NCBI GenBank assembly: GCA_900316365.1
Contig: ONCO01000011.1
Location: 1 to 42,680 of the forward strand
Reading direction: 5' to 3'
Source: an uncultured Erysipelotrichaceae bacterium
GTDB lineage: Bacteria > Bacillota_I > Bacilli_A > RFN20 > CAG-826
DNA: 42,680 bases
Positions 1 through 42,680 of the stretch are shown here, piece after piece (position 1 is the stretch's first letter; each line of letters begins with the position of its first letter). The translations under genes and the position numbers were made by a program. The notes under the pieces are model-generated. The model was given only the letters and a program-made list of their open reading frames with translations. It ran no database searches and was not told where the DNA came from.

Positions 1-44
1 CAAAACAAAATGGATGCCCCCGGCGAAATACCGGGAAGCATCCA
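1..44 (-). terminator. Rho-independent terminator of the 5.1-0.1 kb lipoprotein operon
   Basis: Positions 11-17 (TGGATGC) pair with 38-44 (GCATCCA), and 19-23 (CCCGG) with 31-35 (CCGGG), leaving a 7-nt loop and small bulges. Read on the minus strand the hairpin is followed by TTTTGTTTTG (positions 10-1). It lies about 90 nt past the stop codon of the 133-3366 gene, the last gene of that operon. Confidence 0.75.
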
Positions 45-132
45 TGAGAGCCTTATGATATAATCCGATTAACTTGTCCAGGAAACTGGGTACATATCAG
101 AATTAACCGATCCTCATTTTATTTGTTCGCGA

Positions 133-3100
133 TTAAGCGACTTGGACGAAGGAGAAGTTTCTGAAGAAACCAGCATCCAACCCGCTGTTACCACTACTAT
201 CCTTGCGGAAAGAGATGGTAATCGTGTCGCCAGCGTTAAGGCTTTGAGAGAATTCAAACCAAGTCAAAGCTTCAAAGCTGCTTACAGGCGCCCTGTTGCT
301 GCCTTGGCCGATCTTTTCTACGCCGTTAACGAAGACCTGCAAATAGTCATATCTGGACTCGCCAGAAGAGGCCCATTCAAAGGAGACGGTGCCAGCGACG
401 GTGACGGTCATGGAGTAATGCGCACGCCCGTAGTTCTTACCTTCGATGTCAGACTTCATGACGCCTTCATGATTGGCGTCTTCAACCCAACCCGCACCTT
501 CTTCGATAGTCGTAATAACGCCATTCTCGCCATTCAAGCCTTTTTTGTTGCTATAGACGCATGCCGGCGGTACTTCATGACCTAGGGTCAAGGTAACTTC
601 ACCAGCAGCCCCGCTAACGCAAAGGTAGATATCGCCAGGAATGGCTAAGATGGTCAAAGCTTCGGCCGAGCCGGAGGTGACACTTCCAAGAACCGTGGTG
701 CCATCGCCTTTATAAACAGTGACGACAGCCCCATTTAAGCCGGAAGCCGAGATGGATAAGTAATCAGCCGCCGTGATGCTGGATTTATACCAATAACCAC
801 CAGCGGTAGCGGTCGCGGTGAGTGAGGCTCCGGAAAGATCAGCGGCAACGGCGCTATAAGCATCATCGCCAGCGTTGACCTTGGTGGCCTTAAGTTTGAA
901 GGAGACCCAGGAGGACATGCTCGAGGCATAGCCAACCTTCACGATGTGGGTGCCGGCGGATAAGACCTTATAAAGGGTCACATCAGCGCCGCTGGATGGG
1001 GCTCCCTGAGCGGTTTCGGACTCAACTTCGATGCTCTTAGCAGTGTAGCTGCTGCCGTCGCTGAGAACGAATTTGATTGTGGATTCTTCTTCAAGGGTCA
1101 AAGAGTAATAGACATATTGAGTATGGACGTCTGGGACGCTAACTTCGGTGTCTAAAGCCAAGTCGATAGGATCGTTCTGCGACATACCGGCTGGAGTATC
1201 ATCAACATAAATGGTGATGTGGCTCTCCGCGGTAGCCTCGGCATCGGCGTTAGCTTCAATGAGGTAGGTGTGACCAGCTTCCTGGTCAAAGGTCACGAAA
1301 CCATCGACCGATCTGTTGTATGTGCCTAAAGCAACAGTTGGATCAGCAGCATCAACGACGGTGAATCCGCCATATTTGCCACCGGTCTGGGTCTTGTACA
1401 AGGCAACGGTCTTGGTGTCGTTGGCGACGTACTTGTAGATGACTTTATGGTACTTGGAGACGTTTTCGACATCGGCATGCACGCCATAAGCCAAATCGAG
1501 CGCTTCATCGGCGGTGTCGTTGGCGTAGGTGAAGAGTTGGAAGGCGATGGTGCCATAGACGTTCGAAGAAGCAGAAGTGTGGAGAACGCCTTTGAAATAA
1601 TAAGTTTCGCCTGGTTCGGCATAGAAGCGGACTCTGTAATCATCGCGATTGACCTTCTGGGCTTTAGAGGCGTCTTTGATGTCGTCGGAACCAAGGACCA
1701 ACTCCTCTTTGTTCGCATTATAGACAGTGATACCTGGGCTCATGTAGGAAGTGCTGGAGATATCAGCGGCAACGGAGCTGGAATCCTTGTCGACCATGAG
1801 ATAGAACCAATCGCCATGGGCGGCAGTCGCTGGCATGGTGAACTTCATGTATTCGGCTTTCTTGCCAGGAACGAGGTTAGCGGAGAAGCTAGCCGGACTA
1901 TTCGGATCAAGGATGGTTGGGTTGTCCATGGAAATGCCAGGACCGAAATCATCATATTTGGCATAGAGATCGAGATTGCCGGAGACTTCGGCGGTGAAGT
2001 CGGCTGGAGTCTGGAAGTTAGGATCAAGGTACCAGCCTTTGAATTCTTTGCCCGCTTCATTTGGAACTGGGTTGCCTGGGTTCTTGAGCAAGTGGCCGTT
2101 GATAGCGGTAGTCGCAACATCGCCCGTAACTTCACCGATCTTGCCGTCGCCATAGTGATAGGTTACGGTCGAGGTCGTGGTGTCGGAGCAATAAACCTCG
2201 TCGATGAAGAAACCGTTATTGGCGTTAGTGTCGGTCTTTAAGGCCGCCCACTGCGCCTCGGTGCCTTCGTAGATAACCTTGGTTGGGCCATAGCCGGAAG
2301 CGAAGAATTTCTCCGGAAGGGATTGGACTCCGGCGGAAACCTTTAGGACATTAACGTTGTTGCGATATTCATTCGTGTTTACGAGGTTAGCCGCATCATA
2401 GTCGAGTTCCTCGAGTCTGGCGCCGCTAGAAAAGATCGTGCTTCCGGTTGAAGTGACTCCAACAGGGATATTCGCCTTCTTCAAGGAGGAAGAAGACATA
2501 GCCCAACCACCGATAGAGGTAATCGAATCAGGCAAATGAACCTCTTCTAAGTTGCTCCAGCTTTCGAACACGCCATTGTTGTCGCCAGGATTCAAAGCGA
2601 CGATGTCGCCAAGCGGCTTAGCGTAGAAATCGGTAATTTCGACGTGCTTTTGAGGCAAGTATGCGTGCTTAATGCTGGAACCGGCACTCTTTTTAAAGGC
2701 TTTATAAGTCCCGGTGCCTTCAATCTCTCCATAACGGATATTAGTGGCATAGTCGCCATGGATACCCATAGGGTTGAAAACGAGGGTCTTAGTTTTTTCG
2801 GTGTCAGCGGTCGCCGAGAAGGTGAGGGTGATGGTATCAAAATAATGGTCGAGCGGAATGTTGTTAAGGGTATAGACCATGTAATAAGGATTTGGGAACT
2901 CAACCGCGGAGACGAGTTCGCTCCAAGTGACGCCCAAATCAGACTTGATGGAACTATAAACGCCAGTGACCTGGAATTCCGTTTCCGCCTTGATGACGGT
3001 TTCATCCTGCGGGGCCACCGTTTTATCCTCGCGATAGCTGGTTACTTTGGAGGTAATCTTCGCCGCGGAGATGGCTTTATAACCGTCAACGACCGCGAAG

Positions 3101-3366
3101 ATGCGGAGGCTCATCTTTTCAGGGGTTTCATTGAAAACCTGATAACCGATGGCGGGAGCGAAGTTAACCGTCTCCGAAGTGACAGGAGTATCGAGATTCA
3201 ATCTAAGGAGATTGCCGATGGCATCGCTTTCGGTCGCTTCATCCTGAATAACCTCAGGTTCAGCTTTTTCGTTGGTCGGGATGGCTTTGGCCATGTCGCA
3301 GCCCATGAGCCCAAGACCCATAAGAGAGGTAAGGGAGAGGACTAATAATTTCGTATTCTTTTTCAT
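133..3366 (-). CDS. Large multidomain surface lipoprotein (BspA-type LRR, Listeria-Bacteroides repeat)
   Basis: This 1077-residue protein has a signal peptide with lipobox LMGC (Cys23), so it should be lipid-anchored on the outside of the membrane. Residues about 215-380 resemble BspA-type leucine-rich repeats (LRR_5; for example HLPDSITSIGGWA near 275). Residues about 400-470 resemble a Listeria-Bacteroides/InlB B-repeat (GKEFKGWYLDPNFQTPADF). From about 479 onward there are beta-rich modules that begin with the pattern DNPTILD or NDPIDLA and resemble pre-peptidase C-terminal-type domains. The last 125 residues look like a jelly roll. A clear AGGAGG lies 5' of ATG 3366. The gene follows the 3382-5064 gene by only 15 bp, so the two are probably co-transcribed. 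Binding to host glycans or proteins is an inference from the domain types; no catalytic motif was seen. Confidence 0.85.
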   Translation of the reverse strand: MKKNTKLLVLSLTSLMGLGLMGCDMAKAIPTNEKAEPEVIQDEATESDAIGNLLRLNLDTPVTSETVNFAPAIGYQVFNETPEKMSLRIFAVVDGYKAISAAKITSKVTSYREDKTVAPQDETVIKAETEFQVTGVYSSIKSDLGVTWSELVSAVEFPNPYYMVYTLNNIPLDHYFDTITLTFSATADTEKTKTLVFNPMGIHGDYATNIRYGEIEGTGTYKAFKKSAGSSIKHAYLPQKHVEITDFYAKPLGDIVALNPGDNNGVFESWSNLEEVHLPDSITSIGGWAMSSSSLKKANIPVGVTSTGSTIFSSGARLEELDYDAANLVNTNEYRNNVNVLKVSAGVQSLPEKFFASGYGPTKVIYEGTEAQWAALKTDTNANNGFFIDEVYCSDTTTSTVTYHYGDGKIGEVTGDVATTAINGHLLKNPGNPVPNEAGKEFKGWYLDPNFQTPADFTAEVSGNLDLYAKYDDFGPGISMDNPTILDPNSPASFSANLVPGKKAEYMKFTMPATAAHGDWFYLMVDKDSSSVAADISSTSYMSPGITVYNANKEELVLGSDDIKDASKAQKVNRDDYRVRFYAEPGETYYFKGVLHTSASSNVYGTIAFQLFTYANDTADEALDLAYGVHADVENVSKYHKVIYKYVANDTKTVALYKTQTGGKYGGFTVVDAADPTVALGTYNRSVDGFVTFDQEAGHTYLIEANADAEATAESHITIYVDDTPAGMSQNDPIDLALDTEVSVPDVHTQYVYYSLTLEEESTIKFVLSDGSSYTAKSIEVESETAQGAPSSGADVTLYKVLSAGTHIVKVGYASSMSSWVSFKLKATKVNAGDDAYSAVAADLSGASLTATATAGGYWYKSSITAADYLSISASGLNGAVVTVYKGDGTTVLGSVTSGSAEALTILAIPGDIYLCVSGAAGEVTLTLGHEVPPACVYSNKKGLNGENGVITTIEEGAGWVEDANHEGVMKSDIEGKNYGRAHYSMTVTVAGTVSFEWASSGESRYDYLQVFVNGVEKIGQGSNRAPVSSFEALTWFEFSQSLNAGDTITISFRKDSSGNSGLDAGFFRNFSFVQVA

Positions 3367-3381
3367 TTTCGTTTCCTCCTA

Positions 3382-5064
3382 TTACCAATCCTGAACGGCT
3401 CCACCGCCGTCATATTCGCCATCATCACCGACCGGGTAATCGGCAACGGTGATAGGTAGTTCGGAAATCTCCGTAACGCTAACGTCACAGACGGCTTCGC
3501 CAACGGCGAGTTTAATGCTAGCGATAGCGCCGGTAGTAGAATCAGCGGTGATTTCGAAATCGCCCGCGAGTTCTGGGTCAAAGCCTAAAAGGTCAACGAC
3601 GTCATGGCCGAAGCCGCTAGCGGAAGAGACAGTGAAATAATCCTTGCCTTCTTCTGTTTTGACGTAAGAAGCAACGCCAGCGGAGGCGAAATTAGAAAGA
3701 GAAGTCGAAGCAAGATCGAAACCGGCGACCTCTTTTTTAGATAACTGATATTCGTGTTCTCTTTCGTTAAGAGAATAGCCATAGGCTTTGCCATCTTTTA
3801 GCAACACGCCGTTTTTCTTAGCGAACGAATAATAACCGACGCCTTCAACGCGGCTTAATTCGTATGAATCGACTACAGTGACCAAATCGGATGGGCCCTC
3901 TGGGTAAACTGGAGCAGCGCCATCTTTAAGCTCGACGTGAATGGTGACGTTCTTAGAGCTGGTGCATTTGACCACCATCGCATAATCGCCAGCCTCAAGG
4001 CTCACTTCGGTGTAATAGTCCCACCTATAAGTGCAGAAATTAGCCGCATCAGGATATCCGGATGAGCCATAGTCGTCGTTAGAGGAGAAACCGGTGTAAT
4101 TCTCATTTGGCAATGTGCCGTCGTCGTTGTACTTATACAAATTCAAGATTCTCGGATCAGCATCAGCGGATCTGGCATAGAAGCGATAGACACCTGGGGT
4201 AACGACGCTGAAGCGGAAGCAAAGGCCATCACTGGATTTGAAAGCTTCGTTGGTGCCCAAGACTAAAACGCCGTTATTGTCATCGGCGCTTGGGTGGAAA
4301 CTGACTGGGTCAGCTTTGGTGCCAGCGTGTACGAGATTTTCTTCGTGGCTGTATTTAACTTCCATCTTATAAGAAGCTGGAAGCCCCATCTTAGTCGCAT
4401 CGAGCTTATGAGCAAGGATGTGGACGGTCTTGGTGGCGGTGACGCCATCAACGGCAGCGGTGATGATCGCATCACCTTCAGCAAGCGCGCTGACTTTACC
4501 ATTCTGGTCGACGGAAGCGATGGCAGGCGCGCTGGAAGACCAAGCAACAGTGCCTTCGGCATTCTCGGTCGCGGCGCTTAACTGGATTTCACCACCGATG
4601 TAGGCCGAATCCTCACCAGAGATGGTGATCGTGGTCTCAAGGACGATGATGGTGATTTCCGCCTTAACGCCCTGGACGGCGCTGGAAGCGGTGATCTTGA
4701 CGGTGCCTTTGGCGACGCCAGTGACAACACCGGCAGCAGAGACACTTGCAATAGCGGCGTTCTCGCTGGACCAAGTGACGGTCTTATCGTCAGCGTCATC
4801 CGGAGTAACGGTCGCATGGAGGGTTAAGGTTTTACCTTTCTTAACGGTAGCGGTCGCTCCCTCGGCGATCGCGACGCCCGTGGCTGGCTTCGGTGCTACA
4901 GAGGAAGAAACTGGAGCTTCAGAGCTAACTGGAAGCGAACCGACGTCGCTGCTAGCAGAAGCAGGAGTTTCAGAGGCCGAAGTCTTAGGCGTTTTGTCAT
5001 CGCCACAGCCCGCGAGGATTAAGCACGCGGCGAGTGGGATGAGGAACAAAGACTTGTTTTTCAT
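3382..5064 (-). CDS. Surface lipoprotein with two BIG2 (bacterial Ig-like) domains
   Basis: The 560-residue product has lipobox LAGC (Cys20) and a Ser/Ala/Pro-rich linker to about residue 60. Two BIG2 domains follow, at about 61-142 and 143-217; each carries the signature TVTWSSENAAIASV or TVAWSSSAPAIASV, then a G-V-T/S-G/A turn. The remaining 340 residues are beta-rich and unrecognised. AAAGGA (5075-5080) lies ten bases 5' of the ATG and is directly preceded by a 6-bp hairpin. It is the first gene of a two-gene operon with the 133-3366 lipoprotein. BIG2 domains are usual in adhesins and cell-surface proteins; the ligand cannot be told from the sequence. Confidence 0.85.
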   Translation of the reverse strand: MKNKSLFLIPLAACLILAGCGDDKTPKTSASETPASASSDVGSLPVSSEAPVSSSVAPKPATGVAIAEGATATVKKGKTLTLHATVTPDDADDKTVTWSSENAAIASVSAAGVVTGVAKGTVKITASSAVQGVKAEITIIVLETTITISGEDSAYIGGEIQLSAATENAEGTVAWSSSAPAIASVDQNGKVSALAEGDAIITAAVDGVTATKTVHILAHKLDATKMGLPASYKMEVKYSHEENLVHAGTKADPVSFHPSADDNNGVLVLGTNEAFKSSDGLCFRFSVVTPGVYRFYARSADADPRILNLYKYNDDGTLPNENYTGFSSNDDYGSSGYPDAANFCTYRWDYYTEVSLEAGDYAMVVKCTSSKNVTIHVELKDGAAPVYPEGPSDLVTVVDSYELSRVEGVGYYSFAKKNGVLLKDGKAYGYSLNEREHEYQLSKKEVAGFDLASTSLSNFASAGVASYVKTEEGKDYFTVSSASGFGHDVVDLLGFDPELAGDFEITADSTTGAIASIKLAVGEAVCDVSVTEISELPITVADYPVGDDGEYDGGGAVQDW

Positions 5065-5074
5065 CTAAGAAAAT

Positions 5075-5096
5075 TCCTTTCTTCAACAGATTGAAG
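5075..5096 (-). promoter_or_regulatory. Hairpin abutting the Shine-Dalgarno of the 3382-5064 gene
   Basis: CTTCAA (5081-5086) and TTGAAG (5091-5096) form a perfect 6-bp stem with a CAGA loop. It sits directly beside the Shine-Dalgarno AAAGGA (5075-5080) on the minus strand. It could influence mRNA stability or ribosome access; that role is inferred. Confidence 0.4.
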
Positions 5097-5165
5097 TTAC
5101 TCTCTAGCGAAAAATGGTCAACTAGTATTTTTATGGTTTTGGGTCGTTTTTTATGTCTTTTGCCA

Positions 5166-5197
5166 TCGCGCGGGTGCGTTCTTCGCCCAACGCGCGA
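5166..5197. repeat. Strong GC-rich inverted repeat
   Basis: TCGCGCG (5166-5172) pairs perfectly with CGCGCGA (5191-5197), and inner bases GCG (5176-5178) with CGC (5184-5186), around loop TTCTT. No T-run follows on either strand, so it is not a standard terminator. It sits about 100 nt upstream of ATG 5064 and could lie in that gene's leader. Confidence 0.5.
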
Positions 5198-5445
5198 GCG
5201 GGCGTGAGAAAAATACATCCGATTGCATCGCCATTTTTAGACGACTATTAAAATCGGTATATCGCTTTGTTTGAATTAAAACATTGCGAATTTTAGTTCT
5301 TGAATATTTACCGAATTACCGATAGATACACCAGTATTTTTATCTAAAAAACAATATCAATAGTCGCGCACACGCACATAAGTAGTTGCATTTTTAGGCA
5401 GTCCTAGGAAAATAAGGTGTTTTGTTCCGTCGAAAGGACTTCACT

Positions 5446-7389
5446 ATGAAGAAATCAATCTACGCCTTATTGGCCATGTCGCTCCTTGCAGCCTCCTGCA
5501 ACACTATGGCCCAAAAAAGCAGCAACACTCCTGCCCCATCTAGCGAGATGCCTGGTAGTAGTGCCTCCATCCCAGAATCATCTACCACCACTCCAACCCC
5601 ATCTTCCTCTAATGGGGACAATGAAGATCACACGATGACTTTTTCTGCCGTCGTTGATCTCTTATCCAAAGGCATCGCCGTTTGGGAAGGCAAAGCCTCA
5701 AGCGAAAGCCTAACCACCACCACTGGTCGCGATGGCCATAACACAATCACCTCCCTTCAGGCGTCTTTGTTTAATGACAACACCTCCAGAGTCGATGGAA
5801 CCGTAACTAGCGAAACCGCTAATTACACCTATCAAAAAAGAGCCGGTGTAGTTAAAGACAAGATCAACTATGGCGGCTCCATCAGCGAATTAGAATTATT
5901 CGCCACCGCCACCGACTATGGCGATCCGAATAAGAAAGATGAGGCCACCAAGCAATACATCTTCAACACCGATGCCGAGGCAAAAGCTAATGGCGTCAGC
6001 GATGGCTATATCCTTAAGGGCCAGGAGAACTTCTATTCCTCCCTCCAGCTTACCCAGAAGCTCTATCTCTACGCTGGAACATTAGCCACCTCCGCCTATG
6101 TCTCTCAGACCGGCGTCAAAGGCTTTGATTACACCTACGACGAAAACGAAGACTGCATCTTCTCCACCAATGTCAGCTATTCCTATACCGAGGAAGGCAT
6201 CATCGAGGAGATTACCTATACCGCCAGCTTCAAGATGGATAAGGGTTGGGACAAACTTAAGTCTATTGACTTAACCATGGTCCAAAAAGAGACCCGTGAG
6301 AACGATCCAACCGATACCAGCACTTACACCGATAAGAGCCAGGGAAGTATCGTTTATGGCACCAAAGGCGCCGTAAGCGAGGGCTCCATCAACGTCAACG
6401 ACTATTTCATGTCCGACGTCACTGAGATCGATATCCTCAATGACCAAAGGCAGGTTGTTGAGAATAGCACCATCTACGAAGGCACCAGCCACTATATCTT
6501 TGCTCTCCCAAAGACCTATACCCCAGCTACTGCCGCTGATGTCAGCGAATGGTCTTTGACCCCTGTCGCCAGCACCAACGAAGACGTCGTTGCCTGCGTC
6601 AGCGATAATTCCGGCTCTTACTTTGAGATCCAGGATGTCGGCACCGTCACCTTGACCTGGGAATACTTAGGCAAGAACTCCAACAACATCTGGGAATTCA
6701 AGACCATCACCAAAGAGGTCACCATCGATTACGCCCCGATCACCGAAATCGCCTTTACCAACCAATTCTCCCCTGCGGTCACCAATAACGCTTTAACCGC
6801 CGGCAACATCTACACCCAGAGAATCACAATCAACCCAAGCTATGGCAAAGGCACCATCGTCGCCTCCTCTAGCGATACCGATACCTTAGTCGTCTCCATC
6901 GATCAAAGTGGCTCCTACGTTAGCCTTAAGCTTGTTCCTTTAAAGAGCGGCACAGCCGTCGTTACCGTTAAGGTCGAAGGGAACGACTCCACCGCCATCA
7001 GCGAGACCTTCAACATCGCCGATATCCCAGCGGCCGATATCCCAAATATCCTCACCGCCGCCAGCTGGACGATCAACGACCTCTATATGGGCAGCTTCGT
7101 TTTAACCTTCGCCGCCAATAACACCGGAACATGGACTTGGGATTACACCGATAGTTCCAAGAACCCGGCCCACGAAGAAGGCGAATTTGTCTGGACCATC
7201 AAAAATAACAAAGTCAAAATCACTTCTTTCTTCAACTCAAACGACGAAGAAGACGTTTATCTCAATAGGCATTTCGCCGAAAACCCAGGCTTGCTTGCCA
7301 TGACTGCCGAAGGAGGCTATAGCCTTACCTTCGGAAGCGACTATTACACAAAGGATTACACTTTCTACCGCAATGAAACACTTAACTAA
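5446..7389 (+). CDS. Lipoprotein with Ser-rich linker and C-terminal lipocalin-like region
   Basis: The start is ATG 5446 rather than TTG 5422, because GAAAGGA (5432-5438) sits seven bases before it and the signal peptide then begins MKKSIYALL. The predicted lipid-modified cysteine is Cys18 (LLAASC). A Ser/Thr/Pro-rich linker runs to about residue 60. The middle is beta-rich, and residues about 430-530 look like an Ig-like module (ITINPSYGKGTIVASSSD). The last 110 residues (WTINDLYMGSFVLTF..., GTWTWDYTD...) have the strand pattern of small lipocalin-like lipoprotein domains. The 3' end overlaps the next lipoprotein gene by 17 bp, which suggests translational coupling. The function is unknown. 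Confidence 0.82.
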   Translation: MKKSIYALLAMSLLAASCNTMAQKSSNTPAPSSEMPGSSASIPESSTTTPTPSSSNGDNEDHTMTFSAVVDLLSKGIAVWEGKASSESLTTTTGRDGHNTITSLQASLFNDNTSRVDGTVTSETANYTYQKRAGVVKDKINYGGSISELELFATATDYGDPNKKDEATKQYIFNTDAEAKANGVSDGYILKGQENFYSSLQLTQKLYLYAGTLATSAYVSQTGVKGFDYTYDENEDCIFSTNVSYSYTEEGIIEEITYTASFKMDKGWDKLKSIDLTMVQKETRENDPTDTSTYTDKSQGSIVYGTKGAVSEGSINVNDYFMSDVTEIDILNDQRQVVENSTIYEGTSHYIFALPKTYTPATAADVSEWSLTPVASTNEDVVACVSDNSGSYFEIQDVGTVTLTWEYLGKNSNNIWEFKTITKEVTIDYAPITEIAFTNQFSPAVTNNALTAGNIYTQRITINPSYGKGTIVASSSDTDTLVVSIDQSGSYVSLKLVPLKSGTAVVTVKVEGNDSTAISETFNIADIPAADIPNILTAASWTINDLYMGSFVLTFAANNTGTWTWDYTDSSKNPAHEEGEFVWTIKNNKVKITSFFNSNDEEDVYLNRHFAENPGLLAMTAEGGYSLTFGSDYYTKDYTFYRNETLN

Positions 7390-8248
7390 ATACATACCTT
7401 TAATGGCGATGCTATTAGCATCCTGCACTACCCCGACAACCTCTTCGAGCAATGAGGTTCCATCTTCTTCCGAGGAAGCTAGCTCCTCTTTGGTGCCCAG
7501 CACTTCTTTAACTCCGCTTGAAGCGGATAAGAAGGCGATCAATGACTATACGTCCCTCTTAAAAGAGATCGACGGCCACGCCAAAAGCGCGACCGTCACG
7601 GTCGAAACCCATGACTATTACCCATTAGAGATGGTCACCGTCGATGAGTTCACCGCGACCGTTTATAAACGCGATAATGGCAAATCCAATATCCTCGTCA
7701 GAAGCGGAACCATCACCATCAACGGCAACACCAAGGACAAGACCACCTATGAGATGCAGGTCTTTGCCCAGGATGGCTCTATCTATCAGTTAACCCAAGC
7801 CAGCGGCGAACTCCCAAAGCAGAACTTTGTCGAAGACACCCCGGCTGGAAGAGATATCGAACTCACCCTCAGCTTTGCTAACAAGCAGGCCGATAACCTC
7901 TCTTTCCTTAGCAGGGTCATGGACCTTGAAGGCGTTGGTTACGGCATTGATTTCGGGGACATCCCAAATGGCGATGGCAAATTTGAATTCGGCTATTCCA
8001 TGACCTCTTTTGTCGTGGAGAATGGCGTAGTTACCACCACCAAAGAAGAGGAAATCACTCACGAGCTGGAAGTTACAAAGCAAAACGGCGTAATCGCTTC
8101 TTACGACTACGCCTATCAGCTTGATATGTACTATGGCGGAGTTGTCGCCAACTCCAAGCTATCTTTCACCAGCGCAACCCTAGAACAAGGCGAATACGCC
8201 ACGTTCGAAGGCGAGGTCTGGGATCCAGCCGACTTCCGTACCGCTTAA
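7373..8248 (+). CDS. Small lipoprotein, second gene of a coupled pair
   Basis: The 291-residue product has a signal peptide with lipobox LASC (MKHLTKYIPLMAMLLASC), then a Thr/Ser-rich linker and a beta-rich domain of unknown family. The start lies inside the 3' end of the 5446-7389 gene, and no good Shine-Dalgarno is visible, so translation is probably coupled to the upstream gene. Its stop codon TAA (8246-8248) overlaps the stop of the convergent 8245-9834 gene in the palindrome TTAA, leaving no room for a terminator between them. It has no recognisable enzymatic motif. Association with the upstream lipoprotein is suggested only by the overlap. Confidence 0.8.
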   Translation: MKHLTKYIPLMAMLLASCTTPTTSSSNEVPSSSEEASSSLVPSTSLTPLEADKKAINDYTSLLKEIDGHAKSATVTVETHDYYPLEMVTVDEFTATVYKRDNGKSNILVRSGTITINGNTKDKTTYEMQVFAQDGSIYQLTQASGELPKQNFVEDTPAGRDIELTLSFANKQADNLSFLSRVMDLEGVGYGIDFGDIPNGDGKFEFGYSMTSFVVENGVVTTTKEEEITHELEVTKQNGVIASYDYAYQLDMYYGGVVANSKLSFTSATLEQGEYATFEGEVWDPADFRTA

Positions 8249-9834
8249 GCGTTCAACGCGCTAGAAGCAATCTCGGAATAGTCGAGGAAAGAAATCGTGA
8301 CGGCGCCCTGATAGGTGCCGTCTTTTGTTGTGCTTATGCTGACCTGGATGCCATATTGCTTTTGGCTATCCGCATAATAATAAGACAAGGTCTCATCGCC
8401 ACCTTGTTGCTGGCTGAACCAAGACTTGGCTTTGATAGCAGCAAGATAGCTTGCCATCGCCGCTTTGGCGGCATTTTCATCCGCGACCATGATGCTGCAG
8501 GAATAAGCGGCATCGAAATAATCGAAGCTTAAGCCGAGGGAAGAACGGAAATAGGCGTTATAGGCTTCGGTATCATCGATGATGGAGGCTTGGCTGCTAG
8601 ACGGGAAAGAGGCGGCTAAAGATGGATAGACATCCGCGGTTGGGAGATGGCTATTCAACCACGAATCAACATCTGCTAAAGAACCGTTGGTGATTCCAGT
8701 GTAGGAGAAGGAATAAACGCCTTCGATCTGGAATAAGCCATTCGGGAATAAAGAAGCGGTCTCGGTGCCATAGGTTTCCGCCAAAGTGGATTGAGAGCTA
8801 TAGGAGACATATAGGGTGTAGGTGGATAAACCATCGCTATCAGTCACCTCTTTTTGATACACATTGGCCTTATCGCCGCTTTCGGTGATGTTCTCGAAAC
8901 CCGCGCGGATAAGTTGGGCGCCATAATTGCCGCGGATATCGCCAGCAAGGTAATCGCGGATCATGACTTCCTGGTAGGCTGGCTGACCAGTGACGCTTAA
9001 GGCATAGGTCGCTTTATTTGGGAACGGGAGCTCAACGGCCTTAGAAGAGCCAAAATAAGTATTAATCTCGGCGAGCTGAGTAGCAGACCACGCAGTCGAA
9101 GGAGCGACATTTGTGGGTGATTTTAGGTAGTTGGCCACCACTTCATTATTGGTTTTGCCGATATCAGAGATAACGACTTTCGCCGCGGCGACAGGACCCA
9201 TCTCAATATCGAAATAGGCATCCATCACGATGGTGATGACGTCCCCTTCAACCGTCGCGGTCGCAGCCTGGAAATCAAAGGCAATACCCATGGAGCTAGC
9301 CATCGCGGTAAGACCGCTGACGGTAGAGATGGCCTGAAGGGTATCAGGATCCATGCTCTCATAGGCGTTAGAGCCGTTTTTCTTATACCAATTCTCCATG
9401 TTGGAGAAAGTAAGCGGGGTGTAATAAAGATCGTCGATGTCCTTATTGCCGCAGAGCTTATCGAAATCGCCTAAGACGAACGAGCCATTATCGATGGAGA
9501 AGGAGAATACGCCCTGCTCGCCATTGATGAGCTCGCCAGAAAGGAAGGCGCCGGTCTCTGGGTTATATTGGGCAAGGGCTTTAGGGCCGAATTGCTTGCT
9601 CATGCCGGTAGATACGTCCGTGCGGCTGTCCTTACCGACAACCTGGTAATACTTAGAGACCGTATAGGACTTAGTCTCAATCATTTTGGCCACCAAGGAA
9701 GCAAAGTCTTCGTCCTTCTTCGTTTCGGAACTAGATGGAAGAGGCGCTTCACTAGAGGAAGCGACAGGGTTTGGATCGCAGCTCGCGAGGAGCATCGCGC
9801 TGGAGATTAATAATAGGTTAAACAGTTTTTTCAT
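8245..9834 (-). CDS. Lipoprotein of unknown function
   Basis: The start is ATG 9834 (MKKLFNLLLISSAMLLASC, Cys19); the TTG two codons upstream at 9840 is less likely. The mature protein has a Ser/Glu-rich linker and about 490 residues with no domain I recognise. There are Tyr- and Ser-rich stretches and a late segment (YYYADSQKQYGIQVSIS) that looks beta-stranded. No Shine-Dalgarno is seen. A weak promoter (TTGTAA, 17 nt, TAGTCT) ends only seven bases before the ATG, so this transcript may also be nearly leaderless. It converges with the 7373-8248 gene, sharing overlapping stop codons. Confidence 0.8.
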   Translation of the reverse strand: MKKLFNLLLISSAMLLASCDPNPVASSSEAPLPSSSETKKDEDFASLVAKMIETKSYTVSKYYQVVGKDSRTDVSTGMSKQFGPKALAQYNPETGAFLSGELINGEQGVFSFSIDNGSFVLGDFDKLCGNKDIDDLYYTPLTFSNMENWYKKNGSNAYESMDPDTLQAISTVSGLTAMASSMGIAFDFQAATATVEGDVITIVMDAYFDIEMGPVAAAKVVISDIGKTNNEVVANYLKSPTNVAPSTAWSATQLAEINTYFGSSKAVELPFPNKATYALSVTGQPAYQEVMIRDYLAGDIRGNYGAQLIRAGFENITESGDKANVYQKEVTDSDGLSTYTLYVSYSSQSTLAETYGTETASLFPNGLFQIEGVYSFSYTGITNGSLADVDSWLNSHLPTADVYPSLAASFPSSSQASIIDDTEAYNAYFRSSLGLSFDYFDAAYSCSIMVADENAAKAAMASYLAAIKAKSWFSQQQGGDETLSYYYADSQKQYGIQVSISTTKDGTYQGAVTISFLDYSEIASSALNA

Positions 9835-9913
9835 AGGCAATAGACTACTGATTAAAACAAAGTTTTACAAGTGCCTGTAATTTAGTTAAATAAAAAATAG
9901 GTACGCGCGCGTG

Positions 9914-9949
9914 TAAAAAGAAAGCCCCCACTCCTACAGGAATGAGGGC
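9914..9949 (-). terminator. Terminator after the 13.5-10.0 kb lipoprotein pair
   Basis: Positions 9924-9935 and 9938-9949 form an 11-12 bp stem that includes two G-U pairs. On the minus strand the stem is followed by TTTCTTTTTA (9923-9914). It starts 13 nt after the stop codon of the 9963-12638 gene. Confidence 0.8.
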
Positions 9950-9962
9950 AATCGTTAATTGA

Positions 9963-12638
9963 TCAGGCGTTTCTGGTGAAGGTGACGTAAGCGGTCGTGA
10001 ACCCGTATTCATCTTCATCGGCTGGGGAGACATAATCGCCGATGATATTGGTATAGGATCCGCCATCGGAACCGGTCCAAACGCCATAAGCGAGGGCAAA
10101 GCCGAAAGTGCCGCTCTCAGCATAAACCTCGCATGGGGTGTTGGCATCGTGCCAGCCCTCATTCAAAGTTCCGTGGAACTTAAGGGATGGGGTGTTGGCG
10201 TTATATTCATAACCCATAACGTAATTTGTGATGAATCTGTGTCCAGAGGTGACATTAAGGATAGCCTTGGAGTAGGTCTTGCTATGACCCGAAGGGCCGA
10301 TGTCGACCGTCTCATCGGTGAACTCGATGGTCGCGTCGCCGAAATAGTCTTTTTCGACGGTTAAATCACGGCTGCTGGTCCAAGTGGTGCCGGCAAGGCT
10401 GGAAGGCCATAAACCGGCGGCCGGTTTCGGCATGACGACGACATCAAGGTCAACCTTGAAGTTGGCTTCACTGCGATAGGTTGGATCCCAGTTATCGGAG
10501 ACGTAGAGCTTAACAGTCTCGTTGGAGGTGTTAGTCATCGCGGTCGCGTCGATATGGAGGATCTTCGCGGTGTAATAGGCGTCTCTGGAGGTGTCGTAGT
10601 CATTATCAAGGGTGACGACGAGGTTCGGGTTGTTGGTGGTGATGGTTGGGTTGTAGTTGGCGTTGACCGGGCTGATGACGAGTCTAACCGCGGTGGTCGA
10701 ACCCGCTCTGACCTGGACGTGGGTGGCATCGACGAAGTCATCATCGTAGCCAGTGGCAGCCATGAAGAAATAGTTCTTTGGCAAGACGCCGTTGACGACG
10801 GTGACGTCGACTGTCTTGCTGGCAGAGCCAGGGACGTGGCCATTGATGGTTAAGGTGGAGGTGCCGGTTCTTAAGGCCTGGAAGCCATAAGTGCCATTGA
10901 CCGGGGTGCCAACGACTCTCATGTCGCTAGAAGCGACGACGCCATACTGCCATCTGTTAAGAGCGGTAGCAGGCTCAAAGCTCATATGAAGGAGGGAGGA
11001 ATAGCCATAGGAGTCGCTTTCGATCGATTCTCTCTGTGGGGTTCTCCAATCCTCGACGATATCGTTCTGCTGGATGTGGTTGGCTTCCAAATCCTTGGAA
11101 GTGACATCCGCGGAAGTGATAGAAGAGATGAAATATGGGGTCTCATCGAAGGCCGGGGCATTCGCGGTGACGGCGCCATATTCGTAGGAATAAGAGGAGA
11201 TCTGGACGGTGGTTCCACTCTTGCCGGCGATGGCGCTACCGCCGTTATCGGCGTCGTTATCGTTGTAGTTCCAGTTGGTGTCATCGAAGGAGTATTCCTT
11301 GTAGGAACCGGACTTGACGGTGCTATCGGCGTTGAAGGTAACGCTGATTTCATAGGAGGAACGGCTTCTTCTGGAATTGCTGTCCTGGAAGTTCTTCCAA
11401 GACTTAACGGTGGTCGTGTAGGAGCCATCCGCATTAGCGGTGCCGGTGAAGACGCGGCCGACGGCTTTGACTTCGTCTTCGACGGTGAAGCCGGTGCGGT
11501 AGCCATAATGCATATCGCGATCGACGGAATGCATTTCGTGGCTTGGGGTGGCTAAGTCTCTCTTGGCGTAGTCGGCAGCCATCTGATAATAGCCATCAGT
11601 TGGGTTAGCGACGACTTCGTAGTCGGCGGAATAGGCGACTCCGTCATTTCTCTTGGTGTCATCCCAATAGATGCCAGAACGGTCTTTGCCGGTTTCGATG
11701 TAGGTATCGACAACGCGATAGTTGGTCGCGGTGAGTTTCTTATAGACGGTGGACTGCTCGTCGGTTAAGAGGTTGGTCGCAGTCGCGATGGAGATGTTGT
11801 TCGCGTAGAGGTTCCATTCATAGGAAACCGCGCTTCTGGAGCTCCTATAGGTGGCCTTTTTGATATTTGGGGCGTTATATGTGCCGCCGTCATTGACGTT
11901 ACGGCCGGCATAATCGCCGCAGAAAGCGTTAGCTAAATCATCCTCGCTCTGCGGGGCGTGGACAAAGCCCTTTCTGATAATGGTGATTGGCTTCGTGCCT
12001 TTGGAGGCATCGAAGTTGATCTCATAAACGCCATTGCCGGAGATTCTGAAGGAATCATTGGAGGCATCGCCGATATCACCAAAGGAAGCATCGAGGTCAA
12101 TCGCGCCATAACCGAAGGTGGTATTGCCAACCTTAACGGCGATCTTGGAGGAGACACTCGCGGTGACGGTGCCCTTGAAGGTGCCATCGCTCTGTTTATC
12201 AAGTCTTGCGGCGACGTCACCAGTGACAACCGCTTCACCAGTGACGGTGAGCTTGCTGGTTAAGACGACGGACTGATCTGGCATGACGAAGGTATAGGTG
12301 GTGTCATTGACCTTGGTGCAAGCGACATCATTCGCATAGATGCCGGTCAAGACAAAGCCTTCGGCGACGAGGGCGGTGATGTTGATGGTCTCGCCTTTTG
12401 GAGCCTCAGTTTTGCTTAAGGTAATGGTGACGCCCTCTCCGGTGCGGTCGACGATGGAATAGGTCGTGACCGGCTTAGAGGAGATAGGAGTATCGCCAGT
12501 AGAGCTATCTGGTGGGAGGATGCTGGAAGAGATATCGCCCGCGCTATTTCCGTTGGAGGAAGCTGGGTTGCCCTGATTATTGCAGCTGGCAAGCAAGGCC
12601 ATGGAGACTAACAAGGCGGCAAATTGCTTTTTATTCAT
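9963..12638 (-). CDS. Large surface lipoprotein with InlB-type and Ig-like modules
   Basis: The 891-residue product has lipobox LASC (Cys19) and a Ser-rich linker to about residue 55. Residues about 60-135 follow the pattern of a divergent InlB-type repeat (GEGVTITLSKTEAPKGETIN, ending in MPDQSVVLT). Residues about 560-640 resemble an Ig-like group 2 fold (YGFQALRTGTSTLTINGHVP). The final 140 residues (LAGTTWTSSRDLTVEKDYFG...) look lipocalin-like. The middle section is rich in Tyr, Ser and Asn and is unrecognised. GGAG lies nine bases before the ATG. It is 13 bp downstream of the 12652-13479 gene, so the two form an operon that ends at the 9914-9949 terminator. Confidence 0.83.
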   Translation of the reverse strand: MNKKQFAALLVSMALLASCNNQGNPASSNGNSAGDISSSILPPDSSTGDTPISSKPVTTYSIVDRTGEGVTITLSKTEAPKGETINITALVAEGFVLTGIYANDVACTKVNDTTYTFVMPDQSVVLTSKLTVTGEAVVTGDVAARLDKQSDGTFKGTVTASVSSKIAVKVGNTTFGYGAIDLDASFGDIGDASNDSFRISGNGVYEINFDASKGTKPITIIRKGFVHAPQSEDDLANAFCGDYAGRNVNDGGTYNAPNIKKATYRSSRSAVSYEWNLYANNISIATATNLLTDEQSTVYKKLTATNYRVVDTYIETGKDRSGIYWDDTKRNDGVAYSADYEVVANPTDGYYQMAADYAKRDLATPSHEMHSVDRDMHYGYRTGFTVEDEVKAVGRVFTGTANADGSYTTTVKSWKNFQDSNSRRSRSSYEISVTFNADSTVKSGSYKEYSFDDTNWNYNDNDADNGGSAIAGKSGTTVQISSYSYEYGAVTANAPAFDETPYFISSITSADVTSKDLEANHIQQNDIVEDWRTPQRESIESDSYGYSSLLHMSFEPATALNRWQYGVVASSDMRVVGTPVNGTYGFQALRTGTSTLTINGHVPGSASKTVDVTVVNGVLPKNYFFMAATGYDDDFVDATHVQVRAGSTTAVRLVISPVNANYNPTITTNNPNLVVTLDNDYDTSRDAYYTAKILHIDATAMTNTSNETVKLYVSDNWDPTYRSEANFKVDLDVVVMPKPAAGLWPSSLAGTTWTSSRDLTVEKDYFGDATIEFTDETVDIGPSGHSKTYSKAILNVTSGHRFITNYVMGYEYNANTPSLKFHGTLNEGWHDANTPCEVYAESGTFGFALAYGVWTGSDGGSYTNIIGDYVSPADEDEYGFTTAYVTFTRNA

Positions 12639-12651
12639 GGATTAATTCTCC

Positions 12652-13479
12652 TTATTCAACTTCGGCAGGATTGAAGATGCCGAGTAACGATTGGGTGGTA
12701 TGGAGGTGAAGGGTATCACCAGTTTCCCAAACCGCGAAATAGGTGACGACTAATGACTGCTCAGTCCAGTTGGTGACTTGGAAGATGTACCAATGATCCA
12801 AGTCTTCGGCCGCCTCGGTGTAGGTCGGGGCGTAGGTGTAACCGAACTTAAGATGGTTGAAGGTGACTCCACCGCTTTCGGTGCCGTTGATATCCGCGGT
12901 GCCGTCTTTGAAGAAGTAGAGCTGCATGTTCCCAAAGAAGGAGGAGAAGGCTAGGTTGACATCCCAATGGTCGACCTCATAGACGGTCTTCTTGATGTCT
13001 TCGAGGGAGAGCTTTGGCTTAACTTCGATGTGGCGACGGAAATGCAAGATGTGATCGCCATCCTCAATGATGAGGTGGGCCTCGCCCGCCTTATGGGTAT
13101 GGAGGGTCCAGCTGGAGCCGGAAGCATCGCTAGAGGCGGTAAGGACATTCTCGTTATCGCTATAGACTCTGGCGGTACCAGACGGGTTATCCGATAGAGT
13201 GAAGACGATTGGGTAATCGCTCTGATGGGCCAAGGACATACCGACGGAGATGTCTCCGAGGTAGCCCGAGGTGCTATATGAGATATTCTTGCTGATGTCG
13301 GATAACGGTTCGAGTTCAGTGTGGTCGTAGATATCCTCGCTGGAGGACGGTGGAACAATATTGGAGCTCTCGCTTGGGATAGAGCCCTCTTGGCTGGATT
13401 TAGCCTCCGGATTACCGCAGCTAGCAAGTAGCGACGCGGAAGCTAGAAGCACCAACCATTTTTTCTTTAAATACGTCAT
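12652..13479 (-). CDS. Lipoprotein, first gene of a two-gene operon
   Basis: The 275-residue protein starts with a typical lipoprotein signal (MTYLKKKWLVLLASASLLASC, Cys21) and a Ser/Pro-rich linker. Residues about 60-160 form a beta-rich segment with an Ig-like flavour (NPSGTARVYSDNENVLTAS). The last 110 residues (WDVNLAFSSFFGNMQLYFF..., GTADINGT...) resemble the lipocalin-like ends of the neighbouring lipoproteins. GGGAG lies about 14 nt before the ATG, a long spacing. The upstream DNA carries a perfect -35 hexamer on the minus strand. The function is unknown. The lipoprotein call is firm; the domain calls are tentative. Confidence 0.82.
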   Translation of the reverse strand: MTYLKKKWLVLLASASLLASCGNPEAKSSQEGSIPSESSNIVPPSSSEDIYDHTELEPLSDISKNISYSTSGYLGDISVGMSLAHQSDYPIVFTLSDNPSGTARVYSDNENVLTASSDASGSSWTLHTHKAGEAHLIIEDGDHILHFRRHIEVKPKLSLEDIKKTVYEVDHWDVNLAFSSFFGNMQLYFFKDGTADINGTESGGVTFNHLKFGYTYAPTYTEAAEDLDHWYIFQVTNWTEQSLVVTYFAVWETGDTLHLHTTQSLLGIFNPAEVE

Positions 13480-13506
13480 GCTTAGTAATATATCTCCCTA
13501 ATTTTC

Positions 13507-13573
13507 ACGTATATATATTATACGTACGCGCAAAGCAGCGCTAAAAGGAACAATAATAGTTGCGCAAAGATTG
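13507..13573 (-). promoter_or_regulatory. Promoter region of the 12652-13479 / 9963-12638 operon
   Basis: On the minus strand a perfect TTGACA (13573-13568) is followed 16 nt later by TATTGT. A second -10-like TATAAT (13523-13518) lies closer to the gene, inside the inverted repeat ACGTATA...TATACGT (13507-13525). Which of these is used cannot be decided from sequence. Confidence 0.5.
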
Positions 13574-13649
13574 TCAACAATTTATTTATCTAAAGCACCT
13601 ATTTGGTGTCATTTGGGACTTAAACAATAATTCCAAAGCCCCTCCATCG

Positions 13650-13658
13650 TGTTATAAT
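13650..13658 (+). promoter_or_regulatory. Extended -10 promoter ten bases before ATG 13669
   Basis: TG-T-TATAAT (TATAAT at 13653-13658) is a consensus extended -10. Only ten bases separate it from ATG 13669, so a start site 6-8 nt downstream would leave a leader of a few bases. No Shine-Dalgarno is present. Confidence 0.6.
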
Positions 13659-13668
13659 CGCCACGCTT

Positions 13669-15042
13669 ATGAAAAAGAGAATCTATTTAATCGCTTTGCC
13701 GCTATTACTAGCAGCCTGCACCCCAAATGAAAATCCAGGAACCTCCAATGCCGTTCCATCCTCCAAAGATGAGACGGTATATAGGGAATCCTTCACCGAC
13801 ATTTTGGACGCTATCACCTACCTCAAAGAGCAGAAGAACTACACCCTTGATGTCCGTATCTCTAGAGACGGCAGCCTCATGGAGGAGTTCGATATCAACT
13901 ACACCAGAGATGGCTATTATTTCGGCATCAAGAATGGCGAATATGGCTATAAAGCCATAAGTGAGGGCGTTTTCGCCTATGAGATCTATGGCAAAGAGAT
14001 CTATTTCTCTGAGTTGCTTGAGGATGATGGAGTTAAGTACACCGACCTCTGGTCCAGCGGTCTTATCACCTCTTTCGCCGATTGGTCTTTATCGGCCGTC
14101 GAGGCTAAGAAAAGCGACACCATCAGGGCCAAGGACAGCCGTCTTGCCATGATGGAGATGACTGGTTTCGACTCCAATTATTATTCCTTATTAGAAACTG
14201 CCTCTGCCGGTTTAACAAATGACGGCAACTTCTACTTCACCTATGACATGGACATCGAGTCCTACTCCTATACCGTTAAGGCTAGTGTCCTTATGGTCGG
14301 CGGCTCGATCACCGAAAAAGTCGATGAGGCCATGAATAAAGGCAAGACCTACTTCGTCCCTAACGCGAATCAGAAGAAGGCCAGGGAATTATTTAGAGGC
14401 GATAACTTCACCCATATCTATTACGACGAGAACGATAACGAGGCCGCCTGGGAGAAATTCCATCCTGAGTACTACAGCTTAACCGTCGATAGCACTTATA
14501 ACTCCACCCATCAGGATTCCCCGCTTATCGCCGCCTCTTACGTGAAGATCGATAACAAATACGTCCCTGCTGCAAAGAGGGTTTTACGCGGCATCTACTA
14601 CTGCACCATCCGCGGTAATGCCGTCTCCCTTATGGTCGGCCCAAACGGCGAAGGTTATAACAATGTCCCAGATATGGTCAGCTTCCTTAACTACCCGAAG
14701 CTCCTTAAACTCTGGAACTGCTTCGAATACGCCGTAGAGGAGAAGACCCCGATCTCCGGATACGAAGTAACCTATAGCTTCAGCAGATCCGATTTAGCGG
14801 AGGATGCGGCCAATAACTTCGGTTTAAGCACGGTGCTCCAAAACGCCGGCACCACCGCCTCCAACGTCCTCGTCAGCTTCAAGGACCTCAATAAGTCCTC
14901 CGCAAAAGTCTCCTTCCGCATCATCGCGGCGAATGGACAGTTCCAAGACTTTGTCTTCACCGACTTCGGCACCACGCATGAAGGCGCATTGGATAATCTC
15001 TTAACCACCTTCCTCGATCCGAGCGAAGCGCCAACAGCCTAA
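13669..15042 (+). CDS. Lipoprotein of unknown function, probably leaderless mRNA
   Basis: The 457-residue product has lipobox LAAC (MKKRIYLIALPLLLAAC) followed by a short Asn/Ser/Pro linker. The mature part is a mixed sequence with many Tyr and acidic residues and no domain I recognise. It has no Shine-Dalgarno. A consensus extended -10 ends ten bases before the ATG, so translation probably starts at or near the mRNA 5' end. A strong terminator follows at 15050-15075. It is the last member of the lipoprotein block, and is flanked by the convergent hipBST operon. Confidence 0.82.
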   Translation: MKKRIYLIALPLLLAACTPNENPGTSNAVPSSKDETVYRESFTDILDAITYLKEQKNYTLDVRISRDGSLMEEFDINYTRDGYYFGIKNGEYGYKAISEGVFAYEIYGKEIYFSELLEDDGVKYTDLWSSGLITSFADWSLSAVEAKKSDTIRAKDSRLAMMEMTGFDSNYYSLLETASAGLTNDGNFYFTYDMDIESYSYTVKASVLMVGGSITEKVDEAMNKGKTYFVPNANQKKARELFRGDNFTHIYYDENDNEAAWEKFHPEYYSLTVDSTYNSTHQDSPLIAASYVKIDNKYVPAAKRVLRGIYYCTIRGNAVSLMVGPNGEGYNNVPDMVSFLNYPKLLKLWNCFEYAVEEKTPISGYEVTYSFSRSDLAEDAANNFGLSTVLQNAGTTASNVLVSFKDLNKSSAKVSFRIIAANGQFQDFVFTDFGTTHEGALDNLLTTFLDPSEAPTA

Positions 15043-15044
15043 AC

Positions 15045-15075
15045 GAAAAAGTTAGCCCGCCGGCTAACTTTTTTT
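15045..15075. terminator. Bidirectional terminator between lipoprotein gene and hipT
   Basis: AGTTAGCC (15050-15057) and GGCTAACT (15062-15069) make a perfect 8-bp stem with a 4-base loop. On the plus strand it is followed by a 7-T run (15069-15075); on the minus strand by TTTTTC (15050-15045). It can serve both the 13669-15042 gene and the convergent hipBST operon. Confidence 0.88.
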
Positions 15076-16022
15076 CATGCGAACGTTTTGCTTCGTTCCA
15101 GAATTAACGCCTTGAATTCCTCTTTGTGTTTCTCGCTTAACGATGAATGATCGATAAGTTCGAACATCTTCGGGATGAATGAAATGAGTTTCTTCATCAT
15201 CCTAACAACTTCCTTGCCTTCGAGATTCTCTCTAGGATCTTCGCTAGAGGCGAATTTGATGAAGTCATTCTTGGTGACGTTTTTCTTTTTGCCATGGAGG
15301 GTTAAGGCAAATTCCTCCTTGTCGCTTGGAAAAACAACGTTGACCGGAAGCAAATCATAAGCAGCCGATAACGAATAAACTCCGTTATTCTCGATCAAGG
15401 AGAAATTCTTAAGGTGCATATCGCTATTGCCGGTGAGATAGCAAAATAAAAGCAAATATACAAACCGGCTTAAATCAGCTTTTTTGCTATCGGAGAACTT
15501 AGCGATAACCTTTTTGCACTGCTCATAGGAAGAATGGTATTTATCCTCCGTAAGCCTGCCGCTGAGCTGGCAGAAATCCTCCATGGCAATTGCTTTCCCA
15601 TCGACGCGGTCAATACGCCTTGTGATATAGGCCCTGCTTCCGTCTTTGAGACATAGCAAGCCATGGGGAACGACACGAATGCCACAGCATTCGGCCAAAC
15701 ACATCGTAAGGTTTTCGCCCTCTGGAAAATCGTCTCCTTCGCCTTTGACCTGACTTTTGAGAATTAAGCCCGAAGGATAATCAACGAGAGTAAGCTTACG
15801 TTCGTGGTTTTTGGAAAGGCCAAGGCTTAATTTCTTCTGCACTCCAGGGACGGTGTAGGACAAATCGACTCTGTGTCTAGCAAGTTCTTCGATGCTCTTC
15901 TCATCCAAATCGATTATTGGGAGTTCCTTGGTGCCAAAAACCTTAGCCACGCAGCGATCGTGCCAAAGTTTATTCTCATCATTGAGCTCCTTTCCACAGG
16001 AAAGGCAGTAATGCTGTTTCAT
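15075..16022 (-). CDS. hipT: HipT/HipA-family serine/threonine kinase toxin
   Basis: This 315-residue protein is the kinase part of a HipA-type toxin; characterised relatives phosphorylate aminoacyl-tRNA synthetases (HipA acts on GltX, E. coli HipT on TrpS). Residues 6-24 contain Cys6, Cys9, His21 and Cys24, resembling a small metal-binding knuckle. The glycine-rich loop is TVPGVQKKLSL (57-67) and a probable ATP-binding Lys is K89. The catalytic segment is GNSDMHLKNFSL (198-209; Asp201, Asn206) and the metal-binding aspartate is in AYDLLPV (Asp223). The usual N-terminal HipA subdomain is absent and is encoded by the preceding hipS, as in HipBST systems. The ATG overlaps the hipS stop as ATGA, with AGGAGG eight bases upstream. 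The target here is unknown. Confidence 0.85.
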   Translation of the reverse strand: MKQHYCLSCGKELNDENKLWHDRCVAKVFGTKELPIIDLDEKSIEELARHRVDLSYTVPGVQKKLSLGLSKNHERKLTLVDYPSGLILKSQVKGEGDDFPEGENLTMCLAECCGIRVVPHGLLCLKDGSRAYITRRIDRVDGKAIAMEDFCQLSGRLTEDKYHSSYEQCKKVIAKFSDSKKADLSRFVYLLLFCYLTGNSDMHLKNFSLIENNGVYSLSAAYDLLPVNVVFPSDKEEFALTLHGKKKNVTKNDFIKFASSEDPRENLEGKEVVRMMKKLISFIPKMFELIDHSSLSEKHKEEFKALILERSKTFA

Positions 16023-16342
16023 TCTTTCACCCTCCTAACGCTGACGGAACCGATTGGGTCAGCGCAAACGGATAGGAGTAGCCCCATACGGTCACGACGG
16101 TCAACCTTCCAATTCTCCTCGCTAATCGCAAGCAGCCATCCCTCTGGAATCAGGCCATCGAAGAAGGAAAACATCGTTTTACTGATGTATGGCTCTTTTA
16201 TTAATGGCAAGGTCAATGACACCGGTTTCGGATTATCGCCTTTCAGGTATTCCTCGTCATAGCAAAAACGATAACCATCGTCGTTCTCTTCAATGGTCCC
16301 GGCGTAGTTGGAGTAAACGTAAACGTAGCCAATTCGCGCCAT
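16019..16342 (-). CDS. hipS: HipS-like antitoxin (detached HipA N-terminal subdomain)
   Basis: This protein of about 107 residues corresponds to the N-terminal subdomain that is fused to the kinase in HipA (Couple_hipA; IGYVYVYSNYAG, then FSFFDGLIPEGWLL). In E. coli HipBST the separate HipS acts as the antitoxin. ATG 16342 is preferred because GAGG lies nine bases upstream; an earlier in-frame ATG at 16357 overlaps the end of hipB and has no usable ribosome site. It sits between hipB and hipT, with a 4-bp overlap to hipT. This split arrangement, not a truncated gene, explains the short hipT. Confidence 0.8.
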   Translation of the reverse strand: MARIGYVYVYSNYAGTIEENDDGYRFCYDEEYLKGDNPKPVSLTLPLIKEPYISKTMFSFFDGLIPEGWLLAISEENWKVDRRDRMGLLLSVCADPIGSVSVRRVKE

Positions 16343-16346
16343 GACG

Positions 16347-16550
16347 TTAATCCTCATCCTTAACCGGCTCTAAATGATATCCGAGCATCGACAAAGCCAC
16401 TTCAACCTTATCCATGCGGACCGTCGCCTTCCCTTGTTCCAATTCGCGGATAAAACGGAGGCCTAATCCCGAATAAATAGAGAACTGTTCCTGGGTAAAA
16501 CCCATTTCTCTTCTTTTTGCTTTGATCCAAGTGCCAATAGAGTTTTTCAT
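16347..16550 (-). CDS. hipB: HipB-like Xre-family DNA-binding autorepressor
   Basis: The 67-residue protein is a single helix-turn-helix domain of the Xre/Cro type (IKAKRREMGFTQEQFSIYSGL, with the recognition helix around FIRELEQGKA). In Hip systems HipB binds palindromes in its own promoter and bridges the toxin complex to DNA. It is the first gene of the operon, followed by hipS and hipT. It has no Shine-Dalgarno: the -10 TAAAAT ends six bases before the ATG, so the mRNA is probably leaderless. Three matching palindromes upstream are its likely operators. Confidence 0.85.
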   Translation of the reverse strand: MKNSIGTWIKAKRREMGFTQEQFSIYSGLGLRFIRELEQGKATVRMDKVEVALSMLGYHLEPVKDED

Positions 16551-16556
16551 ATGCTT

Positions 16557-16584
16557 ATTTTATACCTTTTAGGGTATATTTCAA
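16557..16584 (-). promoter_or_regulatory. hipBST promoter with operator in the spacer
   Basis: On the minus strand TTGAAA (16584-16579) is the -35, a 16-nt spacer follows, and TAAAAT (16562-16557) is the -10. Operator O1 (16561-16578) covers the whole spacer, so a bound repressor would directly block RNA polymerase. The start point is predicted at or beside the hipB ATG. Confidence 0.65.
16561..16578. promoter_or_regulatory. hipBST operator O1
   Basis: TATACCTTTTAGGGTATA is a near-perfect palindrome with arms TATACC and GGTATA. It lies in the spacer of the hipB promoter. The half-site spacing resembles known HipB operators, though the sequence differs from that of E. coli (arms TATCC/GGATA). 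Confidence 0.75.
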
Positions 16585-16611
16585 GCGATTTTGGGCGAAT
16601 AACTAATCTTT

Positions 16612-16629
16612 TATACCTTTTCGGGTATA
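16612..16629. promoter_or_regulatory. hipBST operator O2
   Basis: TATACCTTTTCGGGTATA repeats the O1 palindrome with one change. It starts exactly 51 bp after O1 starts. Confidence 0.75.
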
Positions 16630-16662
16630 TTTTACATATTATCCCTTTAATTACTGCATTTT

Positions 16663-16680
16663 TATACCCTTTAGGGTGCA
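16663..16680. promoter_or_regulatory. hipBST operator O3
   Basis: TATACCCTTTAGGGTGCA is a third copy with a degenerate right arm. It starts exactly 51 bp after O2. It is also about 115 bp from the divergent 16796 gene, so it could affect that promoter. Confidence 0.65.
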
Positions 16681-16795
16681 TTTATCATTACTTTGATAGT
16701 TGGAGTGTCAAAAAAGACACAAACGGAACAAAATGGGGCATAATAGACGGGCACAAACATAAACTAAGGTTTATATAAAGGAGTTTTTACCAACT

Positions 16796-17653
16796 ATGAA
16801 CACCACTCTCGTAATCATGGCCGCCGGTATGGGCAGCCGCTTCGGCGGACTTAAGCAGGCCCAGGCCGTCACGGACGACGGCAAAGGCATCTTGGACTTC
16901 TCTGTCTTCGATGCGAAGAAGGCTGGCTTTGATAAAGTCGTCTTTATCATCCGTAAGGATGTCGAAGAGGAATTCAAAGAGCTTATCGGCAACCGTATCG
17001 CCAAGACGATCGATGTCGATTATGTCATCCAGGATACCTCCGTCTTACCAGAAGGCCGCACCAAGCCATTCGGCACCGGTCATGCGATCCTTTGCTGCAA
17101 AGACGTCGTTAAGACCCCGTTCTGCATCATCAACGCCGATGACTACTATGGCTGCCACGCCTTCATCGAGGTCGAGAAGCATTTAGAGAATGCCAAGAAA
17201 GGCGAATACGCGATGGTCGCCTATCAGATGGGCAACACCCTTTCTAAGAACGGCACCGTCACCCGTGGCGTCTGCTCCCTTAGCAAAGATGGCTACCTCC
17301 AGAGCATCGAGGAAGTCCAGAAGATCGATTCCACCGGTCATTGCGTCTACCAGGGCAAAGAAGGCACCCTTCCTGCCACCACCCCTGTCAGCATGAACCT
17401 CTGGGGTTTGACCACCGATATCTTTGATATCCTCGAAGAGGAATACGCGAAATTCTTAAAGACCGCCGACCTCATGAAGGACGAATTCTACATCCCGCTC
17501 GTTATCGGCGACGCGGTTAAGAACGGCAAAGCCACCGTCAAAGCCTACATCAATAAAGACGTCTGGCATGGCATCACCTATCGTGAGGACCTCCCAGAAG
17601 TCAAAGAAGCCATCGCCGGTTACGTCAAAGCCGGTTTATACGAAGGCTTATAA
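16796..17653 (+). CDS. Sugar-phosphate nucleotidyltransferase (NTP_transferase family)
   Basis: The 285-residue protein has the nucleotide-binding signature of sugar-1-phosphate nucleotidyltransferases at its N-terminus (LVIMAAGMGSRFGGLKQ, residues 5-21). The usual Lys is followed by an acidic motif, INADDYYG near residue 115, which should bind the metal and the sugar phosphate. Family members make an NDP-sugar from NTP and a sugar 1-phosphate; the sugar and base are not determined. AAGGAG lies 12 nt before the ATG. It is transcribed divergently from hipBST and ends at a very strong terminator, so it is a single-gene unit. A link to the NahK-like kinase at 30.5 kb, which would make a suitable sugar 1-phosphate, is only an inference. 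Confidence 0.85.
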   Translation: MNTTLVIMAAGMGSRFGGLKQAQAVTDDGKGILDFSVFDAKKAGFDKVVFIIRKDVEEEFKELIGNRIAKTIDVDYVIQDTSVLPEGRTKPFGTGHAILCCKDVVKTPFCIINADDYYGCHAFIEVEKHLENAKKGEYAMVAYQMGNTLSKNGTVTRGVCSLSKDGYLQSIEEVQKIDSTGHCVYQGKEGTLPATTPVSMNLWGLTTDIFDILEEEYAKFLKTADLMKDEFYIPLVIGDAVKNGKATVKAYINKDVWHGITYREDLPEVKEAIAGYVKAGLYEGL

Positions 17654-17672
17654 TCGCAAACATGAGAGAATG

Positions 17673-17705
17673 ACCGATTCGATCGTCGAATCGGTTTTCT
17701 TTTTG
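17673..17705 (+). terminator. Terminator of the nucleotidyltransferase gene
   Basis: ACCGATTCGA (17673-17682) and TCGAATCGGT (17686-17695) form a perfect 10-bp stem with a TCG loop, followed by TTTTCTTTTT. Confidence 0.9.
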
Positions 17706-17881
17706 CCCTAGAACCCTTTAGCAGCAGCGACCAAAAACAAAGGCCCAATAACAATCTTTTGCAGGGCCATCATTTCAATTATTCGTCTTATTTTGCGAAA
17801 AAGGCCTGTTTTAAATATTTCAGCATTGACAAATATCGGTAACCGCTCACCCTAAGATGAAACGTATGAAAGGAGCGGCAA

Positions 17882-18397
17882 ATGAATAAGGCATCGCGGC
17901 TATTCATCATTGCGGGCATGGCGCTCGCCCTTTGCTCGTGCGCCGAGAACAAATCGGCAACTAGCTCCATCTCAACCCCACCAGAATGGAGTTCCCTGAC
18001 CGAGGCGTCCTCCATAACGGAGTCGTCCTCCGAATCCTCAACGGCGTATAGCTCGCGGGCGGCCGAATCCCCATCCTCGTCGTCAGAGCCGGCGCCGTCG
18101 AGCTCCGCGGTGGTCTATCACACCGTCTCGATCTACCAGTCCTACTACATCCGCGAGAAGGGCTGCTACGGAGACCCCCGGTTCGACACCAGCGTGAAGC
18201 GCGAGGACGGGCAGGTCCTGTACAAGGACGCCAAGGAGCAGAACGCGTTGTTCGCGGTCTGCGGGCCCACCCTCCACCACATAATCGGAGGGTGGTATGA
18301 GATGAATGGCTTCTACAAAGATGAGTGGTGCACGGACTACATTTCGTGGGCCTTCGTCGTCAAAGCCGACCTATCGATCTATTACTACTGCGAATGA
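17882..18397 (+). CDS. Small GC-rich lipoprotein of unknown function
   Basis: The 171-residue product has a signal peptide ending CSCAEN (probable lipid-modified Cys20) and an unusually long Ser/Glu/Pro-rich linker to about residue 75. A small domain follows with the sequence VSIYQSYYIREKGCYGD and an aromatic-rich C-terminus (YISWAFVVKADLSIYYYCE). I do not recognise the domain. AAAGGAG lies seven bases before the ATG, and a TTGACA near 17826 may belong to its promoter, though no matching -10 is clear. Codon use is strikingly GC-rich (positions 18061-18120 hold 41 G/C of 60), unlike the neighbouring genes, which suggests recent acquisition together with the protease pseudogene downstream. Confidence 0.75.
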   Translation: MNKASRLFIIAGMALALCSCAENKSATSSISTPPEWSSLTEASSITESSSESSTAYSSRAAESPSSSSEPAPSSSAVVYHTVSIYQSYYIREKGCYGDPRFDTSVKREDGQVLYKDAKEQNALFAVCGPTLHHIIGGWYEMNGFYKDEWCTDYISWAFVVKADLSIYYYCE

Positions 18398-18437
18398 CAA
18401 TGCGTCCTTTTGTAGACGCTGTATTTTGAGGTTTCAG

Positions 18438-19897
18438 ATGAAAGAAAAGACGAATTCCAGATCCAAGGCTAAAAGGGTCCTTTACATGGCCCTCCTTTCG
18501 CTCGCCACCGTCGGGGCGACTCTTGTGGCGAGGCACCCAATCCAAGCTCCTTACGATGAGGGTTGAGCGGAAGCGGCCATTCGCCCCGAGGCCAAGCGCC
18601 GCGCATCAAACGCCGACGACGAACCGCTTTGCGGCTCGGAGGCCCCAGACGACGAGCCTTCGCCGACCCCATACGACGGCTACGGCGCGGAGACCGCCAA
18701 CTACTTCGAGCAGCCGGGCTTCGCCGCCGAATACTTCGCCAACTTAACCGAGCATTTTCCAACCAACAACGCCAATAACTGCGGCTACGTCGCGGCGGCG
18801 ATGCTCCTCAGCTACTACGACACGTATTGGAACGGTTCCATCATTCCCAACTGGTTCAACAACCCCATGGCTTCCCGCGTCCACCTGGACGACAGCCATT
18901 ACTCTTCCCCGGGAGTGAACGACTTCTACGCGCCGGTCTGGACCGAACGCAACCCGAGGATGGTGACAACGATTCAGAATACGCCCGCAGGTACTACGAA
19001 AACGAAAGGGAGGCTTACCACGAATATCTAGACAGGATGTTGGCGTATACGAACGACAACATCGTCTCGGAACTGTACTCCATAGCCCTTGACCCCACAG
19101 TCGGCGCATACCGCTTTGATATAGAACCAAAGCCTTTGTTGAATGTGGTTCGCATGCAAACCGTGGTAAACCACTTCCTAGCCAAAAACGGATTGCAGGG
19201 AAAAATCGAGATGAATGCAATCAAACTTCTGGATTTCAACAATGTCACGGAGAAAGAAGAATACCAGCGCGAGCTGCTCAGGAAGGAAGCGATTTCGGCG
19301 CTTAAAGAGGGGCGGCCAATCGTTCTTTCTGGTAAGCTCTCTAAATACAAATACAAGGACGGGATCGACGGGGGTGGCAATTCAACATCCACCTCGTTTC
19401 ACGCGGTGATAGCCTACGGGCTAGACGAAGACTATCACATAATCGGCCACATGGGTTGGAAGGGCAGGGACGACTACAGCCGCGCCATACTCGATAAGGA
19501 ATTCGAGTATTTCACCGGTTTCGCGTACCTGGATATATCGCCGGAACTCGAGTTCACCCCCGGAAACTACAGGTTCTACGACCACGGCTTCCTCAACGCC
19601 ACCGACCTTCCGTCGCACATCCACGGCAATCGCGTCGTGATTGATTACGGGGATAGTTTCTTCCACGTGCGCCAATGCATCTGCGGGGACTTCTACTACG
19701 AGCCGCACACCGAGGCCATAGAGCGGGTGGACGACCAGTTCCACAGGGTTTATTGCGAGAAGTGCGGTCACGAGGAGGTCGCCGCGCACAGAATCATCCC
19801 GATCCACGACGTGGGCTGGTACTGCGCGGACTGCGGAGCAATGTTCACGTACTCGCATCCGCCGGTGATAACGCCATGGAACCCATCGCATGACTAA
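18438..19897 (+). pseudogene. Broken C39-like papain-fold protease gene (in-frame stop and frameshift)
   Basis: Reading from ATG 18438 (GAGG six bases upstream) gives a signal or membrane segment (KRVLYMALLSLATVGATLVA), then TGA at 18564-18566. The same frame continues with coherent sequence to about 18950 (NNCGYVAAAMLLSYYDTYWN, likely catalytic Cys). Meaningful sequence then moves to another frame through loss of one base (from WTERNP to EDGDNDSEYARRYY) and runs to 19897. That part holds a likely catalytic His (SFHAVIAYGLDED, then HMGWKGRDD) and a C-terminal metal-binding-like region with CxC, CxxC and CxxC pairs. The order Cys, His and Asn/Asp fits C39-type papain-fold peptidases. Two lesions indicate a pseudogene, although a sequencing error could explain one. 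The GC-rich codon use matches the 17882-18397 gene. Confidence 0.75.
18537..18585 (+). repeat. Direct repeat copy 1 (5' part of the protease pseudogene)
   Basis: This 49-bp stretch matches 19925-19973 without gaps at 40 of 49 positions. It encodes PIQAPYDEG, then the TGA stop, then AEAAI. Confidence 0.75.
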
Positions 19898-20199
19898 TCG
19901 GTGGCGACTCCCATGGACGAGTGGCCAATCAAGGCTCCTTGCGATGAGGGATAAGCAGAAGCAGTCATTAGCCGAAGACAACAATTTTTACATGTTTTAA
20001 ACATGCTAAAAGTTGCAGTTTTTACATAAATTGCACTGGCTGCTTTATAGAAACCAATTAAAGACACGTTTCTGAAACTTAGCCTAATCGACGACGAAAA
20101 GTGCTATGGTCGACAAGAATATCCACTACTTAGTTTCGAAGTAATAAGTAAAGGCGCCACCAATCATAAACTGGTTTTCTTTATTCTAAGCCTCGCTGT
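19898..20199. other. Intergenic region with gene remnant and palindrome
   Basis: This 302-bp gap begins with a partial copy of the protease 5' end (19925-19973). It then holds the perfect palindrome CATGTTTTAAACATG (19991-20005) and AT-rich DNA up to the stop codon of the minus-strand ATPase gene. I saw no further gene and no clear terminator. Confidence 0.5.
19925..19973 (+). repeat. Direct repeat copy 2 (remnant of a second protease gene)
   Basis: The stretch encodes PIKAPCDEG, then a TAA stop at the same place as the TGA in copy 1, then AEAVI. Similarity fades outward, with a weak match from about 19903 (GGCGACTC also at 18515). It looks like what is left of a tandem paralogue. Confidence 0.7.
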
Positions 20200-21534
20200 T
20201 TAAATGCATGTGGCAAACGGAAGAGGCAAGAAGATAATGCCGTCTTTTGCCGAAACATCAGACATTCCTAAGACATACATCTTATTGATTCTTTTGCCGT
20301 ACTTCTCTTTGTAATACTTCAAAGACGTTATCTTCGACGCAGAGGAGGATTTAACTTCGATTAAGTCGTATTTATCCCTTTGTTTCACCACGAAATCAAC
20401 TTCATATTTCCTAGCGCGATCATCCGCTTTCTTTTCTAAGAACGAAACATCTTTATGGTTGCCCTTCAGACACTGGCAAACAATGTTTTCCATGATCATA
20501 CCCTCATTGCCAGACAGCTTTCCAAGGGCAATAGAACGATAGAAATCATTGGTCAACGCATCTTCATCACCCAAAGCCAACGTCAAGAGGAGCCCCGTAT
20601 CGGCCATATAGCATTTGGTCTTGCTCTCATCCAAGAAGAAACCATCAAGCGGATCTAAATTCTCCTGCCTAGAAACCAAATCCACGGTTTTAGAATCGCT
20701 TAGCCAATAGAGCGTCTCAGCGAAACGCGCGTAGCGCATGCCGCTGCCAAAAGAAGAGAAAACTATCTTCTTGTCATGATGCGAGAGCATGGCTGGAATG
20801 GCGTCAAACAAAGCTCGCGCTTTCCCGGCGTAACCTTCCGCGAACTTAGCAATATCCTCGCGATACAAGGAAATAATGTTTCTCTTAGCGTACTCGGAAT
20901 CGACGTACATGGAATCCTTGAGATACGCTTCCACCGCTTGAGGCATGCCGCCTACAACCAGATAATCGCGGAAGCGCAACATAATGGTGCGGAACAAAGC
21001 GCCCAATGGCTGTAGGTTCTCTAACGCTTGACGCATGAATGGAACAGTCGTCTCATCGCCTCTCGCCCAACAGAATTCCTCAAAATCCATCGGGCGCATG
21101 GTGAGTTTGACTTCCTCGCTCGGAATGACTATGTCTTTTACGTTTTTGCGAATAGAGATCAACGAACCGGTCTCAAGGTAATCAAACCGGCCATCGGCGA
21201 CCAAGGCTTTAATCATTTCCCGGGCCGCAGGGCAAGATTGAACCTCATCAAAGACTATGAGCGTCTCTCGAGGATACAACTTGACGCCATATAAAGTGCT
21301 TGTAGCGTTGAGAATACTATCCAGGCCACCTGTTCTTTCTTCGAAGAGTTTACGGGCTTCGGTGTCCATCGCAAAATTAATTACAAGATAGGTCTTGTAG
21401 TACTTCCTTCCGAATTCTTCTGCAACCGTGGTTTTGCCGATTCGTCTCGCACCTTCAAGTAGCAAAGCGGACGAACCAGAATACTTGTTCTTCCAAGCGA
21501 CTAATTCATCCATGATTTTTCTTTTAAAAAACAT
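20200..21534 (-). CDS. AAA_14 / DUF4143 family ATPase
   Basis: The 444-residue protein has an N-terminal P-loop ATPase domain: Walker A EGARRIGKTT at about residues 27-36 and Walker B LIVFDEVQ at about 91-98. Its C-terminal half is of the DUF4143 type and ends in a PD-(D/E)xK-like signature (YEVDFVV, then LIEVKSS). These proteins are widespread and often present in several copies; their role is unsettled. ATG 21534 is chosen over GTG 21567 because GAGG sits nine bases upstream and the family usually starts close to the P-loop. It is a single-gene unit. Two 19-bp direct repeats upstream may be operators. Confidence 0.85.
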   Translation of the reverse strand: MFFKRKIMDELVAWKNKYSGSSALLLEGARRIGKTTVAEEFGRKYYKTYLVINFAMDTEARKLFEERTGGLDSILNATSTLYGVKLYPRETLIVFDEVQSCPAAREMIKALVADGRFDYLETGSLISIRKNVKDIVIPSEEVKLTMRPMDFEEFCWARGDETTVPFMRQALENLQPLGALFRTIMLRFRDYLVVGGMPQAVEAYLKDSMYVDSEYAKRNIISLYREDIAKFAEGYAGKARALFDAIPAMLSHHDKKIVFSSFGSGMRYARFAETLYWLSDSKTVDLVSRQENLDPLDGFFLDESKTKCYMADTGLLLTLALGDEDALTNDFYRSIALGKLSGNEGMIMENIVCQCLKGNHKDVSFLEKKADDRARKYEVDFVVKQRDKYDLIEVKSSSASKITSLKYYKEKYGKRINKMYVLGMSDVSAKDGIIFLPLPFATCI

Positions 21535-21581
21535 CGATTTTATCCTCACGAAGTTCAATTTCTGCACCTAAAATATACCAT

Positions 21582-21633
21582 ATATGTACAATTTTTACAT
21601 CTAGATTTAGGCAAATATGTCCAAATTTTACAT
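21582..21633. promoter_or_regulatory. Two 19-bp direct repeats upstream of the AAA/DUF4143 ATPase
   Basis: ATATGTACAATTTTTACAT (21582-21600) and ATATGTCCAAATTTTACAT (21615-21633) match at 16 of 19 positions and start 33 bp apart, about three helical turns. Each is partly symmetrical (TGT...ACA). They lie 48-99 bp upstream of ATG 21534 and may bind a regulator; this is an inference. Confidence 0.45.
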
Positions 21634-21711
21634 ATTTAGAAGGGTGTTTTGGTGCAAATTTTCCATTTTTACAGAGGAAAGAGAAACTCCTTCTTCGAGA
21701 TATTCCCATAT

Positions 21712-21741
21712 TGCTATACAATATGTTAATTGTTTGGGAGG
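21712..21741 (+). promoter_or_regulatory. Extended -10 and Shine-Dalgarno of the DUF1846 gene
   Basis: TG-C-TATACA (21712-21720) is an extended -10, and GGGAGG (21736-21741) lies eight bases before ATG 21750. The predicted leader is about 20-25 nt. This ribosome site decides the start over the upstream in-frame ATGs. Confidence 0.55.
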
Positions 21742-21749
21742 CGTTAAGT

Positions 21750-23237
21750 ATGAACGCAATCGGTTTTGACAATGATAAATATCTAAGCATGCAGTCGCAG
21801 CACATCGCTGATCGCATCCGTCAATTCGGCGGAAAACTCTACATGGAGTTCGGCGGCAAACTCTTCGATGATTATCACGCCTCCCGCGTCCTTCCAGGAT
21901 TCCAGCCTGATTCCAAACTCCAGTTATTACTGAAGATGAAGGATCAGGCCGAAATCGTCATCGCCATCAACTCCCAAGCCATCGAAGACGCCAAAATCAG
22001 AGGCGACTTAGGCATCACCTATGACCAAGAGGTCATGCGTCTTATCGACGCCTTCAGAGACGCCGGACTTTATGTCGGCTCCGTCTGCCTCACCCAGTGG
22101 AATAACCAAAAGGGCGCGAAAGCCTTCGAAAAGCTCTTAGAGAAACAGGGCATCAAGACCTATAGGCACTACACCATCCCAAACTATCCATATGACGTCG
22201 ACAAGGTCATCTCCGATGAAGGCCTTGGCAAAAACGAATACATCGAGACCACCAGAAGCTTAATCGTCATCACCGCCCCAGGCCCAGGCTCTGGCAAGAT
22301 GGCGACCTGCATCTCCCAGCTCTACCACGAGAATAAGCGTGGCATCAAAGCGGGTTATGCCAAATTCGAGACCTTCCCAATCTGGAACTTACCTCTCCTA
22401 CATCCGGTAAACCTCGCCTATGAGGCCGCGACCGCGGACTTAAACGACGTGAATATGATCGACCCATATCACCTCGCCGCGTATGGCGTATCCACCGTCA
22501 ACTACAACCGCGACATCGAAATCTTCCCAGTCCTTAATAAGATGTTCGAGAAGATCTATGGCTCCAGCCCATATAAATCCCCAACCGATATGGGTGTTAA
22601 TATGGCCGGCAACTGCATCATCGATGATGAGGTCTGCCAAGAAGCGTCTAAACAGGAAATCATCCGTCGTTACTTCAAAGCCTTATCTGACCGTGTCTTA
22701 GGACATGCCTCTGACGAGACGGTTAACAAGATCGATAACCTTATGAAGAACCACGGCATTTCCGTATCTGACCGTAAATGCGTCCAGGCTTGCCGCGATA
22801 AAGCGGCGAAGACCGGGGCTGCCGCGGCGGCGATCGAACTCAATGACGGCACCATCATCACCGGTAAGTCCTCTACCCTCTTACGTCCAACCTCCGCGAT
22901 GATCCTTAATGCCCTTAAATACTTCGCGGGCATCAACGATAAGGTCACCTTATTACCTAAAGGCATCATCGAGCCGGTCTGCGAACTTAAGACCAGAGAC
23001 TTGCACGCGCATAACCCAAGATTACATTTGGATGAAATCCTCTTAGCCTTAAGCATCTCCGCGGTTACCAACCCACTGGCTGAACTCGCGATGGCGCAGC
23101 TACCAAAACTCCGTGGTTCCGAATGCCATTCCTCGGTCATCCTCTCTCAGATGGATAACGGCACCTTAAGGAAACTTGGCATCAACCTCACCTGTGAGCC
23201 AGTCTACGAGACCAAAAAGCTATATCACTCCAAATAA
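21750..23237 (+). CDS. DUF1846 (UPF0371) family protein
   Basis: The 495-residue protein matches the DUF1846/UPF0371 family in length and sequence: it begins GFDNDKYLSMQSQHIADRI, contains LIVITAPGPGSGKMATCISQLYHE around residue 175, and ends with the conserved CHSSVILSQMD region. The family is common in Firmicutes and has solved structures but no firmly established reaction; the glycine-rich GPGSGK segment suggests nucleotide or phosphate binding. The start ATG 21750 has a textbook Shine-Dalgarno. It is transcribed alone, between the divergent ATPase and the TetR gene, and ends at the 23269-23301 terminator. Confidence 0.88.
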   Translation: MNAIGFDNDKYLSMQSQHIADRIRQFGGKLYMEFGGKLFDDYHASRVLPGFQPDSKLQLLLKMKDQAEIVIAINSQAIEDAKIRGDLGITYDQEVMRLIDAFRDAGLYVGSVCLTQWNNQKGAKAFEKLLEKQGIKTYRHYTIPNYPYDVDKVISDEGLGKNEYIETTRSLIVITAPGPGSGKMATCISQLYHENKRGIKAGYAKFETFPIWNLPLLHPVNLAYEAATADLNDVNMIDPYHLAAYGVSTVNYNRDIEIFPVLNKMFEKIYGSSPYKSPTDMGVNMAGNCIIDDEVCQEASKQEIIRRYFKALSDRVLGHASDETVNKIDNLMKNHGISVSDRKCVQACRDKAAKTGAAAAAIELNDGTIITGKSSTLLRPTSAMILNALKYFAGINDKVTLLPKGIIEPVCELKTRDLHAHNPRLHLDEILLALSISAVTNPLAELAMAQLPKLRGSECHSSVILSQMDNGTLRKLGINLTCEPVYETKKLYHSK

Positions 23238-23268
23238 GCCCATATAGGCCATATATCTAGACTAAATA

Positions 23269-23301
23269 AAGGAATCCCAGGAAATTTTGGGATTCCTTTT
23301 T
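23269..23301 (+). terminator. Terminator of the DUF1846 gene
   Basis: AAGGAATCCCA (23269-23279) pairs with TGGGATTCCTT (23288-23298) in an 11-bp stem, followed by a T-run. Confidence 0.88.
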
Positions 23302-23508
23302 CAAAAAATTGACTTGAATTTGTGTAAAAGCCAAAAACCTATAAATCAAACTAAAAGGCTAGATAAAATGCGAACTTCGTAGTAAAACGGCAAAAATCCA
23401 CGTTAAAATCTATCTATTTTGCTAAAGTATTATCGTCATTTACGTACAAATATAATAGTTAACATCTAGGTTATTCTTCCCTATGATAACTATTATCTGG
23501 ATTACTAT

Positions 23509-23517
23509 TGATACAAT
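23509..23517 (+). promoter_or_regulatory. Extended -10 upstream of the TetR gene
   Basis: TG-A-TACAAT (23509-23517) is an extended -10 about 52 bp before ATG 23570. No good -35 is seen at the usual distance. Confidence 0.45.
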
Positions 23518-23569
23518 TAACCATTAGTTGTCCTGCTAATCGAAAGGGAACGATTAAGAGTAAAACAAA

Positions 23570-24166
23570 ATGAAGGAATTCAAACGTCAGGATGCCAGAG
23601 TCATCCGCACCAAAAGGGATCTTAGAGCGAGCCTTTTAGCCTTGCTTAAGGAACAGGCTTTTGAGAAGATCACCGTCAAAACCATTTGCGATCATGCGTC
23701 TATCAACAAGATGACGTTCTACGCGCACTACCAAGACAAGTACGATCTCTTGGACGACTTAGTCCGCACCATGGGCGAAGGCGTCAGAGACGGTGCGATC
23801 GGCTCTATGCCAATCGAGACCGAAGAGGATGTCGCGATCGCCTTTGGCAAACTCGCCGCCACCTTATTGGAAAAATGCGCGAGCCACAAGGATGAGATTC
23901 TCTCCGTCAAACGTTCCGGCAGCACCTTAGGCCTTGCCGTCTTCGAATCTGCGATCGAGGAAATCGTTAACAATCTCGTTAAGAGAATCGCTGAGCTTCA
24001 GCCAATCAAATATGCGCCAAGCCACGTCGCCGCGTTCTTGATGGGCGGGTTCCAGAAGCTCATTCTCACCGTCCTCGAAGAGCCAGAACTCGATAAGGAT
24101 GCCCTTGAGGAGCACTTCCACGACATCGTCCTTGCCCTTCTTAGAGGCAAAGTCATCGTCGACTAG
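23570..24166 (+). CDS. TetR/AcrR-family transcriptional regulator
   Basis: The 198-residue protein has an N-terminal TetR helix-turn-helix (TKRDLRASLLALLKEQAFEKITVKTICDHASINKMTFYAHYQDKYDLLDDL in outline, residues 14-62) and a mainly helical ligand-binding or dimer domain. The motif ITVKTICDHASINKMTFYAH is close to the group of TetR proteins that control their own or adjacent genes. The Shine-Dalgarno is weak (AAGAG nine bases upstream). No adjacent efflux or enzyme gene is co-transcribed, so its target is not evident; autoregulation through the near-palindrome at 23514-23530 is possible. It ends at a bidirectional terminator shared with the convergent phosphatase gene. Confidence 0.88.
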   Translation: MKEFKRQDARVIRTKRDLRASLLALLKEQAFEKITVKTICDHASINKMTFYAHYQDKYDLLDDLVRTMGEGVRDGAIGSMPIETEEDVAIAFGKLAATLLEKCASHKDEILSVKRSGSTLGLAVFESAIEEIVNNLVKRIAELQPIKYAPSHVAAFLMGGFQKLILTVLEEPELDKDALEEHFHDIVLALLRGKVIVD

Positions 24167-24181
24167 TTCCGCAATATGAGC

Positions 24182-24217
24182 AAAGCCCCGATGTTTGAAG
24201 GTCGGGGCTTTTGTTTT
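24182..24217. terminator. Terminator between the TetR and phosphatase genes
   Basis: AAAGCCCCGA (24182-24191) and TCGGGGCTTT (24202-24211) form a 10-bp stem. It is followed on the plus strand by TTTTGTTTT. On the minus strand a shorter T-run follows, so it may also serve the convergent phosphatase gene. Confidence 0.85.
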
Positions 24218-24221
24218 ACGT

Positions 24222-24677
24222 TTAGTTGTTCTTTAGATATTCGATGAAGGCGTCGACCGCTTGTTTAATCAATGAGTAGCTATATTCCCATCTACCGGTG
24301 AAATATGGATCCTCGATATCTTGTTCTGGGCTTAGGTAATCACCTAATCTAGCAACCTTAGACATATCGCTTAGATAGAGGTTTCTTTTTAGCTGCACCT
24401 TTTGATCGGCAACCATAACAAGAACGTAATCAGATTCAGCGATATCTTGCCTAGTCGCCATCTTAGCGGAATGCTTTGGATGGGGAATGCCATCCCTATC
24501 AAGCATCTCCGCCATCGAGTGATGGATATCCTGTCCCATGGTGCTGAAGATGAGTCCTTTGCTAGTAGCGAAATAGCTATCCTTTAAGCCTTCTTGGGCG
24601 ATGCGGTAATTAAAGTAAGCTTCAGCGCTTGGGGAACGGCAGACATTGCCTTCGCAGATAAATAAAACGTGCTTCAT
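24222..24677 (-). CDS. Low-molecular-weight protein-tyrosine phosphatase
   Basis: The 151-residue protein has the family active-site loop CEGNVCRSP (nucleophile Cys8, Arg14, Ser15) and the general-acid Asp in EDPYF (Asp123). Its length is normal for the family. In capsule and exopolysaccharide systems such phosphatases (Wzb/CpsB-like role) dephosphorylate the tyrosine cluster of the BY-kinase. Here the kinase gene lies 2.2 kb away on the opposite strand, so this is a likely partner by function, not by operon. An extended -10 ends 12 bases before the ATG and no Shine-Dalgarno is present, so the mRNA probably has almost no leader. Confidence 0.88.
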   Translation of the reverse strand: MKHVLFICEGNVCRSPSAEAYFNYRIAQEGLKDSYFATSKGLIFSTMGQDIHHSMAEMLDRDGIPHPKHSAKMATRQDIAESDYVLVMVADQKVQLKRNLYLSDMSKVARLGDYLSPEQDIEDPYFTGRWEYSYSLIKQAVDAFIEYLKNN

Positions 24678-24689
24678 AATCTAGGGTCA

Positions 24690-24698
24690 ATTATAGCA
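24690..24698 (-). promoter_or_regulatory. Extended -10 close to the phosphatase ATG
   Basis: On the minus strand TG-C-TATAAT (24698-24690) is a consensus extended -10. Twelve bases separate it from ATG 24677, which gives a leader of about five bases and no room for a Shine-Dalgarno. Confidence 0.6.
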
Positions 24699-24816
24699 AA
24701 TATCTCCTTTATTCCACCCCCGAATTATTTAAGTCCTATTACACGCGTAGGCGCGAAATAAACATTTAAGTTATGGGGTTAGATGGTTTAGACTATGCAT
24801 TAGGCAAACAACAACC

Positions 24817-25863
24817 ATGGACGCATTATTAGATTTCATTAAGGCCATCGTCTTCGGTATCGTCGAAGGCATTACGGAATGGCTACCTGTCTCCTCTACC
24901 GGACATATGATCATCCTCGAGGAGTTCTTCTCTCTCAAGGAGACCCAAGGAAGTGCATTCTTTGAGTTCTTCCTGGTCATCATCCAGTTAGCGGCTATCA
25001 TGGCGGTCATCATCAATTTCTTCAGTGACCTCTGTCCGTTCTGCAAAAACAAGACCGCCGAACAAAGGAAGGCCGTCTGGCTGAAATGGGGCAACATCCT
25101 CATCGCCTCCATCCCTGCCGCCGTCTTCGGCATCCTTTTCGATGATTGGCTCGATGCCCATTTACATAACTATGTAACTGTTGCCTCTACCCTTATCATC
25201 TATGGTTTAGCCTTCATCGCTATCGAAACCATCCTCGTTGGCAAAAAGAAAAAGGCCCAGAGACGTTATCACCTTGACTCCGTCTCCTCTACCATCGATG
25301 AAGGTAAAGACCCATATGGTATCTTTAGGACTCACCACGTTGAGCACATCACCATCCAGCAAGCTATGATCATCGGTCTTGCCCAGTGCTTAGCCCTTAT
25401 CCCAGGCACTTCCCGTTCTGGTGTCACCATCTGCGCCGCCCTACTACTTTCTATCGATAGAACTACCGGCACTGAATTCAGTTTCTACCTCTCCATCCCA
25501 GCGATGGTTGGCGGTTCCCTTATCAAGACCGTCTCCTTTGTTAGACACGGCAATACCTTAACCGGTATGCAGTTTGGCATCTTAGCGGTTGCCTGCGCTG
25601 TATCCTTTGTCGTCTCCTTCCTTGTCATTAGGTTCTTGTTACGTTTCTTAAGAACCAGAACCTTTATCTCTTTCGGCGTATACCGCGTCGTATTTGGTTG
25701 CTTCTTGCTCATCCTCTACTTCAGCCTTATCAGAACTGGTAATGGCGCGGAGGCTGTCGCAAGTACCAACGATTTCCTTATCAACGCTTATCAACCATCC
25801 ATGCTTAGCGGCGTGAAATTAACTCTACCTTCAATAAACAATCCATTAAGGATTGCTCTATAA
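24817..25863 (+). CDS. uppP: Undecaprenyl-diphosphate phosphatase (UppP/BacA family)
   Basis: The membrane enzyme hydrolyses undecaprenyl diphosphate to the monophosphate, recycling the lipid carrier for peptidoglycan and capsule. Both family motifs are present: EGITEWLPVSSTGHM (residues 17-31) and PGTSRSG (about 198-204). At 348 residues it is longer than the usual 260-280. Much of the extra length is a charged, probably cytoplasmic insertion (VGKKKKAQRRYHLD..., KDPYGIFRTHHVEH) between the motifs; the C-terminal tail is also extended. No clear Shine-Dalgarno precedes the ATG. It is the first gene of an apparent operon with the Wzz-like and BY-kinase genes, which fits a role in surface-polymer export. 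Confidence 0.9.
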   Translation: MDALLDFIKAIVFGIVEGITEWLPVSSTGHMIILEEFFSLKETQGSAFFEFFLVIIQLAAIMAVIINFFSDLCPFCKNKTAEQRKAVWLKWGNILIASIPAAVFGILFDDWLDAHLHNYVTVASTLIIYGLAFIAIETILVGKKKKAQRRYHLDSVSSTIDEGKDPYGIFRTHHVEHITIQQAMIIGLAQCLALIPGTSRSGVTICAALLLSIDRTTGTEFSFYLSIPAMVGGSLIKTVSFVRHGNTLTGMQFGILAVACAVSFVVSFLVIRFLLRFLRTRTFISFGVYRVVFGCFLLILYFSLIRTGNGAEAVASTNDFLINAYQPSMLSGVKLTLPSINNPLRIAL

Positions 25864-25897
25864 TGAGTAATTGGTCCAAGAAAGGTGTAAACATTCC

Positions 25898-26833
25898 ATG
25901 GAACAGAAAGACATCAATGAATCCGTTGAGACCTTAGAACCTCAAACGGAAAGTTCTATCGGCGAGACTCAAGTCGCCTATACGTTTAAAGACTTCCTTA
26001 AGATGATCGGCAAGCATTGGGTTGCCCTTGTTTTAGCCGCCCTCTTAGGTCTTGCTGGAGGCGTTGTCTATGGCCGTTATGTCCAGAAGCCAAAGTATGA
26101 AGCTTCCTCAAGCTTATACATCTTGAATAACGAGGTTTCTGATAAGGCTAATGATCGCATCACCTACGCGAAGAACATGGCCCGTATCGCCTCTAACTAC
26201 ATGACCCAGACCGAGGTTAAGGAAGTTGCCTGCAAACTCCTTACCGGCGACCTTGAATACAAAGGCAAAGAGAACAGCTTTGAAGGCGCATATACCCCAT
26301 ATGGCAAATACGCCGTGTTCGCAAAGACCAATGACAACAACGAGAAAGTGTATGACACCACCGCTCTTGGAAAATGCTACAAAGTTACCTTAGAGCAGTT
26401 TAACACCAGCGACACTTCCATCTTCTTACACATCAACACCACCACTAAGAACGAGGAATTATCCATCGACGTTGCTAACGCCGTCGTTTCCGCGACCATG
26501 ATGTTGACCGAGGACGAAGAAAGCAGCCCAATCGCCAAAGAACTTAAAGGCTACATCCACTGCATGGCTCCAGCCAATAGCGCTACCAACACCGCCACGA
26601 AGACTTATGTCTTAGCGATCATTGGCACCTTGCTTGGCGCCATCTTAGGCGCTGCCTATGGCATCTTACGCGTCATGCTCAGCACCCGCGTTGCTACCAA
26701 GAAAGAGCTCGAAATCATCACCGGCATTAAAGTCATCGGCATGATTCCAGACTACATTGAGAAAGACGACTCCACTCAGTCGACCCTTGAAAAAGACGAC
26801 GCCGAACATAAAGTCGAGAAGGAGGGCAAATAA
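25898..26833 (+). CDS. Wzz/CpsC-like chain-length determinant
   Basis: The 311-residue protein has the layout of polysaccharide co-polymerases: an N-terminal membrane segment (WVALVLAALLGLAGGVVYGRYV), an external domain beginning PKYEASSSLYIL, and a C-terminal membrane segment (TYVLAIIGTLLGAILGAAYGILRVML). An acidic and basic cytoplasmic tail follows. The pattern P-x-Y-E-A-S-S after the first segment is characteristic of the Wzz domain. Start ATG 25898 is preferred to TTG 25871; AAAGGTG lies about 11 nt upstream. In Gram-positive systems such a protein activates the BY-kinase, encoded immediately downstream with a 2-bp gap. Confidence 0.87.
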   Translation: MEQKDINESVETLEPQTESSIGETQVAYTFKDFLKMIGKHWVALVLAALLGLAGGVVYGRYVQKPKYEASSSLYILNNEVSDKANDRITYAKNMARIASNYMTQTEVKEVACKLLTGDLEYKGKENSFEGAYTPYGKYAVFAKTNDNNEKVYDTTALGKCYKVTLEQFNTSDTSIFLHINTTTKNEELSIDVANAVVSATMMLTEDEESSPIAKELKGYIHCMAPANSATNTATKTYVLAIIGTLLGAILGAAYGILRVMLSTRVATKKELEIITGIKVIGMIPDYIEKDDSTQSTLEKDDAEHKVEKEGK

Positions 26834-26835
26834 CC

Positions 26836-27675
26836 ATGGAAGAGAAAAAGAAGAAGAAAACCTCATTAGGCAAGAAACTTACCACGGTCGAAACCGGCCC
26901 TGCCCCAAAACGTATTAACGAAGTTAGCTTAGTCGACCTTGAATCTGACGTTGCTGACGCCTATCTCCGTTTACAGACCAACATCAGTTTTGCTTCTATC
27001 GACAAAGAACTTAGATGCTTTGCTATGACTTCTGCAGAAGAGGCTGAAGGCAAAACCACCTCTATCTCTAACCTCGCCTATGTCTATGCCCAGAAAGGCC
27101 TTAAGGTTCTCCTTATCGACTTAGACTTAAGAAGGCCATCTGTTCATAAGTTCCTTCAGTTAAACAACTCCATCGGCGTGGTCGACATCTGCAAGGGCGA
27201 CGCCACCTTCAAGGATGCGGTCCAGCATTTCGAAAAGGGAAATTTCGACGTCCTTACTCCAGGCACGAAAACACCATTCCCTGGCAAGATCTATGAATCC
27301 AAGGCTTTGGCCGATATCATCGAGCAAGCCAAAAAAGACTATGACTTCGTCCTCATCGACACCGCTCCGATCTTAGTCGTTAACGACGCCTTAGCAATCG
27401 CGTCTCACATTGACGGTTACGTCCTCGTCTGCGCGCAGCACCTCTCCCGCAAGAGAAGCGTTCTCGACGCCGTAAACAACCTTCGTTCCAAAGGTATCAA
27501 TATCATTGGTATCTGCATGACTATGTGCGATAACTACGAAGACGCTGGACGTGGTTATGGTTATAGCTACAGCTATGGTTATGGAAACAAATACGGCTAT
27601 GGCTATGGTCGTTATGGCGGATACCGTAACGATGGTAAGTCCCACCACCCACACAGCGAAGAAAACGATAAATAA
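26836..27675 (+). CDS. CpsD/CapB-like bacterial tyrosine kinase
   Basis: The 279-residue protein is the cytoplasmic kinase that works with the Wzz-like protein to control capsule synthesis. It has a variant Walker A (SAEEAEGKTT, Lys73), Walker A' (VLLIDLDLRRP, 93-101) and Walker B (FVLIDTAP, 171-178). The C-terminal tail (234-263) is a Gly/Tyr cluster with eleven tyrosines, the expected autophosphorylation site, and it ends in a His-rich tip. In the Walker A loop the usual Pro-Gly is Glu-Ala. GGAGG sits nine to ten bases before the ATG. The operon ends at the 27694-27718 terminator with no glycosyltransferase genes, so the cognate polysaccharide locus must be elsewhere, possibly at 39-42 kb. 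Confidence 0.9.
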   Translation: MEEKKKKKTSLGKKLTTVETGPAPKRINEVSLVDLESDVADAYLRLQTNISFASIDKELRCFAMTSAEEAEGKTTSISNLAYVYAQKGLKVLLIDLDLRRPSVHKFLQLNNSIGVVDICKGDATFKDAVQHFEKGNFDVLTPGTKTPFPGKIYESKALADIIEQAKKDYDFVLIDTAPILVVNDALAIASHIDGYVLVCAQHLSRKRSVLDAVNNLRSKGINIIGICMTMCDNYEDAGRGYGYSYSYGYGNKYGYGYGRYGGYRNDGKSHHPHSEENDK

Positions 27676-27691
27676 CCATATAGACAACAAA

Positions 27692-27718
27692 GACCCGAGC
27701 AGTAACTCGGGCCTTTTT
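27692..27718. terminator. Terminator between the BY-kinase and gdhA genes
   Basis: CCCGAG (27694-27699), loop CAGTAA, CTCGGG (27706-27711), then CCTTTTTG on the plus strand. On the minus strand TCTTTGTTG follows, so it may also serve gdhA, which ends at 27739. Confidence 0.8.
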
Positions 27719-27738
27719 GTCAATGTCGATAAGGGTTA

Positions 27739-29094
27739 TTAGATTCCTTGGGCGAGCATCGCTTCTGCGACCTTCTCGAATCCGGCGATATCGCTTCCGG
27801 TTTTCAGGTCATAGACGTTCTTGCCATACTTCAAGGTGTGCTTGTAGCCGTTAGCAAAGATCTCCTTCATGATGGCATGGAGTTTCTCGTCCACTTCTTC
27901 AAAGCTCCAAGACAAGCGTTCGGAGTTCTGGGCCATCTCTAAGCCAGACACGGCGACGCCACCGGCATTCGCAGCTTTCGCTGGACCGAAGACAACCTCA
28001 TGATCGATGAAGTATTCAATCGCCTCGGAGCTAGACGGCATGTTTGCGCCTTCAAAGACGGCTTTAACGCCGTGAGCGACAAGCGCCTTGGCATCGTCTA
28101 AACCAATCTCATTTTGGGTCGCGCATGGCAAAGCAATACCGCACGGGATAGACCAGATACCTTCCTTGCCATATGTTCCCGCGTGATAAGAACCTTTGCC
28201 GGCCCTTTCGACATAAGAAGATAATCTGCCTCTTTCGACTTCTTTGATCTGCTTCACAACCTCAAGATCGATGCCGTTGTTATCAACGATATAGCCATTG
28301 GAATCGGATAAAGCGATGACAGTCGCCCCTAACGCAGTTGCTTTTTCAGCTGCGTAGATAGCGACGTTACCAGACCCGGAGATGACAACCTTCTTACCTT
28401 TGAAATCAGTATGGAGAATCGTGCTTAAAGCTTCGGAAGCGTAATAGCAGAGACCATAACCTGTAGCCTCTTTTCTAGCAAGAGAACCGCCGAAGGAAAG
28501 ACCTTTACCGGTCAACACACCAGAGAAGTCCCCGGTGATGCGTTTGTACTGACCAAAGAAATAACCGATCTCGCGCCCACCAACACCAATATCACCAGCA
28601 GGAACATCTTTGTTCGGGCCGATGTATTTATATAGCTCAGTCATGAAGGACTGGCAGAACCTCATGATCTCATTATCGGATTTGCCTTTAGGGTCGAAGT
28701 CGCTTCCGCCTTTGCCGCCACCCATATTTAGGGTAGTAAGGGAGTTCTTTAAAGTCTGCTCCAAGCCAAGGAACTTGATGATCGATTCATTGACGGATGG
28801 ATGGAAACGGAGACCACCTTTATAAGGGCCAATCGCGGAATTATATTGGACACGGTAACCGTTATTTACCTGGATTTTGCCACTATCATCAGTCCAGAGA
28901 ACCTTAAATTGGATGAAGCGTTCCGGCATAAGGAAACGCTCTAGTAAGCTCTTCTCCTCGAACTCAGGATGTTCGGCAATATATTTGTCTAACGAGGTAA
29001 GAATATTAGTCGCAGCTTCCTGGTATTCAGGTAACCCCTTATTAGCAACGAGGAACTTCTCTAGAACCTCTTTTGTGTACTTATGTAATTCCAT
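27739..29094 (-). CDS. gdhA: NADP-type glutamate dehydrogenase
   Basis: The enzyme aminates 2-oxoglutarate to glutamate, assimilating ammonium. Family motifs are GYRVQYNSAIGPYKGGLRFHPSVN (in part), GGGKGGSDFDPKGKS with the catalytic Lys, DVPAGDIGVGGREIGY, and a Rossmann turn SGSGNVAIYAAEKA. Starting at ATG 29094 gives 451 residues, the normal length of hexameric bacterial GDH, with GGGGGT eight bases upstream; the earlier in-frame codon at 29130 would add 12 atypical residues. It lies 53 bp after the ROK-like gene on the same strand, so it may share the amino-sugar transcript or have its own promoter. A small palindrome GCATAAATATGC lies just upstream. The coenzyme is inferred from subfamily resemblance. 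Confidence 0.92.
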   Translation of the reverse strand: MELHKYTKEVLEKFLVANKGLPEYQEAATNILTSLDKYIAEHPEFEEKSLLERFLMPERFIQFKVLWTDDSGKIQVNNGYRVQYNSAIGPYKGGLRFHPSVNESIIKFLGLEQTLKNSLTTLNMGGGKGGSDFDPKGKSDNEIMRFCQSFMTELYKYIGPNKDVPAGDIGVGGREIGYFFGQYKRITGDFSGVLTGKGLSFGGSLARKEATGYGLCYYASEALSTILHTDFKGKKVVISGSGNVAIYAAEKATALGATVIALSDSNGYIVDNNGIDLEVVKQIKEVERGRLSSYVERAGKGSYHAGTYGKEGIWSIPCGIALPCATQNEIGLDDAKALVAHGVKAVFEGANMPSSSEAIEYFIDHEVVFGPAKAANAGGVAVSGLEMAQNSERLSWSFEEVDEKLHAIMKEIFANGYKHTLKYGKNVYDLKTGSDIAGFEKVAEAMLAQGI

Positions 29095-29147
29095 AGTTTT
29101 GACCCCCGCATAAATATGCACTAAAACCAAAAAATGTTAATCAAAAA

Positions 29148-30461
29148 CTAATCTAGTTTTGGAAGACTTGCAGCGGTATAGCTCTGGCCAAGGCGCTTGA
29201 AGTTCTCGTCGGCCGAGAAGATATCGATCTCTAATCCAAGTTTTTTAACAGCATCTTTCGCGGTTTTAATTAGTACATCTCCGCCTCTTCCGGTCATAAC
29301 GCGCCCTAAAAGAAGGACAGATTTGATATCCAAGAATTTTGCGTATAAGGCAATCGCATCACCTAAATAACGCCCCATATCTTCGTAAGCTTTATCAAGG
29401 CATCCATCATTGGCCTTTTGAATAGCGGCAAGCTGCTCTGCCAAAGAACCATCAAAAAAATAGCCTGCAAGTTTTGCTAAACGAATGATGCCTTTTTGGG
29501 ATAGATATTCAGATCCTGCGCCCTTAATTCCTGTCGCGTAATGTGCGGCAGCCTCACCGCTGTAATTCATCGGAACTTTGCCCAATTCGTTGATCCAACC
29601 ATTGAATGAATGATTTAACGAATAACCAGCAGCTTCCGAAGTGCCCATGGCAACGCCAAGAATATGGTCTTTACCATAAAGCATCTCTCCGCCTAAGGCA
29701 GTAACGTCGCCATCGTTAGAGACTTTTACAGGCGCGCCGCCGAATTCTTTATCGGCGATATCCTTAAATATCGTTCTGACATATTCCTTTTGGTCAGCGG
29801 CGGGAACTTTGATAAACAAGTTGGACTGTGCAACTTCATCATTCATGACAATACCTGCGGTAGAAACGCCAATTGCATCGACTCTATCGAGATGGGCAGC
29901 GGCCCTCTTCATAGAATCAAGGATTCCATCGTAATGGTAATGCCAATCGCTTTCCTCTTTCGGTAGCCAAAGCACTTCCTCGGAGAAGACAACTTCTCCG
30001 TCTTTTACGGCAGAAACCTTTCTATCGCTTCCGCCGGCATCAAAACCAATCCTTTGACCTTTGAAATCTCCAGAGACAGGAATGATTAACTCTTTCTCGG
30101 TTAAAGGCTTATCAGAATAAGAGAAAACGAATGGAGTTTTAAATACTTCTTCCATTCCTTTTTCGCTATTGATGAGTTCTGGGTCGTTATCTTTATGGGC
30201 AAGAATGCAGTCGAAAATACCTTTGTCGCCTTCGATAACAATCTCATTTCCACCAACCATCCATATCAACGTAAGGATGATTTTCTTAACGTAGAAGTAA
30301 GATTCCTCAATGCCGGAAGTAATCTTTGTGTTATAGATATGGCAAATCTCATCGAAACGTTTGATGGCGATGCTTAAAGGAACCGAGCCTTTGGCCTCAA
30401 ACTCCGTTAAAGCAGCATATCCGGAGATATAGTCTTTGTCGTAATTCATGCCGTTAGACAT
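29148..30461 (-). CDS. ROK-like sugar kinase with N-terminal extension
   Basis: Residues 138-437 have an actin-like ATPase fold of the ROK type: phosphate-1 motif IGFDAGGSDRKVSAV (Asp141), IGVSTAGIV, a probable catalytic Asp in NDGDVTALGG, and the phosphate-2 region GVAMGTSEAAGY. The Cys-rich zinc motif of many ROK kinases is absent. The first about 135 residues have no counterpart in a usual 290-320 residue ROK protein and no helix-turn-helix is obvious. The ATG overlaps the upstream stop as TAATG, with GGAG eight bases before, so it is the third gene of the nagA operon. A hexosamine kinase role is an inference from context. Confidence 0.8.
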   Translation of the reverse strand: MSNGMNYDKDYISGYAALTEFEAKGSVPLSIAIKRFDEICHIYNTKITSGIEESYFYVKKIILTLIWMVGGNEIVIEGDKGIFDCILAHKDNDPELINSEKGMEEVFKTPFVFSYSDKPLTEKELIIPVSGDFKGQRIGFDAGGSDRKVSAVKDGEVVFSEEVLWLPKEESDWHYHYDGILDSMKRAAAHLDRVDAIGVSTAGIVMNDEVAQSNLFIKVPAADQKEYVRTIFKDIADKEFGGAPVKVSNDGDVTALGGEMLYGKDHILGVAMGTSEAAGYSLNHSFNGWINELGKVPMNYSGEAAAHYATGIKGAGSEYLSQKGIIRLAKLAGYFFDGSLAEQLAAIQKANDGCLDKAYEDMGRYLGDAIALYAKFLDIKSVLLLGRVMTGRGGDVLIKTAKDAVKKLGLEIDIFSADENFKRLGQSYTAASLPKLD

Positions 30462-31582
30462 TATTTCATCTCCATCAATACGTCACGGACGATTTGTTCC
30501 ATCTTATCTTTATTGGCCAACATATCTTCCATGTAGTACAGCTGAGTCCTGGATTTGAGTAATGAGTTATTACCAGTTCCCTGGAAATATGGATCACCCA
30601 TAAGATAGTCAGTTAAATACCTCATACCCAATTCATAGGCCATAACCATGCAGGAGGTGGCTAAGAGGTTAATCTCGCTATCGGAAAGAGTGTCCTTCGT
30701 TTCCTTAAGGAACCCACGGACATAAGCCTTAAATAAACTCAAGTTGATATGGATCTTAGATTTATCTTGCTCCGTCTTAGAGGCCGTTGAGGCGCCGCTT
30801 CTAATCGCATCGCCAAAGTCATTGACGGAATAGCCAGGCATACAGGTATCTAAATCTAGGACACAAATTGGTTTGCCAGTCTTCTTATCTAACATGACAT
30901 TGTTAAGCTTCGTGTCGTTATGAGTGGCCCTTAACGGTAAAGAACCATCTTTGATATATGGGTTATAGACATCCTTGAGATAGGAATATTTCCTAGTTAA
31001 CTCGATGAGTTCGGTGGCCTCTTTGACACGCCCACAGGCGTCTTCTTTGACGGCATTTTCGAAAGCGACATATCTAGCTGGGGTGTTATGGAAATCAATA
31101 ATGGTTTCGTATAGCTCGGAGACAGGGAAATCCGCTAAATCGTGCTGGAATCTACCAAAGGCAATACCCCCCTGCTCAAAGACTTTTTCGTTTGGGGTGC
31201 CGCCATAAGCCTCTCCCTCGATGAAACGCATCGCCCTCCAGAATCCGCCATTAGGATCGACATAGAACGGTTTGTCATCATGGGTATGGATGAGGTTAAG
31301 GACTTCTTTCTCTGGATCCCCGCCTCTCTCTTTGACTTTCTTCGCCACATGGCGGGTAAGCCTATCCATGTTGATCATGACTTCATCTGGTTTCTTATAG
31401 ACGTAGGTATTAACCTTCTGGAGGATATAACGGTGATGTGTGTCCCCTTCGACGAAATGGACGTCGAAAGTGTCGTTGATATGACCGGCAATGATTCTCT
31501 TATAGCCAATGAATTCGCCTTCAAAGGCAAACTGTTTTAATGCGTTTTCTACTTCTTCGATTGTTAAGGATAAGGTAGCCAT
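30461..31582 (-). CDS. NahK-like N-acetylhexosamine kinase (APH family)
   Basis: The 373-residue protein belongs to the aminoglycoside phosphotransferase/choline-kinase fold. Motifs are a nucleotide loop (AGHINDTFDV, 32-41), catalytic ATHNDTKLNNVMLD (His221, Asp223), and metal-binding CVLDLDTCMPG (Asp243, Asp245) followed by DFGDAIRSG. The HNDTK and DLDTxMPG patterns and the length resemble bifidobacterial NahK, which phosphorylates GlcNAc and GalNAc at C1 in the lacto-N-biose/galacto-N-biose pathway. It starts 7 bp after the nagA stop, with AAGGA 11 bases upstream, and overlaps the ROK gene by one base. The gene symbol is withheld because related kinases act on other sugars. Confidence 0.82.
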   Translation of the reverse strand: MATLSLTIEEVENALKQFAFEGEFIGYKRIIAGHINDTFDVHFVEGDTHHRYILQKVNTYVYKKPDEVMINMDRLTRHVAKKVKERGGDPEKEVLNLIHTHDDKPFYVDPNGGFWRAMRFIEGEAYGGTPNEKVFEQGGIAFGRFQHDLADFPVSELYETIIDFHNTPARYVAFENAVKEDACGRVKEATELIELTRKYSYLKDVYNPYIKDGSLPLRATHNDTKLNNVMLDKKTGKPICVLDLDTCMPGYSVNDFGDAIRSGASTASKTEQDKSKIHINLSLFKAYVRGFLKETKDTLSDSEINLLATSCMVMAYELGMRYLTDYLMGDPYFQGTGNNSLLKSRTQLYYMEDMLANKDKMEQIVRDVLMEMK

Positions 31583-31589
31583 ATCGTTT

Positions 31590-32780
31590 TTATTCCTTGC
31601 TATAGATCACTTCGCCATCTCTGATGGTCTTATACACATTGACATCCTTATCGATAATGGCAAAGTCCGCTTTTTTGCCTTCCTTGATGGATCCAATCTC
31701 ATTCTCCATCTTTAGGTTTCTAGCAGGATTGATGGTAGCCATATCGATGGCATCTTCCAATGAGATGCCCAAAACATTCTTAACATTACGAATACCTTCA
31801 TTGAGATGGAGGATAGATCCAGCAAGAACGCCGTTCTCTAATCTAGCAGTACCGTCTTTAACCACAACAGGTTGTCCACCCAATTGATACATACCATCTG
31901 GTAAACCTTTAGCTTCCATAGAGTCGGTAATGAGAGCGATCTTATCTTTGCCCTTCATACGATAAAGGATGCGAATTGCATCTGCGCAAACATGGTGTAA
32001 GTCAGCGATAAGCTCGCAAGAAACGGAATCGGACAACATCATCGCACCTAAGGTACCAACATCGCGATGGTGTAAACCCTTTTGGGCGTTATAGGTATGG
32101 GTAGAGATGGAGAAACCGTTTCTTACCGCGTCAAAGGCTTCTTCCGCGGTGTCATCGGAATGACCGAGCGATGGGGCGATGCCGTGCTTTAGCATCTCTT
32201 TGGCAAATTCTTCATTCCCTGGCTTATAGCAGACGGTAGCAATCTTGATGTGATCACCGGAAGCGGCGATGAAATCATCAAGGTCCTTTACGTTAAGCGG
32301 AAGGATATCGCCAGGGTTTTGGGCGCCGCAAAAGGCTTTGGAAATAAATGGGCCTTCAAGGTGGACACCTACCGCTCTCGCGCCATCTTTATGTTCTTTG
32401 GATAAATACTCATTAATAGCAGATAAGGCTTTAATTATGATGTCTTTCTCCATCGTCATAGTTGTGAAGTTAAAGGTCGTAGTTCCATCCATAGCCTGGA
32501 ATATAGCAATGGTCTCTAAATCTTTCTCCGTGCCATTCATAGCGTCGGATCCGCCCGCGCCGTGAATATGCTCATCAACAAAGCCAGGGACGAGGATTTG
32601 GCCTTCCGCCAATTCCTCAAAACCTGCGGTGTCCATATCATCGCCGATGTTGTCTATCGTTCCATCTTTGATGGATAAATTGGTCTTAACAATGCCTTTG
32701 CCTTCGACGTAAATTAACGAATTCTTATAACCTTTGATCATAGAAATAGCTCTCTTCTTGCATTGTAGATACTCTAACAT
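31590..32780 (-). CDS. nagA: N-acetylglucosamine-6-phosphate deacetylase
   Basis: The enzyme removes acetate from GlcNAc-6-phosphate. It has the amidohydrolase features of NagA: the metal motif in GFVDEHIHGAGG (His71, His73), metal ligand Glu142 in HLEGPF, ligands His207 (GHSDD) and His228 (STHTYN), and the catalytic Asp286 in LITDSMEAKG. ATG 32780 is chosen because GGAGG (32789-32793) lies exactly eight bases upstream; a later ATG at 32741 gives a more family-like N-terminus but lacks a good ribosome site. It heads an operon with the NahK-like and ROK-like genes and is divergent from glmS, so breakdown and synthesis of amino sugars face each other across 128 bp. Confidence 0.9.
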   Translation of the reverse strand: MLEYLQCKKRAISMIKGYKNSLIYVEGKGIVKTNLSIKDGTIDNIGDDMDTAGFEELAEGQILVPGFVDEHIHGAGGSDAMNGTEKDLETIAIFQAMDGTTTFNFTTMTMEKDIIIKALSAINEYLSKEHKDGARAVGVHLEGPFISKAFCGAQNPGDILPLNVKDLDDFIAASGDHIKIATVCYKPGNEEFAKEMLKHGIAPSLGHSDDTAEEAFDAVRNGFSISTHTYNAQKGLHHRDVGTLGAMMLSDSVSCELIADLHHVCADAIRILYRMKGKDKIALITDSMEAKGLPDGMYQLGGQPVVVKDGTARLENGVLAGSILHLNEGIRNVKNVLGISLEDAIDMATINPARNLKMENEIGSIKEGKKADFAIIDKDVNVYKTIRDGEVIYSKE

Positions 32781-32846
32781 AGTTAGAGCCTCCACCGTTA
32801 GATAGGTTATTTGATTTCATTCATATACGTGTAAAGGTTTAAGTCA

Positions 32847-32855
32847 TGCTAAAAT
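32847..32855 (+). promoter_or_regulatory. Extended -10 of glmS
   Basis: TG-C-TAAAAT (32847-32855) is an extended -10 about 53 bp upstream of ATG 32909; GGGAG lies eight bases before the ATG. The whole nagA-glmS gap is 128 bp, and no glmS ribozyme structure was recognised. Confidence 0.5.
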
Positions 32856-32908
32856 GCTAGTTAAAGTCGGCAAAGACAAGACTTGTTCATCATTAGGGAG
32901 CCTTAACT

Positions 32909-34690
32909 ATGTGCGGTATCGTTGGTTACATCGGCAAAAAAGACGCCAGAAGCATTATTTTGGATGGCCTTCAAAAACTAGAATATCGCGGATATGATTC
33001 TGCCGGCGTTGGCTTAGTCGGTAACGGCGAAGTAAAGATCTATAAGGACAAAGGCCGCGTCGCCCATTTAAAAGAATTGGTCGACACCTCTTTTGAGACT
33101 CATGTCGGTATTGGTCACACTAGATGGGCAACTCATGGTTCCCCTACCAAGATGAATGCTCATCCGCACACATCACAAAGCGGTCGTTTTACCATCGTCC
33201 ATAATGGTGTTATCGAAAACTTCCGTGAATTAAAAGCTAGATACCTTTCCGGCTACTCCTTTAAATCTCAGACCGACACCGAAGTTATTGCCAACTTATT
33301 GGAACGTTACTTCAACAAATATGGAAGTTTCGACAGGGCTTTTTCCAAAACCTTAAGCAGATTAGAAGGTTCTTTCGCTTTATTAATTCTTGATAATACT
33401 AACCTAGACACCATCTACTTCGCCAAGAATAAGACTCCGTTAGTTGTTGGTATCGCCGAGGACGGCATCGTTTTTGGATCTGACGTCATTCCACTCGCCG
33501 GAAACGCGAAGAAGTATGTCTCTCTCGACGACGGTGTTAAAGGCAAAGCCACTAAAGACGGTGTTGAGTTCACCGACTTCGTGGGGTTGCAAGAAGATAT
33601 CGAATACAAAGAGTTAGATATTACTGCTGACGAGTTAACCAAAGGATCTTACCCTCACTTTATGTTGAAGGAAATCAACGAAGAGCCAAGTGTTGTTAGA
33701 AAACTCGTCCAGGAATACTTCGACGAAGATGATATTGTCATCAACGAGAAACTATTAGAGACCATCCGTAATTGCGACAAGATCAACCTCGTCGCTTGCG
33801 GCACATCTATGCACGCCTCATACATGGCTAAGTACTTCTTTGAGAAGTTCTGTGAAATCCCAACCGAAGTCTTCTGCGCTTCCGAGTTGGTCTATTCAAC
33901 CCCTCTCATCAAAGATAATCCATGCTTTATCTTCTTATCTCAATCCGGCGAGACCGCAGACTCAATCGCCTGCATGAAGAAGTTCAACGATCAGAAGTTC
34001 CCAATTATTGCGATTACCAATGTTCCTTCGTCCACAATGGTCAGCATCGCTGACTTCCATTTAGATCTTCATGCCGGACCAGAGGTTGCCGTTGCATCTA
34101 CCAAAGCTTATACAGCAGAAGTTATTGTTACCTGCATTTTAGCCAAAGCCGTTAGAGGCAAAAAAACGCACCTCTCTTATAACTTAGAGAAGTGCGCGGT
34201 TGCGATGGAGGAGGTTATCTCAAAAGCTCCAATCATCGAAATGATGGCGAAGCAAATCATGGATGCGAGCGATGTGTTCTTTATCGGTAGAGGTATCGAC
34301 TATTGGGCTTGCCTCGAATGCTCCCTTAAATTAAAAGAAGTCTCGTACATTCATTCAGAAGCTTTCCCTTCTGGCGAATTAAAACACGGCACAATCGCAT
34401 TAATTGAAAAGGGCACTCCGGTTATTACTATCTGCACCCAAGAAGGCACCAACCCGATTGTCAGAAACAATCTCGTTGAGACTCAGGCTAGAGGATCTAA
34501 ACCATTTGTCATTTCGACCGAATCTCTTTCAGTGGCTTCTGACGCAATCGACATTCCAAACGTCAACCACTATTTGAGTCCGTTAATCTCGGTTATTGTT
34601 GGACAGCTTCTCGCCTATTACGTTGCGACATTAAAAGGCAACGATGTCGATAAACCAAAGAATTTAGCAAAATCGGTTACCGTTGAATAA
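32909..34690 (+). CDS. glmS: Glucosamine-fructose-6-phosphate aminotransferase (isomerizing)
   Basis: GlmS makes glucosamine 6-phosphate from fructose 6-phosphate and glutamine, the first step to UDP-GlcNAc for wall and surface polymers. The protein begins MCGIVGYIG, with Cys2 the N-terminal nucleophile after Met removal. The glutaminase domain has HTRWATHGSPTKMNAHPH, and two SIS domains follow (ACGTSMHASY near residue 296; SQSGETADSIACMKKF near 346). The C-terminus KNLAKSVTVE is the family end, so the 593-residue protein is complete. It is a single plus-strand gene facing the nagA operon. Confidence 0.95.
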   Translation: MCGIVGYIGKKDARSIILDGLQKLEYRGYDSAGVGLVGNGEVKIYKDKGRVAHLKELVDTSFETHVGIGHTRWATHGSPTKMNAHPHTSQSGRFTIVHNGVIENFRELKARYLSGYSFKSQTDTEVIANLLERYFNKYGSFDRAFSKTLSRLEGSFALLILDNTNLDTIYFAKNKTPLVVGIAEDGIVFGSDVIPLAGNAKKYVSLDDGVKGKATKDGVEFTDFVGLQEDIEYKELDITADELTKGSYPHFMLKEINEEPSVVRKLVQEYFDEDDIVINEKLLETIRNCDKINLVACGTSMHASYMAKYFFEKFCEIPTEVFCASELVYSTPLIKDNPCFIFLSQSGETADSIACMKKFNDQKFPIIAITNVPSSTMVSIADFHLDLHAGPEVAVASTKAYTAEVIVTCILAKAVRGKKTHLSYNLEKCAVAMEEVISKAPIIEMMAKQIMDASDVFFIGRGIDYWACLECSLKLKEVSYIHSEAFPSGELKHGTIALIEKGTPVITICTQEGTNPIVRNNLVETQARGSKPFVISTESLSVASDAIDIPNVNHYLSPLISVIVGQLLAYYVATLKGNDVDKPKNLAKSVTVE

Positions 34691-34759
34691 ACAAAAAGAA
34701 ATGCATCGACGCCTTTATAGCGATAAGAGAAATAGCTGACTTGTTTCTTTCATCTTTAA

Positions 34760-35581
34760 CTATTTTTCGAGTAGCGCCGATATTTCATTCATTTTGCGGA
34801 AACAATTCAGCCAATCATTGAATTGTAGGAGACTGTTCAACAGCACAAACAGTTTAAGACAATCCATTTTGTCGACTCTTCTAGTGAATATGCCATGCAT
34901 TATCCTGTTGCGATTTATCTCTTTTGGCTCAGGATCGGCTTCTGTTGATCTTGCGTAAAAATGCTCCGAAAGATAATCATTCATGCGTCTTTCGAACTTC
35001 ATAAAATACTCTTTATTGAAGCAAACCACAGAGCCTGTTTGTTCTTTTTTAACTTCATTCGACATCGAAAATATCTTTGATTTGTCAAAATCAGAAATAC
35101 TCCTTTGGACGTTTTCGATACAAGAAAACAAAGTGCAAGCGCAAGCAAAGTACTTCCGCTCTTTGTAACAAAAGACGGCTTCGCCAACCTGTTCTCCTGC
35201 ATCACGCAAAACCGGCATTAAGTAATTGAAATACTTATCGTAAAGGTAAGAATTCCTCTCGTTCTGATCTTTAAAAGATCTTTCGCTTGAGACGGAATAG
35301 TTTTTCAACCATATGAACCACCCGTTTTCAGCGTCAAGTTCATTGATTTTTGAGGTCACAGATTCGATGTTGTAATAATCAAATTTTAGCCAGTAAAAAA
35401 TGTAGCAGTTTCGCAAATAGGCGAGGTTATTATCCTTGGTGTTGTGCCCCTTAAGTATCTCTTCGTCTTTGCGCAGCTTTTCCTTGAGTTGCTTTATCAT
35501 TTCGAGGATGTCATTCAGGCTCATGATTCCCCCGATTTCAAAAGAAGATATATGCTTTGTTTCTTTATCCACGATTACCAT
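34760..35581 (-). CDS. HEPN-motif protein of unknown family (possible defence RNase)
   Basis: I do not recognise the whole 273-residue protein. It is predominantly helical, with a coiled-coil-like start (LEMIKQLKEKLRKDEEIL). Near the C-terminus is NRNRIMHGI, which contains R-N-x3-H (Arg224, Asn225, His229), the R-x4-6-H signature of HEPN ribonucleases; the following helix (VDKMDCLKLFVLLNSLL) fits that fold. HEPN proteins often act as toxins or phage-defence effectors. No Shine-Dalgarno precedes ATG 35581. ATG 35524 (MSLNDILEM) has GGGGG four bases upstream and may be the true start. It is the last of four minus-strand genes that include Shedu-like and HNH nucleases. Confidence 0.65.
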   Translation of the reverse strand: MVIVDKETKHISSFEIGGIMSLNDILEMIKQLKEKLRKDEEILKGHNTKDNNLAYLRNCYIFYWLKFDYYNIESVTSKINELDAENGWFIWLKNYSVSSERSFKDQNERNSYLYDKYFNYLMPVLRDAGEQVGEAVFCYKERKYFACACTLFSCIENVQRSISDFDKSKIFSMSNEVKKEQTGSVVCFNKEYFMKFERRMNDYLSEHFYARSTEADPEPKEINRNRIMHGIFTRRVDKMDCLKLFVLLNSLLQFNDWLNCFRKMNEISALLEK

Positions 35582-35655
35582 TCATTAAGTGCTACCGTCA
35601 TTCATTTGCCCCAAAAAAGAAAAATAGTTGTTACCTTAACGGCGAATAGGCGAGT

Positions 35656-36753
35656 TCATTCACCATCCTTGTCGATGTGATAGTACCTTAGCAGTTTATC
35701 GATAGTGATTTTTATCCCCGCCTGCGCAAGTTTTTCCTTTCTTTTTTCAAATAGTTTCTTAATTAACACGTCAGCACGCTTTCCGTAGTGGATCTCATTA
35801 TGGCAACTACTGCAAAGAGACACGATGTTCTCTGGCACATCGATTGAGTACTCAAAATCACCTTGATTGCACATAGGGATTAAATGGTGCACCTCAGTAT
35901 ATGGTTTGCCATCCTTTTTTCGAGGAAAGCAATAGTGAGATGAATCAAGCTCACATTTGTGCCCTGCAAGCTTAAGCGCATAAAGCGCCATCTTAGGGTT
36001 GCGAGGGTAGACAAGCGCACCACTCCCGATTTTTACGGGCTTTTCTTTATCCACCAGATGCGTCTCATATTCACCGGTTGGATCCGTTTCTCCAGTCACC
36101 GCTACGTTCAGGAGGTAATCTCTCTCATCATTGATGTCCATGACATCATTTTTATCGTACCCCCCATACTGCCTATAGAGGTATCTCATAAACTCATAGT
36201 TAGACATATTTGGTCTAAATGTGGTTTTGTAGTTCAACAGTTTCCGTTGGGAAGCTTGAAAGCTCGCACTAGGAGAAAGACCAAGTCTACCCTCAAAGTA
36301 TCGCAAATCTTTATCGGAAAAAATCGGGAGCATAATCCGGGGATTATAGAGATACATGATCTTGTGTTTGAAGGTGCCGCTAATCAAAGAATCAATCTCT
36401 TCGTACTCGCTTAACGCCTTCGTTTCTCGAATTAGCTTTGAAAGGGCGATTTTAATCTCTTCGAATGCCCTTTCCACATCCTCGTTAAAATGCTTCTTAG
36501 TCGCTCTATATTTCTTCTTTTTGTCCTTGCCAAACAATCCAAACCAAAGGCCGAACTTCGATGCATTCGATCCTCGTATTTCACCAATCGAGCGCAAGCC
36601 AACTTCCACTAGATAGCAGAATGATTTATTGCTGGGCCCACGACCAAGAACATAGTCATCCTTATCGGACATCGACTCGATATACTCGGGCGTATACTTA
36701 TTGACGAAATCATTCCATAACCGTTTAATAGACGGGTCTATTGTTTCAGACAT
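35656..36753 (-). CDS. HNH endonuclease
   Basis: The 365-residue protein ends in a clear HNH nuclease domain: Cys267 in HKCELD, the catalytic pair EVHHLIPM (His289, His290), Asn309 in ENIVSLCSSC (Cys314, Cys317), and His318 and His322 in HNEIHYG. The cysteines form the usual zinc-binding frame. The first 240 residues are an unrecognised domain that may bind DNA or sense a target, including a basic stretch KDKKKKYRATKKHF. ATG 36753 has GGAGAG eight bases upstream and is preferred to an earlier in-frame start at 36792. Such HNH proteins often serve in restriction-like defence; here it lies between the Shedu-like nuclease and the HEPN-motif protein. Confidence 0.82.
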   Translation of the reverse strand: MSETIDPSIKRLWNDFVNKYTPEYIESMSDKDDYVLGRGPSNKSFCYLVEVGLRSIGEIRGSNASKFGLWFGLFGKDKKKKYRATKKHFNEDVERAFEEIKIALSKLIRETKALSEYEEIDSLISGTFKHKIMYLYNPRIMLPIFSDKDLRYFEGRLGLSPSASFQASQRKLLNYKTTFRPNMSNYEFMRYLYRQYGGYDKNDVMDINDERDYLLNVAVTGETDPTGEYETHLVDKEKPVKIGSGALVYPRNPKMALYALKLAGHKCELDSSHYCFPRKKDGKPYTEVHHLIPMCNQGDFEYSIDVPENIVSLCSSCHNEIHYGKRADVLIKKLFEKRKEKLAQAGIKITIDKLLRYYHIDKDGE

Positions 36754-36890
36754 TATTATCTCTCTCCAAATAGTATTTCGATCTAACGGCACTAACAGGT
36801 TTAAACAGCAACCAAACTTTTAAAAAACTCATAGGTGGAAAGCTGCAGTTTTTACGGAAAACCATGTTAAAACCATCCTAAAAGTATTAT

Positions 36891-37904
36891 TTATATTTGT
36901 GGTCGCTCAGAGACATCGCTACTCGAATCACCGCTTATTCCTATCATATTTGCGGCTCGTTTGTACAACTGGTCATATGTAAGAATAGTTATTCTGTTTA
37001 GTGATGAATTCAACAGCCTAAACGCAAGTTGTTTATCTTCGTCCCAATCGTTCGACCTACCGAAAACAAGAAGACATCTCGGGCTAGCAATGGGTGTTTT
37101 TGCAACCCGCCTATCAAATTCTTTGCTATCAGATTTACAATCGATTTTGTGTAAATAGTTCCTGCATTGAGTGAGTGCCTTAATTAATTCTGTACTCGGA
37201 ACATGATTATTGTGATCCAAAGAATTGCTCCAAAAACTCATCCCGTTAGGCTTTTTGATCTCTACTATATCTAAGAACCCATCGTCTGATTTCATCAAAT
37301 AATCTGCAATGTGTTCCGTATCTATTTTTCTCTCATCTAGTATCTTGGCAAATTCAGACCCAAGCATCCATTTATTATTCTCAAACCATTCTTGCCAATA
37401 GCTTTCAGGTTCATCTTTTTCAAGAGCATTCTTGAAAGCATCTAGAGCTTTTACCCTACTAGAATGTTCGATAGCCGAAGATATATCTCCGGTTATTACT
37501 CCACTATCAATTAGTGCTTTTGCCTTAGCTAAGTTGTTAGCAGCCAAAGACTTAAACCTCTTTAGAAGCACACCTATATCGTTTTTGCCGTTCAGAGGGA
37601 TAAAACTATCAGCGCCAGTTTTCAACGCACCAAAGTTACTTTCGATAAAAGCAATTAATGCGTGCAATTCTTCGTCATCTAAATGAATTTCGCATTTTGG
37701 GTCTCTTTTTTCCCACCCGTCCTTGATATCGAACCTTGCTATTCTCAGCGCGAAAGTGTCGTTATCAGCGTGATGGTGCGGTATTCTCTCCAGCACTGCT
37801 TTTGTAACGACGTTAGGTTTCTTGCGCAACACTCCGTGAATAAAACGGACCCCTTTATTCGAAGTCTGTATATACTTCGCTTCAGGATCATAGACTATTT
37901 TCAA
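36891..37904 (-). CDS. Shedu (SduA / DUF4263) family antiphage nuclease
   Basis: The C-terminal half carries the DUF4263 nuclease signature of the Shedu defence protein: WQEWFENNKWMLG (170-182), then DGFLDIVEIKKP (208-219), a PD-(D/E)xK site with Asp212, Glu215 and Lys217. The N-terminal about 160 residues are unrecognised; in Shedu proteins this part is variable and is thought to sense infection. The start is TTG 37904, because a perfect AGGAGG (37912-37917) lies seven bases upstream and no ATG is available. The gene lies 33 bp after the membrane-anchored 37938-38942 gene and is probably co-transcribed with it. Confidence 0.8.
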   Translation of the reverse strand: MKIVYDPEAKYIQTSNKGVRFIHGVLRKKPNVVTKAVLERIPHHHADNDTFALRIARFDIKDGWEKRDPKCEIHLDDEELHALIAFIESNFGALKTGADSFIPLNGKNDIGVLLKRFKSLAANNLAKAKALIDSGVITGDISSAIEHSSRVKALDAFKNALEKDEPESYWQEWFENNKWMLGSEFAKILDERKIDTEHIADYLMKSDDGFLDIVEIKKPNGMSFWSNSLDHNNHVPSTELIKALTQCRNYLHKIDCKSDSKEFDRRVAKTPIASPRCLLVFGRSNDWDEDKQLAFRLLNSSLNRITILTYDQLYKRAANMIGISGDSSSDVSERPQI

Positions 37905-37937
37905 AGGCAACCCTCCTCGCACCAAAAACGATGCTTA

Positions 37938-38942
37938 TTACTGCAAAAAATTCTTCGGATACTTATTAAACAAGTAATCAAAACTCAAACTCACATCCTC
38001 AACAAATCCAGCATCCTTATTGCCATCTTTCATGCCTAGTACGTTGATAGACTGTATAGTCTCCCTAACAGGGGCGTTGATGTTGGTCCATAACATAACG
38101 AACGATTTGTTCCTGCGGCTTTCGCCATAGTCATATTCAGCAATCGTAATCGGCATCTGGTATTCGTCGGTATAGAAATGGAGTTCTACCCCACCACCAT
38201 TTTTAGAATGTGAATTCACCTCTTTAAGAAGTTTGACAGCCAATATCGTCTCGGTGATGTCGCTTCCATATATGTTGAGTCGCTCATCCCAGATATCATG
38301 TTTCTCCTCATCGGTGAGCTGATCGTATTTTCTTCCTTTAAGCAGTTTCTTGAAGTGCGCGGCAGAAAGCATTAGAAACTCTCGTTCTGGATATGATAAG
38401 GCTGCCAAAGCATCTCCGGAAAGTTCCCAGTTACGGATGCTTCTATCGATAATCTCTTCCCTTAAATCATGTGGGAAGATGCATTTCTTAAGGTCATAGG
38501 ATTCGAGTCTCTTCTCGTATTCCGTGTACATAGGATGGCTAAGTGGGCTGAAGAGGAGAACCAGCACTTTGGTGCCGGACTCAACCAGGCGCCTTAAATC
38601 ATCCTGGTAGTCAAAGAAGAAATTAACGCCGGTGAGGAAACATAGCTTTAACTTAGCCGGCTTCTGCTTGCCATTCCTCCCGAACAAGACATTCTGGTCA
38701 GAGATGGACATCTTACCGTTCTTGACCTCAACCTTCTCGATGCCGACTTTGGTGAGACCGTCGCCGATGCTCTTGCTCTTACGTAAAGATTTGTCGATAA
38801 CCACCTTGGTAATCAGGGCAAGAATGATTGCCTGAAGAACCGCAACGACAAAGCCAATCACGATATTAACGTAATATGGCCAGGATTGAAGTTCCTCAGC
38901 GGTTGTCCCAAAAATCACAAATGTACTTACAAACAACATCAT
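37938..38942 (-). CDS. Membrane-anchored protein, possible PLD-like sensor or effector
   Basis: The 334-residue protein has an N-terminal membrane anchor (YYVNIVIGFVVAVLQAIILA), so the rest is probably cytoplasmic. The segment KLKLCFLTGVNFFFDYQDDL, followed by GTKVLVLLFSPLSHP, resembles the strand-helix pattern of phospholipase-D-like proteins of the DUF5919 type, but no HKD motif is seen. A later stretch (VELHFYTDEYQMPITIAEYD) has the same flavour. GGGGA lies just upstream of two adjacent ATGs. It is first in the run of four defence-like genes; a part in signalling or membrane disruption is a guess. Confidence 0.6.
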   Translation of the reverse strand: MMLFVSTFVIFGTTAEELQSWPYYVNIVIGFVVAVLQAIILALITKVVIDKSLRKSKSIGDGLTKVGIEKVEVKNGKMSISDQNVLFGRNGKQKPAKLKLCFLTGVNFFFDYQDDLRRLVESGTKVLVLLFSPLSHPMYTEYEKRLESYDLKKCIFPHDLREEIIDRSIRNWELSGDALAALSYPEREFLMLSAAHFKKLLKGRKYDQLTDEEKHDIWDERLNIYGSDITETILAVKLLKEVNSHSKNGGGVELHFYTDEYQMPITIAEYDYGESRRNKSFVMLWTNINAPVRETIQSINVLGMKDGNKDAGFVEDVSLSFDYLFNKYPKNFLQ

Positions 38943-39054
38943 TCATTCCCCATCAATTGGCTGTGGCACCGTACATTCAGTGCTGCAACTCTAAAACTAT
39001 TCCAGTGAAATTCGTCTCAAAGAGGCGCCAAATAGCAAAAGCAACGACAAGAAT

Positions 39055-39564
39055 TTACACAACAAACAATTCGACGGAAAGGTCACAAATTATGTGCTGT
39101 ATGAATTCCCTAACAGCACCATCACCGCCACGACGTTTGCAATGATACACTCCACTTCTTTTTAACACTTCTAGCGCCGAATCCTCCGGACATCCAACGA
39201 CGCCATCGTTTTTTAGCAGATACTCCATGCATTCAAGATCATTTTCATCATCGCCGATATAAGCGACCCTCCCAGGCGAAACGCCAAAATCCGAAATAAC
39301 TTTTAGCAAAGCCTCACGCTTGTTTTCGACACCCTGGTACACATGGCTAATTCCCAATTCTTCACATCTCTTTAAAACGATTCTCGACTCGCGGCCCGTG
39401 ATGATGACTGGAGTGATTTCATTCTTTCGCAGCACGTTTTTAATTCCAAAACCATCCTTAACGCTAAAGGCTTTAAACATCTCGCCTTCATTTCCGATAT
39501 AGAGTTTTCCATCGGTCAATGTGCCATCGACGTCCATGACCAATAAATCTATTCTTTTTCCCAT
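39055..39564 (-). CDS. KdsC-like HAD phosphatase
   Basis: The 169-residue protein is a minimal (capless) HAD phosphatase of the KdsC/acylneuraminate-9-phosphatase type. Motifs are MDVDGTLTDG (nucleophile Asp11, Asp13), IITGRES (Thr56), and GDDENDLE (Asp105, Asp106, Asp109). The C-terminal RGGDGAVREF is the tail that closes the active site in KdsC. Such enzymes remove the phosphate from an ulosonate phosphate before CMP activation. It starts one base after the aldolase stop codon, with no separate Shine-Dalgarno, so translation is coupled. Position beside a CMP-sugar synthetase supports a sugar-acid role; the exact substrate is unknown. Confidence 0.85.
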   Translation of the reverse strand: MGKRIDLLVMDVDGTLTDGKLYIGNEGEMFKAFSVKDGFGIKNVLRKNEITPVIITGRESRIVLKRCEELGISHVYQGVENKREALLKVISDFGVSPGRVAYIGDDENDLECMEYLLKNDGVVGCPEDSALEVLKRSGVYHCKRRGGDGAVREFIQHIICDLSVELFVV

Positions 39565-39565
39565 A

Positions 39566-41152
39566 TTATTCGTACTTAGACGGGGTTATAAACCTAACTC
39601 CAATCCCTTTCTTTTTAATGTCCTCAAACATTTTTTTATAGAAGCGGTTTCTTCTCTCGACCTGTTCGTCATTCGCCGGCCTTCTCAAAGAAGGATCGAA
39701 GTAGTTTTCGTTGATGTTGGATGAGAAGCCGTCAAAACCAGCGAGGATCAATCCTTTAACACCACAAGCGATTAAAAGGTTCGTAGCGATAACGGAGGAC
39801 GAGTCGTGCGTTTTATCATCGACACTAATCCATTTTTTATAGTCCAGTATCTTAACGTTGCCGCGACCACCTTTCGAAACCGCCGAAGTAACAATAACAT
39901 TTTTCCCGTCGAGGACAGCCTGATCATAGACATCCTTTCGTGTCGTTAACACATAGTCCACGCCAAAATCGCACGTTAGGTTTAAACCTATAGACAAAGC
40001 GCCACTATCTTTGATTGCTTCTAAAACGTCCGCCTTGTATTTCTTCAACGACTTCCCGGGAGCGACCAGCAAAATGGTTTTGCCGCCGAATTCTTTTTTC
40101 AGTTCATCAATAACATTAGAATCATCAACAGTTTTCGATTCGTTATACTCGCGATAAAGCTTCTCGGCATATTCTTTGTCAAAAGATATCTTCTTTTCCT
40201 CGGAAATCATTCCTAGCAATTCACCAACATGATCGATTGGCAGCATGTGCTTGTTATAAAAATAACTGGCATAACTCGGCGTGCAATGATTCGCCGATGA
40301 TAAATAGTATTCAGGAGCGTAACCCCAATAGAACTCGGCGTGAAGCTGGTTAATAACCTTGTCCATGACTTCCAAAAGTGGCGGAATCTTGTATTGTTTG
40401 CCATAGTAAAGATTCAAGTGTTCAAGCAATAATTCGGTGTTTAGGTTGCCTGCCCCTTTACCCATTCCCATTATCGAACTATCTAGCATAAGATTTCTAT
40501 TCGTTGGAAACTGTAGCAAAGCGCATGCATTTGAATAGGACATTTGCAGGTTGTTGTGCGAATGGAATCCAAGAGTCATAGACGGAATTAAATTATGGTC
40601 GACCAAATTCAACAGCCTATCCATATCATTCGGCCGCATTTCGCCAAAGCTATCAACTATGTAAAAGCCGGACGCGTCAGGCAATTCTTTGTTGACCAAA
40701 TCAATCAGCTCTAACAACTCATTATCTGAATATCGCATGGTAATCATAGGTTGAATGAAAAACTGATATCCCTTAGCCATAATCTTTTTTCCAAGAGGGA
40801 TCATGTCCTTCATGTTCTTCTTGTGAAACGCCAAGCGGATACCGTCAATTCCACACCCATCATAATCGGAAAGGTTATCGACATTGAACTTCCCATAATC
40901 CATCATAGCGACGTAGGTGACGCCTGCTTTCTTATGTTTTAGGAAATGCTCAGAAATGACTCTTTCGTTGATGAATTGAGTTCTCCCTTGTTCCGACCCT
41001 TTTGTATCGTCTAAATATCCCAATTCGATAACATCAACGCCAGACTCTTCTTCTGCAGCGAGAATTTTGTCCATATAAGGCTGGCCGAAATTAAAATCGA
41101 TAACACAGCCTCCGTCTCTAAGCGTAACATCCAAAACCTTTAGCGAATTCAT
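39566..41152 (-). CDS. Two-domain HMGL-type (DRE-TIM) aldolase protein
   Basis: The N-terminal about 330 residues form a DRE-TIM metallolyase: VLDVTLRDGG (Arg12, Asp13), later GFHSHNNLQMSY with the metal-binding His pair, then GMGKGAGNLNTELLL, typical of 4-hydroxy-2-oxovalerate-aldolase and HMG-CoA-lyase relatives. These enzymes make or break a C-C bond next to a 2-oxo acid. Residues about 360-528 form a second domain beginning ILLVAPGKSLKKYKADVLEA, resembling a Rossmann-like DUF115 or glycosyl-synthesis domain; it looks like a fusion. AGGAGG lies five bases before the ATG and the gap to the CMP-synthetase gene is 9 bp. Such aldolases recur in capsule loci, but the reaction here is not established. 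Confidence 0.82.
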   Translation of the reverse strand: MNSLKVLDVTLRDGGCVIDFNFGQPYMDKILAAEEESGVDVIELGYLDDTKGSEQGRTQFINERVISEHFLKHKKAGVTYVAMMDYGKFNVDNLSDYDGCGIDGIRLAFHKKNMKDMIPLGKKIMAKGYQFFIQPMITMRYSDNELLELIDLVNKELPDASGFYIVDSFGEMRPNDMDRLLNLVDHNLIPSMTLGFHSHNNLQMSYSNACALLQFPTNRNLMLDSSIMGMGKGAGNLNTELLLEHLNLYYGKQYKIPPLLEVMDKVINQLHAEFYWGYAPEYYLSSANHCTPSYASYFYNKHMLPIDHVGELLGMISEEKKISFDKEYAEKLYREYNESKTVDDSNVIDELKKEFGGKTILLVAPGKSLKKYKADVLEAIKDSGALSIGLNLTCDFGVDYVLTTRKDVYDQAVLDGKNVIVTSAVSKGGRGNVKILDYKKWISVDDKTHDSSSVIATNLLIACGVKGLILAGFDGFSSNINENYFDPSLRRPANDEQVERRNRFYKKMFEDIKKKGIGVRFITPSKYE

Positions 41153-41161
41153 GTCATCCTC

Positions 41162-41806
41162 CTAAATATCAAGATTTAACAAAGCCTCAGCGAGTTCGAA
41201 ATCTTCGGGGTTGTCGATATCAACCGCTTCCTTATAACTCACACATTTGATAAATGGCTTAACGCCAATTCTTCTCCTATATTTTAAATAGGTTTCTTTC
41301 GTAAAAACATATATTCCAGATGTCTCACGGTAAATTGGTTTGAGATCTTGCGTCCTAGGGAGATTTGACGCATCAAAATTCAGTGGCTTGCCATCTTGCC
41401 ACAAGAAAGTCTGGATGACTTGCGCGCAAAAGGCCGAATCATGTTCCCCCGATGCAACGGCCTCAATGCACTCTTTCATGGTTTCCGTTTTAATAAACGG
41501 GGCCGTGGCGTGGGCGTAGACATATATATCGGCGTCGACTTCTTCCATGAATGCAGAAAATATCTGATTAAAATTTGACGTTGGCAAATCCAAACTCGGG
41601 TCTCTTTTTATGAACGTTACGCCATCAGGCAAATAGGGAATAACGTCTTCAGAACTGCAAAAAACATTTATCGAATCTAATGGGCCAACCCTTGATAAGC
41701 TTTCCAATTCATAAGCTAGCAGCGGCTTCTCCCCAAGATTCCGAATGTTTTTTCCGGGGCATCTTTCGCTCTTTAGTTTTATAGGCATAACAGCAACAAT
41801 TTTCAT
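41162..41806 (-). CDS. NeuA-like CMP-sugar (acylneuraminate-type) cytidylyltransferase
   Basis: The 214-residue protein matches the acylneuraminate cytidylyltransferase family: PIKLKSERCPGKNI (8-21) is the CTP-binding loop, usually PARGGSKRIPGKNI. VYAHATAPF and ETSGIYVFTKETYL follow in the family order, and the end has VDIDNPEDFELAE. The reaction is sugar acid + CTP giving CMP-sugar + diphosphate. The Gly-Gly-Ser of the loop is Leu-Lys-Ser, so this is a divergent member. GGGAGG lies five bases before the ATG. It precedes the aldolase and phosphatase genes in one operon, implying that a CMP-linked sugar acid is made for a surface glycan. The sugar is not identifiable. Confidence 0.85.
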   Translation of the reverse strand: MKIVAVMPIKLKSERCPGKNIRNLGEKPLLAYELESLSRVGPLDSINVFCSSEDVIPYLPDGVTFIKRDPSLDLPTSNFNQIFSAFMEEVDADIYVYAHATAPFIKTETMKECIEAVASGEHDSAFCAQVIQTFLWQDGKPLNFDASNLPRTQDLKPIYRETSGIYVFTKETYLKYRRRIGVKPFIKCVSYKEAVDIDNPEDFELAEALLNLDI

Positions 41807-41921
41807 ATATACCTCCCTAGGCTCATTTTTGACATTCTTGTATCGGCGTAATTTTCTGGTACAAAGGTAAAATAAACGCAGAAACCAAGATTACCAAAAA
41901 GCATCAAACCACATAAACAAA

Positions 41922-42680
41922 CTAGTATTCAAAGCTTCTATAAGCCTTGATGATATCGCCATAGCGTCCATCCCTAAGCAGACTAATCATTAACGGTGTA
42001 AACCCGAAGAAAACCTTCTCTACAAGGCCTTTTTCATCGAAAAATGGATCTTCAAGTACGGATCTTTTACTTTCGAAGTATTCAATGTCTTTATCCTGAA
42101 AACCAGGTTTATGCTTATCAAACATGCATTTTAATAGACGCAAAACATACATAATCGTATCCGGAACGGTTTCGAAAGAACTGAGGTATCTTTGGATCTC
42201 AGGCGCATAAGGCATAAAACTATCGACAGACATTGCATAGGATGAAATCTTATCCTGTAGATATGCCACTGCCCTGCCTTCTTTGTCGATAATTAACAAA
42301 TCAGGCTTCAAGCCGTAGATGAAAGAGAAGCCCTCATTAATGTGGCCTCTAATCGTCTTGTACCCATTCCTTCTCAGCATATTCTTAATCGAGGAACAGC
42401 TGACATTACTCCTCCTGATTATTGTTGGATAGTCGCTAAGAGAATGATCAGGTCCAACAAAAAACGCTGCGTCAGCCAAATCCTTATTGTTCTTCAAGGA
42501 AACAAAAGCATCTAGGTTTAGGTTTTTTCTTAGTGCGCCAAAATACATTCTTTGTTCCTTTTTGGGGACCCTAACTTTTGCCCTTTGTTTTCGAATCATG
42601 GCAATGGTCTTACCGACGATGTCCTTTAAAAACAAATAAAACCTTTTAGATAGCGGGACTCTCAGCCTAGATGCCCCACC
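41922..42680 (-). CDS. Unrecognised protein of the sugar operon, cut by the window edge
   Basis: The frame is open from the stop at 41922 to the right edge; the 15 codons upstream of the TTG at 42635 contain no stop and read as protein (SRLRVPLSKRFYLFLKDIVG). The gene therefore probably starts outside the window. I do not recognise the 250 visible residues. They include a basic region (MIRKQRAKVRVPKKEQRMYFG), an acidic end and DAAFFVGPDHSLSDYPTIIRRS. The gene is on the same strand as the CMP-synthetase, aldolase and phosphatase genes with a 115-bp gap, so a role in making or transferring the sugar is possible but unproven. Confidence 0.65.
   Translation of the reverse strand, partial: GGASRLRVPLSKRFYLFLKDIVGKTIAMIRKQRAKVRVPKKEQRMYFGALRKNLNLDAFVSLKNNKDLADAAFFVGPDHSLSDYPTIIRRSNVSCSSIKNMLRRNGYKTIRGHINEGFSFIYGLKPDLLIIDKEGRAVAYLQDKISSYAMSVDSFMPYAPEIQRYLSSFETVPDTIMYVLRLLKCMFDKHKPGFQDKDIEYFESKRSVLEDPFFDEKGLVEKVFFGFTPLMISLLRDGRYGDIIKAYRSFEY

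What the first reader, a model, noticed from the sequence alone, without database searches (positions are those of the whole stretch)
16557..16680. Three hipBST operators in exact 51-bp phase
Palindromes TATACC-N6-GGTATA start at 16561, 16612 and 16663, each 51 bp apart (about five helical turns), so bound repressor dimers would lie on one face of the DNA. The first fills the spacer between -35 (16579-16584) and -10 (16557-16562). Such spacing suggests cooperative binding or looping by a HipBST complex.
Basis: seen in the sequence. Interest (0 to 1): 0.6.

Follow-up and report, generated by a model that had tools for sequence, protein, structure and literature searches.

The report
Helically phased hipBST operator array
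Upstream of a three-gene bacterial toxin-antitoxin operon (hipBST) lie three repressor-binding palindromes spaced about five turns of the DNA helix apart; comparison with some 60 related operons shows that this spacing nearly always takes whole-turn values, usually four turns and here five, which suggests that the face of the DNA on which the repressors sit is under selection.

Summary
The array is real. O1 (16561-16578) and O2 (16612-16629) are exact TATACC-N6-GGTATA palindromes, the only two exact copies in the 1.47-Mb genome. O3 (16663-16680) keeps the left half, but its right half is GGTGCA. Both spacings are 51 bp. The operon is a complete hipBST of the Legionella-like branch. Regularly spaced triple HipB operators are known from Legionella, where HipB binds each, so the architecture is not new. 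New here is the comparison: in 57 hipBST loci from several phyla, 106 spacings fall at 39-42 (90), 49-52 (15) and 72 bp (1), with none at 43-48. The window is the only TATACC-type locus at five turns; its sister loci have four. Operator sequence tracks the HipB recognition helix, and spacer sequences are unalike, so recent tandem duplication is not the cause. E. coli K-12 hipBA has 28/39/28 bp instead. In-phase binding is well supported; cooperativity, looping or additive bending remain inferred. In passing: about 60 distinct virus contigs carry single TATACC-type pairs at 40/41 bp without a detected hipB, and two homologous ones differ by exactly 10 bp (41 versus 51).

The parts
16561..16578 (-). 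O1, promoter-proximal HipB operator, exact palindrome; fills the -35/-10 spacer
16612..16629 (-). O2, exact palindrome, 51 bp upstream of O1
16663..16680 (-). O3, imperfect palindrome (one half GGTGCA), 51 bp upstream of O2
16557..16584 (-). candidate hipB promoter TTGAAA-16-TAAAAT; would start the RNA about at the hipB ATG (leaderless, inferred)
   Evidence: for the same placement in relatives
16347..16550 (-). hipB, 67 aa HTH repressor (HTH_3, couple_hipB)
16019..16357 (-). hipS, 112 aa antitoxin (HipA N-terminal domain, Couple_hipA), overlaps hipB by 11 bp
15075..16022 (-). hipT, 315 aa kinase toxin (HipA_C), overlaps hipS by 4 bp; nearest solved relatives are the Legionella HipT-type chains

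Best explanation
The three palindromes are the autoregulatory operators of the hipBST operon. HipB dimers (alone, and more effectively as part of HipB-HipT or HipB2S2T2 complexes) bind O1, O2 and O3. O1 lies inside the core promoter and blocks RNA polymerase; O2 and O3 lie upstream on nearly the same face of the helix and strengthen repression, either by contacts between neighbouring complexes or because the bends that each complex puts into the DNA then add up in one direction. The phase, more than the exact distance, is what evolution keeps: the period is four turns in most loci and five in this one. Basis of the steps: hipBST identity and the array are shown here; HipB binding and repression are inferred from homologous systems; selection for phase is supported comparatively here; contacts versus additive bending is open, and the tolerance of 4, 5 and 7 turns favours bend direction or flexible contacts over one fixed contact distance.
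For: Spacing histogram over 57 hipBST loci: 39:1, 40:33, 41:50, 42:6, 49:1, 50:8, 51:5, 52:1, 72:1, none 43-48. Motif-blind triple search with free lags 28-85: both lags in 39-42 or 49-52 in 47/62 hipB upstream regions versus 5/186 shuffles and 10/248 other segments of the same loci. HipT tree: window's sisters L007, L009, L010 (SH-aLRT 98) are four-turn; the four/five-turn labels need two switches, one in the window lineage and one for the clade L017-L022 plus L077. Locus L024, next to that clade, has one interval of each kind (41, 52). Operator sequence follows the HipB recognition helix: GLGLRFVRELEQGK with TATACCC, VSTKFISQLENGK-type with TAACCGA, SLFFVRELEQ with TATATG. Spacers of adjacent intervals are unalike, 0.42 identity versus 0.37 shuffled. 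O1 but not O2/O3 is preceded by a TTGACA-like hexamer (5 or 6 of 6 in 23/57 versus 2/57 and 3/47). Legionella HipB binds three evenly spaced operators (PMC10653801); E. coli HipB suffices to repress hipBST, and low expression of hipBST or hipBT is enough while hipB alone needs high levels (PMC10627512); HipBA binding bends its operator about 70 degrees (PMC3376134). Pattern searches independent of HipT in two genome sets give the same values: TATACC pairs next to hipB at 40-42 and 51, TWACC pairs at 50/51.
Against: No binding or expression data for this organism. At 10.5 bp/turn 40, 41, 50 and 51 bp all fall 34 to 86 degrees short of whole turns, so strict same-face alignment needs a repeat near 10.2 or tolerance. 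The Legionella authors contrast their gel-shift pattern with the cooperativity of E. coli HipB. Most loci share the four-turn state by descent, so independent support for quantisation comes from a few events (window, clade L017-L022/L077, L024, L066). Operator positions of sixteen loci were set by hand from the outputs, and six loci without a clear array were left out of the histogram. E. coli K-12 hipBA works with 28/39/28-bp spacing, so whole-turn phase is not a need of all Hip repressors.
Confidence: 0.8

Rival explanations
1. HipB complexes bind the three sites independently; about 41 bp is only the closest packing of bulky HipBST complexes and larger spacings are neutral, so phase has no function.
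For: Legionella EMSA: each 50-bp single-operator fragment was bound and the authors raise intermediate occupancy (PMC10653801). The commonest spacing is also the shortest one seen.
Against: A pure packing limit predicts a spread of spacings above 41; none of 106 lies at 43-48, while 15 lie at 49-52. Both intervals of the window are 51.
Confidence: 0.15
2. The regular period is a relic of tandem duplication of one operator unit rather than of selection.
For: Equal intervals within loci; a 10-bp indel that looks like a local duplication exists in a virus copy.
Against: Spacers of adjacent intervals are only slightly more alike than shuffled ones; the period is kept across phyla while spacer sequences have turned over.
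Confidence: 0.05
3. The array belongs to the divergent nucleotidyltransferase gene (16796-17653) or regulates it jointly with hipB.
For: O3 lies 115 bp from that start codon, and the intergenic region is shared.
Against: In relatives the array stays at hipB; O1 abuts the hipB start in most loci, on plasmids and chromosomes with other neighbours. A side effect on the divergent gene is not excluded.
Confidence: 0.05
4. The palindromes are RNA hairpins or terminators.
For: A simple scan flags 16665-16678 as terminator-like.
Against: They lie upstream of the hipB start, no Rfam family matches, they occur in triplicate at a fixed period, and their sequence covaries with the HipB recognition helix.
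Confidence: 0.02

Closest known systems
hipBST of Legionella (PMC10653801)
   Same: Three evenly spaced 18-nt operators with 6-nt inverted repeats; the proximal one is the most conserved and overlaps the promoter; distal ones have broken symmetry; closest solved relatives of the window's HipT and HipB.
   Different: Reported inter-operator gaps are 53 bp, which if edge to edge means about 71 bp centre to centre (my reading, not checked on sequence), versus 51 here and 40/41 in most loci; helical quantisation was not discussed in the passages read.
hipBST of E. coli O127:H6 (PMC6581861, PMC10627512)
   Same: Gene order B-S-T, overlapping genes, HipS as antitoxin, HipB as repressor.
   Different: HipT more distant (49 bits versus 164 for the Legionella chain); the Legionella operator motif is reported absent from its promoter.
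hipBA of E. coli K-12
   Same: HTH repressor with several palindromic operators over its own promoter; HipBA bends DNA.
   Different: Operators TATCC-N8-GGATA at 28, 39 and 28 bp, not whole turns; HipB is also the antitoxin; HipA is unsplit.

Membership tests
hipBST toxin-antitoxin module | first gene encodes an HTH HipB | tested here: met
   HTH_3 above cut-off; couple_hipB E 9e-19, slightly below its own cut-off
hipBST toxin-antitoxin module | separate hipS equal to HipA N-subdomain 1 | tested here: met
   Couple_hipA 6.6e-23, 112 aa
hipBST toxin-antitoxin module | hipT kinase without the N-terminal subdomain, catalytic motifs kept | tested here: met
   HipA_C 4.4e-39; by eye in the translation GVQKK, GNSDMHLKNF and YDLLP are present
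hipBST toxin-antitoxin module | HipS neutralises HipT; HipT phosphorylates TrpS | not testable with these tools
   needs biochemistry
hipBST toxin-antitoxin module | placement in clade III of the published Hip tree | not tested
   tree holds only relatives of the window, no published reference set
Legionella-type phased triple operator | three evenly spaced 18-bp operators, proximal one in the promoter | tested here: met
Legionella-type phased triple operator | HipB binds each operator | not testable with these tools
   covariation with the recognition helix is indirect support
hipBA-type operators | TATCC-N8-GGATA consensus | tested here: not met
   sites are TATACC-N6-GGTATA; K-12 control

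The most novel reading that the evidence does not exclude
The phased HipB operator array is a portable regulatory code. Many virus genomes carry a lone TATACC-type operator pair at exactly the four-turn (rarely five-turn) spacing but no detectable hipB, next to changing genes, and would thereby bind the host's HipB or HipBST complex, to hijack it as a repressor or to titrate it as the phage genome multiplies.
Probability: 0.3. Interest if true: 0.85.

Novelty: new variant of a known kind. Interest (0 to 1): 0.6.

Why it matters
The comparative pattern turns a vague idea (cooperative or looped HipBST repression) into a sharp prediction: whole-turn changes of spacing should be tolerated and half-turn changes should not, and natural loci with 4, 5, mixed 4/5 and 7 turns give ready-made constructs. 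It also separates hipBST from hipBA, whose operators follow another spacing rule. If the virus pairs bind host HipB, toxin-antitoxin repressors would be direct regulatory targets of phages, a link I did not find described.

Tried and rejected
Tandem duplication as origin of the period: rejected on spacer dissimilarity. Chance: rejected. Rfam RNA element: none. Other HipB targets in the own genome: only one- or two-mismatch sites without enrichment over the reversed-pattern control (38 versus 86 matches). HipB residue Tyr26, shared by the window and all seven clade L017-L022/L077 proteins but by no four-turn HipB: kept only as a lead, since 3 of 46 other proteins show one such coincidental column. 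A TWACC-type counterpart of the virus pairs at 50/51 bp: only two weak cases among a handful, no population. A viral hipT relative: none found. BLAST of the virus pairs against named phages gave nothing informative. The hipBA promoter structure papers were not held.

Full report
Observation. On the minus strand, upstream of a gene that starts at 16550, lie O1 16561-16578, O2 16612-16629 and O3 16663-16680. O1 and O2 are exact TATACC-N6-GGTATA; O3 is TATACCCTTTAGGGTGCA, two mismatches in one half. The spacing is 51 and 51 bp. The genome of 1.47 Mb holds no other exact copy; about 0.11 would be expected from composition. A search that knows neither motif nor spacing picks the same three sites, z = 11.7. 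A candidate promoter TTGAAA-16-TAAAAT brackets O1; with that -10 the RNA would start at about the hipB ATG, so hipB may be leaderless (inference). A second candidate promoter with an exact TTGACA lies just upstream of O3 (16711-16684).

Identity. The genes are hipB (16347-16550), hipS (16019-16357) and hipT (15075-16022), overlapping by 11 and 4 bp. Among solved structures HipT is nearest to the Legionella HipT-type chains (164 bits, against 49 for the E. coli-type chains 7ab3-7ab5) and the HipB profile nearest to Legionella HipB. Legionella hipBST has three evenly spaced operators, each bound by HipB, the distal two with broken symmetry (PMC10653801). The window therefore matches a known architecture, down to an imperfect distal site.

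Comparison. Relatives were collected from the window's family, class and phylum, from a collection of 84,980 species genomes and from plasmids. After removal of near-copies, 63 upstream regions were scanned. Most hold three sites, some two or four. Over 57 loci the spacings are 39:1, 40:33, 41:50, 42:6, 49:1, 50:8, 51:5, 52:1, 72:1. Positions in sixteen loci were set by hand from the scan, the triple search and the printed sequences, and six loci without a clear array were left out. As a check free of hand work, the triple search alone puts both lags in 39-42 or 49-52 for 47 of 62 regions, against 5 of 186 shuffles and 10 of 248 other segments of the same loci. The loci include Bacilli, Lachnospiraceae, Spirochaetes, Bacteroidota (with plasmids of Hymenobacter and Runella) and Fibrobacter-like bacteria. 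Pattern searches that do not use HipT give the same values: TATACC pairs next to hipB at 40-42 bp, with the window at 51, in 395 genomes of the class, and TWACC pairs at 50 or 51 bp in four genomes of the family.

Evolution. On a HipT tree the window groups with L007, L009 and L010 (SH-aLRT 98), all four-turn. The four/five-turn labels need two switches, one in the window lineage and one for the clade L017-L022 plus L077; the single seven-turn locus (L066) adds a third change. L024, beside that clade, has one four-turn and one five-turn interval (41, 52). Operator sequence changes with the HipB recognition helix, which ties the sites to HipB. Spacers of adjacent intervals are nearly as different as shuffled ones (0.42 against 0.37). 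In E. coli K-12 hipBA the four operators lie 28, 39 and 28 bp apart, so the whole-turn rule is not general for Hip repressors.

Mechanism. O1, but not O2 or O3, is preceded by a -35-like hexamer (5 or 6 of 6 in 23/57, 2/57 and 3/47), so O1 is the direct block and O2/O3 are auxiliary. HipB alone represses the E. coli hipBST promoter, and very low expression of hipBST or hipBT suffices (PMC10627512); HipBA bends its operator by about 70 degrees (PMC3376134). In-phase complexes would lie on one side of the DNA and their bends would add. Because 4, 5 and 7 turns all occur, a single fixed contact distance is unlikely; additive bending or flexible contacts fit better. This last step is inference. 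Strictly, 40-41 and 50-51 bp are whole turns at about 10.2 bp/turn and fall 34 to 86 degrees short at 10.5.

A larger pattern met in passing. Of 83 non-redundant pairs, 60 are spaced 40 or 41 bp and 3 are at 51 (only one of these three, L122, has the typical sequence context); 116 of 120 lie outside ORFs of 100 aa or more. In 34 whole records of 15-322 kb a HipB profile finds nothing, and nearly all records carry one pair; these records may be fragments, and that search had no positive control. Two homologous copies, L255 and L122/L211, differ by exactly 10 bp between the sites, 41 against 51. Neighbouring genes vary: terminase, methyltransferases, dihydrofolate reductase, exonuclease. Whether host HipB binds these pairs is unknown; another repressor with the same recognition helix is possible.

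Verdict. The array is real, and its reading as in-phase hipBST operators is well supported. Membership in hipBST is met on the features that can be tested by sequence. The kind is known from Legionella; the five-turn variant and the whole-turn rule are, as far as I could find, new.

Noticed in passing
L115, L119, L129, L137, L152, L165, L175, L177, L197, L226, L229, L243, L258, L263, L297, L313 and about 45 more virus loci: Single intergenic TATACC-type palindrome pairs at 40/41 bp in virus contigs with no hipB found; reversed control pattern gives 2 matches against at least 120.
   Followed up: partly
L255:6340-6396 versus L122:13895-13961 and L211:82-148: Homologous virus operator pairs that differ by an exact 10-bp indel between the two sites (41 versus 51 bp).
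   Followed up: yes
L242, L278, L281, L252, L293: In some tRNA-bearing virus contigs the pair lies within or beside tRNA genes.
   Followed up: no
window HipB residue 26 (minus strand, within 16347-16550): Tyr26 at the end of HTH helix 2 is shared by the window and all seven HipB of the other five-turn clade, and by none of the four-turn HipB; could be coincidence.
   Followed up: partly
16705-16720: Perfect inverted repeat GTGTC-AAAAAA-GACAC between the array and the divergent nucleotidyltransferase gene.
   Followed up: no
16684-16711: Second candidate hipB-direction promoter (TTGACA-16-AATGAT) just upstream of O3, so O3 could block it.
   Followed up: no
L024 upstream of hipB: Mixed locus with one interval of 41 and one of 52 bp; its hipB reading frame looks disturbed.
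   Followed up: no
L092/L100 (G393:C24): Array at 41/40 bp beside a HipB-like and a weak HipS-like gene in a genome that the HipT search did not report at E 1e-30.
   Followed up: no
G000:C15:56733-57344 (L004:148-1239): Second, distant HipA-like kinase gene (31% identity to HipT) in the window's own genome, followed by a 350-aa ORF.
   Followed up: no
L066 upstream of hipB: Planctomycete hipBST with TGYTCCCGATCGGGAGCA palindromes 72 bp apart, about seven turns.
   Followed up: partly

Follow-up and report, generated by a model that had tools for sequence, protein, structure and literature searches.

The three tightly packed genes near the end of the window (the whole contig analysed here, 42,680 nucleotides) probably form a module for making a CMP-activated 3-deoxy-2-ulosonic acid, in which an aldolase replaces the PEP-dependent NeuB/KdsA synthase. 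In the known nonulosonate and Kdo pathways, a synthase of this kind acts before the phosphatase and the CMP transferase. The triad resembles the canonical CMP-Kdo (KdsD-KdsA-KdsC-KdsB) and CMP-nonulosonate (NeuB-type) pathways in its KdsC-family phosphatase and NeuA/KdsB-type cytidylyltransferase, in its occurrence in polysaccharide loci and in the sialyltransferase-type transferases of some of these loci, but differs from them in that a metal-type aldolase stands in the place of NeuB or KdsA in the assembly of the window.

Gene order and protein families of the triad

All three genes lie on the minus strand, with the 528-aa aldolase ORF (39566-41152) in the middle. The features of this region are:

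41162..41806, minus strand: first gene, 214 aa, NeuA/PseF-like cytidylyltransferase, predicted CMP-ulosonate synthetase (PF02348; TIGR03584 below cut-off; PDB 9t4z)
40136..41152, minus strand: aldolase N-terminal domain, aa 1-339, DRE-TIM/HMGL barrel, predicted pyruvate aldolase / ulosonate-phosphate synthase (PF00682, 3dxi, model)
39566..40135, minus strand: aldolase C-terminal domain, aa 340-528, modelled HPPK/Maf/sialyltransferase-type fold (structure model, profile match)
39055..39564, minus strand: third gene, KdsC/YrbI-family HAD phosphatase, 169 aa (TIGR01670, HAD motif residues)
41922..42680, minus strand: ORF running off the contig end, at least 252 aa (ORF call; 115-bp gap to the triad)

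The intergenic gaps are 9 bp (cytidylyltransferase/aldolase) and 1 bp (aldolase/phosphatase), and GGAGG ribosome sites precede the cytidylyltransferase and aldolase genes. The ORFs and their family matches bear out the arrangement given in the preliminary description. Since the window is an entire contig that ends at 42680, just upstream of the operon, the upstream side of the operon is missing. The truncated upstream ORF had no Pfam match at E ≤1 and no NCBIfam match at E ≤0.1, and its best PDB match reached only E 0.47. Promoter and terminator scans gave results near chance level, and search of a phage collection obtained two partial matches (26-28% identity).

The cytidylyltransferase belongs to the NeuA/KdsB-type family (PF02348 CTP_transf_3, 68.9 bits, cut-off 22.6) and has PpNeuA as a PDB relative (9t4z, 3e-12); its score to the pseudaminate cytidylyltransferase PseF was below the cut-off (TIGR03584, 66.9 bits, cut-off 205.7). 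The phosphatase matched the HAD family (PF00702, 43 bits, cut-off 26.4) and the KdsC/YrbI subfamily (TIGR01670, 135.4 bits, cut-off 106.95), and its residues of HAD motifs I-IV (D11, D13, T56, K82, D105, D106 and D109) are invariant in 17 aligned sequences. It scored below the cut-offs of the KdsC equivalog, i.e., Kdo-8-P phosphatase (NF007019, 143.8 bits, cut-off 208), and of Kdn-9-P phosphatase (NF058599, 114.2 bits, cut-off 180).

The aldolase falls within the DRE-TIM/HMGL-like superfamily (PF00682, 56 bits, cut-off 29), as do, by their titles, all of the 50 structure matches listed (Z 21.5 to 32.6). Its N-terminal domain was modelled with a pLDDT of 93.4. The closest solved structure is 3dxi (E 4e-27, 28% identity, Z 32.6, 293 aligned, rmsd 2.4), the putative aldolase BVU_2661 of Bacteroides vulgatus, a structural genomics entry with no function; unlike the triad aldolase, 3dxi covers the solved N-terminal domain only, and its title names no pathway. 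Pyruvate aldolases rank after 3dxi (E 1e-24 to 5e-17, Z 28-29; for DmpG 1nvm, Z 28.9, 324 aligned, rmsd 3.6), and Claisen enzymes later still. With the 4-hydroxy-2-oxovalerate aldolases of DmpG/BphI type (1nvm, 4jn6, 8ih7) the triad aldolase shares the fold, the R-D...H-x-H metal site (R12, D13, H197 and H199, invariant in 47 aligned aldolase sequences) and the GMGxGAGN motif. Unlike them, it has an extra C-terminal domain, a cytidylyltransferase partner, no dehydrogenase partner, and a cysteine for H21. Alignment to 1nvm places C16 at this position (C or Y in aligned relatives), so the catalytic base, H21 in DmpG, must differ. The score to the DmpG-type equivalog was also below its cut-off (TIGR03217, 84.1 bits, cut-off 286).

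The C-terminal third of the aldolase, overlooked in the preliminary description, is an HPPK/Maf/sialyltransferase-type fold according to its structure model (189 aa, pLDDT 94.0). The VIA Z scores were 12.0 for HPPK (8sd5), 11.2 for SteA (9hmz), 10.9 for Maf (5mu5), 10.8 for CstII (1ro8), 10.2 to 7.1 for mammalian sialyltransferases and 9.2 for thiamine pyrophosphokinase (3lm8), and they were 5.4 or less at rank 26 and lower; by Foldseek alone, only HPPK was below E 0.001. Profile-profile comparison with neighbouring MptE-like genes gave a match as well (prob 71, E 3.7e-5). The modelled fold is that of GT42 CstII, Maf and MptE-like (PF01973) proteins, and it also occurs in non-transferases (HPPK, SteA and thiamine pyrophosphokinase). 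The domain differs from these transferase-type proteins in its length of only 189 aa (CstII chains have about 233-259 aa) and in the lack of a Pfam match of its own, since HMGL-like alone was reported for the whole aldolase at E ≤1 and PF01973 was not reached. The fold is related to that of sialyltransferase-type enzymes, and the domain may bind or transfer the CMP-sugar.

Recurrence and genomic context of the aldolase

The preliminary description had proposed a search for the same triad in other genomes, and it was found there. Strain-named carriers of the aldolase include Lacrimispora algidixylanolytica SPL73 (L040) and Pseudobutyrivibrio sp. OR37 (L035). In 41 of 51 non-duplicate contexts (L064 and L069, which duplicate L012 and L011, were left out), a cytidylyltransferase lies at most 100 bp upstream of the aldolase, two of them being cytidylyltransferase-aldolase fusions (L054 and L065); the number rises to 45 within 1 kb, and four contexts have no cytidylyltransferase. 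KdsC is present on the same strand in 26 contexts (at most 100 bp downstream in 19 of these) and absent from the same strand in 25. Fusions of KdsC to a YhcH/NanQ-type domain were detected in L022 and L044; YhcH provides the open form of sialic acid (PMC8141875). Free-standing MptE-like (PF01973) genes occur in 23 of the 51 contexts, and the genome of the window has no PF01973 match. Sialyltransferase-related families in some of the loci comprise polysialyltransferase-family, GT52 and MptE-like genes. Besides cytidylyltransferase, KdsC and MptE-like genes, the only partner common to more than 13 loci is a glycosyltransferase-2-like cluster, which was named by reading and occurs in 29 loci. The distances of cytidylyltransferase and aldolase were correlated among 31 NeuA-type pairs (r = 0.56, reached by none of 2000 permutations, host phylogeny uncorrected).

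The partner of the aldolase varies among relatives. In some of them, a KdsB-type CMP-Kdo synthetase replaces the NeuA-like one: four of the five scored (L013, L045, L057 and L082) exceed the TIGR00466 cut-off and L080 does not. Among their host genomes, KdsA and strong NeuB are both absent from G302, G314, G317, G318 and G074. AroB consumes a 3-deoxyulosonate phosphate, and in L018, from a family-mate (G192), a related aldolase lies 2 bp before AroB; neither chorismate synthase nor DAHP synthase (type I or II) was found in this assembly. In L082, a PfkB kinase resembling 2-keto-3-deoxy-sugar-acid kinases lies between the cytidylyltransferase and aldolase genes. L032 has a cytidylyltransferase of the NeuA-like family next to KdsA, KdsD and KdsC. 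KdsA lies about 3.5 kb away from the aldolase, which in this locus would therefore need to act for a second ulosonate. Divergent relatives of the aldolase without cytidylyltransferase adjoin acetolactate-synthase-like TPP enzymes (L014, L016 and L017) or DegT, lactate/malate dehydrogenase, ATP-grasp and PEPCK genes (L015), and some divergent relatives adjoin AMP-binding/NeuD genes.

Distribution of NeuB and KdsA

No match to NeuB (PF03102), to PF00793 (shared by KdsA and type I DAHP synthase) or to KdsA (TIGR01362) was found in the assembly of the window (G000, 93.7% complete), so the earlier statement that no such synthase is visible holds assembly-wide. Because the contig ends at 42680, only the remainder of the assembly can exclude a NeuB or KdsA gene just beyond it; as none occurs in that remainder, a synthase on the missing side of the operon was rejected. 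The preliminary description had named such a gene, or unrelated substrates of the enzymes, as what would speak against its reading, and nothing pointing to unrelated substrates was found either.

Among 45 genomes tested for both synthases, 22 had neither KdsA over the cut-off nor NeuB at E <1e-50 and 23 had strong NeuB or KdsA, and as most genomes are MAGs, absence is weaker evidence than presence. With strong NeuB defined as E below 1e-50, 15 genomes were counted, while the Pfam NeuB cut-off gives 26/44. The 11 genomes with weaker NeuB-family matches had best E values of 1e-5 to 1e-12, coinciding with KdsA matches below the cut-off (G321 via its twin G036); the ORFs are mostly 340-378 aa and, by our judgement, look like DAHP synthases. 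When all matches over Pfam's NeuB cut-off are counted (26/44 plus G036), only 11 of the 45 genomes have neither. Within the aldolase loci, search with NeuB and KdsA queries detected KdsA in L032 alone.

Proposed route and alternatives

In the proposed route, the DRE-TIM aldolase would bind pyruvate on a divalent metal (D13, H197 and H199, with R12) and add the pyruvate enolate to an aldose, often terminally phosphorylated, to give a 2-keto-3-deoxy sugar acid or its phosphate. Pyruvate aldol addition is reversible; the KdsC-family phosphatase, where present, would strip the phosphate and pull this step forward. Next, the cytidylyltransferase, NeuA-like here and KdsB-like in other species, would produce the CMP-sugar, which may be transferred by sialyltransferase-type enzymes, perhaps including the MptE/Maf-like gene in about half of the loci, and the product would be destined for surface polysaccharide. 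Sialic acid aldolase belongs to the class I (Schiff-base) aldolases. In one-pot chemoenzymatic synthesis of CMP-sialic acid (PMC7729866), it is combined with CMP-sialic acid synthetase, so that pyruvate aldol addition is followed by CMP activation, as predicted for the triad; unlike the enzyme of this laboratory cascade, the triad aldolase carries a metal site, and its gene adjoins that of the cytidylyltransferase. No description of the triad module was found in searches of an open-access library.

The assignment of the aldolase as ulosonate synthase, already suggested in the preliminary description, has gained from comparative genomics, namely from its position adjacent to the cytidylyltransferase, the presence of KdsC, the two fusions, the exchange for KdsB-type partners, the pairing with AroB in L018, the cytidylyltransferase beside KdsA-KdsD-KdsC in L032 and the 22 of 45 genomes without KdsA or strong NeuB. 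The KdsC-YhcH/NanQ fusions, the PfkB kinase of L082, the sialyltransferase-family neighbours, and a fold and metal site that match those of class II pyruvate aldolases also argue for it. Against it stand C16 in the place of H21, the contexts without cytidylyltransferase (4/51) or same-strand KdsC (25/51), strong NeuB or KdsA in 23/45 genomes, KdsA in L032, the other partners of divergent relatives, a C-terminal fold common to non-transferases and the reversibility of the aldol addition.

It is possible, though doubtful, that only the synthase is new and that the product is an ordinary sugar, e.g., Kdo or a Kdo epimer, which is nested in the above explanation and denies only the novelty of the sugar. 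Some partners exceed the curated KdsB cut-off, the NeuA-like family also adjoins KdsA-KdsD-KdsC in L032, the phosphatase scores higher to KdsC than to Kdn-9-P phosphatase models, and in L037 an SIS+CBS protein of KdsD type lies directly upstream of the cytidylyltransferase-aldolase genes. However, none of the 20 tested genomes without both synthases had KdsD over the TIGR00393 cut-off (among the 21 genomes searched, the one over it, G280, has KdsA, and 17 others gave partial matches below it). D-arabinose-5-P is thus left without an obvious source, which weakens Kdo via arabinose-5-P as a general answer, and the KDG-kinase-like gene in L082 points to a different chain length.

An unlikely explanation is that the aldolase forms or cleaves another 4-hydroxy-2-oxo acid (as a side chain, or to supply a different sugar with an aldehyde), the acid of the CMP-sugar being salvaged from environmental or host ulosonates. 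The ability of gut bacteria to import sialic acids, the lack of KdsC in about half of the loci, and the TPP enzymes or AMP-binding/NeuD genes beside divergent relatives would all fit; but salvage requires no KdsC-type phosphatase, the cytidylyltransferase-aldolase fusions and constant adjacency remain to be accounted for, and the glycosyltransferase-2-like cluster is the only further common partner. Claisen-type chemistry, in which an acyl-CoA (or other nucleophile) would be joined to a keto sugar as by LeuA or homocitrate synthase and the branched acid then CMP-activated, is very unlikely: the DRE-TIM fold does include these two enzymes (Z about 23-27), but 3dxi is the closest match in both sequence and fold, followed by pyruvate aldolases ahead of the Claisen enzymes, and GMGxGAGN matches DmpG, not the GERAGN of LeuA. 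That the three genes are chance neighbours of unrelated function is highly improbable, as only the contig edge and the absent upstream genes speak for it, and recurrence, fusions and the distance correlation (r = 0.56, host phylogeny uncorrected) oppose it.

If the aldolase is an ulosonate synthase, its lineage might, as we tentatively suggest, represent a third general bacterial route to 3-deoxy-2-ulosonates, substituting for each of the three kinds of PEP-dependent synthase (next to NeuA-type enzymes, next to KdsB-type enzymes, and next to AroB in the place of DAHP synthase), with a main branch in which one polypeptide with a sialyltransferase-type-fold domain couples the making and handling of the CMP-sugar. 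The rule in genome annotation is to take NeuB or KdsA as the sign of sialic-acid-like and Kdo-like sugars. Should the aldolase route be true, many bacteria would make such sugars in a way invisible to this rule, and surveys of acidic surface sugars would therefore undercount them. The route would also represent a clear case of enzymatic displacement, an aldolase being run biosynthetically and pulled forward by a phosphatase, and would suggest a function for the structural-genomics orphan 3dxi. Judged by record names, the carriers come largely from guts and rumens and include Lachnospiraceae, other Clostridia, Bacteroidales, Treponema and Bacilli.

The triad and the missing synthase

The three genes of the preliminary description were recovered at the positions it gave, on the minus strand with a reading direction from 41806 to 39055, and their tight packing was confirmed (intergenic gaps of 9 and 1 bp), with GGAGG sites preceding the first two genes.

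41162-41806, minus strand, NeuA-like cytidylyltransferase
39566-41152, minus strand, HMGL/DRE-TIM aldolase of 528 aa
39055-39564, minus strand, KdsC-family phosphatase

The enzyme types assigned there also stood, with matches to PF02348 (cytidylyltransferase) and PF00682 (HMGL-like) and a KdsC/YrbI-subfamily phosphatase above the TIGR01670 cut-off. Because all three proteins fall below the cut-offs of their best equivalog models (PseF, 66.9 bits against 205.7; 4-hydroxy-2-oxovalerate aldolase, 84.1 against 286; KdsC, 143.8 against 208), the names that these models supply fit only approximately.

The window makes up one entire contig. The reported lack of a PEP-dependent synthase holds for the whole assembly (1.47 Mb, 93.7% complete), in which no NeuB, KdsA or PF00793 match was found; type II DAHP synthase and chorismate synthase were also absent from it. 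Among genomes with triad relatives, 22 of the 45 tested for both enzymes (the window's assembly, its order-mates G036 and G039, and 42 others) had neither, while the others carried KdsA or strong NeuB (E < 1e-50). Strong NeuB was found in 15 of 44 genomes and KdsA over its cut-off in 10 of 48. In 11 further genomes of the 44, proteins weakly over the Pfam NeuB cut-off look like DAHP synthases; if they are counted as NeuB, neither synthase is present in 11 of 45, including the window's assembly and G039. KdsD passed its cut-off in one of 21 genomes (G280, a KdsA carrier) and in none of the 20 lacking both synthases, 17 of which have partial matches below the cut-off (the test set did not include G302 and G317).

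Within the ORFs of the loci, four NeuB queries found no NeuB, and KdsA was present in one locus only, L032, in the order cytidylyltransferase-aldolase, flippase, polysialyltransferase-like gene (by cluster), further cytidylyltransferase from the family of the first, KdsA, KdsD and KdsC. This locus can be read in favour and against: an octulosonate made by KdsA appears to be a substrate of the cytidylyltransferase family, but the aldolase there would need a second ulosonate to serve.

Beside the triad, window positions 34760-38942 hold a possible defence cluster, with two further ORFs without convincing family and the following genes.

36891-37925, Shedu-type SduA_C protein
35656-36792, HNH endonuclease-like protein

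By reading only, window 24222-27675 encodes low-molecular-weight tyrosine phosphatase, UppP-like, Wzz-like and BY-kinase-like proteins, a set that fits a kinase-regulated surface polysaccharide in the host.

Recurrence and partners of the aldolase

A one-pass scan of 84,980 species genomes with patterns from the aldolase N-terminus yielded 50 loci in Lachnospiraceae and other Clostridia, Bacilli, Bacteroidales, Treponema and Riflebacteria. After removal of the duplicates L064 and L069 and addition of the window, L011 and L012, there were 51 contexts, several cut short by contig ends. In 41 of them at most 100 bp separate the aldolase from a cytidylyltransferase upstream (two are fusions), and in 45 at most 1 kb. 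By profile and tblastn matches a cytidylyltransferase occurs anywhere in the locus in 47, and the same searches over the locus found none in L050, L053, L067 and L068. KdsC is on the aldolase strand in 26 contexts (within 100 bp downstream in 19), and an MptE-like gene is present in 23. G039 and G036 keep the gene order of the window with an MptE-like gene in front (33.1 and 42.2 bits, respectively, against PF01973, cut-off 34.6), and their triads stand outside any obvious capsule locus; the KdsC ORF of G036 is short and without the N-terminal motif.

In L054 and L065 the cytidylyltransferase and aldolase are fused into a single protein, that of L065 without the aldolase C-terminal domain. Across 31 NeuA-type pairs, the distances of the two proteins are correlated (r = 0.56, with none of 2000 permutations as high, host phylogeny uncorrected). 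In the aldolase tree, the four Bacteroidota rows sit among Bacillota rows and the window is apart from its order-mates, though no starred set contains it; this sequence tree fits horizontal transfer but is no proof of it.

KdsB-like cytidylyltransferases were found in L045, L055, L057, L058, L060, L061, L066, L013, L080 and L082, and with the second copy in L048. Four of the five scored pass the CMP-Kdo synthetase equivalog TIGR00466, and L080 fails (142.4 against 155.2). Five genomes (G302, G314, G317, G318 and G074) have the aldolase and KdsB-like pair without KdsA or strong NeuB; the first four do carry PF00793 proteins, of DAHP-synthase size (342-376 aa). In G657, which holds L080, the aldolase, KdsB-like and KdsC genes are consecutive and a PF00793 search gave no match. 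When 392 genomes drawn evenly from the phylum were searched with the aldolase of L018 (E <= 1e-25), three matches besides the window were obtained: L080 and L082, with KdsB-like partners, and L081, which has no cytidylyltransferase and a HAD-IIA phosphatase immediately downstream of the aldolase. In L082 no KdsC was found within 16 kb, and a PfkB kinase (L082:6196-7206), matching 2-keto-3-deoxygluconate-kinase models below their cut-offs, separates the aldolase from its KdsB-type cytidylyltransferase, which gives a hint as to the sugar's chain length.

Other shared families are a glycosyltransferase-2-like cluster, c1 (29 loci, named by reading), then flippase (13 loci), c5 (12) and c7 (11). 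As no sugar-making enzyme is widely common to the loci, central metabolism is the probable source of the aldehyde. A polysialyltransferase-family gene was seen in L030 and a GT52 gene in L022, and in L051 (6353-9340) a 995-aa protein with GT2 and MptE-like domains adjoins the cytidylyltransferase-aldolase pair. KdsC is fused with a DUF386/YhcH domain in L022 and L044; this domain is over the TIGR00022 cut-off, and its relationship to N-acetylneuraminate anomerase is below cut-off. In Escherichia coli, YhcH acts as a sialate anomerase and provides an aldolase with the open form (PMC8141875); its role in that organism is in breakdown.

Aldolase domains and a possible route

Residues 1-339 are modelled as a DRE-TIM barrel (pLDDT of the full-length model 93.4). 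Its closest structure is 3dxi, a 'putative aldolase' of Bacteroides vulgatus with no function assigned (Z 32.6, rmsd 2.4, 293 aligned), followed by the pyruvate aldolase DmpG (Z 28.9, rmsd 3.6, 324 aligned). R12, D13, H197 and H199 of the metal site show no variation across 47 aligned aldolase sequences. The position of DmpG His21 is Cys16 in the window protein.

Residues 340-528, modelled separately (pLDDT 94.0), matched Methanocaldococcus jannaschii HPPK (Z 12.0, rmsd 3.2, 155 aligned), the cell-division regulator SteA (Z 11.2, rmsd 4.1, 153 aligned), the flagellin transferase Maf (Z 10.9, rmsd 4.1, 168 aligned), CstII (Z 10.8, rmsd 3.4, 157 aligned), mammalian sialyltransferases (Z 10.2 to 7.1) and thiamine pyrophosphokinase (Z 9.2), with Z at most 5.4 from rank 26 onwards. 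By Foldseek alone, HPPK is the only match with E < 0.001. The domain's profile also resembles that of the free-standing MptE-like genes (probability 71, E 3.7e-5). These matches place the modelled fold in a class where CMP-sugar transferases form one branch among several, and the fold by itself is no proof of transferase activity.

CMP-ulosonate pathways are already known. From family chemistry, which suggests the aldolase reaction and its direction, a metal-bound pyruvate enolate would attack an aldose (phosphate); KdsC, where present, would take off the phosphate and so pull the aldol step forward, the cytidylyltransferase would activate the resulting acid, and a sialyltransferase-type enzyme would transfer the activated sugar. 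Loci without KdsC may use an unphosphorylated aldehyde or another phosphatase. The product could be Kdo or an epimer of it, an ulosonate with a C6 or C7 chain, or a nonulosonate. Judging by a search of mostly open-access papers, there seems to be no description of the replaced synthase, of its fusion with a sialyltransferase-type-fold domain or of how widespread the module is.

Relatives in other settings

A further kind of support for the proposed route comes from L018 of G192, a genome of the window's family. Here (L018:9126-11143 for the two genes together) an aldolase relative of 316 aa stops 2 bp short of an AroB gene that is over its equivalog cut-off (355.5 against 305), within a polysaccharide locus with NeuD-family and sugar-phosphotransferase-like genes. 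The substrate of AroB is DAHP, a 3-deoxy-2-ulosonate phosphate. G192 (91% complete) has neither type I nor type II DAHP synthase, and lacks chorismate synthase, which the same search detects in 14 of 14 control genomes. The L018 aldolase is the sole candidate DAHP supplier seen in G192, and the locus possibly leads to a dehydroquinate-derived surface residue.

HMGL aldolase-LicD fusions of 756 and 746 aa (L066:9953-12223 and L068:9989-12229) represent a further branch, in which the transferase-type partner differs. In L014, L016 and L017, aldolase relatives adjoin acetolactate-synthase-like TPP enzymes, in L014 with a DegT aminotransferase too; these gene pairs are perhaps branched-sugar routes.
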